Below, piece by piece: positions 1-64,000 of a stretch of DNA of 64,000 nucleotides. The DNA is taken from positions 28,173,426-28,237,425 of the forward strand of contig OZ022256.1 of NCBI GenBank assembly GCA_963978905.1, read 5' to 3'. Position 1 is the stretch's first letter. The number at the start of each line of letters is the position of its first letter. The notes under the pieces were generated by a model. It made no database searches. It saw only the letters and a list, made by a program, of their open reading frames with translations, and had not been told where the DNA came from. Made by a program: the position numbers and the translations under genes. The DNA comes from Trichostrongylus colubriformis (Eukaryota; Nematoda; Chromadorea; Rhabditida; Trichostrongylidae).

Positions 1-3000
1 GAATTTTCAATTTTCCCAAAGCCTCTAGAACAAATTGGCCGAACAACAGTCACAATGTTTCGTACATCCTTCTGCGGACTTCAATTCACCGTTTCTTGAC
101 CGCATCGTGACATACTTGTTTTATTTATTTACTTATTTATCGAGAACCGGATTCTGTAGGACAATCGACGACGATCTGCACAATGATTTGACAAAGGTGA
201 AGTTCGTAGTGGTGAGCTTCGTCAGGATGTTGGCAGTATCGTCGTCTACGGTTGCTCTAACCCACCATAACTTCGTAGATCCTGGCGAAACTGTTGCGTC
301 TGCAAATTGCTGTGAAGAACTCGTAGACTGCTGGTCATAGGCTCAGTATTGGCTAGGAGGGGAATCCAGCCCTCTTCATGATAACGCATGGCCCCATGTT
401 GCCCAAACAACCCTGAAGAATCTGAATGAGAAGAGCTACGAAACTCTGCAGAATTTCCCACATCCCTCTGACCTTGCTTCACCGATTACCATTTCTTCAA
501 GTGCCTGGGCAGCTTTCTACGAGGGAAACGCTTCAAGACGAAATACGATGCTTCATCGAATTCATCACCTTCAGATCTCCACAGTTTTGGGCAACCATGA
601 TAAACAGGCTTCTGCCTTGTTGACAATAATCTGCACATTCTCATGTTACTTACCTCTACCGATAAAACTTTGTATGATGCGAGATATGCGTATTTGAAAA
701 TAGAGGTCGGAAACTGGAAGAACTTCATGAGCGACTTAATTGAAATTTTGACTACACTGTCTGGTTGACTTTCTTGCAACTCACTTCACAAGTTGGTTTA
801 TTTACGTTTATGCATACTACACATGCCCCCTTCATTTTACATCCGTTTACATGAGAAACGAAGGAATCGGTTATCGTAAGAAGCGTAGATATTTTTGTAG
901 ACGTGGATCGTTATAGTTGTCTACTGATCGTGTGCCAAATTCACTAACTGCTCTAGTGTATTTGTGGTAAATCCGATGGAAGCCATACTTCATTATGACC
1001 AGATAGGTCGACTTACCTTCTTAGAGCAATAGTTGCTTGGACAACTATCTAGGCTGCACCTTCTACACGCCGCTATTATCGTTGAGTGTGCCTTTGTAGA
1101 ATAACTTTTGATTACCGACATAGTGATGTACTAGCCATGATGAAGCTTGGCAAGGTATTGTTAAGAATCAGCGATTCAGACGATTAGGTGCAAAGAGAAA
1201 GATGCACACCAGTCAGGCAGAGATACTTCTGAATCGCGTGATCATCTTATTGCCAAAAACAAGAACTCTGGACACTACCTGCGCATGACATATAAGAAAA
1301 GAAGATATAAAAAAAGAGCTATCCACACATTGGGTCGAAAAAGGAATAGAAGTAGACTGTAGTTCCATTTCTTAAATTCGAAATGAGTACCAAATTGGAA
1401 TGAGTGGAGGACACATGACGAAATGAGTACCAAATTGGGATGAGTGGAGGACACATGAAATGGGCATCATTGCATGAGTGATAGCACTGGAGAGATGTAT
1501 AAGAAACATTACTGGAGGAACGTGTAGGAAACGTTATGAGTAATGCGGAGGTCCCTTATCTGGCTATGAATGGGATATCACAATTTTGAAAACCATCTTG
1601 AATTAAAGGAAGCACAGAAGGTGGGATGCAAGAAGTACCACTACTCGGAAGGAAAACATGGGCAACGAGTATAGGCAGCGGAAGGAGAGGAAGAAGCAGA
1701 ATGGGAACGGGGAGAAGGTGGTATCCAAAAGGAGCAGATAGCGCTTGTACTGGTTTCGGGTATAGAACTGTGGATTGGTAAACAATCAAAAAAAAACAAC
1801 TGAACTTGACAGGAAAATCAGTACGACTATAACAATGATCTCAAAAACAGAATGTCCGGATGATTTTGCATCGAGATTTTTTAGATGTGTCTGCGCAACT
1901 TTGTGCCCAGTGAAGAGCAGAGTCCTGATATTATGCCCAGTTCAACCCTGAATGGAAGATGCACTTCCGATGGATGTTTGCAAGTAATAAGGCCGAGCGT
2001 TATAATCCACTCGCTCATCGTCGGTAATTTTTGCAATATTCCCATCAAAGACCCACCATTATGTGATGTTAGAGAAAGTAGCAGCAGGTGAAGATTCATT
2101 AATTCCCAGGATCGTGCACTTCAAATAATGTGGATGTCAGAGAAGCTCATAACACTTGGTGAGCCACTCACTAAGACTGATCATTGAAAGTAGGTAGTAG
2201 CAAGCGAACTGTAGGGAGGCACTTCAACAGATCGTGGCCCACGGCTCGATCAGAAACTAGCGCTTTCAAGGAACCCTTCTTTTTGTTATGCTCCTTTTGG
2301 GTTCAGCTTCGGGTGGTTCAGTACACACAACAAAAGAAGTGTGGCAGGAGAAGAAGTGAAAAGTGGTGAAGTAAAGTCGCCGTTTGTGGCTAGGACTATT
2401 TGGGCTGGAGTTGCGAGCAAACGAAAGAAAAAAGCACGTCGTCAATTCGTGACCGCATGTTTGTCGTCCTTTTGTTAACGGACATCGAATGAATGACCAC
2501 TGCGACAAAAAATACGACAAAATCAATAAAGCCTTTCAAGACTGTCGTTTACAATAGAAGCCCTCGGAGGGATACTATTCGTGGAGTATCAAATACAATA
2601 AATTACTTGTGGGTATGCTCTCTGGGTTCCAATAAGACTTGATCTTGCGGAAGAACCAAGAACCTTGTATTAATCTTTCCTCTAGGAATGTCCTTTTCCA
2701 AGAGTATTTCTTCATTCTTAGTGGGTGAAGGTCCATAGATTGCGACAAGAATTTTTGGACTGTGCTGACAATACAGCACTTCCGTTCGCTGACTAGTCTT
2801 CGATCAGATCTACGGTTTAAGTGCAAGAACGCGTGCCAAAAGCGGGGCGTTGATATAAGCCGGGAATAGTCGCCATTCACGGATCGTCCACTCTTCCATT
2901 ATACTGGATACCTACTATGTTTTTGTACGCTATCTGCTCACTGTGTCATTCATTTATTGTTGTTTATCAATCTCTCATCATCCTGTGATCTCGCCTCATG

Positions 3001-3092
3001 CCTTACCGAAGTACCTCATAATACTTGGTGCCGAAGCATTAATTTTTCAACAATTGAAGTCGTGCTCCTTACTTATTGTCGTGGAATAATAA
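1..3092. other. Non-coding stretch, no gene recognised
   Basis: I see no reading frame here with a recognisable domain, plausible exon structure or protein-like composition; the open frames are short and scattered over both strands. The only structured element is the two-copy tandem repeat near position 1400, listed separately. The sequence may hold old, unrecognisable repeats or regulatory DNA. Confidence 0.5.
1381..1458. repeat. Two-copy tandem repeat, 40-bp period
   Basis: A unit beginning AAATGAGTACCAAATTGG is repeated twice head to tail with a period of 40 bp (starts at 1381 and 1421) and nearly identical copies. It is a local tandem duplication with no coding content. Confidence 0.85.
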
Positions 3093-3114
3093 AGTTTAAT
3101 TACCCATGTCTGAG
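3093..3114 (+). other. SL1-like 22-nt sequence
   Basis: The core GTTTAATTACCCA is followed at 3107-3114 by TGTCTGAG. I count 19 of 22 positions identical to the nematode SL1 spliced leader, with differences at the first base and two internal bases. It is followed by GTGCCT, a weak 5' splice-site match. I do not see an Sm-binding stretch of the AATTTTTGG type within the next ~80 nt, so this is probably not a functional SL RNA gene. It could be an SL pseudogene, a trans-spliced sequence copied back into the genome, or chance. Confidence 0.3.
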
Positions 3115-3739
3115 GTGCCTCATGTGATAAAGCCGAAGATATCTGATGATTCTGTATTATTAGCTGTGCGTGGGTCGCTTAATATAGCGAATTCCGCTGA
3201 ACCACCGTACCTCGTAGGACCCACTACGACAAGAACGTAGGTCAGTTTACCTCCTTCTCTTCGGCTTAATCACTACACATTCACATCGGGCAACACAAGG
3301 ATCATGGAAGCTCAATTCTATGCGGATTTTTTTATTTTGCGGTGCTTCTGCTGCCGAATATTGGATCAGAGTGGTTATCTGATGGATCCTTCGCGAGACA
3401 CCAAACGAACACCTAGACAGCCGGCACTATGGTCCGAATTTTTCAGTTCGCAAGTTTGAAAGTTTAGCAGGAAAGGAATGAGATGCTTCGTGTCCCTAGG
3501 GCCAGAATGGTTCACTAGACTGCTCTGACTCGTGACAGGGGCGAATAGAGACGTGGCGCCAACACTGTAAATGAGGAATGGGTCGACAGTTGATACGGGT
3601 TAGATTTTTGCTGTCACATTTAATCGAATCGAATAGCCATGGAGCCTCCGTTCCACACCTCCCAACTGTGACTCCACTTTCAAAAAGCTATTCAGAAGCA
3701 CGATGATTATTTGAGGTGAAAATACGGCCACTAACTTCA

Positions 3740-3960
3740 CGATAAAATGGTTGAGCCGTTGAACGGCAGATGCACTTCAACGAAGAGGTGATTGGGCCAA
3801 CCGTCAAATTCAGATGATGGAGATCTGCGAGTGTGTAGCCTTATGTCATATTTTCGCTTTGCGGCGTCGCTTCGCGGCTCCATGAGCACGAGCTGCCGCG
3901 GTCGGTTGAAATTCCGCTCAGGACGCAATGGGCTGGTACCACGAAGGTAATCTGAAGAGA
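3740..3960 (+). repeat. Dispersed repeat family R2, copy 1
   Basis: This segment shares blocks with 39200-39390 (same orientation) and 39700-39850 (opposite orientation). The blocks include AAATTCCGCTCAGGACGCAA at its right side, matching AATTCCACTCAAGACGCAA at 39340, and a central GC-rich part with TTTTCGC...GCGGCG. No coding potential and no clear terminal repeats are visible. Probably a fragment of a transposable element of unknown class. Confidence 0.55.
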
Positions 3961-4800
3961 CAGCTGTTTATCCCACTATCTGAAAACAATAATTTTTGTA
4001 CCCTAAAAAGACAAAATAGTAAATTAAAAAGTAAGAGAAACAGTGAAGTAACATATCAATCCTAATAAAGAATTAGTTCGAGCGTAAAACCTCAAAGGGA
4101 GTGCTTGCAATGTACGCAATCATACGCGAAGAAATCAGCTAGTACTGGCCCCGCCGCTCGCCGCGCGAAAATTCGACATAAGGCTGCACATTCGAGATCT
4201 GCAGGCAGTCTGGACGTCGTCAGAGTTCTTTGTGAATTGTAACATATAAAATCGCCTAATTTTTTAAGACCTTGTGGAGTTGATCTGAGAAGAGAAGTGG
4301 AGGTGATGAAGTACTACTCGGACACGCTCCCTCTCGCATTTGCCGGGGATCAAATTTCAAATCATTATTCACCGTTCCAGATCAATCCTTCCATCACTGT
4401 GGGGAGGGTGAACCAGGAGGATAAAAAACACTGCATTGCATCGGCTGAGCTTTTAAGTCATCGCGGTGGTCCAATCACGCAGAAATGTTGTTACAGTTTC
4501 AAATGGGAGCAGTGTGCTTGGCGAATCCGAAGGACGTGGAATGCATCACCATATTAATTAAATCATTCGTAAAACACGTAAAACATGTAAAACCCCTGAA
4601 CGGTAACGATCCAGGTTTTAATAATATTCTCCTCGAGCACTATGCGATGGGACGTAGCGGATTGACTACAGTTTCCTTTGTTCGTACATATGAAATCAGC
4701 TCCCGCACGTTTTTGAGAAATTTGTAAATGCTGTTAAGGCGATCAAATGAATGCAGACGAACGAAGACTCGGTGCAGGGATTTCTGCTATTCACTTATGA
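3961..4800. other. Non-coding stretch
   Basis: No recognisable gene or RNA. A short GC-rich patch near 4150-4200 contains CGCGCGAAAATTCGAC, reminiscent of repeat R2, and may be an R2 fragment. Confidence 0.4.
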
Positions 4801-4855
4801 GAGTAGGATGTGCGGCACATCCCAAAAAGAGAAGATCAACCAAGAAACGCCTTTT
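4801..4855 (+). repeat. Possible 3' fragment of SINE family
   Basis: GTAGGATGTGCGGCACATCCC followed by a stretch ending in AACGCC resembles the 3' part of the intact SINE at 33.9-34.2 kb (AGAATGTGCGGCGCATCCCA, then GATTGATTAACGCC). The 5' part, including the pol III box region, is not convincingly present, so this is a fragment at best. Confidence 0.4.
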
Positions 4856-4879
4856 CCAAGAAGCATTAGACTGCTCTTA

Positions 4880-5300
4880 ATTCAAAGACCCCGGAAGGGG
4901 TAAACGGCACATTGTGCAATATGAAAGTAGAGGTGCTTAGCAGTGCAACAGTAGAGAACGAACGAAATGAAACGGCAAAAAACCGAAAAACCACAGAAGT
5001 AGGAACCCGGGAACCCTCTCTCTCCTTTGCCCCCCCTCCCCTCTGTGTCACTAGCCGATGGGATGGACTGTAGACGGGCTAGGGGTTATGCCAGCCGGCC
5101 ACGAACCTTGTCCTGTCCTCGTCGGCTACTCACCCGGTGGATGAGCGGCACCATAACTGGCAATGCTGCGAGATCCTGATAACACCTGAAGCCGCTCCTT
5201 TTCAGTGCATGTTCCGCCACACAGCACCTCTTGTAAAGTGGAATCTTTCTTTCCAGAAAACATGTGTGCCCACTTCTCACTTCCTCTCTACTTCTGTGCC
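4880..5300 (+). repeat. Dispersed repeat family R1, copy 1
   Basis: Three other copies are present: 11190-11620 (+), 18390-18780 (-) and 50980-51770 (+, interrupted). Shared blocks are GAAGGGGTAAA near the left side, GCAGTGCAACAGTAGAGAA in the middle and CCTCTTGTAAAGTGGA at the right. Copies are diverged and frame-broken. The open frames across the copies differ, so I do not regard it as protein-coding. Class unknown. Confidence 0.7.
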
Positions 5301-5360
5301 TCAAAAATTTGGTGCGAAACTTACATCAGACATATGCATTAGGATGATTGCTGACAATGA

Positions 5361-5656
5361 ATTATGGGAAGGGCTTTTGGTCTCGGATGGAATCGAATCC
5401 GTACTCCATGCTTACCGGGCATATTTGCTAATTCATTATACTACTGAGACCCTCTTCACCGTAACTGGGCTTTTTTGGTATGTTCACCATGGATCATCAG
5501 CACTCACACGTATAACGTGTTGAGCCGGTTGGCCAATATCGCCATCGAACCGTGAAGCTGAAAGCTTTGGTAGATTCTGCTGTAGTGCATGTGCTGGGAA
5601 GCATGGAATGCGGCTTCGAATTCCGTCCGAGACCAAAGACTATTGCCCATAACTGT
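5361..5656. mobile_element. Inverted-repeat MITE-like element
   Basis: The left arm near 5361-5412 carries TTTGGTCTCGGATGGAATCG and then TCCATGCTT. The right arm near 5598-5650 carries the complement, AAGCATGGAATG...CGAATTCCGTCCGAGACCAAA. Arms are about 50 bp with a spacer of about 190 bp and no coding sequence, which fits a small non-autonomous DNA transposon. Exact termini and target duplication could not be fixed by eye. Confidence 0.65.
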
Positions 5657-5659
5657 GCA

Positions 5660-6620
5660 TACTAATAGCAACTTTCGCACGCGGACTGCGGCGGAAATCA
5701 GTAATTATCAAAAATTGAAATTGATATTTGTTGTGGGACCTCTCAGCGATTCAGAATGATATTATTCAGTGCACTATAGGTATCATCATTGATCATTACC
5801 CGTTGTGATTTGATCGTGCATATGGGTTGTTTGACCAAGGATTTGCCCGCCTTTATTCCATCACTCAGCTTACTTCTTCGTTCGACTGATCCACGACTTC
5901 TCCATCGTCTTGCTCTCCTGCATTCCACAAAGTATTCATTGGGCCCAACGTGCGTTGTCAAGTGAATATACCGTCTCTACATATATTTGAAGGGCAGTAG
6001 AGTCTGCTGCGTGTTGTATTTACTAGATTTTCATTTCAATGTACGATCGGTTAGACCGATACCCTAATTGTTTTTTCACAAACGCAAAACATAGATGACG
6101 TGTTACTGCCTATTGGCTACTCTGCCGCTTTCGGATTGTACGATTTTTTCTTGTGCAATAAAACCACGTGATAGCAAAAAGCGTTTTTCACGATCAACCG
6201 CCGCAAGCATAGACGGAGTACTCTGTGAGCTGGAGCAGATCATGTGCAGCCGATTCGACTCCCTATTTCTGCTCGGCAGTGCTTCGCTCGAAAGTTCTAG
6301 TTGCTTAGGAAATCCTTCCATCACTCCGAGTAAATCCATTCTTCCAAAGCAAGCAATATGCACTCAACGCACTTTTGAGGCCGATCTGTTATAAATAGGG
6401 AATCAGCTCTGTCATTTGAATGAATGATTATTATTGAACTCGGAAATGTTGGCGGAGATGCTCATTCGGGGAATAGCCGTCCATGTTCGACCTGTGTGTT
6501 CAATTCGAACTTGTGAGAAATGTAGATCCTGGTCAGATAGGTATTCGCCCTCGACTACAGCGACCCTCAAATTTAATTTAGAATTGCTTAAGTGCGCCGT
6601 ATTTTTGTGCACGGTGTGCC
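5660..6620. other. Non-coding stretch
   Basis: The longest frames, around 6100-6390 on both strands, overlap each other and show no known motif. Nothing else recognised. Confidence 0.4.
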
Positions 6621-6830
6621 AGAATTGAAGAGGATAAGGGCGTTGATCAATCTTGCTGGGATGCAATATGGCCTTACATTGGCTTGCGGGGCCAGCCGCT
6701 GCATAATCAGTGTTTTTGCCCTCTCACCTCAGATGAGTCTGGCACCGGCTCACTCACCCCGTGAGATACTGAAGGCTTAGTTGATCTGGGCGTGCATTGT
6801 CCCGCGTCATGAGGAAAAGAGTGCGCGGCA
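6620..6830 (-). repeat. Degenerate SINE copy (minus strand)
   Basis: Read on the minus strand, this region has the order of blocks seen in the intact SINE at 33.9 kb: a GGTGAG...CCGGTGCCAGACTCATCTGAG block, then a GGCTGG...CCGCAAG-like block, then GATTGATCAACGCCCTTATCC at the 3' end. It is clearly diverged and its B-box region is not intact. Interpreted as an old, inactive SINE insertion. Confidence 0.55.
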
Positions 6831-8130
6831 TTGTTACTACACAACCTTCGCCCAAATTCTCTTGGAACTGTAGAACAATTCGCTTTAGCAATAGCATTAG
6901 AACACGATGTCACTGCCGAACATGTAAATTTTTTGGATTGTTCTTCCCGAGCTCAAGCACAGACTTTTGTGCCACATGAGTCGATTTCCTCTGCATCGCA
7001 GTAGTACCACACTCGTGAATCTAGATCTTTAGCGGATTTTCAGGCCTTCGACGAAGCGATGTTGTTTAGAGCAGCTCTTACTGTCTGAATAGGAACATTG
7101 AGCAATTCGTTGATTTAGATATACTGCTAACTTACCGTGAATCAACAACTAGACGGTGAACCGTGATCGAGCACAAATGTGGTGCATCAGTGGTGTATAT
7201 GTGTTAAGATCTTGTCCTGTTTTCGACATCTCCAGATGTTGAGTAACACTTGATGATTTGGACTTTGAAGAGCTTCCCAGTCATGAACAGTTTCTCGTTT
7301 TCCTTTTTGAAGAAACGAAGGCACCCAAACAAAACAAGTAAATCCCTTCAAGAGCGTCCTGTCAGTGAATCCAACCTTTCTTATGATAGCTCAAGATGGA
7401 GGGGGTTTTGGGAGAGTTAAGCTTTAGTTTTGGCTTAACCTTAGCAACACGACGGGTAAGGTAGGGAGGCTTACTCCTAGACCTATGGAGCTTTGTAAAA
7501 TGGCCTTGTCAGATAGTGTCAGTCTAGTACCTTCGTTGTGGAAGATGCACGCAAAGATTGATCTTCTCTGAGTCGCCCTTTATAATTCTCAAGGTCTCTG
7601 AGCCTCTTATTCGTGATTATAACAATTGGTCTGCTTGCTGAAAGTGTCCTGTATTTTGGCAGTTTTCGACGTTGGGTGGAATCGAACGATTCCAACTTGA
7701 AGAAAGTGGATGCTCACCATTATGAAAGAAACAAGCGCTAGGAATTGTCTTGAACTGGCAAAAGAGCATAATAAGACTTTGACAATATGTAAGCGCTCAT
7801 TGGTGCGATAATGAATATGCCAAACACTAAGACTTGAGGATAGAGTTTCGGTGCACCGTGTAAAATCGTGGAACGGACTTGGTACGCAGCCCACACCCAA
7901 CACCCCATCGTCAGTATGGTAGCCATCCCATCCCCAATGAAATGGTCCGTCTCAGCGACGGATATGAATTCGCTGCCACGAAATCAGGTTCGTCGGGAAA
8001 CGGGGTAGTGTACGGCATTTTATAGTTCTTTTATGGAGAGCAGTAAAACATCGTCAACTGCTATCCTTCATCCGACGAGCACTCGACCACGAAAGACCTG
8101 TATGTGGAGAGAAAACGTTTAGGTCCTTGA
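6831..8130. other. Non-coding stretch
   Basis: No recognisable gene, RNA or repeat boundary. Short frames only. Confidence 0.4.
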
Positions 8131-8163
8131 TATTTATTTTATCACAGTAAAACACCGTCAACT

Positions 8164-8210
8164 GTTTCCTAAAGGCCTATTACAAAGTTTTTAATAGGCC
8201 TTTAGGAAAC
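8164..8210. repeat. Perfect 19-bp inverted repeat (hairpin)
   Basis: GTTTCCTAAAGGCCTATTA at 8164-8182 is followed after 9 nt by its exact complement at 8192-8210. The sequence just upstream repeats a motif (CAGTAAAACA.CGTCAACTG) found at 8042 and 8147. It is not followed by a T-run and has no gene upstream, so it is more likely a transposon relic than a terminator. Confidence 0.8.
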
Positions 8211-8421
8211 ATTTCTACAAGGATGGCTTTACTCTCTGTATATTAATAGTGAAAAATAGTGAAACTAGTACGTCTTCTATCGCTTAACCCATAACAGACT
8301 ACGTGATCCACCTCATAGTGCATTCTAGAAATGGCGTGCGTCACCAGGTGGCACACGACATTTGAATTCATTTTTTTTCTAGTTTTCTTCTAGTTTTCCA
8401 ATATTTCCGAGTAACCAACTA

Positions 8422-9699
8422 CAGGGTGGCTACAAGGTATGGTCCGGTATCCATTTGCTCATAAAAGGTTAAGAGGTTTTTCGAATGAAATTTTATTAAA
8501 CAGTAAACAATAGGTGCAGAAATATCTATCTAAGGTATTGTTCAAAATGGTCACCTTTTGCCCGAATGCAAACCTCCAATCTCTCAGTAAAGGCTTCCAC
8601 GACAGGTCGCCGGTAGTTGGCATCAATATTCTCCCATTCCTCCTGGAGCGCTGTCTTCGAACATTCAAAACTGCGATGAGAAGAAGACGAGACCTTCTGC
8701 TGCAGATAGCTCCAAACAGAGTAGCCCACTGGATTAAGGTCTGGAGTTAGATGGCCACAGCTTCTTGTCCCAGAACCCAAGTAAATGACGTTGGCAGAAC
8801 GAAATCGTTGATTTCGACTAATGCGATGGAGCCCAGTCTTGTTTCACAGAAGTGTGTTTGTCCACAATAGTGTTTTTGGCACACGGCATCAGCGCATCTC
8901 TCAAAATAACATTCTGCTAGATTTCCAAGTTGATTTCAATGTTCTCAATGTTCAATGTTCTGATGTTATTCCGGCCTAGACCATAACTGACTTTGGGAAG
9001 AAGCTTCTGGTATTCACACGACGTCTACTGGAGTTTTTCTCTGCCGGAGTGAGCAGCTGCCGGTGGTTCTGGCTATTGTGGGCGACCTCGACAGTAAAGA
9101 CTTTCCCGTCAGTCCACACAATGTCCGAGAGGCTGCCCGCACGGACTGCCGATTGGAGCTTCTTGCATTTTTCGAGTCTGTTCTTCTTGGCAGCTAGACT
9201 GAGTATTTGTCCTCGAAAGGATCTGTAGCTGCGCATACCCACTTCAAACTTCACGGTATTTTGGACACTTCACCGTGAGATTTGAAAATCTGAAGCAATT
9301 TTTTATCAAACTGACTTCATCGTTACGGCAGATCCTCTTCTTGATCGTTTTCCGAATCCGTGGAACGTTGACCGATCTTGGTCGGTCCGTTTTTGGATGA
9401 GGAAGGTGATGTCCTCGCTTATTGTATTGAGCCACTATCCTTCTCACTGTCCTATCATTGATTCGGAGCCTTCTTGCGATCTCGGCGGTGGAGCATCCTT
9501 GGTCCACGAGGTGAGCGATAGTGGCTCGATGAGGAGAAGGTCGCTATTTTTTCGAATAGTTTGAACCGACAGTCGTGGTAATTTGGCAGTAGTACATGGC
9601 TGATATGCTCCATCCAAAATATATATTACAAGACCGAAACAGGGATTTACAGGTTAGCGCCAGGTGTGAATTAGCGGAACATACTTTGTAGCCACCCTG
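8422..9699 (-). mobile_element. Complete Tc1/mariner-type transposon, decayed
   Basis: The left end CAGGGTGGCTACAAGGTATG (8422) and right end CATACTTTGTAGCCACCCTG (ending 9699) are inverted repeats with one difference, flanked on both sides by TA, the standard target duplication of the Tc1/mariner (IS630) superfamily. Length is 1278 bp. The interior carries a broken transposase on the minus strand, listed separately. It appears to be a full-length copy that lost coding function by point mutation and frameshift. Confidence 0.93.
8526..9507 (-). pseudogene. Tc1/mariner transposase pseudogene
   Basis: Three consecutive minus-strand frames together resemble a mariner-type transposase. The N-terminal piece (9244-9507) has a helix-turn-helix (CSTAEIARRLRINDRTVRR) and a DRPRS hook motif. 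The middle piece (8976-9254) carries DIVWTDGKVFTVE, where active relatives have DEK after the first catalytic Asp, and AHNSQNHRQ. Between the middle and C-terminal pieces, around 8790-8850, a QDWAPSH-like second catalytic motif is followed by an in-frame stop. The C-terminal piece (8526-8780) has the PDLNPVGYSVW signature. At least one frameshift near 9310, a stop after DFQISR and the stop after QDWAPSH disable it. The family would cut and paste DNA at TA sites; this copy cannot. Identification is firm at superfamily level, not at subfamily level. Confidence 0.92.
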
Positions 9700-9701
9700 T
9701 A

Positions 9702-11185
9702 TACCCGCATACACTACTAGTACTGAAGTATAACGTATGTCTCCAGTACCGGTGCAGCGTGAATTTTGTTAGAGATACAACAAACATTATGCGACTTACG
9801 ACTTCAAGTGCGGAACCTTTGGAATTGTACAAACATATAAACGACAACAATCGTTTCTTAGTTACATGCAGACTGTATGGCGAACTTGAAAACATGTCAA
9901 GCCCCATATGAGGAACATTTTGTTGTTAACCGTTTGGCATTAGATCTCGCATAAGGTGCTGATATCCTCGAGTCCTGTACAGCAGCCAGTAAACACTTAA
10001 GTGTGTCCGTTTCTTCAATGATTTCTTCGTCATCATCTTCGATGAGGAGTCTGTTGAAATCCTCATCAATACTCACTGATGCAATAGTTTCTAATAAAGC
10101 TGTACCACAAACAAACCATTCACCAAGTGCAAAGGAAGCTCAGGTGAAGCATCACCTAAAGGGCGTAAAGGTTATATGGAACGATATAACTCGACACAGA
10201 TGAATCAGGGGACACAAGCTTAGCTATTTCCTGAGAACACAGCAGCATAATACTTCAAAGCACGGATAAACCACGTTTATGATTCTCTCTTCCTCCATTT
10301 GGACATCGTCAGAATCCATGGACTCTGATTTTGTCCTCGGGGCACGTTTCTTTCCCATCTGAAAGTCATCTCGCACTCATCTTACTGCACAAAATGCATG
10401 ACGTTACTGCAATAATAGGCACAGAGAAGTACCGCGTATGAAAGCATGAGGCTATACCACTACATAGTGGTGACCTCCTTTCAGTATCAACATGCACAAA
10501 AAAGACGCAATACGACTTGATTGATAAAGCTACAAATAGCAACGCGAGAAAGGTATACATTTCTGCCCAAAAAGTGTTGTGTTCATTTAGTGGTTAATGG
10601 GAATATGGAGCTTCAGAGAGAGAGAGTGATGTTCAGCTGATGAAAAGCAGTCAAATAATCTAACAAAAGCAATGAACTGAAAAGTAATGGGAATGAAAAA
10701 TGTAAAGTAAAAAGAAATATGAAATATGAAGTAAAATGAAGTAAAGAAAACGAAAAGAGTAAGAAGAAAAATATGAAGTAAAAAGAAACCTCTGAAGAGA
10801 ACTACAAGTCGTATTACTTTGGCGCGCGCGCCACACTTTTTTATTCCTGTCTGCGCGCTCTCGACGAGATACTCGTTCGTGTATGCCGGAACAAAACCTG
10901 CCCTCAGTGCCAGCGAGACAAAAAACCCGTCCATCCCACAGGCTATCTCCCGCAAAAACGCTGCCGTCCGTCACGGGTCAGAAAGCTGACATAATCTAGC
11001 CAGACCGACGTGGTTGAAATTGCTTGTCTAACTTTTTTATATCAGATATCTAGAAATGAACTACTTCGCACTTTATCTGGAGCCCAAACATTGGAGTTTC
11101 TTGGCGGACATTTGCTCATGCACATATGGCGGTACGGGGGTTTTGTAGAACCCAAACAGATAACTTAGCCAATTACGCACTCTTC
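9702..11185. other. Non-coding stretch with purine-rich tract
   Basis: No recognisable gene. From about 10600 to 10800 the plus strand is strongly purine-rich (repeated GAAGTAAA-like words), giving long but low-complexity open frames on the complement. A CG-alternating palindrome GGCGCGCGCGCC lies at about 10821. Confidence 0.5.
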
Positions 11186-11189
11186 AATA

Positions 11190-11620
11190 AAGACATAAGA
11201 AGGGGTAAATTCGGCAGATTGCGGTATAATTGTAGAATATGAAATTACTTGTGCGCAGCAGTGTAACAGTAGAGAAGGAATGAAATAAAACGGAGAGAAA
11301 CTTTAGAAGTGGGAACCTGAGGGCCTCTATCTAACTCTTTCCTTTCAATCCCTCTGCATCGCTGGCCGGTCGATTAGACGCAGACGGGGGAGGGGTAAGA
11401 CATCCGGCAGCGAACGTTGCTCCGCCTTCGCCAGCAACTCGCCCGGCTGCAGGACTGCAGGATGAACGCCGTGTTGCGGGGTCACTATAAGACCCAAAGA
11501 CGAGCTTCTCTAACGCGAGTTCCCCCACAGATCGCCTCATCACCTGTGGAATGCGTGTTTTCGGAGAACATGTACCAGTTCTCTTTCTCCTTATCCCAGG
11601 TGGACCTTCTACTTAAGTGG
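11190..11620 (+). repeat. Dispersed repeat family R1, copy 2
   Basis: Colinear with the copy at 4880-5300: GAAGGGGTAAA at the left, GCAGTGTAACAGTAGAGAA in the middle, then a GGCCGG/CAACTCGCCCGGC segment and TTCGGAGAACATGT at the right. Diverged, without a conserved open frame. Confidence 0.7.
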
Positions 11621-11624
11621 GGTG

Positions 11625-12640
11625 AATCATCACGCTCGCCCAGACCTGTTTCAAGGTGTAGCTTGACCTCCTGAGTAAATATCGCACCCATTTTGCATGA
11701 GGAACAGATCAGAATCTAATTCAGTCCATGTTTGTTTGAACCTTCCCCCCCCCCCCTCCCGCTTTATCAGCGTTACCACTGGCACCGGGCAGTTCCGTTT
11801 CGGACAAGTGCAATCTTTCTCAGGAGCTCAAACTACCCTTTGGCAGAAATTCCGAGCGGGTTTGATGATCCATCTCATTCTGGCGCCGGTGCCTGTGGCG
11901 CGGACGGCAGGCCGTTTCGTGCTAAACAATGATTATAGTCGTTTGCAGCCAGATCGAATGGTTCTCCGAAAATCACCTCTTTGACCGTGAGGTTACTTCG
12001 GAAAAACTGTGCCGAAGAAACCGCTTGGGAAGAAAAGGGGAACTGCAGGAACCGGATTGCGAATAGAGGGTCATGTGTGCAAGTACTGCAGCACTACAGC
12101 CACACTTACCATCTTACTAGTATACCAAATAAGTAGGTTTTGGAGTGTAAAGGCGGCATAATAACTCATCCATCGTTGGGTAGTGCTTGTGTCCGTATGT
12201 CAAGCGGGACGAAGCATATACAGCACTTGAAACATCAATGAAATTGAAAATTACGCAGCACACCGTCTTTCATCCACATTACATTCCAGGCAGAGTAAAC
12301 ATTATATCATGTAACCCGGATCGATACCCATTACAGGCCATGAAAAACGGCGAAGGTATATGACGAATTTGAAAAATTAGTAAATTCTGGGAAATACTGG
12401 ATTTTCTGGTGCACACTTTTTCATTCTCGAAGTAACGAATGAATAATGACTTTATGTGATTCCATAAATCATCGAACAAGGCAGTACAATAAGATTGATT
12501 TATTAGGCTAATGCACTGAATGGACAGTTTTCAGAGGAGTGACTAGGTTGCCAAATTCCATTGATCACAGGTGCTTTCTTTACTCCGTATCAGCCAGTCT
12601 GGCTCCTCTGGTGTCTTAGATTGTCCTAAGTTTTTTTTTT
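11625..12640. other. Non-coding stretch
   Basis: Contains a cytosine run near 11746-11757. The overlapping frames at 11697-11984 show no known motif. Nothing else recognised. Confidence 0.4.
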
Positions 12641-12840
12641 TTTGCTTTTGTCTTTATTTTTCAGGAGAGGTGTAGGTAATGTAGTGCCAAGTAGGGCCGC
12701 GCCACTTGTCGGGAGGCAAATCTTCTATACCGCCCGCCTTGGACGACCAAGTCTTATAACACTCCTGGGTCGGGGCACCGGTAACAGCCGCTATTTGTAT
12801 TGTATTTGTTTAATAACGGCCGCATATAAAACTTAATACG
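12640..12840. repeat. Fragment of inverted-repeat family R3
   Basis: TTGTATTGTATTTGTTTAATAACGG followed by CGCATATAAAACTT resembles the terminal part of the foldback element at 40591-40933 (TATGTTGTATTTGCCTGATAAGG, then GCAAAG). Only one end is clear. Confidence 0.45.
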
Positions 12841-12849
12841 CTAAAAACA

Positions 12850-15217
12850 AACATCTGGCTAAGATAGAGCTCCTCAAAAGGACGTCCGGCGGAGTGAGGT
12901 TGCCGAGGGGCGCGGACACGAGGACGTTAACAGCAAAGAGGCGACGATCTTGTGGTCAGGGAAGCAGAGTGAGAAGCACCAATACTGGGAGCGAAAATTT
13001 CAACTGCGCGTGCCCGCCTACGGCTGTTGAAATTTTGCTTTATGGGAATTTAAACGAGTTGGTCTCCTTCCATTCTTTGACTCTGCTTTGGAATAAATGG
13101 AACGTTCTGGTTTCTTTTTTCCATGTTTCTGTTCATGTACTTCATGCAGTCGTGCATCTAGTCGAGTGTTTTAAGAGGAATCAGACTTATGAAATTTTTG
13201 CGAACGGCTCTATTGAGGCATTACGGCTCTTTTGAATGCACACTTCTCCTTGTATATGTTAATAAGAGAGTTGATTTTGTTCAGTTGTTTCGAAGGCCTC
13301 ATGGATGGAAAGGCTGAATTTTGATCGAGCGAATGGTTGGGTACACTGGAACCCCGTTCTTATAGTGTTGTTGAATTAGCAGAGCTTCATAGGTTGAGAC
13401 AGAAAATGATGGCGTAAAGCAGGCATGGGAACAGGAGGTGATGATGGATGATGATTGAATGAGGGACAATCACGATGAGTGAGTCGTCGCGTTTCGTCAG
13501 CTGAGGGATGGGCATCTCAAAAAGCATCGCCTCAACGTCTGTTGCGGAACATCGGCTGATGTGATAGATGGAAAGCAAAAACCGAGATAGATGTGAGAGC
13601 GATAACAACGCACATTCGTGGCTCTGTCAGGTAATCTTAGAATCCCTGAGCATCCCACGATTCTTGCCGAATGGCCCCGACTCTTCTCGACTGCGCAGCG
13701 GTGGTGGCGGTGATGGTTTCGAGTCAGTCGTTATGATGAGATGATGACCATCTTCGTTGTCTGCCTGTCGATAATAGCGACAACGATAAATCGTCATGGG
13801 GAAGAGGACGGGGAGTGGTGGGGGAACTCGCGGCCGCCGCGGCGGCGGCCTTCGCTCGGAATCATCATAAAACTGCAGACGTTTCGCGGTAATCTGTCAT
13901 AGGCCTCTGTGATCGGTTTCGAACAGCTATCCCTAAATCGCCGGGCGAGCAGTCCTACTCAAGATAGCCATCGAAAAACAGTATGATTTACTTCTGGAAC
14001 ATCAACAGATGTGCTTTGTTTAGTTACCGCTAATTCTTCGCTTGAGTACATGAAGCGAATGTTATTGCAAGGGGGCTGACACAGCTACCAGAACAGCAAA
14101 ACAAAGCAGTTCAAATCATGTAATAAAGCTGCTAGCTGACCGCCGCTAACATCGACAAGCAGGTTCATGCAGTTATACCAGTGAAAATTTGATCAAAGGA
14201 TAAATACTTGAAATATTCAAAATGAGTTATAATATACATCCGATGATACATTCTTTTTGAGATGCGCCATGCATTTTACTTCTATTATATTCGAAACCGT
14301 ACTTGGCTGCAGTGACAGACTTGCCCTCAACCATTTCACTACCAATTTACTCGATGTTTTGGTTGGCCTGAGGCAGCACTAATCTAGGATGATACTTTCA
14401 AGAGATGACTTCCCGTAACTATGCCACATGTGGGAGACATTAGGTTAGCTAACCCTGGAAAAAGTGTTGAGAAAAGATAGCACGTTATTTGGTGGATACA
14501 TTACAGGGAAAACATAAATAATACCGAGGTTCGAATCCCTTTGAGGCAGTGTCTTTTGCTTACACTACAGCATGTTGTTTCAGTTTGTAGATTTTTTAAA
14601 TGTATTACGATTCAAGTCTTTTTTATCAAGGCTGAATTACATTCCACTTAGGACATTGAAACCAGGTAGCCTTCCCTGTTGGTGGAATCAGCTCGATTTT
14701 ATACTGTTTTCATCACGCATTTGACCCCATTCTCCTACATAATCGAACGCTGATCTGATCTAGAGTCCCGCAGCACAAATTTGTATGGAGCTTTTTTTAG
14801 CTGCCCGAAATTCAAGCATTATTGACGTTTTGCTGCGAACCGGTCGTCCGAAAATGTTAGCTTTCGAGCAGAGCGCTCTTCGCGGGAAGCTTTGTACAAT
14901 ATGAGGGTAGCTCTTTTAGAAGCATTTAATTAGGCCCACTGGACGATCATTTTGTAGAAGAACCCAAAGAACACTGATTTGGTTCGGCTTTGTTATCATT
15001 AGTATCCGTTAGAGCATGAGCTCATGGAGGCGCGAGCGAAACAGACAAGAGTGGCATAAAAGAGCCCTGAAGGGAGAGACAAGCGACAGGGACGCATATT
15101 ACGTGGTTGCTACAGGTTCTATTAGCCGTGTCTGACAGGAAGGGGTTGTGGTCTCGTCATTCGTCGCTGGAGCGGCTTCAGACCGCTGATGCCTCATTGT
15201 CATGCCGCAACTTGGGT
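12850..15217. other. Non-coding stretch with one GC-rich patch
   Basis: No gene recognised. A GC-rich palindromic patch (GCGGCCGCCGCGGCGGCGGCC) lies at about 13829-13850. A tRNA B-box-like GGTTCGAATCCC lies near 14529 but has no paired acceptor stem upstream. Confidence 0.4.
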
Positions 15218-15383
15218 GCAACTGTGCTAGTTACATACCGATCTTTGCAGGAGACTGAGTTACTTTCACTGTGGAGAAGATATCTTTAAGAGCGAAAATT
15301 GCAACTGTGCTAGTTACATACCGATCTTTGCAGGAGACTGAGTTACTTTCACTGTGGAGAAGATATCTTTAAGAGCGAAAATT
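15218..15383. repeat. Exact 83-bp tandem duplication
   Basis: Positions 15218-15300 and 15301-15383 are identical, beginning GCAACTGTGCTAGTTACATA and ending GAGCGAAAATT. Absence of any difference suggests a recent duplication or an assembly duplication. Confidence 0.95.
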
Positions 15384-15509
15384 TGGAAGCGTGATTTTTC
15401 AATCATACTGAAAGGTATCTGATACTACCAAGTCCGCCTGTCTGTACAGAATCCACAGTTACAACTAGCTTTTCAAGTGGGCCGAAAACCTTGTAAGAAG
15501 GTTGTAATC

Positions 15510-15740
15510 GGGTGTGTACCCTTATGCCAGGATATCGCACCGCGGCAAGCGAAGCAGTGCGGACGAGCTAAAGGCGCCATGTTGTTGAGTCCCGAAGCGA
15601 TTACAAGTCAGCTGCGTATAGCGAGCCTAGCTTTACCGTGTAAGCGTTCTAAGACCCAACTACCGCTACGCGCACACCTCGCACACACCCGTTGCACGTC
15701 GCTCGTCTCGTACGGAATCCTGACATAAGGGTACACATCC
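15510..15740. mobile_element. MULE-like MITE with 9-bp target duplication
   Basis: Terminal inverted repeats start GGGTGTGTACCCTTATG (left) and, read inward from the right, GGATGTGTACCCTTATG. The flanks are identical 9-mers, GTTGTAATC at 15501-15509 and 15741-15749. A 9-bp duplication with long inverted ends fits non-autonomous Mutator-like elements. The interior is 231 bp without coding content. Related copies are at 49620-49859 and, more diverged, at 47206-47390. Confidence 0.85.
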
Positions 15741-15749
15741 GTTGTAATC

Positions 15750-16710
15750 ACATCCGTCCCCTCTCTGTGCCTCTATTGAAAGTTTCTGAAATATCCACAT
15801 CTAATGATGCGCCAGAAACTTTGGAAAGGTCGGCTTCCCCCTTCTTTCTTACGTATAACACCTTAACGTGAACCTCCTATTTTTGTACTTGGAAGCAAAG
15901 AGAATCCTCCTGAAGGAAGTTTAAGTAGCAGAACTTCTCTCCCCTAACGATCGTACAGCCCGTAGCGGTGGGCAAACACGAGTGAAGCGCAATCTCGAGA
16001 CATCCACATAAATCTCTCATTCCAGCGGTCTGTTCGGTGCGGAGTGCTGGAGGTCGATAATCAATCGAAATGGTTGCTCATTAATCAATACCGGCATCAT
16101 CCATCAGCATCGGACGGAACACAACACATACATTAGCCACGATGCGAAAAGCCGCCGTTGCCGATACAGATCGACACAACTTTCCTGCTAGCAAAGAAGT
16201 GTACACAGTGCGAGACTCTGCCATCAATCCCCCAAACCACCTCCGCCGACCCATTATCGGCACCCTGCTGGCTCTGAACACAACCCCTTCGTTTTACGAC
16301 AGAAATCGACAAGAGTCGAGTGTTTCGATTCTGTATGCCAGCATCCGGCGCAGCCATTTATCAAACTGTCCTTCTTTGTAGATGCCGCTGCCTCCGGGTT
16401 TACACTTCTTTAGGCAACCATATGAGGAATGCGCATTTTTCTCAGAGAGAAAACATCTTTGGACCATCGGCTCGCACCAGAACATTGACAATCCTTGATT
16501 CTTGCGCGGCTAAAAGAAAACTGAAAATGTTGAGTTTTTAAAATGCGGCTGATGTTTAGTTCAAAGACATGATTTAGAGCGAACATTAAAAGCAGTCGAT
16601 TAGGATGTGAATCTTCTCCACAGCTATCAATTTGCCCAATAACGAGGCAAAAGTTGCACAGATTTTTTTCCACATGTTTCTCTACGAATAGTCGAACGGA
16701 CAATGTTGAG
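15750..16710. other. Non-coding stretch
   Basis: Overlapping frames on both strands between 16080 and 16540 show no known motif and no plausible splice structure. Nothing recognised. Confidence 0.4.
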
Positions 16711-16713
16711 TGG

Positions 16714-16955
16714 GAGCCCCACACGAGGGGGTGCGGCATTAGGGCAGAAACTTCGCGTTGCGGTAGCCGACGTTCGAGGTGATGGTACCGGCTATGCGCG
16801 TCGTGCTGGTAGGGTCTTACGAAGATTACGGTTACTCTACGCCTTATTTCGGTCGTAATTGCTTTGGGACCCAAGTAATGCGGCTTCCTCAGCATGCACT
16901 CATGGCGCAACCTGCCAAACGTGGCCGCTCCTTATTTGCCCCAGTAACAGTCATT
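16714..16955. mobile_element. Diverged MITE related to the GGGTGT family
   Basis: The left part contains GGGGGTGCGGCATTAGGGCAG followed by AACTTCGCGTTGCGGT; the right part has GCGCAACCTGCCAAACGTGG. The left block matches the ends of elements at 16979, 37264 and 53159. Boundaries are approximate. Confidence 0.5.
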
Positions 16956-16978
16956 CAGGGTACGAAGGTGCCTTAGAC

Positions 16979-17055
16979 GGGTGTATATCGTTAGGACAGA
17001 AACGTCGCGTGCCGAACACGGCCACGCGGCGTTTCTGTCCTAACGATATACACCC
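16979..17055. mobile_element. 77-bp foldback MITE with exact 9-bp target duplication
   Basis: The element is almost entirely palindromic. GGGTGTATATCGTTAGGACA at the left and its exact complement at the right form a stem of about 33 bp with one G-T pair, and a loop of about 11 nt. Both flanks carry the 9-mer GCCTTAGAC (16970-16978 and 17056-17064). This is the signature of a minimal Mutator-like MITE. Perfect arms and flanks point to recent insertion. Confidence 0.93.
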
Positions 17056-17064
17056 GCCTTAGAC

Positions 17065-18385
17065 AACCCCAAACAAGGTTACCCATGCCACAATTCACAT
17101 GGACCAGCCATCTTTATTTCAGACGACACAAATTCCAGTGAGTTACTGGGCGGAGCTATCTGGTGCGCACCTTTCGTGGTTTGGCTATTGACAGCATGTT
17201 CAGGAGCGGAAGAGGAGTACGAAAGCTATGCCAAAGACGCACCGCACTGAGCAACACATTTTATTTCCTACGCACTCTCAGAAGCTGTCATCTGTTGTGG
17301 ATTTTATTCTTTTACCCCGTTCAACATAAAAAAATCAGATGAAACGACAAGGAAATTAAAAATAAAATCACAAAATCGTCCGTTGGACTCAGTTGTTCTA
17401 CTGGTAGGGCAACTGGAAAATTTTATTGCGGAAAAAGGAAGAAACATTCGAGAGTTTCTCGAAAAAACAGTTTCTTCTTTGATTTTGGGTATGTGGCCAA
17501 GTATTTAGTGGTAAGCAGACGTCATACAATAGGATCCGTGTACTGAAAATGATCAAAAAAACTAAACAAATAGCATAAACATACAAGCCAAACTCCACAA
17601 TCTCATTTTTGCCATTGTAGTTTGCGCAATTCTGATTTCTCCAAGTCAAAATACCCTTGATAAATAGCCCTGACTTCTTCAATTTATAAATATCTCAGTG
17701 CTTTTTCTCGTTTTTGTCTTGGTAATCCCCAACTAATTTGTCGAAGCTGTCCTTCTGTTATCCCTGGAACACCAGCGAAACACATGAATTAATCAAAGGG
17801 AAACTGTTATTTTTTTCTAGGCGAACACTTTTTCTCAAGCACTCCGGCACGTTCAGTGCTTTATATTCTACCCATCATTCGAAGCTAGCCGGTGGATACT
17901 GCTCTGAAACTCTCTTGTTGCCCTGTTGCTACTATGAAAACGAGCCCCAAACTTTTGTGGATTTCAAGTGGAACTTGAAATGCTGTGTAATACAGAGATG
18001 AAACGAAACGAAATAGCTGAGATGTGGCATGAAATATATCCCTAATCCCTGCAGTGACTCTAACCGTGCCTGTTTACCGCAGCGTCGCGTACATATCGAT
18101 CGACATCTACTGGATCTGTGTTGTGTGGCTGTCATTCGTCACAGGTGACGTGCTCATAGCGAGGTCATTTGTTCTGGTAGCCTTCGTAGAGCCTCAAATT
18201 CATAGCAGACAAATTTTCCTTCTCCGAACCACTGAGTAACTACACCTTTGTTTCTGATACTAGATTTTATTCTACTGGAGCATGCTTTACTGAATTATTT
18301 GAGCATTGTCATGGATAGAAAGAATTGACATAATGACGTTGACGCACACTGACACTTCTGTATGCGAAGACACCGTGAGAGCTGA
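17065..18385. other. Non-coding stretch
   Basis: No recognisable gene or repeat. The frame at 17398-17682 (minus) is hydrophobic but has no family resemblance I can name. Confidence 0.4.
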
Positions 18386-18389
18386 AGAA

Positions 18390-18780
18390 AAGTGAGAACT
18401 GTGAGTACAAGGTTTCTTGAGACAAACTTTCCACTTCAGAAGAGGTGGTGTGTGGCGAAACTTGCATTGAAAAAGAGCGCCTCGGGGTCTTGTCACGATT
18501 CTGCACACGACGTGTCGTTCTGCAGTTCATCGGTAGGACGAGTTACCGGCGAGGGTCGAACAACATTCGCGCCTGGCTTATTCAGCCGCTCGCCCGTCTA
18601 CATCTACCCCATCGTCTAGTTATGCAAAGGAGGGCTAAAGAGAACATGTGAGAAGAGGGTCTTCGATCTCATATTTCACGGCTTCTTCGCCGTTTTATTT
18701 CGCTTTTTCTCCATTATCACACTGCTGATCACCCCCTACTTCCAGAATTCCGAAATATTATCCCTTCCGGTGTTTTTAGC
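18390..18780 (-). repeat. Dispersed repeat family R1, copy 3 (inverted)
   Basis: Reverse-oriented counterpart of the copies at 4.9 and 11.2 kb. Blocks appear in reversed order: the AAGTGGAA-type block near 18430, the GGCGAGGGTCGAAC block near 18550, and the left-end block (complement of GAAGGGATAA) near 18765. Confidence 0.65.
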
Positions 18781-18784
18781 ATAG

Positions 18785-19445
18785 TAAATTACAAGACATA
18801 TGGAAAACAACGGCATAGAAACTGGGATGTCCACGAATGAGTGGAGCAGTTAGCATTCATCCGCCTTTACGTTTCCCATCAAAAGCAGGCTTCATGGGAG
18901 CCACGAAGACTTGAGCTTCACTTTTGATTTCGCTTTGATGATGCTTTCCCCGTCTTGTCCTCAAAACTGCCCAGTCGCATAATCGTTTAGAAGAAGGCCA
19001 TCTTCCTTCCGGATCATTTGCTTTTCGCTAACCTCTGTCCTTGCCATTCACGTCCATCATCACGTGGGCTATTCGGTGACTGACTCGGTGAAACATGAGA
19101 GGGGGATAACATTCTGCGCTCTGCTTTTTGCTTGAGCCCTGTGGTTAAGGAGGTCCTGCGCTGATAAAATGTCTTATTCGATCAAGAACAGTGTAGCAAG
19201 CACCTCACAAGTGCTTCATTCACCTCACAGCACCTATCCTCTTGCGTCAGTCTGTTGTCCCTCTGGACTGGTATGGCACCGGATTGGCTGGGATGATGTT
19301 GTCAGTTCCTAGAGCTTTTATTTTCTCAGAACACAGAACGTCAGAAGGCAGAACGTCATCTTTGCAACATATAGCGAAGTATCTGCGAGGTTCAATGACT
19401 AAGAAAGGACTTGTGAACTTCTTTCTGCGACTAGTATGACAGGAT
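18785..19445. other. Non-coding stretch
   Basis: Nothing recognised beyond short frames. Confidence 0.4.
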
Positions 19446-19912
19446 TTTTTATTTTTTATTTTTTTATTCATTTATTGATGCGTGCGAAGACGCGCCAGAA
19501 CGTTAACAGAAATTAAAACAACACTGTAGCTGGTCAAGAGGGCCAGAGCAATCCTAAACTCTTTACAAAAGCGTTCGAGCCAAGGAAGAAAGGGTATTAT
19601 CAACCTACTAGATAGGTCGAAGGGGAATAGACTACGAATGAATTATTCGAGACAACAAAAAAATATTTGTATCTAATCCTCTCGAACCAGGAGTAGCCAC
19701 GAGTGGCACCTAAGTCAATTACCTGCACCAGTCGGCAATGGCGCCCTTACGCCACTGTAGGGGTCATAGGAACGTGCCTGAACTCCGAAACACGAGTATA
19801 CCGACCGCCCTCGTGGAACAGGCACGTCAGGTAAACGCTAGGTGCCAAGCCTCGGGACTCGAGGAGGAAAGGATGTTGGCCTAGAGAAATGGTAGGTACC
19901 TTCAATCAGGCA
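19446..19912 (-). repeat. Dispersed repeat R4, long copy
   Basis: Matches 30655-30920 over its two ends: TTTATTGATGCGTGCGAAGA at the left, and CGAAACACGAGTATACCGAC through GAGAAATGGTAGGTACC at the right. The other copy lacks an internal block of roughly 190 bp. On the minus strand the element ends in an A-rich tail (AATAAA words), so the sense strand of a retroposon is probably minus. No open frame is conserved. Confidence 0.7.
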
Positions 19913-22900
19913 ATACGGCTATACAATACGATTTATACCTCCGTATATTTCCCAGCAGTAGTACAGTTGTAAGCAGTAGTGTAAAGATCATCTTGAAGGA
20001 GGCGCGACTTGAAATTCATTTGGGAACTTCAGCATTCCCCGTCGAAGGATGAAACGACCTTTGAATGGCTGAAGCACGACAAATTTGCTGTGCTGTGCGC
20101 ATTCATGACACGCTGCAGTGCATTTCATTCGTCATTCTGAAATCCATTCATGGCGTTTGATTTATTTGTTTTCGAAATTCGCATAGTCATCCGCCCCGTC
20201 ATAGTGGCTCCAGTTTCTTGCTGCACTGTTTCCGCATTACCCTTGAAAAATTGACAAATCTAACCGAGTTCGACAGTTATGAGAAGGGTTCACTGGAGAT
20301 CTTCCCATCTCCCCGTTTGGCCGTGATCTAGTTGGCTTCGAAAAAGTTTTAATATTAGTTTTAAACGATAAAGATCTTCTAACACATCGGCCGTATGCTG
20401 ACAGCTGATGAGATCCCCGAATGGGATTCGGTTCATAAAAAGAAGTGGGGACGATTTGACAAATGGACAGCGATAGCATCTTCCATCATGACCGAATACG
20501 GTAGAGGCGCGAAATGCGCGAGATGCGCCATCCCCACACTGAAACTGTACATTCCACTGGGGACTCCACAAGTGTATCTACTCACTTAGAGAAAGTAGTC
20601 CAGGAAAACACTCTCGGAATTTCTGAAGTGAATCTAACGAGTTTCCCAGAAACATCAAAATCAGCAAAGTTCATAAAACAAATTATTGTACTTCCTACAC
20701 CCTGTGCTCTACCGTCGATGTAAAGCTCGAGAAAGTCTTACTGCCTTTATAGAATGGCTTGTCCCCATTAAAGCTCCCGAAAAGTACGATATAATCACGG
20801 GTACAGATGACTTTATTGTTTAAGAGATCACCCTGATGTCACCAAGATTCAAACGATACGCATCATGTGGCCGGATGGTTTAATGTCACTCTGTTTGTGT
20901 ATGTGTGTAGGGGAGAGGAAGTTGATTCGAATCGAAGTATTTGAGAGTGTTTGATTTTAAGGCAGCCCGAAAAATATCAAATAAGATTTACAGTGACAGT
21001 TGCCAAAGAAAGCCGCTGTCAAGTCGTAAACAGCAGCAGCACACCGAAGAAGACAGATAAGATACGCTTCTGCTACGCCGCCGCAGCAATAAAATACTCG
21101 TTCAGTTCTTGTTCGCACAGCACTATACGGCCCCGTGTCGCTCTTTAACGGTCGCTGGCCCGCACATTCACCTTTGTCATCGGCCAGAGGCCATAAGAGT
21201 TGTTGAATAAAGTTGAATAAGAACTCAGGTAACCTAAGAGACATCTGTAGGCTTCTAGAGAACCCGAGGAAAAGTGAAAGAGTTGGATGGAAGTAGGATA
21301 ATATTGGGTTTTATAATAATATCCCCAGTGGAAGTGTACCCATAGAGGCGATGTACCCTCCACGGCTTGATAAAACCAATTTTGTGGGAAATTAGATCCA
21401 CGATTTTCAGTTGTGCTTTTTGGGCTCGATGTCGATGCAAAATGAGGTCAAAAATGCTATTGAGAAGCCGTCTTCGAGTAGGACGGCGTGAAGTCTATTT
21501 CACACGTGTCCTTTTTCTTTATATGCTCAATCAACGAGAAATAGAGAGCATCCGAAAAGAATGAAAAACCGCTTTCATTAGACGCATGTAGACGAGGAGT
21601 CGCTCGAGTGACTGTTCAGTTCTTCCTGTACTCCCCTGGTACTCAACTTTCAACTGAAATTGTAGCTGCATTCCAAAGCTGATGGAACCCAGACGGAGAA
21701 ATATTCGATCATAAAAGTTGCCCTGATTTCATTCGAGAGTTCATCTCTCACAGTGAGCAAACTCCTTTTAGAAACGGCAGGTTCCTTTGTTATTAACTAT
21801 TACCAATGCGAAGTCAGTTTGAACGCTCATACTGACCCATTCTTCAATGTTGGCCCTTCTTTTTTCACGGATGTGCGTCAGGATTGTCCAGCTAGGTCAA
21901 TTTATACTAGAAGAGTGGTCGCACCACTTAGCACGCGCTCAATTCACATTGGGACCAGCAAGGCTCTGAGCGCCCGAGACGGCGCAATTCAGGTGGCGTT
22001 TTGGGAGTCCTTGCACACACTGCTTTCGAACACTGAACTTGACGTCTCCAGAAAAGTGAAATCAGTTCGGATGTGCCTTGACCTAGTGGTTGCATTGAGG
22101 AGAGTGAGCTTATTATACATTATATCCTTAACGAAGATGTATCATTGAGGAAATGGCCACAATTATCTCTCAAAAAACTCAATAAGATAAGTTTTCAAGA
22201 AAGCGAGCCTGGTAGTTGCAAGGTTTTAAGAACAGGCCATATTCTCAGCATTATAACAGTTGACATGACTGATTCTCTTGCTTCACTCTAATTGAATGAC
22301 CCATTGGGGAAAAAACTGACTAGCCTGATGATCGCTGGCAGATGCAGTTGTGCAACATCCCCTTGACGATTGATCGGATTAATCTGATGCACATGACAGT
22401 TGTGAAGACGTGGCCTACAAGTGGGTCTCTCTCCATTAATTGCCACACCATCCGCCCCTGTCTTACAGTACTCAGGTACTGCCGAAGATGACCTGACGGA
22501 GCCTGCCTCTAGTGTTTGTTCGATATTACTGGACGAATCTGCTGCAGCACAGGTCTGCACTGCACTTACTGCTGGCAGAATGAGAAATGTGCTGACACCG
22601 GTTTGTTCACGTCGCTTTGATGAGCATAATCTATCTTGCTTTCTTCGTAGCTTTGGTTATGAAGATCAGTGTCAACAGTGGTGGGGAAGATGCTGACGGG
22701 ATAACGTTCCCAACAGGTGCGATCTCGCATTATCGGAGTCGATAATCTCACCCAAAGCGCTACCCACACATTTCCATAATTGGTGACGAACCGAGAAACA
22801 ATGCCGCTCTTCGAAAACCCACATCCCTAATTGTCATTTCTTATGGCAACATAGCAAAACGGGGCACGCCGGATATGTTGCTGGTCTTTCGTTATGTGTC

Positions 22901-24435
22901 AAGTGAGCTGAGGGAAAGAAGCAGCGACCATGAAGAATCGCATGTCATTCCGCATACCATTTGACATCTAATAAACGGGTCCTGCGAGGATTGCCCAGCT
23001 TCCAGTGGTGATTTATCACTCCCCACAACCAACTCCGAGTCATCAACTAGCTTCCCAGTGAACATGTGCCGCCACTGGACGGCTGGAACAAGCCGCCGAT
23101 CATAATGCGCATCTTGAAGCCATTGGACACAAGAAGCTCCGCGAGGGACGTTTAAACAGGGGAAAAGGTTTTCATTGTGCACAGGTCGACGTCGTCATCA
23201 TCATCGTCGGTTCGGAAGGACAGTGTTCAAGTGGGTGTTGGGTGAAAAGAGAGGGGCAGCGCGTCTGTTGATGTATGACAGACAGCCTGTAAGAAACGAT
23301 AGAAATCACAGAGCGGCACATTTGATCAAGATGGATGAACAGTGACAGCGCGCCAGAAGAACAAAGAGACACAGAGAGAGCAGACATCTCTCATCACCCC
23401 TTACGTACACATACGTAGCAGCCAAGTCGTATACGGTCACCTGTGTGGATTGTAGATAGGTAGATTTCGGGCGAGAGAATTCCTTCAGAGCCAGAACCTC
23501 GAAGTTGCTCATGGCTGAAGGGCTTCAGGGTAATCTCATAAGGATTTGTAGCTATTCAGTACAGGCAGTACATAGCAGCTGCTGAAGAACCCGTCTCCAA
23601 AATCATCTCTGGAAAGCGTGATTTGAACACTTCCCTGCCGCTGACATGAAAAGGAATCAAACATGGCCATGGAAAAAATCATTGAAACGATCCATCATTC
23701 ACTTTCCAGAAAGCCATGACTGGTTCCTTTCGATTGTGGAGATCGCCTTCAAAGCAAGTATTTCAAGTGGTGAATTCCAAAGAAAATCTGCAGCATATTG
23801 CCTTCTCTGCACTGGTCGATTAAACAGACACTCCTCATCATTCTAGGAGGTTACATCGAAATTTTATTGGGTGGTTCAGCTGTAATTTATCCCATAACTG
23901 TTTATTAGGCTATTTCACATTTACTGCCCCGATGTAGTCCAAAGCTGAAAATGCCGACGAAATGGTTTTGTCGCCCGTGTGATGGCCGCCAATTGCTGTC
24001 CTTGCTGTGCAGCAGTCATCTCCTTGTATGCGTTTTGTACACTGCTAGTTCATTTCCTTCATCTTCCACAAACAATGCACTCAATCACTCTGCCAAGTAC
24101 CGTCTTGCTACTAACACGTCCCCCCCCCCCCTCACCCATGCATCACTCTGTCTTCTCCGGCCCCCACATGCTCGTTCGGCCGTCTCAACGGTCCCCACTC
24201 TCCACTGGCGCTATGCTCTCGCGGTGATTGCCGATTGACAGATCATAAATTTCTTGATATATGTTTCCGACGCGGTCCATCATTCTCCTGCGGATTGGGC
24301 GTTTGCTGCCGCCCCGCCCACAATGCGTGTGGTAATTGGTCGATAGGCTCGAGCTCCACCTCCACGACGGCCTTTGATGTGCCGACATGGGCCGCCTCTT
24401 CAGCCTGTCACTCGCACGCATTCTTGTCTGCTGAC
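19913..24435. other. Non-coding DNA upstream of tlp-1
   Basis: About 4.5 kb without a recognisable gene or clear transposon. A large upstream non-coding block is common for developmental transcription factor genes, so it may hold cis-regulatory elements of tlp-1, but I cannot point to a specific site. A cytosine run lies near 24119-24130. Confidence 0.4.
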
Positions 24436-25609
24436 ATGGTATCCACTCACCCTCAATACATCACCGACTTCACACCTACATCCAGTGTTAGTTGTTTTTC
24501 TTTGAGGCTATCTGCATGCTTTTGGCATTGTTGGAAGGGGCAGAAAAGCCGTTTATGCACACGTTAACGAAGTGTGCCTTGAGGCTTTCCCCTACTCATT
24601 TACCATGAGATACTTTCTATTGAATAAATCAATATGTTTAGGTCGAACCCGGCAAAAGTCCGTTGGCAATGTTGGCCAAGACTTGTGAGACGATCGGGCT
24701 GCCCGATACGCCATCGAAAAAGGGCTCATCAGAGAAGAAGGATGACGTGAAGAAGGCTGACAGCCCGTCTGACCGGAAAAAGGAGAGGTCACCACGGGCG
24801 ACACCGACGACTACACGTGTCGAACCTGTCACCTCAACGACATTCCCTGGTCTTCCGAAGCCAACCTTCCCACTTGGATTCTCGCCCGGTCTCGCGTTCC
24901 CGTTCCCTTATCCCATGATGCCGTACGCCATGTCGTTTCCTTCGTTTCCGATGCCGTTCTCGATGGCTCGTCCCCCGTGTCCATCGATGCTGATGCAAAG
25001 GCCCTGTGTGACTCCCGGTTGCAGTTCATGCTCACCAGACATGCTTTCATCATTCGCTGCACATCCACTTTTCTCAACCTACGCTTCGATGATGCCCTCC
25101 GCTTCCAGGTAGATTTTCCTTCTTTTCATTTTGTGTTTCATCCTCTCTCTGCACATCATTCTTGAAGTTGCCATTAAAATTTAAAAATTGAAGTGTTTAG
25201 TGCATCGATGCTGCCGGCTTCGTACCAAAGCCTGTTGGCCACGTCTGGTGGTCCATCAATGTCGGCGATTCCGTCAACTTCTGCCCCAGCAACGATGGTG
25301 TCAAAGTCGTCGCCCCAGGCCAAGCACATGTGCTCATGGGTCGAGTCGACCGGCATATGTGGTAAGCAGTTCGGCTCTGCTGATGAACTCGCCATGCACG
25401 TCAAGCAGCAGCACACTCCATCACCACCGTCCAGTGCCTCGTCAGCAGCTCCCGAGGTCTCCAAAACGCCTTTGAGCCGTAACAGTCTACCTCGTTTTCA
25501 TCCTTATTCAAAACCAACCACACTCCCCATGCCTCCAATGATGCCTTTTCCATCAGCGTTGCAGGCGATGTACGCTCAGCGCATCATGTCCACTATGCCT
25601 CATCCTTAA
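24436..25609 (+). CDS. tlp-1: TLP-1, NET-family C2H2 zinc finger protein (three exons)
   Basis: Predicted exons are 24436-24486, 24642-25108 and 25201-25609 (308 residues). Introns begin GTTAGT and GTAGAT and end in TTTAG, and the phases join cleanly. I chose the ATG at 24436 because it gives an N-terminus with QYITDF before the next motif. Residues 22-36 form the NET-family motif KSPLAMLAKTCETIG. A Lys/Ser/Asp-rich segment follows, then a long Pro/Phe/Met-rich stretch. Cys139, Cys144 and Cys147 (CVTPGCSSC) resemble the family's Buttonhead-like box. A C2H2 finger uses Cys217, Cys226, His239 and His244 in an atypical C-x8-C spacing (CSWVESTGICGKQF). RFHPY (271-275) matches the conserved C-terminal motif of the family. 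Relatives (fly Elbow and Noc, vertebrate ZNF503/ZNF703) are nuclear transcriptional repressors. In C. elegans, TLP-1 acts in male tail tip morphogenesis and cell fate. The gene stands alone with no operon neighbour. Family assignment is firm; the exact 5' end is inferred. Confidence 0.93.
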
Positions 25610-26805
25610 ACCGCTGTTCTTTTTCCTTTTTTGTCTTTTTCGTAGAATTTCATACTCAATACGGGTTCTTCGACAGGTGCCGTTAGTGCTCTCTCTCATT
25701 CAATGCGTTTTTTTTGTATTTTAATGTTTTCAAATGATATTACGAGTTTGTTTATTGTTATATGCAGATGCTATAAAAGATTAGTGTTTGATGAAGTCTC
25801 CATGTAAGCAAGGGGGTCATCGGCAGCTGATAGAGTCCTTATCAGTACAATGACGACGATATGATCGGAGTGATGAATCATTCGTGGTGATGGTTATGGG
25901 GTTGTGCATGTGTGTAAGGCTTTTGAAGGTCAGTCAAGATCACACACACAGTAGTCGGTCGGCTGGGATGCTCAGCGTTCGAGTGCTTCTTGATGATGGA
26001 GTTGAGGCAGTACAGAGAGAAGATTTATTGTGATTGCAAGGGTCGTTTGTGAGTATTTGTGCTCTCGTTCAAGAGGGTTTTTGTCAGTGCGCTCGTGACG
26101 AATGTCGGATGCGTATGATTGACGATCATCCCGCACATTCAAACCACCACCACCACCACCACCACCACCATCAATCCCTCATCCTCACCAGCACCTCAGT
26201 CACAGAACCCCGTCCACCCATTGAAACCACACGGCAATACGGGGATCATAAGAGACAAAGTTGTGTGGATTTCATAAAATGTCGATTTGCCACAAGCACC
26301 GACGGAACAAAGACCCCCGACAGGGCATGCTTCATCAATCGCTAATGACTCCTCTTATCTCATTAATCGCGCCTCTTCTCGCCTTGTGCTAATTAGGCCT
26401 GAAATCACCGCTCACCGCCATCTCGCCTCACTAAACCCAGTGTGCCAGTGAGACAGGCAGCAGGGGATTAGCGCTAATGTTGTGTTCCCTCATTGTGTCT
26501 GTAATCCTATTCTGACCGACATGGCTTTCAGGTTCCCATTTGGAGATGTAATAGTTGTGCAACCCACAGCGGCTCCTTTATGATCACCAGAGTCCAGTGC
26601 AAACATGGTTAGGTGCAGTATCAGGAGAAGGGAGAGGGGCGACAGCTTTTCAAATGTCGAACAACACCACAAATAAGGTACCGTAGATGTCACATGTATG
26701 GGTGTATGCTCCTGTAAGGCTAGGCATGTTACTATCCGTCATTCAGCAATTTTCTAATTGCCCCTCTCCTTTAACATTGGCATTATTAGCCATTTCCTGT
26801 ACGCA
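25610..26805. other. 3' flank of tlp-1, non-coding
   Basis: Includes the presumed 3' UTR (T-rich after 25620); I do not see a perfect AATAAA close to the stop. A CAC microsatellite lies at about 26142-26171. TAAT-core words cluster around 26340-26400 (CTCATTAATCGC, GCTAATTAGG), which could be homeodomain-type sites, but such words are common. Confidence 0.4.
26142..26171. repeat. CAC trinucleotide microsatellite
   Basis: About ten uninterrupted CAC units. In one frame this reads as a His run, but the surrounding frame has no coding features. Confidence 0.9.
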
Positions 26806-26809
26806 TCCA

Positions 26810-27203
26810 CTGAGCTATGTTAATGCTAAAATGGATCATAAAGTTTAATAGTTTGGCCACAACATCTGCGGAATAGCTGGGGCCTCAACGCTTTTAACTG
26901 CCCTCGATGTTGTACCAAGGGTTGGGAGGGGGCAACTCGTTGAATACTGGAAGGTAAGATTTCTTTATCGGTGACGAGTCAATGCGTGGCGTAGACACAA
27001 ATGTTTTTGTAAAACTGGAGTTACTCTACAGCATTCGACAGTATCCCCACCCCCCCCCCCCCCATTGATAATAGCACCATGATCGACTTTGCCGGAGGGT
27101 CCCATTGAGCTGTGTTGTAAGTGTAGAGAATCATAAAGCTTGGAAGCTTAACGTCCATAACATCTGTGGAATAGTTGAGGCCGCAGCGGTTACGGCTGTC
27201 ATT
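26810..27203. repeat. Diverged direct repeat, ~297-bp spacing
   Basis: A block of about 95 bp at 26810-26905 (ATCATAAAG...ACAACATCTGCGGAATAGCTG) recurs at 27107-27202 (ATCATAAAG...ATAACATCTGTGGAATAGTTG). A weaker third echo begins after 27340. Interpreted as an old tandem repeat. A 15-C run near 27050 lies between the copies. Confidence 0.6.
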
Positions 27204-27204
27204 A

Positions 27205-30200
27205 ACTGGAGGCTCACTTCACAATAAATCGGATAGTTTATTTAGAAGAAACTTAACAAATAATCTCATAAATGGAAAATAACGAACTTGCTGGAAAGAA
27301 TTGTTTACGAAGCAGGAATTCTCTCCACCCTATCTCCCTTCCCTCCAACCATTCATAATGCTTGGTTGCGACAGTCGTACATTGTCCCGCTTTATGGCGA
27401 TTCTAATGGGATATTTTATTGCCTAGGAAAATCATAAAATCTTCTCGCTTTGGCTATGCACTGATGTTTCGTTCCCATTACCGGTTCATTAACCCTGATT
27501 TTATTATCGAAAATTGAAACGAATGACAGAAACCAGCAGGTTGGCCAAGCTCAATTTTCAGAGAATAGGCCCCATCGAATCACTTTGTGAGGTAGGAAGA
27601 CCTATGAGGAGCCAGCAGTAGATGTTCTGTCAAAGCGACCAGTTCAGCAAGGCTCGATCAAGGCACCCTTAAAGGCTTGTTATCTGTAACGATGCACTTA
27701 ATGTTCGCTAATTGCTAGGCCAGACCATGCTCTCATTAGCATCATTCATCCATCCGTGTGATTTCAAGCCGTTCAAGTGTGTGGAGTGAAGTGTCAGTTT
27801 TTCGACGGCCCCCACTTCAGGTGCCATGGCCCCGAAAAGGGGTTGTGGCATTCATCGATGCGTGACGGCGTCCATCTTCCCTTGTCACTTCGCCAACAAT
27901 TACTGTAAAGACAGTCGCTGCTTGATTGACGGCCGAATGGCGGCAGTTCAAACGCATCTTTTATCTGACACATGTAATCCATCACCACCTGTCAATCACT
28001 GGCCGTCGTTCTCCTTCCCGTACGCGCTCGCTGCGTCATCTCACGTCTGTCGCCTCGTGTTTATCTGCACTCACTCGCTGGGCTCCCATGTCTTGCGCGA
28101 TGATTTGTGGATTGCCATTAATACCCAAAAGCTGTGTCCGATCAATCAACACGACGCGCAATCGCATCCAGATCGTATTCGCCCTGCACAACAGTGAGAT
28201 GGTCCCTTCGGTGTCGAATGGCCGGTGTGGCGCCGACGGGAGCTCCTCGGCGGTACGTCTGGCGTTGCATAACGAGCATCGTTAAACCCCTGTTATCGGC
28301 CTTTGTGTTCACGACTATTGCGCAACCGCCTCGTCACGGCAGTTTTTGAAGTTGGGAGGAACGGCTTCACGATGTCAACATGACCCTCTTGGACCTCCGA
28401 CTTCCTAGACCGATGCTCGGATTTGTCACACGTGAATGGTTATGAACGCACTTTAAAAACGCGACACGTCACAACCCCAGCAGTGACCCTTCCTTGACCG
28501 TGCGCACTTTTTGTTTGTGCACCGTACAGTGATGACTGGTAACTTGTTGTAGAAGGAACGAAGTACATCATCATTCATTCACTGTTCAGCTGCTGCTACT
28601 GCTGTCCCCGCCACTCCCAGGTCTGCTTGTACACCGGCTGTAGCCCCCGTCGCTGTGTCTGCAAGTGTCGCAGTTTTCAGAAGGCTGTTCGATCAATCGT
28701 GAGAGACTGGAGTGTCATCCATCATCTTCGTATGGATAGTTCATCATTTCTTCTCCCATCGTCTGTTGACGTCCCGAAGCATTCCGATCGCTCCAACTGA
28801 ACTGATGAATTGAAAGATGTGGCTGCCGCCGAACCGGCTAGCGATAATACTCGAATAGAAGAAGCTTTTTTCTACGTCGACCCTAAGATTCACGAGGACA
28901 GTCACCTTTTCCTTCTGGGCGCCATCACATCCCCCTAAGACGCACCCATCCACATTCCAATGGGAAGCCGGCGATTTTACACGGTTAAACAGACGGTTTT
29001 TTGAGAAGTATCTCAATGGTGTCATGTTTTGATGACAGGAGATGGTCGCCTTCTCGATACAAAGGATGCCGACCCGCTGAGGAGATAAGAGACGAGTATT
29101 TACTACGACACATCAATCTTCTGGTCGAAGGTAGACGGAGCAGGCCGGCCTCCAGAGATGACAGCAGACGAAGAGGGTGGAGAGAGCTGCTGTGGTGTTC
29201 AGATGGATCGGTCCCCGAACAGATAACTGACTAATTGTCTGCACTCGCCCTCCTGACACTTCTTTATAAACAAATTATCGTATAAACGATACTGCTGCCA
29301 GCGGGTCTGGCTGGCCCTCGTGGGCCATCCCGGCGCTCAGATGGAGTTAGTTTTTTTTTCTGCTCGATGTCACGTCGAATTGAGTCTAATATAGTATGTA
29401 CGAGGAGCGTCTTATTCGGAATAGCCGTTTGATTGAGGGAAAGGCAATTGCTCTGTCAGCCACACGGCCTAGCTATCTAACCCATTTCAACGATGTGACA
29501 TAAACGAGGCCCGGGCAAGCTGTCGCTTCCCGAACTGCACGGTAAGTGTGCAATGCTGCCTGTACAGAAAGGTCTGACAGCCGATTTCGGTCGATCCATC
29601 AGCTTCATTCTGTCATTTTCAGCTGTGAGTGGAATTCCCCGCGATCGTCGCGCATCAGAGAATTCGCCATGGTAATCAGTCACCTTTTGACAAGAAAATC
29701 TGCGACAAAGAGATGAGAGCGAGATAGATTGCGAGATCTGTGCCCCCTCCCCTCCGCGCTCTCCTCCTGTGGTCCTTATCAACGAAAGAAGACGAGTGCT
29801 TTCGTCAACTATGACATCAGACAGGCAGAATTCTGAGACGTTGCCACTTTGTTTGAGCGATGGGGATGGGAGCAGCTCGTGGTCACAAGACATTCCTGAA
29901 TAGTTCACTGGTCATGCACGCATGCAATATTTCTTCGTCATCACTGCTGATCAGTTTGATGTTCCTGCCGTATGCATCATTGCGTTTGGCTGATGTTTTC
30001 TCGTGGTGAACCCTTTTTTACTTCCGATAATCATTTGCATCCGTACCATACATCTATCATCTTAGAATAACATTTCTCCATCTTAGCGCCCCCGAAAACC
30101 GGTCTCCTCACCGACGATTTGCCCACTCATCCCAATACGATGCCAAACGTCTCAGGGACACTGCAAAGAACCGATTGATCACATTGCACTCACTTTTACC

Positions 30201-30650
30201 TCTTACCAGAGGCTCTTATCCCGTCTGATAATGTCGAGAATCTTCGCCAGTAGGTGCTGGATGGTCTGTTCTGATGTCCTGAGCTGTATATTGTTCAGGC
30301 CCATTTTCCACACACAACCCATTTCATTTCTGAGGGGAGCCGAATCTCCAATCGTTCTGGGGCAGCATCCCAGAAGGTTCCTCACATAACTTAATGGCTA
30401 AGAATTGTCTGTTGGGTATGGGCGTATGAGTTGTGTTTCGGAGATAAGTGGAAGAGGGAGGGGGTTGAGATGGCTCGTAAGATGGCTCGTAAATGCATCG
30501 CGACGCCCCATAAACTAACCATCTCGTGGCTCATAAACCTCGGAATTGTACTACCAGCGGTCTTCTTTGCCATCAACACACATACACAGGTAGCAAAACA
30601 TCGCAATAACAATGATCAAAGGGAGTGGCGTCTCAGTGAGAATGGGATTA
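27205..30650. other. Non-coding stretch
   Basis: No gene recognised. The longest frame (29477-29908, minus, 143 codons) has no family resemblance and overlaps nothing spliced. The region is comparatively free of recognisable transposons, which could mean it is regulatory. Confidence 0.4.
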
Positions 30651-30654
30651 TCAT

Positions 30655-30920
30655 TAATCTATTTATTTGTTTATTGATGCATGCATAGACGCGCTAGAAC
30701 TTTAACAGAAATCAAACAATTACTGTAGTTAGTCAAAGGACGACAAAACAATCTTAAATTCCTTACAAAAATGTTCAAACCAAGGATGAAAGGATAATAC
30801 GAAACACGAGTACACCGACCGTCCTCGTGGAACAGGCAAGTCAGATAAACGCAAAGTGCTAAGCCACGAGACTCGAGGAGGAAAGGATATTGGCCCAGAG
30901 AAATGCTAGGTACCCTCAAT
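30655..30920 (-). repeat. Dispersed repeat R4, internally deleted copy
   Basis: The left end TTTATTGATGCATGCATAGA and right end CGAAACACGAGTACACCGAC through GAGAAATGCTAGGTACC match the longer copy at 19446-19912, joined at about 30799 with the intervening ~190 bp missing. Confidence 0.7.
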
Positions 30921-32540
30921 GAAGTATACATTACCGATACACCAGAATTATTTCGAAAATAAAATAATTTACTATAGTCAGGTCTGAGTTTAAACAAAGC
31001 CAAGCTCCTCTTGGCTTAGCTATAATGACACTATCTAAACAATTACAAGAAACTCACAAAAAGCAAAATTAAGTAACTATACTGGTTTAAGAATAGAGCC
31101 GCTCTAAACATTGGCAACACTGTTACCTTGCAGAAATAAAATTGTCATACAAAAATCTACTACGAAGATTTGAAGCAAGAGCGTGGCTTAACGCGGTGGA
31201 ACGCTAAACTGGAGGTACGAGATGTACTGTAACGATTCCTGAACTTCACACATTAGTTCACGTTCACAATCACTTTAATTCTCTGAAATCAACACATCAG
31301 CAACTCAAGCTTGATTAATTTTTTTCTAAACCCTTACCATTGATTGATACGAACATTGACTGATCATTCTGGAAGTTGCTATGAGTGCTCAGTAAGCACT
31401 GAGCTTCTGCATTGCTACGAACTTGGCGTAGGGGGTTTTTCAATGACATCGTTATGATGGTATTTTGATGGGAAGAGGGTGACCACGGCTCCAGCCTTCG
31501 CTTTTCAAGAATACACCTCCTCTGAGGCTCATTTTTTTGAAACTGAAATTTACATAAGGACTCACCCCGATCTACAGTTACTCCTTCTCTACGGCCGGAG
31601 CTTGAAGACAGAGAGTCTTGAGTTGTGGGTCGGCCATATGGCGTATCTGACATTGTGAGTATGAGATTGACCGGCAAAAAATAAAGAACGCTTCCAGTTT
31701 TAATCAGTCCTGTTTCGAAGGGATGGAAGCATTGCCCTACTCAACTACTCCACATGGGAATACCTGCTGGTGCCTGCTTGTCCTGCTAACATGCAATAAT
31801 CTCAAAATATGCTTTCCAACCAGTAACAATTAGGTGTTGCGTGGGTCTGGTAGTACACTAGCCCGGACCGTTACCCTTCTTACCTTATCCAGACCCTTCT
31901 TCCTCATCCAATGGTCTTAACCCCGAACAGCCGTACCCAACCGAAGGAGGTAATGACGAGAAAACGCAGGCGCTTTTCTAAGATCTGCGGGTCTTCTCAA
32001 GCCACGACGTTATGTACTGCCAGACCCTTGAGTCGATCATACGATCACTATATCAGTCACTGCTGCTGGATTTGATAAGGTAAAACCTAGAATGACCCTC
32101 GGTACTGCAATCCTTCAACGAACCGACCGGAAAATAGAGAGGCTTGCACAGCAGATCAAGTCAGAATCAGCCACCGTAGCCGTGATGGAGATTCATGCCT
32201 AAATAGTGATTGATTGGCACCATTACACCACCATGAGGCCATAGAAACATGGAATGGTGTGCGCTCAGGGGCAGTGAAGCGGATTACCAAAAAAAATAAA
32301 TTCAGAAATTCCGTGACCTCCCAGAAATAATCCAAAAAATTCCAGAAGGTGAAACTTCCAGAAACCGATTTGATCAGAATTCGAGAACTGTGACATCGCA
32401 CTTCGAGCCCTTTCTTTGAATATTGTTATATGGATTTAGAGAAAGCCCGCACTTACGAGAGCTTCGAAAATTTTGACTTTTTTGGAATTTCGCATCTCAT
32501 GAAGCAGATGGGTGATTCTCACTTCAGGGAGGATGGTGAT
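30921..32540. other. Non-coding stretch
   Basis: No recognisable gene. The segment GTGATTGATTGGCACC near 32206-32221 echoes the 3' end of the SINE family, but it is too short to call. Confidence 0.4.
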
Positions 32541-32542
32541 GA

Positions 32543-32914
32543 TTTGTGAAAGTGACAGAAAAGAGCGATCTGTCTACTCTCAGCATTCAAGTTCCACAAG
32601 CTATTTCAATGTTGGCAGAAAATGGAATGATGGATGTACTACCATTGAGAAAACAGAAATTAATGGCTTCGCTCTTGTCACGCTCGGTTACTACAGGCCT
32701 TAAAGACATTGCATGAACAGGAACAAACGATAGCGCATTCTTCAGAAAGGAGGCGCAGACCTGTTGGAGAGAGGGTCGTCTTCTTTCGAATTGGCGAAGG
32801 CAAAGTTGTGTTGGAGGATAAGCGAAAGGAGGCAGCGGAATTGAAAAAGTCGTGCGATGAATTGAATTTCATTGCAGTTTTTCAAGCTGTTCCCATTTGC
32901 CTGGTATTGCGCTC
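32543..32914 (+). pseudogene. Unrecognised coding-like fragment, frame-broken
   Basis: Two overlapping plus-strand frames look protein-like rather than random. The first (32543-32716) reads VKVTEKSDLSTLSIQVPQAI and then an SMLAENGMMDVLPLRKQKLM segment. The second (32697-32914) reads ALKTLHEQEQTIAHSSERRR and later EGKVVLEDKRKEAAELKKSC. It is preceded by TTACTACAG, a good 3' splice site, and followed by GTAAGG, a good 5' splice site. The frames join into one helical, probably coiled-coil, stretch if a one-base shift is assumed around 32665-32695. This could be two exons of a real gene with a sequencing error, a pseudogene, or a chance open stretch. I do not recognise the family and assign no function. 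Confidence 0.33.
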
Positions 32915-32919
32915 GTAAG

Positions 32920-33908
32920 GAGGTGATAAGGGCTTCATTAGGGTGTGCAGCTGTCTCCCACACGGTGCTTGAATTTTTCTTGTCCACGTTCCTATGCTTT
33001 CCACAATCTGACCACTCTCAGGGATGTGAATCGTCATAGAATTCCCTGTTTCACGCTCCAATCCTGACTGAATGCCTTGTGCGAAACGATGACCTTCAAC
33101 TCAACTGTTATTATGTTGATACGAATATATCATTTTCAGGCGCTGGCTGACCTTGCTGACGGTTAGTCCTGAAATGTGGCGCCCGCCTGAACACAAACGT
33201 TCTCCATTCGTGGAAATATTTTGCAAACTTTTTTGACAATAGTGATATTTCTCTTCACCTTTTCTGGCTTTCAGAGTAACTCTCTGTGTGGATCCGATCG
33301 GATTCTAGCCATACATGGGCCTTGGAATGACGAAGTCTTAAGCAAGCTATATTCGCGCTCGATTTTATAACAGGGTGGTGGGCTCCCTTGGCGATCCTCC
33401 AATGTTTTACACCCTTTATTTCATGCAGCAAATGAAATAACTCCTTTTGAGGTGTATCATTACCCCTCTTTAGCTTGACCCAGAGCAAATCGCTTTTTAA
33501 ACCACAATTTCTTGGTTTTTTGATAGGGTATCGCAATCCAGTGCTACCATCGCCTGTATGGATCATCATCCTGGGACCCCCCTCCTCCATAGTAGGAGTA
33601 TGGCATCACGCTTTTGAACAGCATAAGCAGCAAGTAATGGCAAAACAAATTTACTGTTTGTGACGCTATACATATGCATGCACTTCTTATAATGTTTTTT
33701 TCAATCTGAACAGGCGTGTACTGGGTTATATGTATGTACATGAGATCTACTCATTGCTTTGACTTCGTTAAGAGCCTGAGCAATTATAACTCACAAACTC
33801 AACCCGTGCTAAGTGTGCATTGTTAATGACAATTTCGGGAGCAGTTGAAAGAATAATATCCCTCACAAACCGAACATGTGGTGTTCATTGCCGGAGTTTC
33901 TGCTCGGG
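32920..33908. other. Non-coding stretch
   Basis: No recognisable gene or repeat. If the fragment just upstream is a real exon, its next exon should be sought here; I see no convincing candidate. Confidence 0.35.
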
Positions 33909-33922
33909 TATATAGGGTACCG

Positions 33923-34218
33923 GGCGGAGGTGGTGTAGTGACAGGTGGCGCGCACCCCACTCTCATGGTGCAGGGATCAAATCCCGCATCAACGCCCGCC
34001 CAGGCCAACCAAGCCTTCCATCCCTACGGGGCCGGTGAATTGGTACCAGACTTGTCTGGGAGGATAAAAGCACTGACTTGAACATCGGCTGGCCACCGCA
34101 AGTCATTGTATAGGCCACATCATATTCACCAGCCATCACGATTCTGAATGGAACTAGAATGTGCGGCGCATCCCACAGAAGGGATTGATTAACGCCAAAA
34201 ACTTTATCCTTTATCCTT
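33923..34218 (+). mobile_element. tRNA-type SINE with perfect 14-bp target duplication
   Basis: Flanked by the identical 14-mer TATATAGGGTACCG at 33909-33922 and 34219-34232. The 5' part has a pol III promoter-like arrangement: GTAGTGACAGGTGG as a possible A box, and GGATCAAATCC (33974-33984) as a B box close to the GGTTCGAATCC consensus. The 3' end is a short simple tail built on TTTATCC units. About 296 bp, no coding frame. Such elements move using a partner LINE's enzymes. Perfect flanks suggest recent insertion. Other copies lie at 37968-38158 (-), 47775-48890 (+, split), 6620-6830 (-) and 55735-55880 (-). Confidence 0.88.
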
Positions 34219-34232
34219 TATATAGGGTACCG

Positions 34233-37200
34233 TGTTTTTTGGATAGTTTCCTCTAATATCCAAGCAAAAGTTGCACTTTTCTATGAAATAATTGGTGATG
34301 AGCAGTAAATCCACTTACAGATGAAACTGAAACTTTGCAGATGAAACTTCGACCGGGATTACTCTTCTACTGGATGTGGCACTAACTTCTTTGCTATATC
34401 CTACTATATATAATCGGCTAAGTGTGACTGTTGGTGTATGTGTATGTGTGTTTGACCGGAAATTCATATCTCATGTCGCAGTAAAGCTGGAACCCTGTAT
34501 TTCTAAAGAAATATAGGGGTGGTGAGGGGACATCCACGGGGGGGGGGGGAACGGAAGTGATAGCAACTGATAAGGACTGATAAGGAGCCTCGAAAGGCGA
34601 ATGGCGGGAAATTCATATCGCACGTCGCAGTAAAGTTGGTAACAATTTAATTTGTTCAGTATTGGTGTGAGACACGAACCAATTTCTAAATGCTGCAGAA
34701 CTGATAGATATGTTGTTCTACATAAACGAAAACGCATGATAATAGTTTTAGCTCTTAGCAATGGGCGCTTTCTTATGACGGTCTTGTGCGGCCAAAGGCA
34801 GCACATGGTGCTGCATCATTTAAAGAGAGCTCGGTGCGTTATGTATTGAGTTCGATGCGAAATGCCTCGTCTGCTGCCTTAGAATCTCAAGGGTAATATA
34901 TCCATGCTAAATGTCCCCACGAAAGAATTGTTCCGATGGCGGTTGTCTTCAATTTGGGAAACAAATGATCTTGACTGTGAGTTGTGATGATGCCGTAATA
35001 ATGTATAGTCGGATCGAAGGGGCATAGAGGGGGAGGAGGTGGGGGAGAGCGGGAAAAATGGCTCTGGCGGATCGGATAGATTTAGGGTTCGGTTGACTCA
35101 CTGTAAAGTTCGGGTAATTACTGGCGACGGGACGACCTCAAAACACGACTCCTGCTGCTTACACAACTCGGCTCACTTTTGTGTGATTTAAAGCCACGAT
35201 TCGTCCATTTCGCCTCTTCCGTGGTCGCTGCTCCAAATGACTTCTAGACACGGCCAATGCCAGCGCTGGCCGAGGAGTGCTGTCGGCCGCCGTTGCGTTA
35301 GGGTGGTCTGACGGGGGCCGTTGTCTACAGTGCACATCACGGCTGATATTGCTGAGTGTGTGATTTATTACTGGATGATGGATGCACGTTCCTGCACTGC
35401 CAAATATTTACGAATGATTATGATGAATTGTCTTGGCGCGGCTGTGCGGCGCTGGGGAGTTTGGATGACGGCAGTAACGAAGATGGCGGTAACGGGGTTC
35501 TTTCCTTGGCACATCCAATGGATTGAAATGTTGATGCCATGGCAGATAGCACACCGATGCGTCAACTTTCGCCTGGGTAATAGATATCAGACTTTTCATC
35601 AGTGAGGACATGGTATATCACTCAAGATGACAGAAGATGACGCCTGGTCGAATAAAAATCCTTAAATTTTTCCCTCAGAAATGCCACATACATATTCCAA
35701 AAATGGAAAATCAAGAGCCTTCATCGCTAATATCTGCAACATTAAAAATTACAAAAAGGGAAAATCAACAAAATTTGACGTGAACCTCTGACAGCTTTTA
35801 ATGATACCTTTAGACTGTGAATGACTTCTGTGTAAGGAGACGCTTAATCTGATCAAAAGGCAATCTCGCCGGGCAGAAGGCCGGTGTGAAATCCTTTGTG
35901 AACCTGTTCTTATATGATTGAGGGAAGGTTCGATGTCAGGTGATGCGGAGAAAACGTGGTTTTACTGCTTCATGTCATTTTAGAGGTCATCCATCCTGGG
36001 CACCCTAGAAAAATAGGTGATTGCGCTTGCACCTGAACGCCAGCATTATATTTCCGCTTCGATAATTTTCCGTAAAAGCACAAATTTATTCAATTCGCAC
36101 AAAGCAGCCTAAGCCATTAATTTGGATGCCGTTGAAGAGGTTTCCACGGGACATTCCTTTTTAGGTATAAATTTATACTTAGACGTAATTTCATCCGTCA
36201 TGCACTGATATGGCACTCGCACAGAGCACAGTCCCTGGCGAGGGCATCAACACAGGGGGAATCACCAAGTTTGCTCGAAGATTGTCAGAAGGTAAGGGTT
36301 TTTTGGCATCCTGTGGCGGTGTTTTGGTGTAAATCGTCTGTTGCCGTGTTTAGCAATTCACATATTCCACCCTCGGCGCCGGTGTCTGTAGAGCACGATT
36401 CGACGATTCACGCCCAGCGAACATTGTACGCGCACTCTGTGACTGAGCTACCTCCCTCCCTCGGTATAATTTGCTGACCAAATCGAAATGTTCACCAGAA
36501 ATCGCCTCTTCAACCGCATGAAAATGCTGTTATATTGCTTTGGGTAACTGGTCCAAGTGATGTATTCGCCCTTCTGTACTAACTCAAAAGCTCCTTATGC
36601 AGGAAACACCCACCTGAGAAACAGCACATCGCAGGCTTCTGATGATCTGTGCTGAAAGTCATGTGCAGGGCTCATAATGAGGCCAGTAGCTGAACGAAGT
36701 TAGTCACTTTGCTCGCCAAATCGCCAAAATTCGCTCAATCTTGAAAATCAGTGTGTTCCACAAAGATAGAGTACTCGAAAGTCACCAGTGACGGATCGAC
36801 TACCCTGTAGTCTCCCGGAACAGACACGATACTGCTTATCGCGCTCCTCGCTTAGAGCGAAGATCCCATATGTGATACTGTTTTCAGAGTCGAGCATGAG
36901 TAAAGAATCCTCAAGAAGGAGGTCGTAATTGGAGTAGGAAAAGGAAGGGTGGTTAACTCTCGGTTAACAAAATACGGTTTTAATAATTTCAGAGGTGTTC
37001 ACAAAAGATCCAACGGCAAAGTATAATTCCAAAAAATCTTTGACTGGGGTCATAACTTGGCCTGGAAAAGCGGATGATAAGTCGCGTTTGGTTAGCAATC
37101 AATAGCGAATTGTTTTTTGCTGATTCTGAGGCCTGCGAAGTGGTCTCCAAAACCTTTTTTGGTGACCACTTCTAGTAAACTAACCACACATTTGAGAGGC

Positions 37201-37260
37201 AAGAATCGTACCAGCCCTAGTGATTTAGGGAGGGGGGTCGTACTTCTCTGAAAATTATTC
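34233..37260. other. Non-coding stretch
   Basis: No gene recognised. A short direct repeat (GGAAATTCATATC.CA.GTCGCAGTAAAG) occurs at 34458 and 34605, with a guanine run at about 34538-34549 between the copies. Confidence 0.4.
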
Positions 37261-37263
37261 AGT

Positions 37264-37506
37264 GGGGTGTATTTGGACAGAACTTTTACATTAGGACAGA
37301 AAAATTTGCGTGGCTGCATTAGGCATGTGACGCGATGGTGGAAGCTGCAAGCGCCGTATTAGTTGGGTTCTAAAACGATAACGTTTAGAATAAGGCGTAA
37401 AAAGCCATTCGCTTCAGAGCCTATCCGATGCAGCGCCCAAAGCTCGCACCATCGCCTCGCACTCTGGACGCCGCAACGCAGATTTCCTATCCAAATGGCG
37501 CATCCA
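37264..37506. mobile_element. MULE-like MITE, diverged copy
   Basis: The left end GTGGGGTGTATTTGGACAG and right end TCCAAATGGCGCATCCAC are imperfect inverted repeats. A subterminal TTAGGACAGAAA followed by TTGCGTGGCTGC matches the complement of the right-hand GCCGCAACGCAGATTTCCTA block, and the same blocks appear at 16714, 16979 and 53159. Confidence 0.65.
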
Positions 37507-37967
37507 CTTCCTCAGCCTACCTAGTACTTGACCCTGACTCCCTCTTCTTTAAAGTCTCAAGATCGCAGATGTAGTATTGGCAAGAGTATTCGACCAAGAG
37601 CTTCTGAAAGATCGGGCTCTGTAAGTGTGAAAAACAGAACGTTATAAATTGAATGTTGGAAATTTGGGGAATGTCGTGAAAAGCTGAGCTAGTTAGTTTT
37701 AGTGGAATTCAATTCTTCTAAGGGCGATGCCGAAAATGAGCTTTTATCGTATGCTAGGCTTGAATTTGAAAGCAAGTCATTTTACTGAGATCTTCAGCAA
37801 GACGGAACGGTTCTTTCTGATTCCTTCATTTCACCTGGTACTATGTCAAGTCAATGTCAAACGTCGTTGGCAAGTGAAAGAGCGTACTGATGAAAATGAA
37901 GAAATGACAGATATGTAGGAGCGGCGTCATGGCACATTTACCCCTCCCCTCCCCCCCCCCCCCTGGT

Positions 37968-38158
37968 GAATGTGAATGTGATGTGGCCTATACAATGACT
38001 TGCGGTGGCCAGCCGATGTACAAGTCAGTGCTTTTATCCTCCCAGACGAGTCTGGTACCAATTCACCGACCCCGGAGGGATGGAAGGCTTGGTTGGCCTG
38101 GGCGGGCGTTGATGCGGGATTTGATCTCCGCACCATGAGAGTAGGGTGCTCCCCCCCT
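37968..38158 (-). mobile_element. SINE copy, 3'-truncated (minus strand)
   Basis: Read on the minus strand it follows the element at 33.9 kb closely: GGAGATCAAATCCCGCATCA (B-box region, one base changed), then GCCAACCAAGCCTTCCATCC, GAATTGGTACCAGACTCGTC and AAGTCATTGTATAGGCCACA. The 3' tail region is missing, and the copy ends next to a cytosine run at about 37952-37963. Confidence 0.82.
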
Positions 38159-38159
38159 A

Positions 38160-39195
38160 CTTCGAACAAATTCGTGTCCGGATTCTTTCATCCTCACCAC
38201 TTCCAACCGGTACACCAGATCGTTACCGCAATTGGTCCTGTGTTGATCAACCAGCCGGTCTGTTCGTCGTCATTCGAACTGCATCTCGCCGTTCTTTCTT
38301 TGTTCGGGGATACTTGAAGAGGGGGTGATATATGCCGACGATTTCCTTCATATTCGCAAATACATAAATCAACGACAGGAGACGCTAAATAGCGGCGAGC
38401 AGTTTTGCACGCGGCTTTAAAGATAAATGACCACATTACGACTGGAGAGAAAGAGATGTTGAGAGCAGAACGACCCCGCTGAGATCGCCCCCTCCCCCCT
38501 CCCGCTTATGCTCTACTTAGATCCCCGCAGGGGGTTTTGCCGGGTTGTGTTGAAAGCCGCCTGGTCGTAAGCTTTCCAGCCACCCACGTCTGTGCTCAGT
38601 CCTTGCTCCGACCCCGTCATCCAAATGCGATGAGTTAACCGGGGCGACGTGCGATTCGGTGCGTCGTAAATCATTCGACACATAGGTGATTATTACACTC
38701 GCTCGTATTTCATTGCATAATTTGATCCGTTTGACAGAATTGGTCAATAAATTTGCGCGGAGCCCTCTGCTATTTGAATTACTACCATTCGTCTCACAAC
38801 TGCTGTTGCTGTCTCTCTCCTTCCGAACGATTGAATCGACGTTATGGATGACGATATACGGGCTGGGTGGAAGAAGGGGGACGGGTGAGAAGGGTCTGTT
38901 CAGGACACATCCAACGTGACTCACTGCGTTCCGAACACCGGGAGTCGAGGATTCTTCGACAGGGATGTTGTATTCGTCGGACGGAATGGGGGACTTATCG
39001 TAACTGCAGGGGCTAGCAATAGTCCTAGGCTAGATGGCAAGCGAAACGTGCCGTCAGCTGACCAGCTTATGAAGAATTGAATTTTATTCATAAACACAAA
39101 AATTTCAGAAACAAAATAAATAGTATTGCCATGCAATCGGCAATAGTTATTGATACCGTAGAGGTTATGTAGACGTTGGAAGGGGTGGTGTGTTT
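38160..39195. other. Non-coding stretch
   Basis: The 135-codon minus frame at 38517-38924 has no known motif and biased composition. Nothing else recognised. Confidence 0.4.
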
Positions 39196-39199
39196 GGGT

Positions 39200-39850
39200 C
39201 CCCGTTAAATGGAGGGGAGCCGTACTAAAGCGTTCACTCACTTGAGCACCTATGTGTGCCCATTGCACATTGCAGCTCAGGGAGTGGGGGTCGATTGGTC
39301 GAATTTTCGCGCGACCGTCCGCGGCGAGTGCGAGTCGCTTGGAATTCCACTCAAGACGCAATGGGCTGATACCGTAAGGGACCTTTTAAGATTGCACCTA
39401 TTTTCAGCACGGGCAGCCATTTGCTTTTGCTCTTATGCTTTCTGAGAGAAGTGAAATATCAAAAGTAATTTAAATAATCTTGTTGTCTCTCATGCTGCAG
39501 TGAGTGATCCATAGAAGTTTCTCCAGGAGCATTAAAAGTTGACGAAACCTATCGAAATAACACAACAATCAACAACAACCTCAAGTACAATAGAGGCATA
39601 GCTATGCCTTGACTTGCTTCAAAGGGCGATGGAGAGCTCCTATTGCAGTCTTAGGAGAATCTAATTCACAATATATTGCTAAAAATAGGTGCAGTATTTG
39701 AAGGTCCCTCATGGTATCAGCTTATTCCGTTTGGAGCGGAATTTCAAACGACTCGTACTGAAGGCGCCGCGATTGCGACGCCGCGAGGCGAAAATTCGAC
39801 CAATCGGTCCCCACCCGAGCTCAAGCGTACATCGGATGCGCGTCCTTGAT
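39200..39850. repeat. Two inverted copies of repeat R2
   Basis: 39200-39390 matches 3740-3960 in the same orientation (GAATTCCACTCAAGACGCAA, then GGGCTGATACCGTAAGG). 39700-39850 carries the same blocks in reverse (GGTCCCTCATGGTATCAGC, then GAGCGGAATTTCAAACGACT and GGCGAAAATTCGACCAATCG). Together they form a loose inverted repeat with about 310 bp between copies, which may be one foldback element or two insertions. Confidence 0.6.
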
Positions 39851-39859
39851 GTTCTTTTT

Positions 39860-40585
39860 TTTCAGACGGCACTTTGCTGATCCTATCGCGCGGATGAGTT
39901 TGTGAGCTGAACGAGCTGCTTTCGATGATTGATCACCTGGCAGGCTGATTGCATAATACTAAGTAATTGTAGTGTGAGCAAGGTCCTACTCGAAATCTCG
40001 TCCGGCAACCTCCACAACTCGCCCAAATGCGCATGCTACCATAACATATGTGGTCCATGCTGTTTATCAAGGAATTTACAATGCTGAAGGCACAGAATAA
40101 CGAAAAACAATGAAAATCTATAAATGGACGAAAAAGTAAGTCCTCCTACACCTTTCGCTTGAGCAGTGTCGTGTCATATGCCCGTATACCTCCTTTTCCT
40201 AGATCTTCAACAAGATGGAACGATTCAATCCTTGCTGAATTTTTCATTTCACTTGTACTACGATAAATCAACGTCAAATGCCACTGTCGACCAAATTGAG
40301 CGAATTGGATTTGGAAGAATGACAGATCGAAGCGGTGTCATGGAACTTGTCCAGTCAAAAAATATTCGAAGAAGATAAATTATTTCACACACACATTACA
40401 TTAAAGAAAGCGTTTGGACGAGTTTCCGTGTGGTATCACCTCACAAAATTTAGTGGTGTCACGTATAGGGTGATCCATAAAGAATGCAATTCCGCTCTTA
40501 CGGTGTAGCTTTTCTTTACGTGGACATAACTTCTCACGCTTCTGTACAAACTTAGAGGAATCGTCCACGGAGAAATAACTCTCTT
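39860..40585. other. Non-coding stretch
   Basis: No gene or repeat boundary recognised. Confidence 0.35.
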
Positions 40586-40590
40586 CTTGA

Positions 40591-40933
40591 CCCATATATT
40601 TATGTTGTATTTGCCTGATAAGGGCGACATGCAAAGTTTCAGGAATTCGGCTAAGATACAACCCTCAGATTTCAGACCGGTGGGCTGAGCCTCCTAGTGG
40701 AAGCCCTGTCCCGTTGTCCATCGCGGTTGGGAACGGAGAGTTGGACTGTTTGCGTAAATTCCTGTTCTTACATTGCGTCTCGGAACGCGGCGTGCGATGG
40801 GGAGGGCACTTGCCCGGAGGCTCCGCCCACCCTGCCAAGAATATGGTGAGCTGTATTTAGCCGAATTCTCACTTTTTTCGCGTAAAACTTTGCACGCGGT
40901 CCTTATCAAGCAAATACAATATAAATATATGGG
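40591..40933. mobile_element. Inverted-repeat MITE, family R3
   Basis: CCCATATATTTATGTTGTAT at 40591 pairs with ATACAATATAAATATATGGG ending at 40933. Homology continues inward for about 80 bp on each side (CTGATAAGG, GCAAAG, AATTCGGCTAA). About 343 bp, non-coding. Fragments of the same family are at 12640-12840, 46780-46860 and 55965-56225. Confidence 0.78.
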
Positions 40934-40939
40934 TAACAA

Positions 40940-43900
40940 CAAAACTGAATTTTCCGCGGTCGCCTCCTTTAACTCAAACCTTCACTTAGCGCAGTCAGCG
41001 GTACATATGTATTCGATTTTCACTTCATTCGCTGCGATTGCTGAAAGAGTAACCTTCGAGTAAGTTTCTTTTGAGGGCCGCATAGTGACCTTCGATATAA
41101 TTCTTCACTTTGTAAAGCCTTTGAAGCTTCCGAATATCTTCCTCTATTCTCATCTTCAGTGCTGAATAAATTATGAGCTGTTCAAATTCCAACTTCTGAC
41201 GAAGAGCGATAGTAGTTGGAAAATCTTCGCCCCTCAGCCACTGATTAGCAACTCAGTTAGGTGCTGAGCTGAACATGAGCTATGAAAATTCGTGGTTATA
41301 TCGCAAGAGCATTTCATCAGGTTCTGATATACCGAAACCTTGCAAATCTTGAATACACGAAAGGAAATAGGGTATAGAGTACAACTATGTGCACGAACTA
41401 TGGATTACCCTGCATTTCACCCTGCTATCATTGCCCTAACTATACATGGTTGCCTTTTCTTATCCTACTGTTATTAGCAATAGGCCGCTTTTGCCACGTG
41501 GTTGCCACCGCCGCTCGGCTTACTCATTGGGCGGAGTTCATTCGAGAGGGCGGGTGCCAACCGAATTTTGGGCTCTGCGCAAAGGTGATCCTCCACAATT
41601 TTTTTAGTTCACGGAGGGAATTCACGGAGGGAATCGTAATTCTTAAATCGATCTGGAATATTAAGTTCAACACCACTATGGCATTCATCTTAAACGTTAT
41701 TTACTACTCCTTATCCAGGAATTCTCCACTTCTCCTATGAAAGTGAGCACCCTCTGAACATAAAATATGTACTTTACTTTGCATTTATTTTATTACAACT
41801 TCACAAGAGCGGAGAATCATCTGATAAATAAGCGATAGATTTGGAAACATAAGAAAGCGAATACGAGGAGCTTCAACCCATCGTCAAAGTCACCGCGAAG
41901 GTATCACTAGATAGGAATAAGTGGGGATGTCTGACAAGAACAGTAAACCGTGCGGCGGCTCGACGTGGTTCTAAGGCCAGGAAATAGAAGATATCACTAC
42001 CCTGTGACTCCCTAATAAGATCCAAGTTCCGTTGAGAGGAAGATTGCGAAGCTCAGGAATATAGACCAGAGAGTGGAAGCTGTTCCCTTCTGTTGTCACC
42101 TCTTCGAACTTTCATGTAATTATCCCTAGGCACTTGATTAGCATACAGCCCGATTCCCGCTTTTTACCCCAGCCAACCATCTCATTCTCCTCGTTATCAC
42201 GTCTTTTTTGCGCTGTTAAAACCCGTCATATGCCTTTCATAGCGCATCACAGCGTTGTGCTGTGACAATCTCAAGCATGATGAATCTTCCGTGGAGTGAC
42301 GGGCTTCATAAGGAATGATGTACTACCTCGGCCAGAGAAGCCCAAATATCTCGTCCGCATGAAAACTGGTCGCTATCATAAACCCATGCTACTTCCATTG
42401 GTTTTCAATGACAATGCTTGTGAACCTATTTTGGATGAATTCAGTCTAAAAAACCGCTAAACTGTACAAATATCACACAACGTACTGTGTATTTGATCCT
42501 AATGTAATTTAAAAATGGGAAAGAATTATTTTGGGTTCACTGGGACAGGTTCTGCTCGATACCAATCAGATCACAGAATCCGTCTTGTACAATACCCCTG
42601 CTACCTTGCTAATGGATCCCATTGTCCATTGGAAGCCCAGTGAGCTTGGACCGGATTTCACCATATAATATGAATTAGAAGCTTTGCCAGTGACGTAATA
42701 TGACAATTTCATTGCTCATAGGAGGGGTCAAAGTAGGCATGTGATGATTCATCGGTGGGCACTTCGCTTGAAATGATGCGTCATCGAGGCTAACCGTGTG
42801 TGCTGCGACGGTCGCAGTGGCTTTGTGGTGAGGCTTTTGACTAGCGGTGATGAATCGAGGGTTTACACTCGATCAGACCTTTTTATGCGTCTAGCCAAGC
42901 AAAGTACTTGGTCAGTGAGTCATCTCTGGCAAAACGCCATTTCCCTATTTGTTTCTCGTATTTGCCATTAGCATTAGGGGCTCCATCGATCAACCTATGT
43001 CTCTTTTCGAATTTTTGTCTTCGGGTAAAACCCTTTTGTTATCACCGCTTCAATAACTCATCCCAGTGCAACAAAAGGAGCGCAATACTTTTTTACGATA
43101 GGGGCTCCGCACGTCTGTTGATGGGGACCGTTCTACTGTGAAAATTATTGCTTCACTGAGATAATCGTGAAATTCGCCTGTAAAGACACCGTCAGGGGTT
43201 GAAATGCTTTCCGTAAAGATGAAATAGCAAGTTTCGAAAATTGATAGCTGCGAAACTTCACTAAGCGCGCCTTGGGGGGGGGAGATCGCGTGGCCGAGTA
43301 GCTGTGTAGGGCGTGGCAGCGTTTATGGCTAGTTGGCTTGTGCCGGCGTCGTGGCATCATCCTTTTCAGGGACGCACAAGGCGCGAAACACGTTCTCGGA
43401 CGTTAAGGAGAAGGAGTTCTACTTCTCGAAATTTTGACGAATTCATTCCACTGCACTACTTCCCAGCTCTGCCTTCCTATCTCACAACCGGTCAAAGTTA
43501 TCCCTAACGGTGTTTACGAAGACAAATATGTGCATACGTCAATGGAAATGCGGATAATGTATGATAATCCTTCCCAAACGCACACGAAACATCTCTCAGC
43601 CATCGGCATTTAAGGCAGAAGAGCTCAGAAAGTCTTCAATCCTGACATGATTCCTTGAGATTTGAGATTGTCGTTGAGTGCAAGGTGAAACTGTAATAGC
43701 TGACTGGGCTTAGTCACAGAGCCGCGAGTAAAAAGTCGAATTTATGCTCTTGGCAGGCTCATTAGAACTTGAGTTTAACTGCGCATTCTTATAAACTAGC
43801 AGATGTTCCACATGTGCCACACGAAATCCGTTTACCTACTTAATTACATGGATAATGTGAAGGACCCTGTTTTTATCAAAAAGATTAATACACGTACACT

Positions 43901-46900
43901 ATTGAGACCGGTGTCACTTTTTTTTGATCGCCGAATTTCACAAGGGTTAAACAAACAAACAAACAAATCGAGACCAACAGATAAACAGGCATACAAAGTA
44001 GCATGAAACGCCCGAGTGCTATGCGCGTGAAACTCGTCCACGACCAAATAAGAGGGTATAATTCTAAGGGTATTTGGGCATTCTCGCTTGTTTCATCCCT
44101 GATTACCGCCAATGTGTACCGTCGCCCAAGGATCTGTGTCCAAACCTGTGGATCACATGTTAGTAAAGAGCATACAATAGAAGGTCCCCACCTTCCATAC
44201 AAGACGAGAAGCTTACATACTTTTTTTGAAATGGAATATATAGCAGCGCATACTGAATTCAATAAGTCCATTTGGAAAACAACAGCAATGAAACCTCGAA
44301 AGTAATTTCGGTCGTGCAGTGACTTCCTCTTTGAAATGAGGCTCTGAAACAAGATACATAAAAGGCAATATGAAAGATGACTTCATACCAATGCCTAGCC
44401 ATAAATCTCTGCATCACTGAATGTCAGGTGTTCTGAAAGCTGTCCATGACTGAAAACCAGGCCTTACTTATTAAAAAATCATGAAAACAATTTGGCGAAA
44501 ACAGCCTGCCATGGAAAGTGATCATTACCGACACAGCTCTCATCGTAGATTTATAATTACATAATTTTTAAGTTTCGTTAATCTAAAGCTGTTAATCCGG
44601 ATAGCTGAATGAGCTAAATGTTGCCACTTCACATTGGGGGACAAGATCGATGTCTTTGTGTTTGGAAACTCGTGACATTCCATGAATGCAGAGTAACGAC
44701 TTTTCTTTAGGGTCGTCGCGCTGATAACACGAGGCTTGTCAGAACGATTTTATTTGCTTGTAAATCTTCCTTGCACAAAGACTGTCGAAAAGATCTCCAC
44801 CGGAACGACATGTCGCGTAAAATAATCGGCGATGAGTTTGGGGAAATGAAATTACAGCGATGACACACGGGGAAAGCGTTCTACAGCGAGAAGTACACTG
44901 ATAATGTCATGTGACCTGAAACTCATAAAAGGAATGTATTCTGTGAAAAGAAGACAGCGTTTTTCCAACTATTATAGTCAGTTGTACTGGTGACGTCCAC
45001 GCCGTTTGAGAATCTGTCTTGGTGATCAATACCTTTTTTATATATCTTTTTCCTTTTCCTGCTTTTCCGAACTCTCTTTTGCACCACCCCGCTTTTGAAT
45101 TTTGCAAAATGGGATGTCGATGTCCAAACTCTTTCATTTAGGGTGCCAGGATGACGGGTTTAACCTAAATAAGGAGAGGTAAAGCTTGCAATATTTTCTC
45201 TTTTCTGAATCACAAGTGAATGGTTTGAATCACACAGTTTTCGTCATCGCATCAGATTGTGCATTGAAAAATAAAATTGAAATTGAAGAGTGAAGCTAAC
45301 AGTTCTTCTGAAGCAAGCAATGTAACGCTTTTGGACGTATCTTTGTGGAAAGGTAGATCTTAAGTGACTGTGAGCACTGTGATTGACTGTGCAAAAAAGG
45401 CATGTATACAGCGCTGGAAGTCCAATCAAATGCGCCTTGGAACCGGCTTCGGCTGTGCGTCCAGCAACCCACTTATTAGCAGCTTCTTGGGCGAGTATGC
45501 GCTACATATGACCGCCAGACACCACAGATCTACGCGACTCCAATCGATGTCAGTGATGTGGCTCCCACTAGAACATATTTGGGGCAAAACCAACGTGTGT
45601 CACAGAAAACAATTTCAATTTTTTGACAAGTTTATTTGTTTTTTTTTTTCTCGCGGTTGCATTATCCAGAACATTCACTTTAAAGCCCTGTATCCACTGC
45701 GTGTGGTAATCTTAGTCAACGCGCTGGCATGGCCTAGCCCGTGTAGAAGAAGAGAGAGGATCGAGTTACACAATGAGAGTGCACTTTGTTATCCACTTTG
45801 CCTATACCCAACCACTCTGACAAATTGCAGGATTCTGCTATTCTCATAAATGTTAGGCAAGGTCTTCGTCGCTGTCTTTGCCGATGGTGAAAGAAAATGA
45901 TGACCCTATAAAACGCTGCACCTGGACGAAATATGTTAGGCCATCACCTGCTATTCGAAGACTGATTAATGACGGGTAATTCAATAAACCGCGTTGCTAG
46001 GAATCCACCAACTATCCAACAGATTCCGCTTCAAAAACCTTTTCCCTAAAGTGTGTAACTAATGGTATTTTTCGAGCGGATATAACTAAACGGGTACAAG
46101 TGACGACGGAATGCGAAAAGTTGTAATACTGCACGACTCATTGTGGGCACCATAAGCTATTGTAAATTGAAATAATTACTGCCTATGAATAGCGTCTGTA
46201 CTCGATAGAGAGTATTGAAGATCGGTCGACAAGCTCTGAAGGATCCTCTGGTATCACCAAGGGAAAGAGATAATGTTTATTGCTGTACATTGATTTCAAT
46301 CAACATGCTCACGTCTTACTTCCTATTCCTTCATACTGTCGATCGGCGTTCCAATACTTTGAAGCGGAGTACCAGCGTTGCAGTAAAACGAGAACATAAA
46401 TGATATAGGTATCCAAGATGATGGGAAAGAATTACTTCCGCTATGAACCAAAAAGTGGTCATTTTGATTGAACAAAGGAGTCGTGTACCGAAATTCCATG
46501 AATCTATAATAATTCCTCTTGAAAACACTCTACTGACTACAGCGCATTAACAGACACGCAAAAAAAACGGAGAAATTTCCTTTGCTTCAAAGCAGAAATC
46601 GGAATATTGGAGGGAGAGCAATTCGTTTGAATTCCTGCACAAAACAAATTTTCGCGCCCAGTGCTGATTGACTTCTCACCCTGTGTCCCTGACCACGTAG
46701 CCGTCGCCTCTCTGCTCTTACAATAGTCGTAACCTTGCCCTCTCGGACGCCTCTCCTTGTTGGCTATCACTTTAAGAAGCTGTGTCTGAGCTGGATTTTG
46801 TTTCTTTCTTGCATGAAACTTTACATCCGGCCCCAAGTGCAGACACAGCATAAATTATCGGCAACTGGAGAAACTTTAATTTCCGTGGACAACCCTTCAA

Positions 46901-47200
46901 AGGAGGACTTTTGTAAGGAATTTGGTTTTTGTAATTCAGTTGCCGACGAAATCACGGAAATGCTGGATGACTGGGTCTATCACAGTTTGACCTCGAAGAT
47001 ACCTTGAATCATTCAAGGTACACACACCGTGAAGCGCGAGTGTGGTCTCTCCGATTTGAATGCTATTTTCTCTGGACACATACTGGTCGGACTCGACCAA
47101 ATCGAGCGCTGTATCAAAGACCCGAACACTGAACGATAAACTGATATGTTGGATTTCAATTCAGAGTCGTGAGATAGCTTAGAAGGTTTACAGAAGGGTT
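40940..47200. other. Long non-coding stretch
   Basis: More than 6 kb without a recognisable gene. The longest frames (44352-43885 minus, 155 codons; 45364-45849 plus, 161 codons) show no known domain and no obvious splice partners. A four-unit AAAC run lies at about 43950. R3-like sequence (GCTGGATTTTGTTTC, then GCATGAAACTTTACATCC) occurs near 46790-46830. Confidence 0.4.
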
Positions 47201-47205
47201 AGAGG

Positions 47206-47390
47206 TGTAAACTTCTACGCCAGGATTTCGTGCCAGGTGCGAAACAATGCGTACGAGATATGGGCGCTGTAGTTGAGTACTATAGCGATTACACGGTGAT
47301 GCTAGAGGTGTATCTGCTTCAGGAAACAAACTACAGCATCGTCCCAGGCTCGCACACATTGCGCCACGCCGAAGTGCGCAATTCTGAAGA
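47206..47390. mobile_element. Diverged MULE-like MITE copy
   Basis: Carries CGATTACACGGTGATGCTAG, matching CGATTACACGATAATGCTAG in the element at 49620-49859. It also has an ACGCCAGGATTTCGTGCC block resembling that family's subterminal CCAGGATATCGCAC. Ends are eroded. Confidence 0.5.
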
Positions 47391-47774
47391 GTGAAGGCAC
47401 TCACCCATGGATTATCATGATGAAAAGGTTGAACAATCTCGCTGAAATATGTCACGCACTCACCCTTCCCTTCATCGGAGATGATTTGAAGCGTGTGTTA
47501 GCACAAATGCGTGATTGACCAGACAGATTATTTGGTGCTCTCAAAATTCTCCAAACCCTCTTCCAACTTTTGGTACCAATCCTTCCATCATAAAAAGCGA
47601 GAAGGCTGTTCGGCCTTGGGTCCACAGTTAAGCAAAACAAGCGATACCGTTATCGCAACCTTTAAAAGCGCAAGGTAGTTCAGCCATTTTGAAAATATGG
47701 CGGTATGGTAGGGAATTCGAGGTTTAAGACTTTGTCAATACCGTCATTAGAACTATATAACGAGGCATTACCTG

Positions 47775-48890
47775 GAGGGAGTGTAGTGACAAGTGGCACC
47801 GCTCTACTTGTTTATTCAGGTGATCGGAAGCAGATACTAACCACAGAGGGAGGGCAAGCCTTCCATCCAGATGGAAAGGGTGAATTGGCACCACACTTCT
47901 ACGGATGAGTGAAGGAGCTGACCTTTGTACCATATGTCGAGTGGCATCCGCAATTTACGGGGTACGCCAGATCACATTCAACAATAAAACTCTGAATGAA
48001 AGTACAGGGTGGCTGAAAAGTATAAGACACCATGTTTCTGAGTGTAATTTCCATGATAGGGACCAGAGAAACAAACGACTTCAATCAAAGATAGACGACG
48101 TTTGTACGAGCATTATATCACACAAGGCGCATGAAATTAGTCATTTTTCTTTGATGCAAACTTTCAGGAGTTCAAAAATCGAACCCACCTGCGCTGCACG
48201 CACTCTACGTCGACGTCGCTTCACATCTTCTGAAGTTTCAAACATCAACGATGCGAAGTTCATTATGCACAGTACACTGCACGTAAGTTCCGTAGTCGAG
48301 TTTCTGATGACCTGCATCAAAGGAAAAGCTTGAAGGAACCGGAAGGAGCCGGGAGAAAGAGGGAGAAGAAAAGAAATTTTTTTCTGAAAGTGAGGTCAAA
48401 AGCATTTGAGGTTAAAAGCGATTATCGGTAGAGAAAGCCGGATTCAAAAGCGCGACGTTATGGACTGTATTCGCATCTCTCGAGCATCTCTTTAAATGCA
48501 ACATCGTCTTTCCGAGTTGCTTGCTTGTGCAGATGTCATTTGTTGTCTCGTAGATGTACTTCATTCCTGCATGATAATGTAAAAAAGTGGAACAGGAAAC
48601 GGCTGCAGTAATGCAAAATGCTGTGTGTGCAATGCCTACAGTTCAACGAACTGCAAGCTTTACGGTAGATCTTATCGTAATCAAAATTATCACTTCCCGG
48701 TGTCTTTCAATGTTATCGCCTTTTGTGGTGTACAAATTATATGACTGTGTCTTATCTTACAGTGTAACTTTGCCTATCTGATCCTTATCTTGAAATGCGC
48801 TTGCGTGAAAAACATGGTGTCCTATACTTCCCAGCCACTTTGTAGAATGTACGGCGCATCTCAATAAACGATTGATTGGCACCTGAGGCT
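47775..48890 (+). mobile_element. SINE split by a mariner-like insertion
   Basis: 47775-48004 matches the SINE body (GGGAGTGTAGTGACAAGTGG at the start, GCAAGCCTTCCATCCAGATG in the middle). The remaining 3' end, GAATGTACGGCGCATCTCAA then GATTGATTGGCACC, resumes at 48845. The break falls exactly at a TA where the intact SINE reads CTAGAATGTGC. The B-box region of this copy is degraded, so the SINE is older than the insertion. Confidence 0.8.
48005..48842. mobile_element. Non-autonomous mariner-like element inside a SINE
   Basis: Left end CAGGGTGGCTGAAAAGTATA continuing to AGACACCATGTTT, and right end AAACATGGTGTCCTATACTT continuing to CCCAGCCACTTTG, form ~32-bp inverted repeats with a few differences, flanked by TA on both sides. 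Length is 838 bp. I find no transposase motifs in any frame, so mobilisation would depend on another element. The end sequence shares its first nine bases (CAGGGTGGC) with the element at 8422, suggesting a related transposase. Confidence 0.85.
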
Positions 48891-49610
48891 TTATTCGTTT
48901 GCCCCGTTGTAGAGCAAACGAAGAGCGGTTTTTATTTCCATCAGGAACAAAAATATCAAAATTTGTCGAGTCTTTCGATTGTGGTCGTTGTCAAGGAATA
49001 CCAATTGGAGAATTCCATAAAATCATGCCTATCATGCCTATCGGTGGAATGATGGATGGAACCACTTCAGGGGTCATCAGCAGCCAGTTCTCCTTGCCGT
49101 TGCTTCCAATTAGTCGCGTCGCTTTCTTCGACTCTTTGCCATATCGAATGTGGTCTGAAAACCGCGGCGGTGCCTTTTGACCGTGCGGTGGTAAGAAATT
49201 ACCCTATATCGCGGTGTTGGAGTCAAGGCTTCACCAAAAGTCCTAAAGTCGCGGTACACAAAGAAAAACGTGGTCCATGAAATGACCGAAAAACCCATTC
49301 ATTGTTGTTTCCATCACCCTATTTGCTTAGATACTCACTGACAACTTCCTATTCTCGCATTTGAAAAAACCATTCCATTTTGAAAGGTTGGGACGGTAAG
49401 CCAGAAAGCATCATGGATGAAAATTGGCCATGTTCTTCAGGAGTCGTATGGTATTTCACGTGTTTCATAGAATTACAAAAGATCGAAAATCATACTTTTG
49501 TTTGAGTGGAAAATAAGAAAAGCAGGAAATAATTTGAATGATTTACCTCCTGAGCGCTTTCACGAATACCCTCATGAGAAAGACATGTATTAAGACTTGT
49601 CGTGTGCCTC
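48891..49610. other. Non-coding stretch
   Basis: Nothing recognised. Confidence 0.4.
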
Positions 49611-49619
49611 GGTTATGGT

Positions 49620-49859
49620 GGGCGTGTACCCTTGAGTCAGTATTTCGCACAACGACGAGCGGCGTGCGACGCAGCGTGTGCGAGCTATGCGCGTCGCGGT
49701 AGTCACGTCTTAGAACGATTACACGATAATGCTAGGGGCGCGATACGCAGTTGACATGTAATCGCTTCAAGACCCAACAACATGGCGGCTTCAGCTCGTC
49801 CGCATTGTTTCGCTTGCGACATACCGCGGTGCGAAATCCTGACATAAGGGTACACACCC
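49620..49859. mobile_element. MULE-like MITE, 240 bp
   Basis: Starts GGGCGTGTACCCTTGAGTCA and ends TGACATAAGGGTACACACCC. The flanks GGTTATGGT (49611-49619) and GGTTGCGGT (49860-49868) agree at 7 of 9 positions, consistent with an old 9-bp target duplication. The interior includes a segment that is the reverse-orientation counterpart of the element at 15510 (ACCCAACAACATGGCGGC and GCATTGTTTCGCTTGCG). Confidence 0.8.
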
Positions 49860-49869
49860 GGTTGCGGTG

Positions 49870-50975
49870 AGCTGAGCTTGCCAAGTTCATGTACATGCAG
49901 ATATGGTCTCGTGGCTCCTTTCTACTACAACGGGTTCATTCGAGAGCTCATGAGATGACGCAAACGTTTGGGCCCGCCCAGCTGTTCACAAACAAACTGC
50001 AAAGCATTGTTTTCAAAGAGTTGTTTCTATTGGATTTTCAATCCTGCACAAAACGTTTGTCCATGGACTACGGTAAAAAATTACACCTAATCACCTGTGA
50101 AAATAAGGAAGTCTTCCGTGCACTATTCGTCTGAATGCATCACTGAGCACGGGCAATGAAGGAACATGGCTTGGCAGGGGGAATTTCAAGGCTGCAGTGA
50201 TATATTGTAGTCTTTGCCTCATTTTCAACCATCGAAGTTGGAAAAAATAGAATTGTTTGTCGGGGTGGGAGATGTCGCTTTGAGTGACACGACATCAGTT
50301 TAGCGTCGTCGATATGAGATTTATTGTTACAAAGCACATAAATCGGCGAAAAACGATTGATTTTATGGCACCAATGTGCGGTTACTTGAAAGACACTCAT
50401 ACGTCATTAATCTCAAAGTAATATGGGGGCAACATCATAAATTACTCCCCGATAGTAGTCGTAAAGAACGTACGGCCGGAAGATGCGGAGGTCATCATTC
50501 CTCGCCTCGCAGATGGGACCTAATCACACGTTTTCACGGGGACCATTTCTCCCTCTTCTTCGTCATCGAAAGGGATACGAAGTGAACAGTCGCTTCATTG
50601 AAATATATAGTTGTGTTCGGTTCTCATTGCTTAGACCGACTCTGCTTTTCAATAGAAGAACGGTGAATGTTCCCTGATCAGATGAAGGCTTCCAAAGGTC
50701 CTCCCTCGATTGCGGTTCATGTACACACAGCTCAGTTCTGAGCATATTTCTGGAAAAACCGGGGACAAATAATAGAGGTAGCAATTGTACAAAATAACAC
50801 AGTAACGTGACGGAACAACTGACTTTCAGCAATGAACTGGTGAGCATGCAAAAATCAGAGAAGTTGTAATCTTGTGAAAGTGTTTGATTGGGATTAATTT
50901 TGCTAGATCGTCGATTAATTGTGGAATGTGAAACAACCGCAATAGCTGCCCGGTCCTTATAGTGAATTATGATTC
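49870..50975. other. Non-coding stretch
   Basis: The 147-codon minus frame at 50563-51006 has no known motif. Nothing else recognised. Confidence 0.4.
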
Positions 50976-50979
50976 GAGG

Positions 50980-51770
50980 CGCTAGTAGTACAACAATAGA
51001 GAACAAACGGAATCAAACGAGAAATGAGAATTCGAAAACGTTTCTTCTCACTCCTTCCCCTTCCCTCGCATTCTAGCCGCCGTCATTCCTGGCCGATCAA
51101 ATCACTCCTCTGTCTAGGAATCCTCGACTTCGAGCTTACCCTGTAAGGAGTACTTAAGCATTGTCTTGTCCCGAAGCCTCATGTTGATCTGAATGTGTAT
51201 AAGGCAATGTGAGACTTCCAAAATTTATTCCAAAAGACTCAAAACAGCTTTTACAAAACCGATTGCAAAAATTGGTTGCAAAAGATATTTTAGCCTTATA
51301 GGCAAGCTTTCGGCGCCTAGCGCCTTTATCAAGCCTTTACTTAGTACAAATACGACTGTAGACTCTCCAACAGAGTCTATAAATAAAATCTAATTTGTAC
51401 ATTTTCAGGCTTGATAAAGGCGCTAGGCGCCGAAAGCTTGCCTATAAGGCTAAAATATCTTTTGCAACCAATTTTTGCAATCGGTTTTGTAAAAGCTGTT
51501 TTGAGTCTTTTGGAATAAATTTTGGAAGTCTCACATTGCCTTATACACATTCCTGTAAGGAGTGTCGAGGAATCCTCTACTCCCTGTTTACCCTGTGAGA
51601 CGGCGAGGGGCTCGCGACAGTTGCCTCGTCTTAGCAGCAACTCGCAAATCGGCAACCACACAACCCAGCATGCAGGCAAACGAGGCAGTGCCAAAGAGCT
51701 CAAAGCATGTCTTTCAATGCGAGTTTCCCACTGGTCATCTCTTCTAAACTGGATTAATTATTTGCAGAGA
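50980..51770 (+). repeat. Dispersed repeat family R1, copy 4, interrupted
   Basis: The left part (GTACAACAATAGAGAACAAA, then CTAGCCGCCG and TCCTGGCCGATC) and right part (CAGCAACTCGCAAATCGGC, then TTCCCACTGGTCATCTCTTC) match other R1 copies. The long palindrome at 51191-51552 lies between them. CCTGTAAGGAGT occurs on both sides of the palindrome (51140 and 51552), so the interruption involved a local duplication. Confidence 0.6.
51191..51552. repeat. Long palindrome with perfect 146-bp arms
   Basis: 51191-51336 and 51407-51552 are exact reverse complements over all 146 bp as far as I can read; the spacer is 70 bp (51337-51406) and contains its own small hairpin (AGACTCT...AGAGTCT). The arms are AT-rich except for GGCGCTAGGCGCC. 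The same peptide is encoded inward from both ends, a trivial result of the symmetry. Perfect identity suggests gene conversion, recent formation or an assembly artefact. Transcribed, it would form a long double-stranded hairpin. Confidence 0.95.
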
Positions 51771-53155
51771 ACATGACTTCTCAGCTCTCATTTTTCCTTG
51801 CCCATAGCAGCGGCTCTAAAAACACCATCCATAAACAGAGTGGACGGGCATTGCGAGATTTGATTTCGAAGCTGATATCAAAGGCGAAGCTAAAAGCGCA
51901 TGCTCGCCCTGTAACCCATGGCCGAGCTTTACCTCATACATCACTAGGCTCCAGCCATGGAATGGATTGTAGTAAGTACGTTCACCTTTCTAACAAGCAA
52001 CTTGTGTCGCATTTATCTCTTCCAGTCCAACGGAGATGTTGCGAAGAAACATATGGCAAAATATGTGAATCACTAAGTCCATGATAATCAGAAAGAAAAT
52101 ATGAAAAGGAATAAGAAACAAGTGTGCTGAAGGAACTGACCATGAGAATACAAGACAAAATAATAGGAGTTTTTCGAAAACACTTGAACCGAGTCGACGT
52201 CTGGGACGGTAACCGATGATAGATGGAGCCTTTCCATTGTGTATGGAGTACCGCAAGAGCCTCATTACGAGATCTTCATTTCACACTCGGATGCTTCTAT
52301 GACAAATCTTTTTTGGAAAGAATTGAAATGCCAATGGACACAAGATCTTTGATTGATTAGACGTGAATCCTCAATTCTTAGAGCATTACGTAAATAAAAC
52401 ATCTCCTAAGTTTTCGATGACAGATTAATGTGGCTAATGTTTCCTCGTACTCCCTCATATACCTCTTTTGTTAGAACCATAATTCATGCGATGCAACGGG
52501 CGCTAAGTTTGAAAGTGTTTGACCCCGTGCTTACTGCACAGGGTTGGCACTTTGTATCGTTATTTCGGAGTTCCCCTTTTTCAATCTTCGATTCCTGGAA
52601 TTATAGAATCACTTCATTTATGATTTCGACCAGGTTCTTTCGGAAGAGACAGAGTAGCGGTCTAAAATATAGGCGTTTCTGGATTTTAACCTCAGCTTTG
52701 GTAGACGTCCACTTAGTGGGCGAATTTTTTCGTATTTTTAAATCAGCTGTCACTCAATGAAAGAAATTAACTCAGCAGAGCATGGTGCTTAGTGGAGAAT
52801 GTAAAATTTATCCAACTGAAAATCCTGAAAATGGTGAACTCCCTGCCTCAGTGCTGTAAAATGTTGTCACGATTCCAAGTGGAATGTACAAAGTACTAGC
52901 TTTATTCCATGTTACTTCCTGCACACCTACCTTTTTTGATAAGTTATAGGCTTTTTATGGCTAATTGAATTCTTTTGCAGAGTTTAGGTATTTTTCAGCC
53001 TCCACCCAGCACCCTACTGTGCCGAGCTACCTTGTTTCATTGAGTAACTGTTGATTTCAGAATACAAAAAAATTGAACGAACTGGGTATACGTCTACCAC
53101 TGTTGCTGAAATTCAAAGCCGCATATACCTTTTTCCCTACTGTAGGTCACCATAC
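51771..53155. other. Non-coding stretch
   Basis: Frames at 51773-52084 and 52428-52760 lack known motifs. Nothing recognised. Confidence 0.4.
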
Positions 53156-53158
53156 AAA

Positions 53159-53256
53159 GTGGGGCGAATAGCTCGCACCATCGCGCCGCACACCGGACAC
53201 CGCAACGCGAGTTTTCTGTCATAATGGCACACCCCGATATTTGCTATCTTCGTCGC
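53159..53256. mobile_element. Short MITE fragment, GGGTGT family
   Basis: AGCTCGCACCATCGCGCCGC and CCGCAACGCGAGTTTTCTGT, then CACACCCC, parallel AGCTCGCACCATCGCCTCGC and CCGCAACGCAGATTTCC in the element at 37264-37506. Apparently only the right portion is retained. Confidence 0.6.
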
Positions 53257-53259
53257 AGT

Positions 53260-54745
53260 TAACATAACAGTCGAGCTGATGGTGAATGGTGTATTGTGTG
53301 CATATCTGTTACCGAATTCTGAACAATTGTGCGGAATTGGAGGCCCATTCAGATTTTCTCCAAAGAGAATCATTGCCCTTTTTCAGTGAGACATAAGTCC
53401 ACTGAAATGAAACGACTGTGCAGGTTTCAAGACTTAGAACGAGTGATAGGGCAGCTCGGACATTCCAATCAGGTTGGTTTCATACTCTGCGACGAGGCGA
53501 CGCCTCCTGTGCACTTTATTTGTGACCTGTGACTTGATCGTATATGGAATATTTCAAGCCACAGCCATGTACCTAGCGAATGGTGGTTAAAAAATATTTG
53601 GAGATTCATGATTACTATCATTAAAAATACGAAAAGTGAAAAAGGAATGAAAGAAGATGAGTAAACGTTAGATTGCACTATCAATAAATGAAACACGATT
53701 GGGTCTCAAGTTATAAATAAAGCGCACCCAGCAAACGTCGCCGACAACTTCATTCTTAGGGCTATGGGAGACTACAGTTTCCAGCAATTCTTGTGGATTT
53801 TTCTGTTTAGTGTGGGTTAAAATCGCATCTCCTTTTCTATATTTGAGCCAAGTACAGGTTAATCTTCTGGCAATTGAGGAATGCACCTTTGAAGAGTACT
53901 CCGCTGTGGTTCATTTGTTGCTTATTGTTGTACTAAAAGAAGCAATTTCGCCCGATAGACCGTGAACGAGAAGAAGATCCATGGTGTTTCAGTTCACGTG
54001 TTGCGCGCCACACTTTCGATGAATTGCAGCATAAGCACATATCCTGCTCGGAGCGAGAGTCGAAGCGGTAACGGTTCACCTATCAAACTCTGGTTCAGAT
54101 TCAATTTTAGCTACAGTTCTAGTTAAACTTAGATAGGAGATCATTTTATGTTCAATGAATGTATTTGAGTTCCTTCTTACCGAACCTTTCCGCTCCCTTT
54201 CAGTCTTTCTCAAGATTCCAGTGGTTTGGCAACTGCACGCTCGATCTCTGGTGCTTGTGCTAATCACAGTAACACGCGCACACTCTTATGAAATGTGTTA
54301 ACCAGTGGAAAAAGATGGTCTTTCCTTAACGCTTCTTCCGCTTCCAAAATCCCTCCAACCACGGGTCATCTCTCTCGAAGCAGCCCTAATTACCGTGTAG
54401 AATTATTGTGCAGTTCCTCCTAAGTGTATGGTTGCAGCTGCAACGCTCCTCTATAGCAGTGCGGCGAAAAGGCGTTCCCGCGTGATTTTCAGTATTTTAC
54501 GGCAGTAACTGTATGTATAGTATCACCAATTTCTCTGCATATTCATCGTTTTCGGTGACGCTAATCCGAGTGCCTACCTTTCCCGTGGTCTGGCCCAATA
54601 ACGCAGCTCAGGGACAACAAAGAGATCCCAATTTTTAATATTATCTGTAGTTTCCTTTTTTAGGAACTGGGAAATGAACTCTGTACCGCGTGGCTTGAAA
54701 ACTGTGTTACGATCTTTTGTGCGTGATAAGGATAAGCATGGAAAC
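53260..54745. other. Non-coding stretch
   Basis: Nothing recognised. Confidence 0.4.
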
Positions 54746-54747
54746 TG

Positions 54748-55590
54748 ACTAGGGGAGGTATTTTACTTCCATAGAACTTTGAAATGAAACCCAGGGGGAT
54801 CGATAGAGCTTCGAACGCTGATTATAACTGTGAAAACCAAAATTGCCAAATGGCATTTTGAAGCGAGTTACGATGGATCAAAGTTTGCCTGTGACATCTC
54901 AATGGCCCAACCTCGGAAAATTGGGGGTGGCCAGGGGTTAAGTAGGAGTTTTTTGAATTTCCTTCCACAAAAAAATCCTGCAAGCTGAACAAGATAACCT
55001 AAACATACCTATCACACGTGCCCATCACACTAAACGCACGTAACAAGAGCCAAATAAGAGCATTTGCTCGGCAAGGGTCAACGACTTCTCCTCTGTTGAA
55101 TGGGTTGCCAGCCATAGCCCATCAATTTTTCCGTTCGGTCAGATTCTCGAACTAGCTGAAAAGTTGTCCCATGGGGTAGTTTGATCCCCTGAACACCAAA
55201 ATCACACTGGTTTTGCGTGTAAACGTATGGCTCGCGCGCCATGGGCTCCCAAACATACCATGAAATAGTATCACTCTTTTTTTCATAAAAACCTTCATAA
55301 CTTCATTCAGGTAATTGTTTGACAGATTCTGAATACAGATTTGAGATAAGCATTTTGAAGCGCGTACAGTGATATGTCTCATTGCAAATGGCCATTTCAA
55401 CAAGCGTCTGATGGCAGAAGGCCTCGCCACGGAGGTATCACAGGCAAACTTTGACCCCTCATAACTCGCTTCAGGATGCCATTTGGCAATTTTGGTTTTC
55501 ACAGTTATAATCAGCGTTCAAAGCTCTATCCATCCCCCCCCCCGGTCCCATTTCAAAGTTCCATGGGAAGTTAAATACCTTCCCTAGTGA
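54748..55590. mobile_element. Foldback element with ~155-bp arms
   Basis: The left arm, about 54748-54905 (CTAGGGGAGGTATTTTACTT, then TTGCCAAATGGCATTTTGAA), has its diverged complement at about 55425-55590 (GGATGCCATTTGGCAATTTT, then AAATACCTTCCCTAGT). The spacer is about 520 bp without recognised coding content. Differences between arms, including a long C run near 55533, indicate age. Class unknown. Confidence 0.75.
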
Positions 55591-55734
55591 GGGTAACTTG
55601 TGTGTTGGTCGTACCGGTTTCTCGCGTTTCCACGTTGAGTGTAGAACAGCACCCTTGCAATGCAGCCCCCTCTTCCAGAAGAATTTGCGCCGGACTAAGA
55701 TTGGTGATAGGTGCAATATGGTCTACTTACAAAA

Positions 55735-55880
55735 TAATGTTGGGAGTGTACAAGTCAGTATTTCATCAGCGTTTCCGAATGTTTCTAACAGGGGGACGCA
55801 AGGCTCGGTTGACCTGACCTGGCATCGATCAGATGCTTCGTCTCTGGACCATAAGAGTGCGAGTGATGCCATTTGTCACA
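55735..55880 (-). repeat. Degenerate SINE copy (minus strand)
   Basis: The plus strand shows GTACAAGTCAGTATTT, GCAAGGCTCGGTTGACCTG, GGCATCGATCAGATGCTTC and GGACCATAAGAGTG in the order expected for a reversed SINE (compare 38010-38150). Diverged and truncated. Confidence 0.55.
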
Positions 55881-55964
55881 CTATGCCCCTTTCTATAATT
55901 GTGCTCAGTACCCGTGAAGAAAATCGTGCGGGGAGAAATGACTCTCTGTTACCTATCTATTTAT

Positions 55965-56225
55965 GCTGTATTTACATAACAAGGGCCGCATGCAAAGCCT
56001 GCAAAATGAGAATCCTGACGAGAGACAGCTCTTCAAAGTAGTGGGCGAGGGGCGAGACCTCAGAGTTAATGGCTGCCTCGTCGTCGGCAGCGGTTGGAGC
56101 GACAAGACGGGCATTAACTCTGAGGCCCCGCTCCCTCGGCCACCATTCTGAGGAGCTGTATCTTCGCAGGATTCTCAATTTTTCGTGTTAAATTTTGCCT
56201 GCATTCCTTATTAGGCAATTGTAAC
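55965..56225. repeat. R3-family inverted-repeat element
   Basis: The left side GCATGCAAAGCCTGC...GAGAATCCTG and right side CAGGATTCTCAATTTTTCGT...GCCTGCATTCCTTATTAGGC are inverted. The centre holds a second inverted pair, CCTCAGAGTTAATG at 56060 and CATTAACTCTGAGG at 56111. Related to 40591-40933. Confidence 0.65.
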
Positions 56226-56275
56226 AAAACTCTCCGAGTTCTCTCTTCTTGGAACTTCTGCATGTTGTTCAATTT

Positions 56276-56590
56276 TTCGCGTGCTGTTTTGCCAAACGAG
56301 GTTTTTAGGTGGATCAGTTTTAATGCTTGACGTTTCGACCCTTTCGTCGTCTTCAGAGGCCCCGCAATCCACCGCGAGTGGTAGAACGTCACTACCGACT
56401 CGTGTTAGTATGATGAGCGACTATATTACTCTATCACTCTAGTCGCTCTTCATACTAACACGAGTCGGTAGCGACGTCCTACCACTCGCGGTGGATCACG
56501 GAGCCTCCGAAGGCGACGAAAGGGTCGAAACGTCAGGCCATTAACAAAACTGATCTACCTAAAAACCTCGTTCGCAAAACAGCACACGAA
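56276..56590. repeat. Foldback element, ~147-bp arms
   Basis: TTCGCGTGCTGTTTTGC at 56276 pairs with GCAAAACAGCACACGAA ending 56590. Pairing continues inward with some mismatches through GACGTTTCGACCCTTTCGTC and ACCGACTCGTGTTAGTATGA to an 18-nt loop at 56423-56440. Non-coding. Confidence 0.85.
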
Positions 56591-56939
56591 TAAATGTAAC
56601 AGAAGTATGTGGATAACGGAGAAACCCATTTTCCGTGTAAGACTCGTATAATAAGATCCGATCTCCACGATTCTTTTGCAGATTTTCTTGATTCGTTTGT
56701 TGCCATTAGACTACCCAGCATTCGCACTCTTCGTCCGGCCGCAGTCGGCCAATTTCCACCGTTGTCCCCTTCAGAACGCGGGGTAGACTATAACAAACAG
56801 TACAGGAATATTAATACCGAATAGCAACATCACTGGTAGGCTTGGCTCGATACTGCCAGCTCGAACAGTCCCATGCTTGGGTAATTAAACTTGTATTCTC
56901 ATTCTCGTGGTAGCGACATGAGTAAGATTGTGAGGCAAC
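56591..56939. other. Non-coding stretch
   Basis: Nothing recognised. Confidence 0.35.
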
Positions 56940-57240
56940 AGCGGAGAATAACGAGATGGCTTCTTTTGTGAGATAGCAACGAAAGACAATTTCAAGATGG
57001 CTTCGTTTGTGATGAGATAGCGAGGAATAGTTTCGTTTGTCACAAAATAGCGGGAGATGATCCTGAGGTATTTTCATATATAATGAAACAGCGAAAGATC
57101 GCTTTGAGATATACAACTTTGAGATACCTTCATGCGTGATGAAGAGGCATCAAATGGTTCATTTGCGGGCTACCGAAAAGCTATAGTGAAATATGGCAAC
57201 AACGATGACAACTGTGAAATAACTTCCTTTGCAAAATCAT
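56940..57240. repeat. Degenerate tandem repeat, ~45-bp unit
   Basis: Variants of GAGATGGCTTCGTTTGTGATGAGATAGCGA recur several times (56955, 56996, 57020, 57085 and after), with drifting sequence and length. No coding sense. Confidence 0.6.
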
Positions 57241-58380
57241 GAGTGGGCAAAAAGCTTTCCCTTACGAATGAAACAATGATAACAAGTAATTCAGAAACAA
57301 TAAATGCAAATTGTGTGAGTATAGAGGATCGTTTTCATGAGTAGAAGTGGGTCAGCGGTGTCGTTGACATATTGGGATTTTTTTCCACGTGGCTATCTTG
57401 TGCTCTTTTTGGCGCCCTTCGCCTTAAAGCTCGTCGTTCATGTAGATCACGCGTCCTTTAATGACGCCGCTCTTCATCTTCGTCTCGAGTATATTAGGCA
57501 CACTCCCGCCCGCCCGACTCTCCTGCCCCCTGGCTCTTTGTGGGTTGAGTAGATTCCCATTCTTTGACAACTGCTTAGAGGTTAGCCCTTTCCTCGGAAA
57601 GGTAGCATAATGATGTGTGGTGATTTGCCATACGGCAATAGTGGCACTCAGATTGAGGATTGGTTCGGCTAGTAGAAAAGTTGGTGCGTTATCGCAAATG
57701 TGTGAATCTAGCACCAGTCTGCGCGACATGATTCGTCTCATTGCATTGATGAATGAGGTTGTACTGTTGTCGGTAATGAGTTCTATATAATCAGCCGTGT
57801 CGACGCACATGTGAAGATGCAGCCGTCTTGGTCTCGATTGCTTCCCTAATTCGACTTCTAAATGGGCTCAATAAATTGGTTCCCAATTTCCGGAAGGGAT
57901 ATGATCGTGTGACACGCCGGCCAGGTAAGCTAGTGAGAGATATTTGATGAGTTAGTTGTTCAACTTTTGGCATTGTATGAACGTATTTCCTTGACTTTCT
58001 GTCGAAGTTTGGGGATCGAGTACTTTTGGGGAATTTCTCGCACCGTGTGTGCGGTTGATCGGTGTAGTTTACTGCGCACTTTTGAATGATTAGTTGGGCT
58101 AGGGCTCTGTTCTAGAAAACTGGTTCAGTGGTGGAGTTTTGATGCCAGTGCCACTGATGTCACACAGATCGCACCACAGTTTATGCGTTAATCGAAATTA
58201 ACTCAAACTTGAGCAAGCAAACGAAGGAAGAAACTGCGAATAAATGGATACAAACGACAATCTTGGAATACTGCGCAATAAATGTTACAACCGATCATAA
58301 GAAAATGCTTATGACATAAATGAGCTATACATAAAAAAGGAGAAAGAAGTAAAAAGTTGTCGGAAAAGTTAATGTTTCAA
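57241..58380. other. Non-coding stretch, boundary to AT-rich block
   Basis: No gene recognised. Base composition becomes distinctly AT-rich from about 58200 onward, coinciding with the start of retroelement-derived sequence. Confidence 0.4.
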
Positions 58381-58390
58381 ATTAGCCTGT

Positions 58391-58469
58391 TGTTCGTTTC
58401 GACTCTTCTACCCATAAAAACCACTGTGTTTTCTATTCACCCCCGAGGCTCATCCGTGAGTTGGGGTGA
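58391..58469 (-). ncRNA. Decayed second copy of the split-hammerhead hairpin pair
   Basis: 58437-58469 forms a hairpin (TCACCCC with GGGGTGA, 7 bp). Its 19-nt loop contains GAGGCTCATCCGTGAGT, 16 of 17 identical to the loop of hairpin A at 60971-60987, while the stem sequence is unrelated. On the minus strand the core reads CGGAUGA instead of CUGAUGA, a change at the conserved U4. Next to it, 58393-58411 gives GAGTCGAAACGAAC on the minus strand, resembling the GAAAC side of hairpin B but lacking the second half of stem II and the closing strand. Probably a dead copy belonging to an older element. Confidence 0.5.
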
Positions 58470-58499
58470 TTAGAAAAACAAAGGGTAATTGAGAGGTGT

Positions 58500-60900
58500 A
58501 AGAAACATACTAGAAAAAACGTCGATATGTGAAAAAATAGATGTACAGAATACCAATTAGAACAAATAAACAAATAAAATAAATTTATAAAAAACAACAT
58601 CGAAAAGACTAGTAATAGGAGTTGTAGATAAGAGTAGACTAGATGCTAAGACTAGAATAGAGAAGACTAGAATAAACAATGTGGAAGAAAAAGTCGAAAG
58701 CTGAATAAAAACGCTTAGAAAAAGTTTTGAATAACCAACTATACCATGAAAGGATGCAAAAATTCAATCAGTAATAGAAAAATTGGATAAAGGAGTGGAT
58801 GAGTTATCAGAAAAGGATTAATAGCAAAAACTGAGAGGAGATTACACAAGGAACAGTAAGGAAAAGTGAAATAGCATAGTAAGGATCGAAAAGATTATGA
58901 AGAAAAATGAGGAACAGGTGTGTAAATAAAATATGAGACACAATAATGACTGAAAGTTATTAACAAAATTGTTGAATGTGTGTCACTGTAAAAACTCACG
59001 TTTGATACTCAGGTACGCTGCCACTAAGCCCTTTTGTGTGCCTGGGGCGCGTTAGCATGTTGTCTGCAATTAGTAACATGATTCGCGCGAATATTATGTG
59101 TGCCAAGTTACACTGTATACTGGGACTTGAAAAAACAGGGTAGGAAAGCTAAATAGTATAAATAATGCTCTACGAGTGAGGGTAGTGCAGCAAAAAACGG
59201 AATTGGGAGTGAACGAAAGATTGCAATTCCAATGAAGTATGATGTGTTAAGTCAAACGTTTCTTCTGTCAAACAAACTAGCAACAAACTTTAAATGTTGT
59301 AATAATTACTGATTAAATTAAGTGTAAAAACCCAAATTCATTCCTATGAATGCATTTAAGGATGTTCTTTCTTTGTATCCATTACATATCCATTACTGTG
59401 TTAGTCATTCCCGTGAGCTTAGCTTCAAATGTATTATTGAAGGAGCAAGTATATGCTATCCTAAGGGTTTCGGTGCAAGTCACTGAAGCTTTGTTGCTGT
59501 TGGAGATGCAAGTATCACACTGAGGGGAAGGATGACTTTGAAGTTGAAATCACAGTTTTATTATAGGATTTGGTGCTAATACTATTATTGTCAAGGTAGT
59601 TGCTGTAAGTTTCAGAAGTACAGGTTTTTTTGTAAACTAAATTATTAAAACTAAAGAAAGTCTTTGTTGATGCCTCTTTCACTGATTATGTATTATTGAC
59701 AAATCATCCATATACTTGTTAGGTATAAATATTTTATTCATTAAACTTGTCCCCTTACATACCTGTTCTGCACAATTGTCCTGTGCGCCAATGCAGGTTG
59801 CATGCGACGCCAATACCGTGCTGCACCGTAGTCGTGAAAATCTTTTTCGAGTAAATCTCAAATAAACGTGAAATAAAGCCGAATAAATCCGACTGCAAAA
59901 ACAGATATACACACAAAAAAACGGAGGCGAGAGAGTGAATTGGACTGAATAAATAACGGTCTCGATTCGCTCAAATACAAAATAATAATAGAAGTCGAGT
60001 TCTTTCCACTCTATACGCACATTGTTGCGGATCCATTTGAGAATCTTAACATGTTAGGTATCGATTGTATTCTACAAATGATTATGGTGATGCTGTGTTG
60101 AAATCCATTGTTGGGTATATGGTTTTTCGGTTCCGTAGTAGTTCCGTGGGACTCTATGTGGGCTGCTATGAGTTGACTCCTAGCTTTCCTTTCATTATTA
60201 GCTTTCGGTCTTTCATTACCTCACATCCATTATTCCATCCATTTATGACGAGCGATAAAGGACCTTTTCTTGGTTTATGTATTGTTTGCAGCTTATTATA
60301 TTTTGTGCATTGATAATTCATGGGTTTATTGCCCGTTTATTCATCGCTTATACTTCAGTCCTTTGTCGTGTGCCTAATTTGGTGCCTTCTTGCTTTCAAT
60401 GTATGCCATCTCACCTTGATCGCCTTGTTCGTCTTTATTACTTTGTTAAGATTCCAGCTACTGTTGTGGTGCCACTACGTACTGTTTTTATAGTCGTTGT
60501 GAAAACGTGATATAAATTTCATGAACTGTCGATTCCCAATTCGATAGTAATAGTTTATTATTATATACATATTAACGGAACAATGAGTGATGTGAAATGA
60601 TGTGAGCATCATATCAAAATACTTACTTCTTATCTGCATCGAAGGGTTAATGGTAGAAATGGGAGAGGAAGAAACATATGGTTAGCCCATGAAAGGGAAG
60701 GGAAGTGGAGGGAAGGGAAAGCTTGTGAAAGGAGCGTTCTATTGCAGTTGTTCCAATACTGGCCGCAATGTGGCCAGAAGTCGAGTAGAACGCAACTAAA
60801 TACCTCTGGAAGCGCAGCAATCGTGGAGTTCTACAAAGCGAGCAACAGAACTTCGTCGCGTGTCCAATATCGAAAAATATGATACAGTAGGTGAGGAATA
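58500..60900. other. AT-rich decayed retroelement sequence
   Basis: About 2.4 kb, AT-rich, with no intact frame. The only clear homology is the RT fragment at 59680-59755. By position it is probably the remains of an older PLE copy lying between the two hammerhead-like loci. Confidence 0.45.
59680..59755 (-). pseudogene. RT motif C fragment of a second PLE copy
   Basis: The minus strand reads SLMNKIFIPNKYMDDLSIIHN and then stops. It aligns with KLMTGKTFIPFRYMDDLLLV of the intact RT at 61.6-64 kb. Both catalytic Asp residues of motif C are kept. Homology ends within a few codons on either side, so this is a short remnant, about 25 codons, of a related RT. Its distance to the hairpin at 58437-58469 (~1.2 kb) resembles the ~1.04 kb between the same motif and hairpin A in the intact copy. 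Confidence 0.75.
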
Positions 60901-60918
60901 TATGTCACATAGTGTTAT

Positions 60919-61001
60919 ATGGTTCGTTTCGCCTCCGACTCAGACGAACCATTGTATGTTGCCAGCCTTTGAGGCTCATCAGTGAGTAAGGCTGGCAACA
61001 T
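60919..61001 (-). ncRNA. Candidate split hammerhead ribozyme in two adjacent hairpins
   Basis: On the minus strand, hairpin A (61001-60956) has a perfect 14-bp stem and an 18-nt loop carrying ACTCA, CUGAUGA and GCCTC. Hairpin B follows after 3 nt (60952-60919): an 8-bp stem, ATGGTTCG with CGAACCAT, whose loop reads UC, TGAGT, CG, GAGGC, GAAA. Across the two loops, ACTCA/TGAGT form stem I, GCCTC/GAGGC form stem II with the usual G10.1-C11.1 pair, and the hairpin B stem plus an A-U pair is stem III. Every invariant core position (CUGAUGA, GAAA, GUC) is present, and cleavage would fall after the C at 60943. Relative to a continuous type III hammerhead, the strand holding stem I, core and stem II has been moved out and presented in its own hairpin. 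It lies ~560 nt 3' of the RT stop, same strand. PLEs are known to carry hammerheads. Activity in this topology is inferred. Confidence 0.6.
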
Positions 61002-61120
61002 CAAATAAATGTGTAAGCGGGTGGTAACCAACATGTTATGAAAAAATGTATGTTAATAGCATACAACATAGGCAAGAAGTATTAAAAGGTTATTATAAAA
61101 AAGGTAAGTTTGCTGTGCTA

Positions 61121-61194
61121 AAAAAAGGTTGATGTAGGTAAAATAGTCTTTTTTGAAAAAGGTTGAGGTAGGTATAATAGTCTTTTTGAAAAAG
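61121..61194. repeat. 33-bp tandem repeat in the PLE 3' region
   Basis: Two and a part copies of a unit reading AAAAAGGTTGAGGTAGGTA then AAATAGTCTTTTT. It lies between the hammerhead candidate and the RT stop. It creates an artificial repetitive open frame on the minus strand and is not a gene. Confidence 0.8.
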
Positions 61195-61560
61195 GCGTGG
61201 GTGCATATGATACTAAGGGAACGCTTTATAAATGGAGCGCATATGTACATTGTCTGCACCCAGGCTTTATTACTGCAGTACTTAAAGTATGGTGAAGAAA
61301 ATAAAAAAGAACCAAGCTTCCCATAATCTTCCTTTCATGTTAGCAATAATCACTGCAAGATAATACTGCTACTTACACACCGCATGCTAAACTTGCAAGA
61401 ACGAAAATAGGGGAAGGTACCACAAGTTAGATGAGGAACTGGAGTAATGTGGAGGATTTAAAAAATAAACTTCCCACTGGGGTCTGACAAAGCGTTACTT
61501 GCCTTCCTTCTTGTTTGGTAATGACTGTTTAGTACTCCATTTAGGAAATTATTAACTTAT

Positions 61561-64000
61561 CTAGCTATTTAGCATATTACTTACTAATTTGGTTATTTTC
61601 CGTGTGTTGTCTGTAAGTCCAAATTTGTAACTGATGTACTTATTATGCATAATACATTTAATGATATGGGTGGTTATGAATTCCAGGCTGTAGTCACTGT
61701 TTATCAAAAACTCTACCATACTTCTTATTTTAGTGGTATATGTATCAAATGTAGAACATGTATTGGCTATTCGTAGTGCTTCTGTATATATAACCGCCCC
61801 TTTATTTTTTAGAGATATGTTACTATTACTATGTGGAAATCTGTTCACTTTGAAATTAAAGTTGTCAGTTTTGTTATATAGCCATGTGAGAACTCTTCCA
61901 TTGTTGATTTCTAATGTTAGGTCGAGATAGTTTGCATAGTGATCGGAAATGTGAGTCTTTTTAAGCTCTAGTTTGTTATCATAAATCCTTCTAAGAATAG
62001 TTTCTACTTCTAGTTCATCAAAATTGTGTACAAGAAGTAAATCATCCATATATCTAAATGGTATGAAAGTCTTACCGGTCATTAATTTAATGGTCTTTGC
62101 GTAATTAAATTCCAAAACTGACAAAGTAAGATCTGCTAATAACGGACTGAAATTGCCACCTTGTGGTACCCCTTCCTTTTGCTTGAAGATATTGTTTCCG
62201 AAAAGGCAGTAGCTGTTATCTAACAAATAGTCCGTTAAATAGAGTAAATCCTCTTTTTTGTAGTATCTATATCCATTTCTTAGCTCTTTGCCATCACTGT
62301 AAAATACATTGAACCCATTAGTGGCGATAAAAGCTTTGTTGGAATTTTTAAAACAGATATTTAGCAGTATTTTCACACTTTCCAATATATGGCTATGTTT
62401 CAAGTTGGTAAACATATCTGTGAAGTCTGCTGTATAAATTTTAATATTTTCGCATCTAATGCTACTTAGATCCTGGCTAATATTAATATTAACTATGGAC
62501 CAGTAAGTTTTGATGGTCCTACTGCGATCTTCAGTAGCTTTTGCATAGTTTTTAAAATGGTTCTTAATGTAAGTGAAGATAACATGTAACTCTTTAGCTA
62601 ACGGTTTAATGCTACTATTAAATGCTCCTGTGATGAATCTAAACTTTATAGGGTTTTTATGTAGTTTAGGGAGGGCATATATATAAGGTAAATCGGCCTC
62701 TATATCAAAAGACAAATTGTTAGCTTGACAGAAAAACTTGTGTTTATTTATGATGCATTCTTTATTTTGTTCTTGTATCAGTTCATATGTATTTTTGGTA
62801 TTTGTATAGTTTAGAATCCTTGTATTTGTTTCATAGTATAAGCCCATTTCCTCCATAAGTGTTAAAAGGTAGTGTTTTTTACAAATAATGCCATAATTAT
62901 TACTAGCTTTATCTAGAGGACAAAAAATAAACATACTTCTGTATTTTTTTACCTGTTCACTTGAAATGTATTCACCTTTACTATCAATATTATCAGCTGT
63001 CAATAGTGGTTTAACTTTACTGTGATAACTGTTATTAATATATTTTATTATAGCTCTTATTTGCTCTTGGTTTAATTTATACCTTTGAATCAAGTATTTA
63101 ATAACTTCATTGGTTAGATCCTCAAATATTTCTTTGACTTCTTTTCTACTGATTCCTTGGTCTAATCTATATTTTGTACCCTTGCTCAATAATTCTTTAA
63201 ATGTTTTTTCTTCTATGATGCTGAGGTCTCCTGTAATTATATGTCCATGGTGCTCATCAATAAATTTTTTATATTTTTCTATCTGACAGATGCAAGTCCT
63301 ACTCAACGTATTTTCAACCTCTTTTATGTCCAGACTTTTTAAAAAGTGGTTATAATTAAATATCTTGCTGGATAACGTGTTTTCATACTTAAACAAAATT
63401 CTTATGGGTACATAATCTTTTTTATTATCATTCTTGCATGCTATCTCCTTAATCAGTGCTGAATTAAATATTTTATTAAATGATATTTTATCAAAAACTC
63501 TACTTTTATAATTTATTGTGATATTATGGTAAATGTTATTTTCTTTTTTGCTCTCTTTATATGTATTAAAATGAAAATGTGCTAATAAACTAAACACAAG
63601 CAACCTGTTTTTATTAGTGATTTCTGTTAAGAAGTCTTCTCTGGTAGAGAGTTTGATAATCTTATCAATTTCAATTCTCCTTAAACTTTTGAGCATTCTG
63701 TAACATTCCATTGGTTCAAGATTCCCTTCCTTTCTGACCAATTCCTGCAGTACCGTATTGTATTCGGTGCTTTTCTTCCTACTTTTGCCTTTGTTGACCC
63801 CTCTGTTATCTCTTTTTTTAGTAATATTTAGCGAAAAGAAGGGGGGATTGTTTTTGAACAGTTGAGTCTTGTTTAAATTAGTGATGTTTCCATATCCTTT
63901 GATGTTGTCATTGAGTCCGAAAGGTAAAGGCGTCATTAGAAGTTTTATCCAAAATAACTCCTTTTCTAAGAGGATGTTTCTATCATTTGTGCTCTCTGAA
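61561..64000 (-). CDS. Penelope-like reverse transcriptase, 5' end outside window
   Basis: An uninterrupted frame ends in TAG at 61561. The first ATG in view is at 63936 (791 codons), but the frame stays open for 21 more codons to the window edge, so the real start lies outside. Residues numbered from that ATG: CPLDKASNNYGIICKKHY (339-356) resembles the PLE upstream block; YALPKLHKNP and FRFITG (420-436) the template-binding region; YTADFTDMFTNL (501-512) motif A with the first catalytic Asp; KEGVPQGGNFSPLLADLTL (587-605) motif B; FRYMDDLLLVHN (627-638) motif C; and RFPHSNSN...KGAVIYTEALRIA (699-724) the PLE-type thumb. There is no C-terminal GIY-YIG nuclease. The visible N-terminus, ELFWIKLLMTPLPFGLND, resembles the end of GIY-YIG domains in permuted PLEs (Naiad/Chlamys type), so a nuclease may lie upstream. 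It would copy element RNA into DNA. No internal stops are seen, so the copy may be young. Confidence 0.9.
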   Translation of the reverse strand, partial: SESTNDRNILLEKELFWIKLLMTPLPFGLNDNIKGYGNITNLNKTQLFKNNPPFFSLNITKKRDNRGVNKGKSRKKSTEYNTVLQELVRKEGNLEPMECYRMLKSLRRIEIDKIIKLSTREDFLTEITNKNRLLVFSLLAHFHFNTYKESKKENNIYHNITINYKSRVFDKISFNKIFNSALIKEIACKNDNKKDYVPIRILFKYENTLSSKIFNYNHFLKSLDIKEVENTLSRTCICQIEKYKKFIDEHHGHIITGDLSIIEEKTFKELLSKGTKYRLDQGISRKEVKEIFEDLTNEVIKYLIQRYKLNQEQIRAIIKYINNSYHSKVKPLLTADNIDSKGEYISSEQVKKYRSMFIFCPLDKASNNYGIICKKHYLLTLMEEMGLYYETNTRILNYTNTKNTYELIQEQNKECIINKHKFFCQANNLSFDIEADLPYIYALPKLHKNPIKFRFITGAFNSSIKPLAKELHVIFTYIKNHFKNYAKATEDRSRTIKTYWSIVNINISQDLSSIRCENIKIYTADFTDMFTNLKHSHILESVKILLNICFKNSNKAFIATNGFNVFYSDGKELRNGYRYYKKEDLLYLTDYLLDNSYCLFGNNIFKQKEGVPQGGNFSPLLADLTLSVLEFNYAKTIKLMTGKTFIPFRYMDDLLLVHNFDELEVETILRRIYDNKLELKKTHISDHYANYLDLTLEINNGRVLTWLYNKTDNFNFKVNRFPHSNSNISLKNKGAVIYTEALRIANTCSTFDTYTTKIRSMVEFLINSDYSLEFITTHIIKCIMHNKYISYKFGLTDNTRKITKLVSNMLNS

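Follow-up and report, generated by a model that had tools for sequence, protein, structure and literature searches.

The type I and small hammerheads of Penelope-like elements (PLEs) carry their conserved blocks in the nested order C-G-S and have a short stem III; C is the CUGANGA strand, G the GAAA strand and S the strand with the cleavage site. These ribozymes were reportedly treated by Cervera and De la Pena in 2014 and by Lunse et al. in 2017. A different arrangement, type-CSG, was described by Eckert, Friedrich, Weinberg and Weinberg in 2023 as a non-circular permutation of the hammerhead (PMC10085705). The portions of that paper open to us present two metagenomic sequences, CSG-1 and CSG-2, both of which cleave in vitro at the expected site, with rates of 0.004 and 0.026 per minute. 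According to the same portions, type-CSG is exclusive to metagenomes, apparently possesses a helix that draws stems I and II together, and has weaker evidence of biological relevance than type-SGC in the view of its discoverers (PMC10085705). Type-SGC (HRIMA-1), as described there, is likewise non-circular, with a short linker between stems I and II and an intervening helix, but it has another block order and comes from metatranscriptomes.

The window analyzed here is a 64,000-nt stretch of the nematode Trichostrongylus colubriformis (GCA_963978905.1, contig OZ022256.1, positions 28,173,426 to 28,237,425). Its minus strand holds a complete hammerhead core of 83 nt (61001–60919) spread over the loops of two hairpins, A and B, that lie 3 nt apart. 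The loop of hairpin A reads ACTCA-CTGATGA-GCCTC and the loop of hairpin B reads C-TGAGT-CG-GAGGC-GAA. Stem I (ACTCA/TGAGT, 5 bp) and stem II (GCCTC/GAGGC, 5 bp) can pair only from loop to loop and cross each other, while stem III (9 bp) closes hairpin B. All conserved hammerhead bases (CUGANGA, GAA-A, U-H at the cleavage site) are in place in the window copy. The original prediction of a core divided between two loops, with stems of 5, 5 and 9 bp and crossing of stems I and II, is thus borne out by the minus-strand sequence.

All parts of the motif lie on the minus strand and are given here in 5′ to 3′ order. The 12-bp outer stem of hairpin A, which we call P0, connects stems I and II at their distal ends; its 5′ arm, assigned from sequence, is ATGTTGCCAGCC (60990–61001) and is followed by a TT spacer. 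The stem I 3′ strand ACTCA (60983–60987), the block C core CTGATGA (60976–60982; from the core pattern and the family A copies described below) and the stem II 5′ strand GCCTC (60971–60975) come next. An AAA spacer then leads to the P0 3′ arm GGCTGGCAACAT (60956–60967; from sequence), and an ACA spacer separates this from the stem III strand that precedes the cleavage site, ATGGTTCGT (60944–60952). The predicted cut follows C17 at 60943, placed by analogy with type-CSG as it is presented in the open portions of PMC10085705, so that the next base is 60942. Beyond it are the stem I 5′ strand TGAGT (60938–60942), a CG spacer, the stem II 3′ strand GAGGC (60931–60935), the block G core GAA, followed by the A of stem III (60928–60930; from sequence), and the second stem III strand ACGAACCAT (60919–60927). 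The strands of stems I, II and III were assigned from pairing and covariation. Small competing helices are present in each hairpin taken alone. In a rough energy estimate, disrupting those inside the two loops takes about 8.3 kcal/mol and the isolated 5-bp duplexes contribute −3.7 and −7.1, so the permuted fold is energetically allowed.

By its block order, C-S-G, the window motif is a type-CSG, non-circularly permuted hammerhead. It resembles CSG-1 and CSG-2 in this order, in the crossing of stems I and II, in the hammerhead core, in the joining helix and in size (transcripts of 77–78 nt vs. 83 nt here); the likeness is drawn from the open portions of the published descriptions rather than base by base. 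We equate P0, whose offset was chosen by pairing, with the helix that joins stems I and II at their distal ends because published type-CSG appears to have one. The claim that this order had no described natural example is outdated, as type-CSG was published in 2023 with in vitro cleavage and two metagenomic examples (PMC10085705). The label “type III-like” is likewise a poor fit to a C-S-G motif in which the stem of hairpin A corresponds to the class’s helix joining stems I and II. Most subscription papers fell outside our literature search, within which a “type-CSG” hammerhead was reported in PMC10085705 only, and two other papers carrying that identifier concerned, by title, structure-alignment software. 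Titles and abstract beginnings in the same search disclosed no PLE described as carrying a permuted hammerhead.

We searched both strands of the window with a descriptor that accepts the three hammerhead blocks in any of their six orders (span of at most 150 nt, G-U pairs permitted, no mismatches). With stems of at least 4 bp, it returned a single site, 61001–60919, at 5/5/9 bp. Among 811 dinucleotide shuffles, there were 40 sites with all stems of at least 4 bp, one with all stems of at least 5 bp in any order, and none at 5/5/9; the enclosing 12-bp helix lies outside the descriptor score. The earlier expectation that nested covariance models would miss the motif held: Rfam at gathering thresholds had no match in the whole window, and at E ≤ 1 it had none in 17 loci, nine of which bear the CSG motif. 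Neither the nested order C-G-S nor a match to RF00163 (type I hammerhead) was found in the window and the loci tested. A genome-wide search for type I hammerheads gave 0 matches, as did its controls, so the genome-wide count is uninformative.

The motif lies downstream of a minus-strand open reading frame (61561–64000, stop codon included) in which Pfam places a GIY-YIG domain ahead of a reverse transcriptase (RT). Followed along the contig, the frame stays open to 64473 in window numbering and spans 970 codons from stop to stop. Within the N-terminal 196 residues, GIY-YIG (PF01541) spans residues 99–178 and scores 29.9 bits (cut-off 22.6), and RVT_1 lies downstream of it (30 bits, cut-off 29.6). 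Homologues bearing PF01541 and/or RVT_1 were found for this frame. The element is Penelope-like, as had been supposed. GIY-YIG before RT is a layout that we take to be that of Naiad-type PLEs; such GIY-YIG-first elements, Naiad and Chlamys, were reportedly described by Craig et al. in 2021. The window element shares this domain order with them, together with an N-terminus that is cysteine-rich by eye.

Between the frame and the ribozyme is the 3′ untranslated region of the element (61002–61560), with 14–18% mismatches among copies where aligned. It contains an imperfect repeat, present three times at a spacing of 33–34 nt (61116–61212). Past the ribozyme, alignments of copies define a 3′ tail (60866–60918) that ends at about 60866. 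The alignment ends of the 39 other scored copies fall in 60861–60867 in 24 cases and at 60854 (1), 60876 (3) and 60909–60916 (11) in the rest. All 18 copies compared at their 3′ flanks (the window copy included) are common up to TTCGAT and diverge thereafter, except that two of them share one flank. Because the copy alignments end near 60866 and the flanks differ past TTCGAT, we put about 50 nt between the end of the ribozyme and the 3′ terminus of the element. The two copies with a common 3′ flank, L016 and L017 (G000:C1:14978280-14986102), are 4.7 kb apart and therefore look duplicated as a segment. The true 5′ end of the element was not found in comparison with three other copies, which stop at 64602, 63624 and 63453. 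Two further features of the window were recorded. A second Penelope-like RT relic (59385–59716, minus strand; IPNKYMDDLSIIHNQ and a TETLRIA stretch) lies downstream of the element in the same orientation, and no CSG motif belonging to it was found within the window. Nested inverted repeats (56270–56596), whose arms measure 99, 34 and 26 nt and enclose a centre of 16 nt, resemble a fold-back element.

The position of the ribozyme permits comparison with known hammerheads of PLEs. Like the type I and small forms, it is a hammerhead core in a PLE terminal region; unlike them, it has the C-S-G order, a 9-bp stem III and P0. It also differs from CSG-1 and CSG-2, which in the open portions of PMC10085705 are two metagenomic sequences with element and host unnamed, in being tied to a retrotransposon 3′ end and in having many candidate relatives in one 331-Mb genome.

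We searched this genome (331 Mb in 52 contigs) for copies. The window element’s own family, family A, comprises at least 40 scored copies of a 121-nt stretch among 261 first-look candidates, and at 29 of the 40 loci RT sequence is present no more than 1.5 kb from the motif. Where aligned, the other 39 copies diverge from the window copy by 2.75% within the ribozyme, as against 12.6% for the 3′ tail, 18.3% immediately upstream and 14.1% over the remaining 3′ untranslated region; the copies were ranked by similarity around the ribozyme, which favours low ribozyme divergence. Their CTGATGA blocks show 10 differences in total, 7 of them at position 7, the free position of the hammerhead core. The core is intact in 35 of the 40 copies and has a harmful-looking change in five (L014, L025, L029, L037 and L040).

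Candidates were also collected with three search patterns, which hold the core constant and vary downstream of GTC. These gave 25, 115 and 169 matches (309 in total) vs. 5, 1 and 0 for backwards controls. The 309 matches include several subfamilies, and some are clearly false, including among the 25. At a relaxed pairing threshold (at least 3/4 pairs in stem I, 3/4 in stem II and 5/7 in stem III), three-stem pairing was seen in 50 of 58 fetched regions for the 115-match pattern (40 picked for variation and 18 spread over the list) and in 18 of 19 evaluated regions, out of 20 picked for variety, for the 169-match pattern. With a looser pattern, none of 72 viral-contig sites passed the same threshold. 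The CSG pattern itself matched viral contigs twice in its strict form and at least 120 times in its loose form, and none of the 82 sites examined had at least 4 bp in both stem I and stem II (one had 3/4/2 bp). A pattern with an altered second stem II pair was discarded, since by inspection none of its 11 matches was a hammerhead (7 were viewed with flanks; 4 had the same or nearly the same letters).

Other subfamilies were compared for coding sequence near the motif. Among L059–L077, RT sequence lies within 1.5 kb at L066 only; this locus represents family D, with a related RT (37–50% identical) upstream of the motif. Family B has a 989-codon open frame that is 41% identical to the window element, a kinship given at locus L118 by a tblastn match of 41% over residues 4–953. 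The L118 frame has no GIY-YIG hit in Pfam at E ≤ 0.1, and its RVT_1 score of 27.3 is below the cut-off of 29.6. At L118 and the adjoining L120 and L121 (G000:C7:44560500-44568900), a partial copy and a full-ORF copy of family B stand in the same orientation and match without difference for at least 1443 nt. The full ORF is bracketed by two motifs separated by 6184 nt, and 51-nt repeats lie between the two copies. We had considered an element flanked by pLTRs here; upstream comparison reduced it to the partial and full-ORF copies in one orientation. Three further family B copies were probed upstream: one starts within the ORF, and the other two are unmatched in that region. One additional site, L281 (G000:C5:34430776-34430953), has the CSG order with stems of 7/8/6 bp and is unlike the other subfamilies in lacking P0.

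The original prediction proposed compensating changes in the two loops as a test, and among copies from the same genome the outcome was positive, with double changes in both stem I and stem II. Stem I, ACTCA/TGAGT in the window, becomes CCCTTA/TAAGGG, ATCA/TGAT, CCCTCA/TGAGGG and ATCTCA/TGAGAT in other subfamilies. P0 also differs on both sides between subfamilies (its offset being the best-pairing choice). Among 18 chosen representatives, 97.7% of 432 cells are paired, 19 of 24 pairs are double-changed and none of 500 shuffles equalled them on any of five measures; controls with slid partners were 33–43% paired. For stems I and II alone, the same rows have 96.9% of 162 cells paired and 6 of 9 pairs double-changed; on four measures none of 500 shuffles did as well, and on the fifth 45 of 500 did. 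These representatives were hand-picked, with P0 at its best offset, and omit rows with weakened stems (L264, L265, L267, L270, L272, L274, L280 and L281, of the 20 regions), so the unselected recount is fairer. It covers the 78 fetched regions, the 40 family A loci and L056 (described below), 119 rows of which 73 are distinct, at fixed stem offsets. Pairing was found in 87.7% of 365 cells for stem I (double changes in 4 of 5 pairs, 51 cells), 92.1% of 292 cells for stem II (2 of 4 pairs, 54 cells) and 88.6% of 511 cells for stem III (5 of 7 pairs, 101 cells). None of 500 shuffles per stem reached these double-change counts (shuffle means of 20, 22 and 45 for stems I, II and III), with the proviso that shuffles ignore kinship and that family A vs. 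family B contributes many cells from few events. The constancy of the core, of the innermost stem II pair and of the two innermost stem III pairs is uninformative because the search patterns fix them.

Outside this genome, an RT profile search found three distant GIY-YIG/RT contigs (L056, L057 and L058) in bacterial metagenome-assembled genomes (MAGs), where they are most likely eukaryotic contamination. L056 (JAAETN010000659.1, filed as a Maribacter MAG) has GIY-YIG before RT and is 31–32% identical to the window element; in Pfam its GIY-YIG is above the cut-off and its RVT_1 score is 21.1, below the cut-off of 29.6. About 1.1 kb further downstream, it carries a type-CSG hammerhead, with the same 5′ to 3′ order of CUGANGA, cleavage site and GAAA as in the window (stems of 4/5/14 bp, P0 of 11 bp, score 34). 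Mononucleotide shuffling of the three contigs (180 shuffles) gave a single match, with a score of 19 vs. 34 for L056. No CSG motif was found in L057 and L058, contigs that may be cut short. Viral contigs searched with the RT protein and the RT alignment yielded no relative.

We consider it very probable that the window motif is a type-CSG hammerhead that would fold in cis and that regularly belongs to the 3′ part of PLEs with GIY-YIG ahead of RT. In the proposed fold, the CUGANGA strand would be presented in loop A, and the cleavage-site and GAAA strands in loop B. Stems I and II would form between the loops, with stem III closing hairpin B and P0 tying stems I and II to each other at their distal ends, and the cut is predicted between C60943 and U60942. 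By analogy with the published RNAs, we infer Mg-dependent self-cleavage of the window motif. More tentatively, read-through RNA from neighbouring copies on the same strand might be cut in the cell, which would set 5′ ends, and cutting may compete with use of the RNA as a template. The compared copies retain about 77 nt past the predicted cut, but they were found via that stretch. Their retention of it suggests that the template RNA is probably uncut at the predicted site, a reading that rests on copies found by matching sequence past the cut. In another PLE, according to the open portions of PMC11167929, insertion in vitro was unaffected by hammerhead mutations, and the substrate was predominantly unprocessed RNA. 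Trimming of read-through RNA from same-strand neighbours would be a likely use of the ribozyme; L118, with a motif to each side of its full ORF, is a locus of this kind.

It is improbable, in our judgment, that the ribozyme works in trans or as a dimer, with loop A of one RNA or copy pairing with loop B of another. The pairing itself does not force a cis arrangement, neighbouring copies on one strand do exist (the two motifs at L118), and small PLE hammerheads that cleave as dimers are the subject of a paper, going by its title. However, hairpins A and B are only 3 nt apart and P0 is kept across subfamilies, so an intramolecular fold fits, and the open portions of PMC10085705 describe the 77–78-nt CSG RNAs as self-cleaving alone.

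We give just as little credence to the idea that the structure is a binding platform for the element’s protein or for the initiation of reverse transcription, with catalysis incidental or lost. The motif does stand about 50 nt from the 3′ end of the element, the compared copies do retain the part beyond the predicted cut, and the open portions of PMC11167929 do describe hammerhead mutants of another PLE with unaffected insertion in vitro. Against this, family A was chosen by similarity and not by core, and 7 of its 10 CUGAUGA differences fall at the free position; a mere platform gives no reason for changes to cluster there.

A nested type I or III hammerhead assembled from successive copies in a tandem array is very unlikely. 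A nested order could arise if the site strand of one copy were combined with the C and G strands of its successor, but the copies examined on their 5′ side are truncated single insertions with different flanks, the stem III arms belong to a single copy, 16 nt from each other, and covary, and the nested Rfam models, as noted, matched none of the 17 loci. Chance resemblance in two unrelated hairpins, for which nothing speaks but the small size of the motif, can be dismissed almost entirely given the dinucleotide shuffles, the covariation of stems I and II, the 0 of 72 in the viral-contig control and the unselected recount.

What is new is the placement of type-CSG near the 3′ end, at a distance of about 50 nt, in a GIY-YIG-first Penelope-like retrotransposon. 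Type-CSG, formerly two environmental sequences, gains many candidate copies, covarying crossing stems and a mobile-element context, and the natural relevance of its permutation becomes a testable question. The subfamily sequences also supply material from which to build an adequate model of a motif that the Rfam models do not match, and the finding raises the question of how a continuous hammerhead turned into a non-circularly permuted one inside retrotransposons. It is a serious possibility, short of an expectation, that type-CSG is the characteristic ribozyme of a deep GIY-YIG-first PLE lineage and that the published CSG sequences are pieces of such elements. If so, a permuted protein and a permuted ribozyme would travel together in GIY-YIG-first PLEs.
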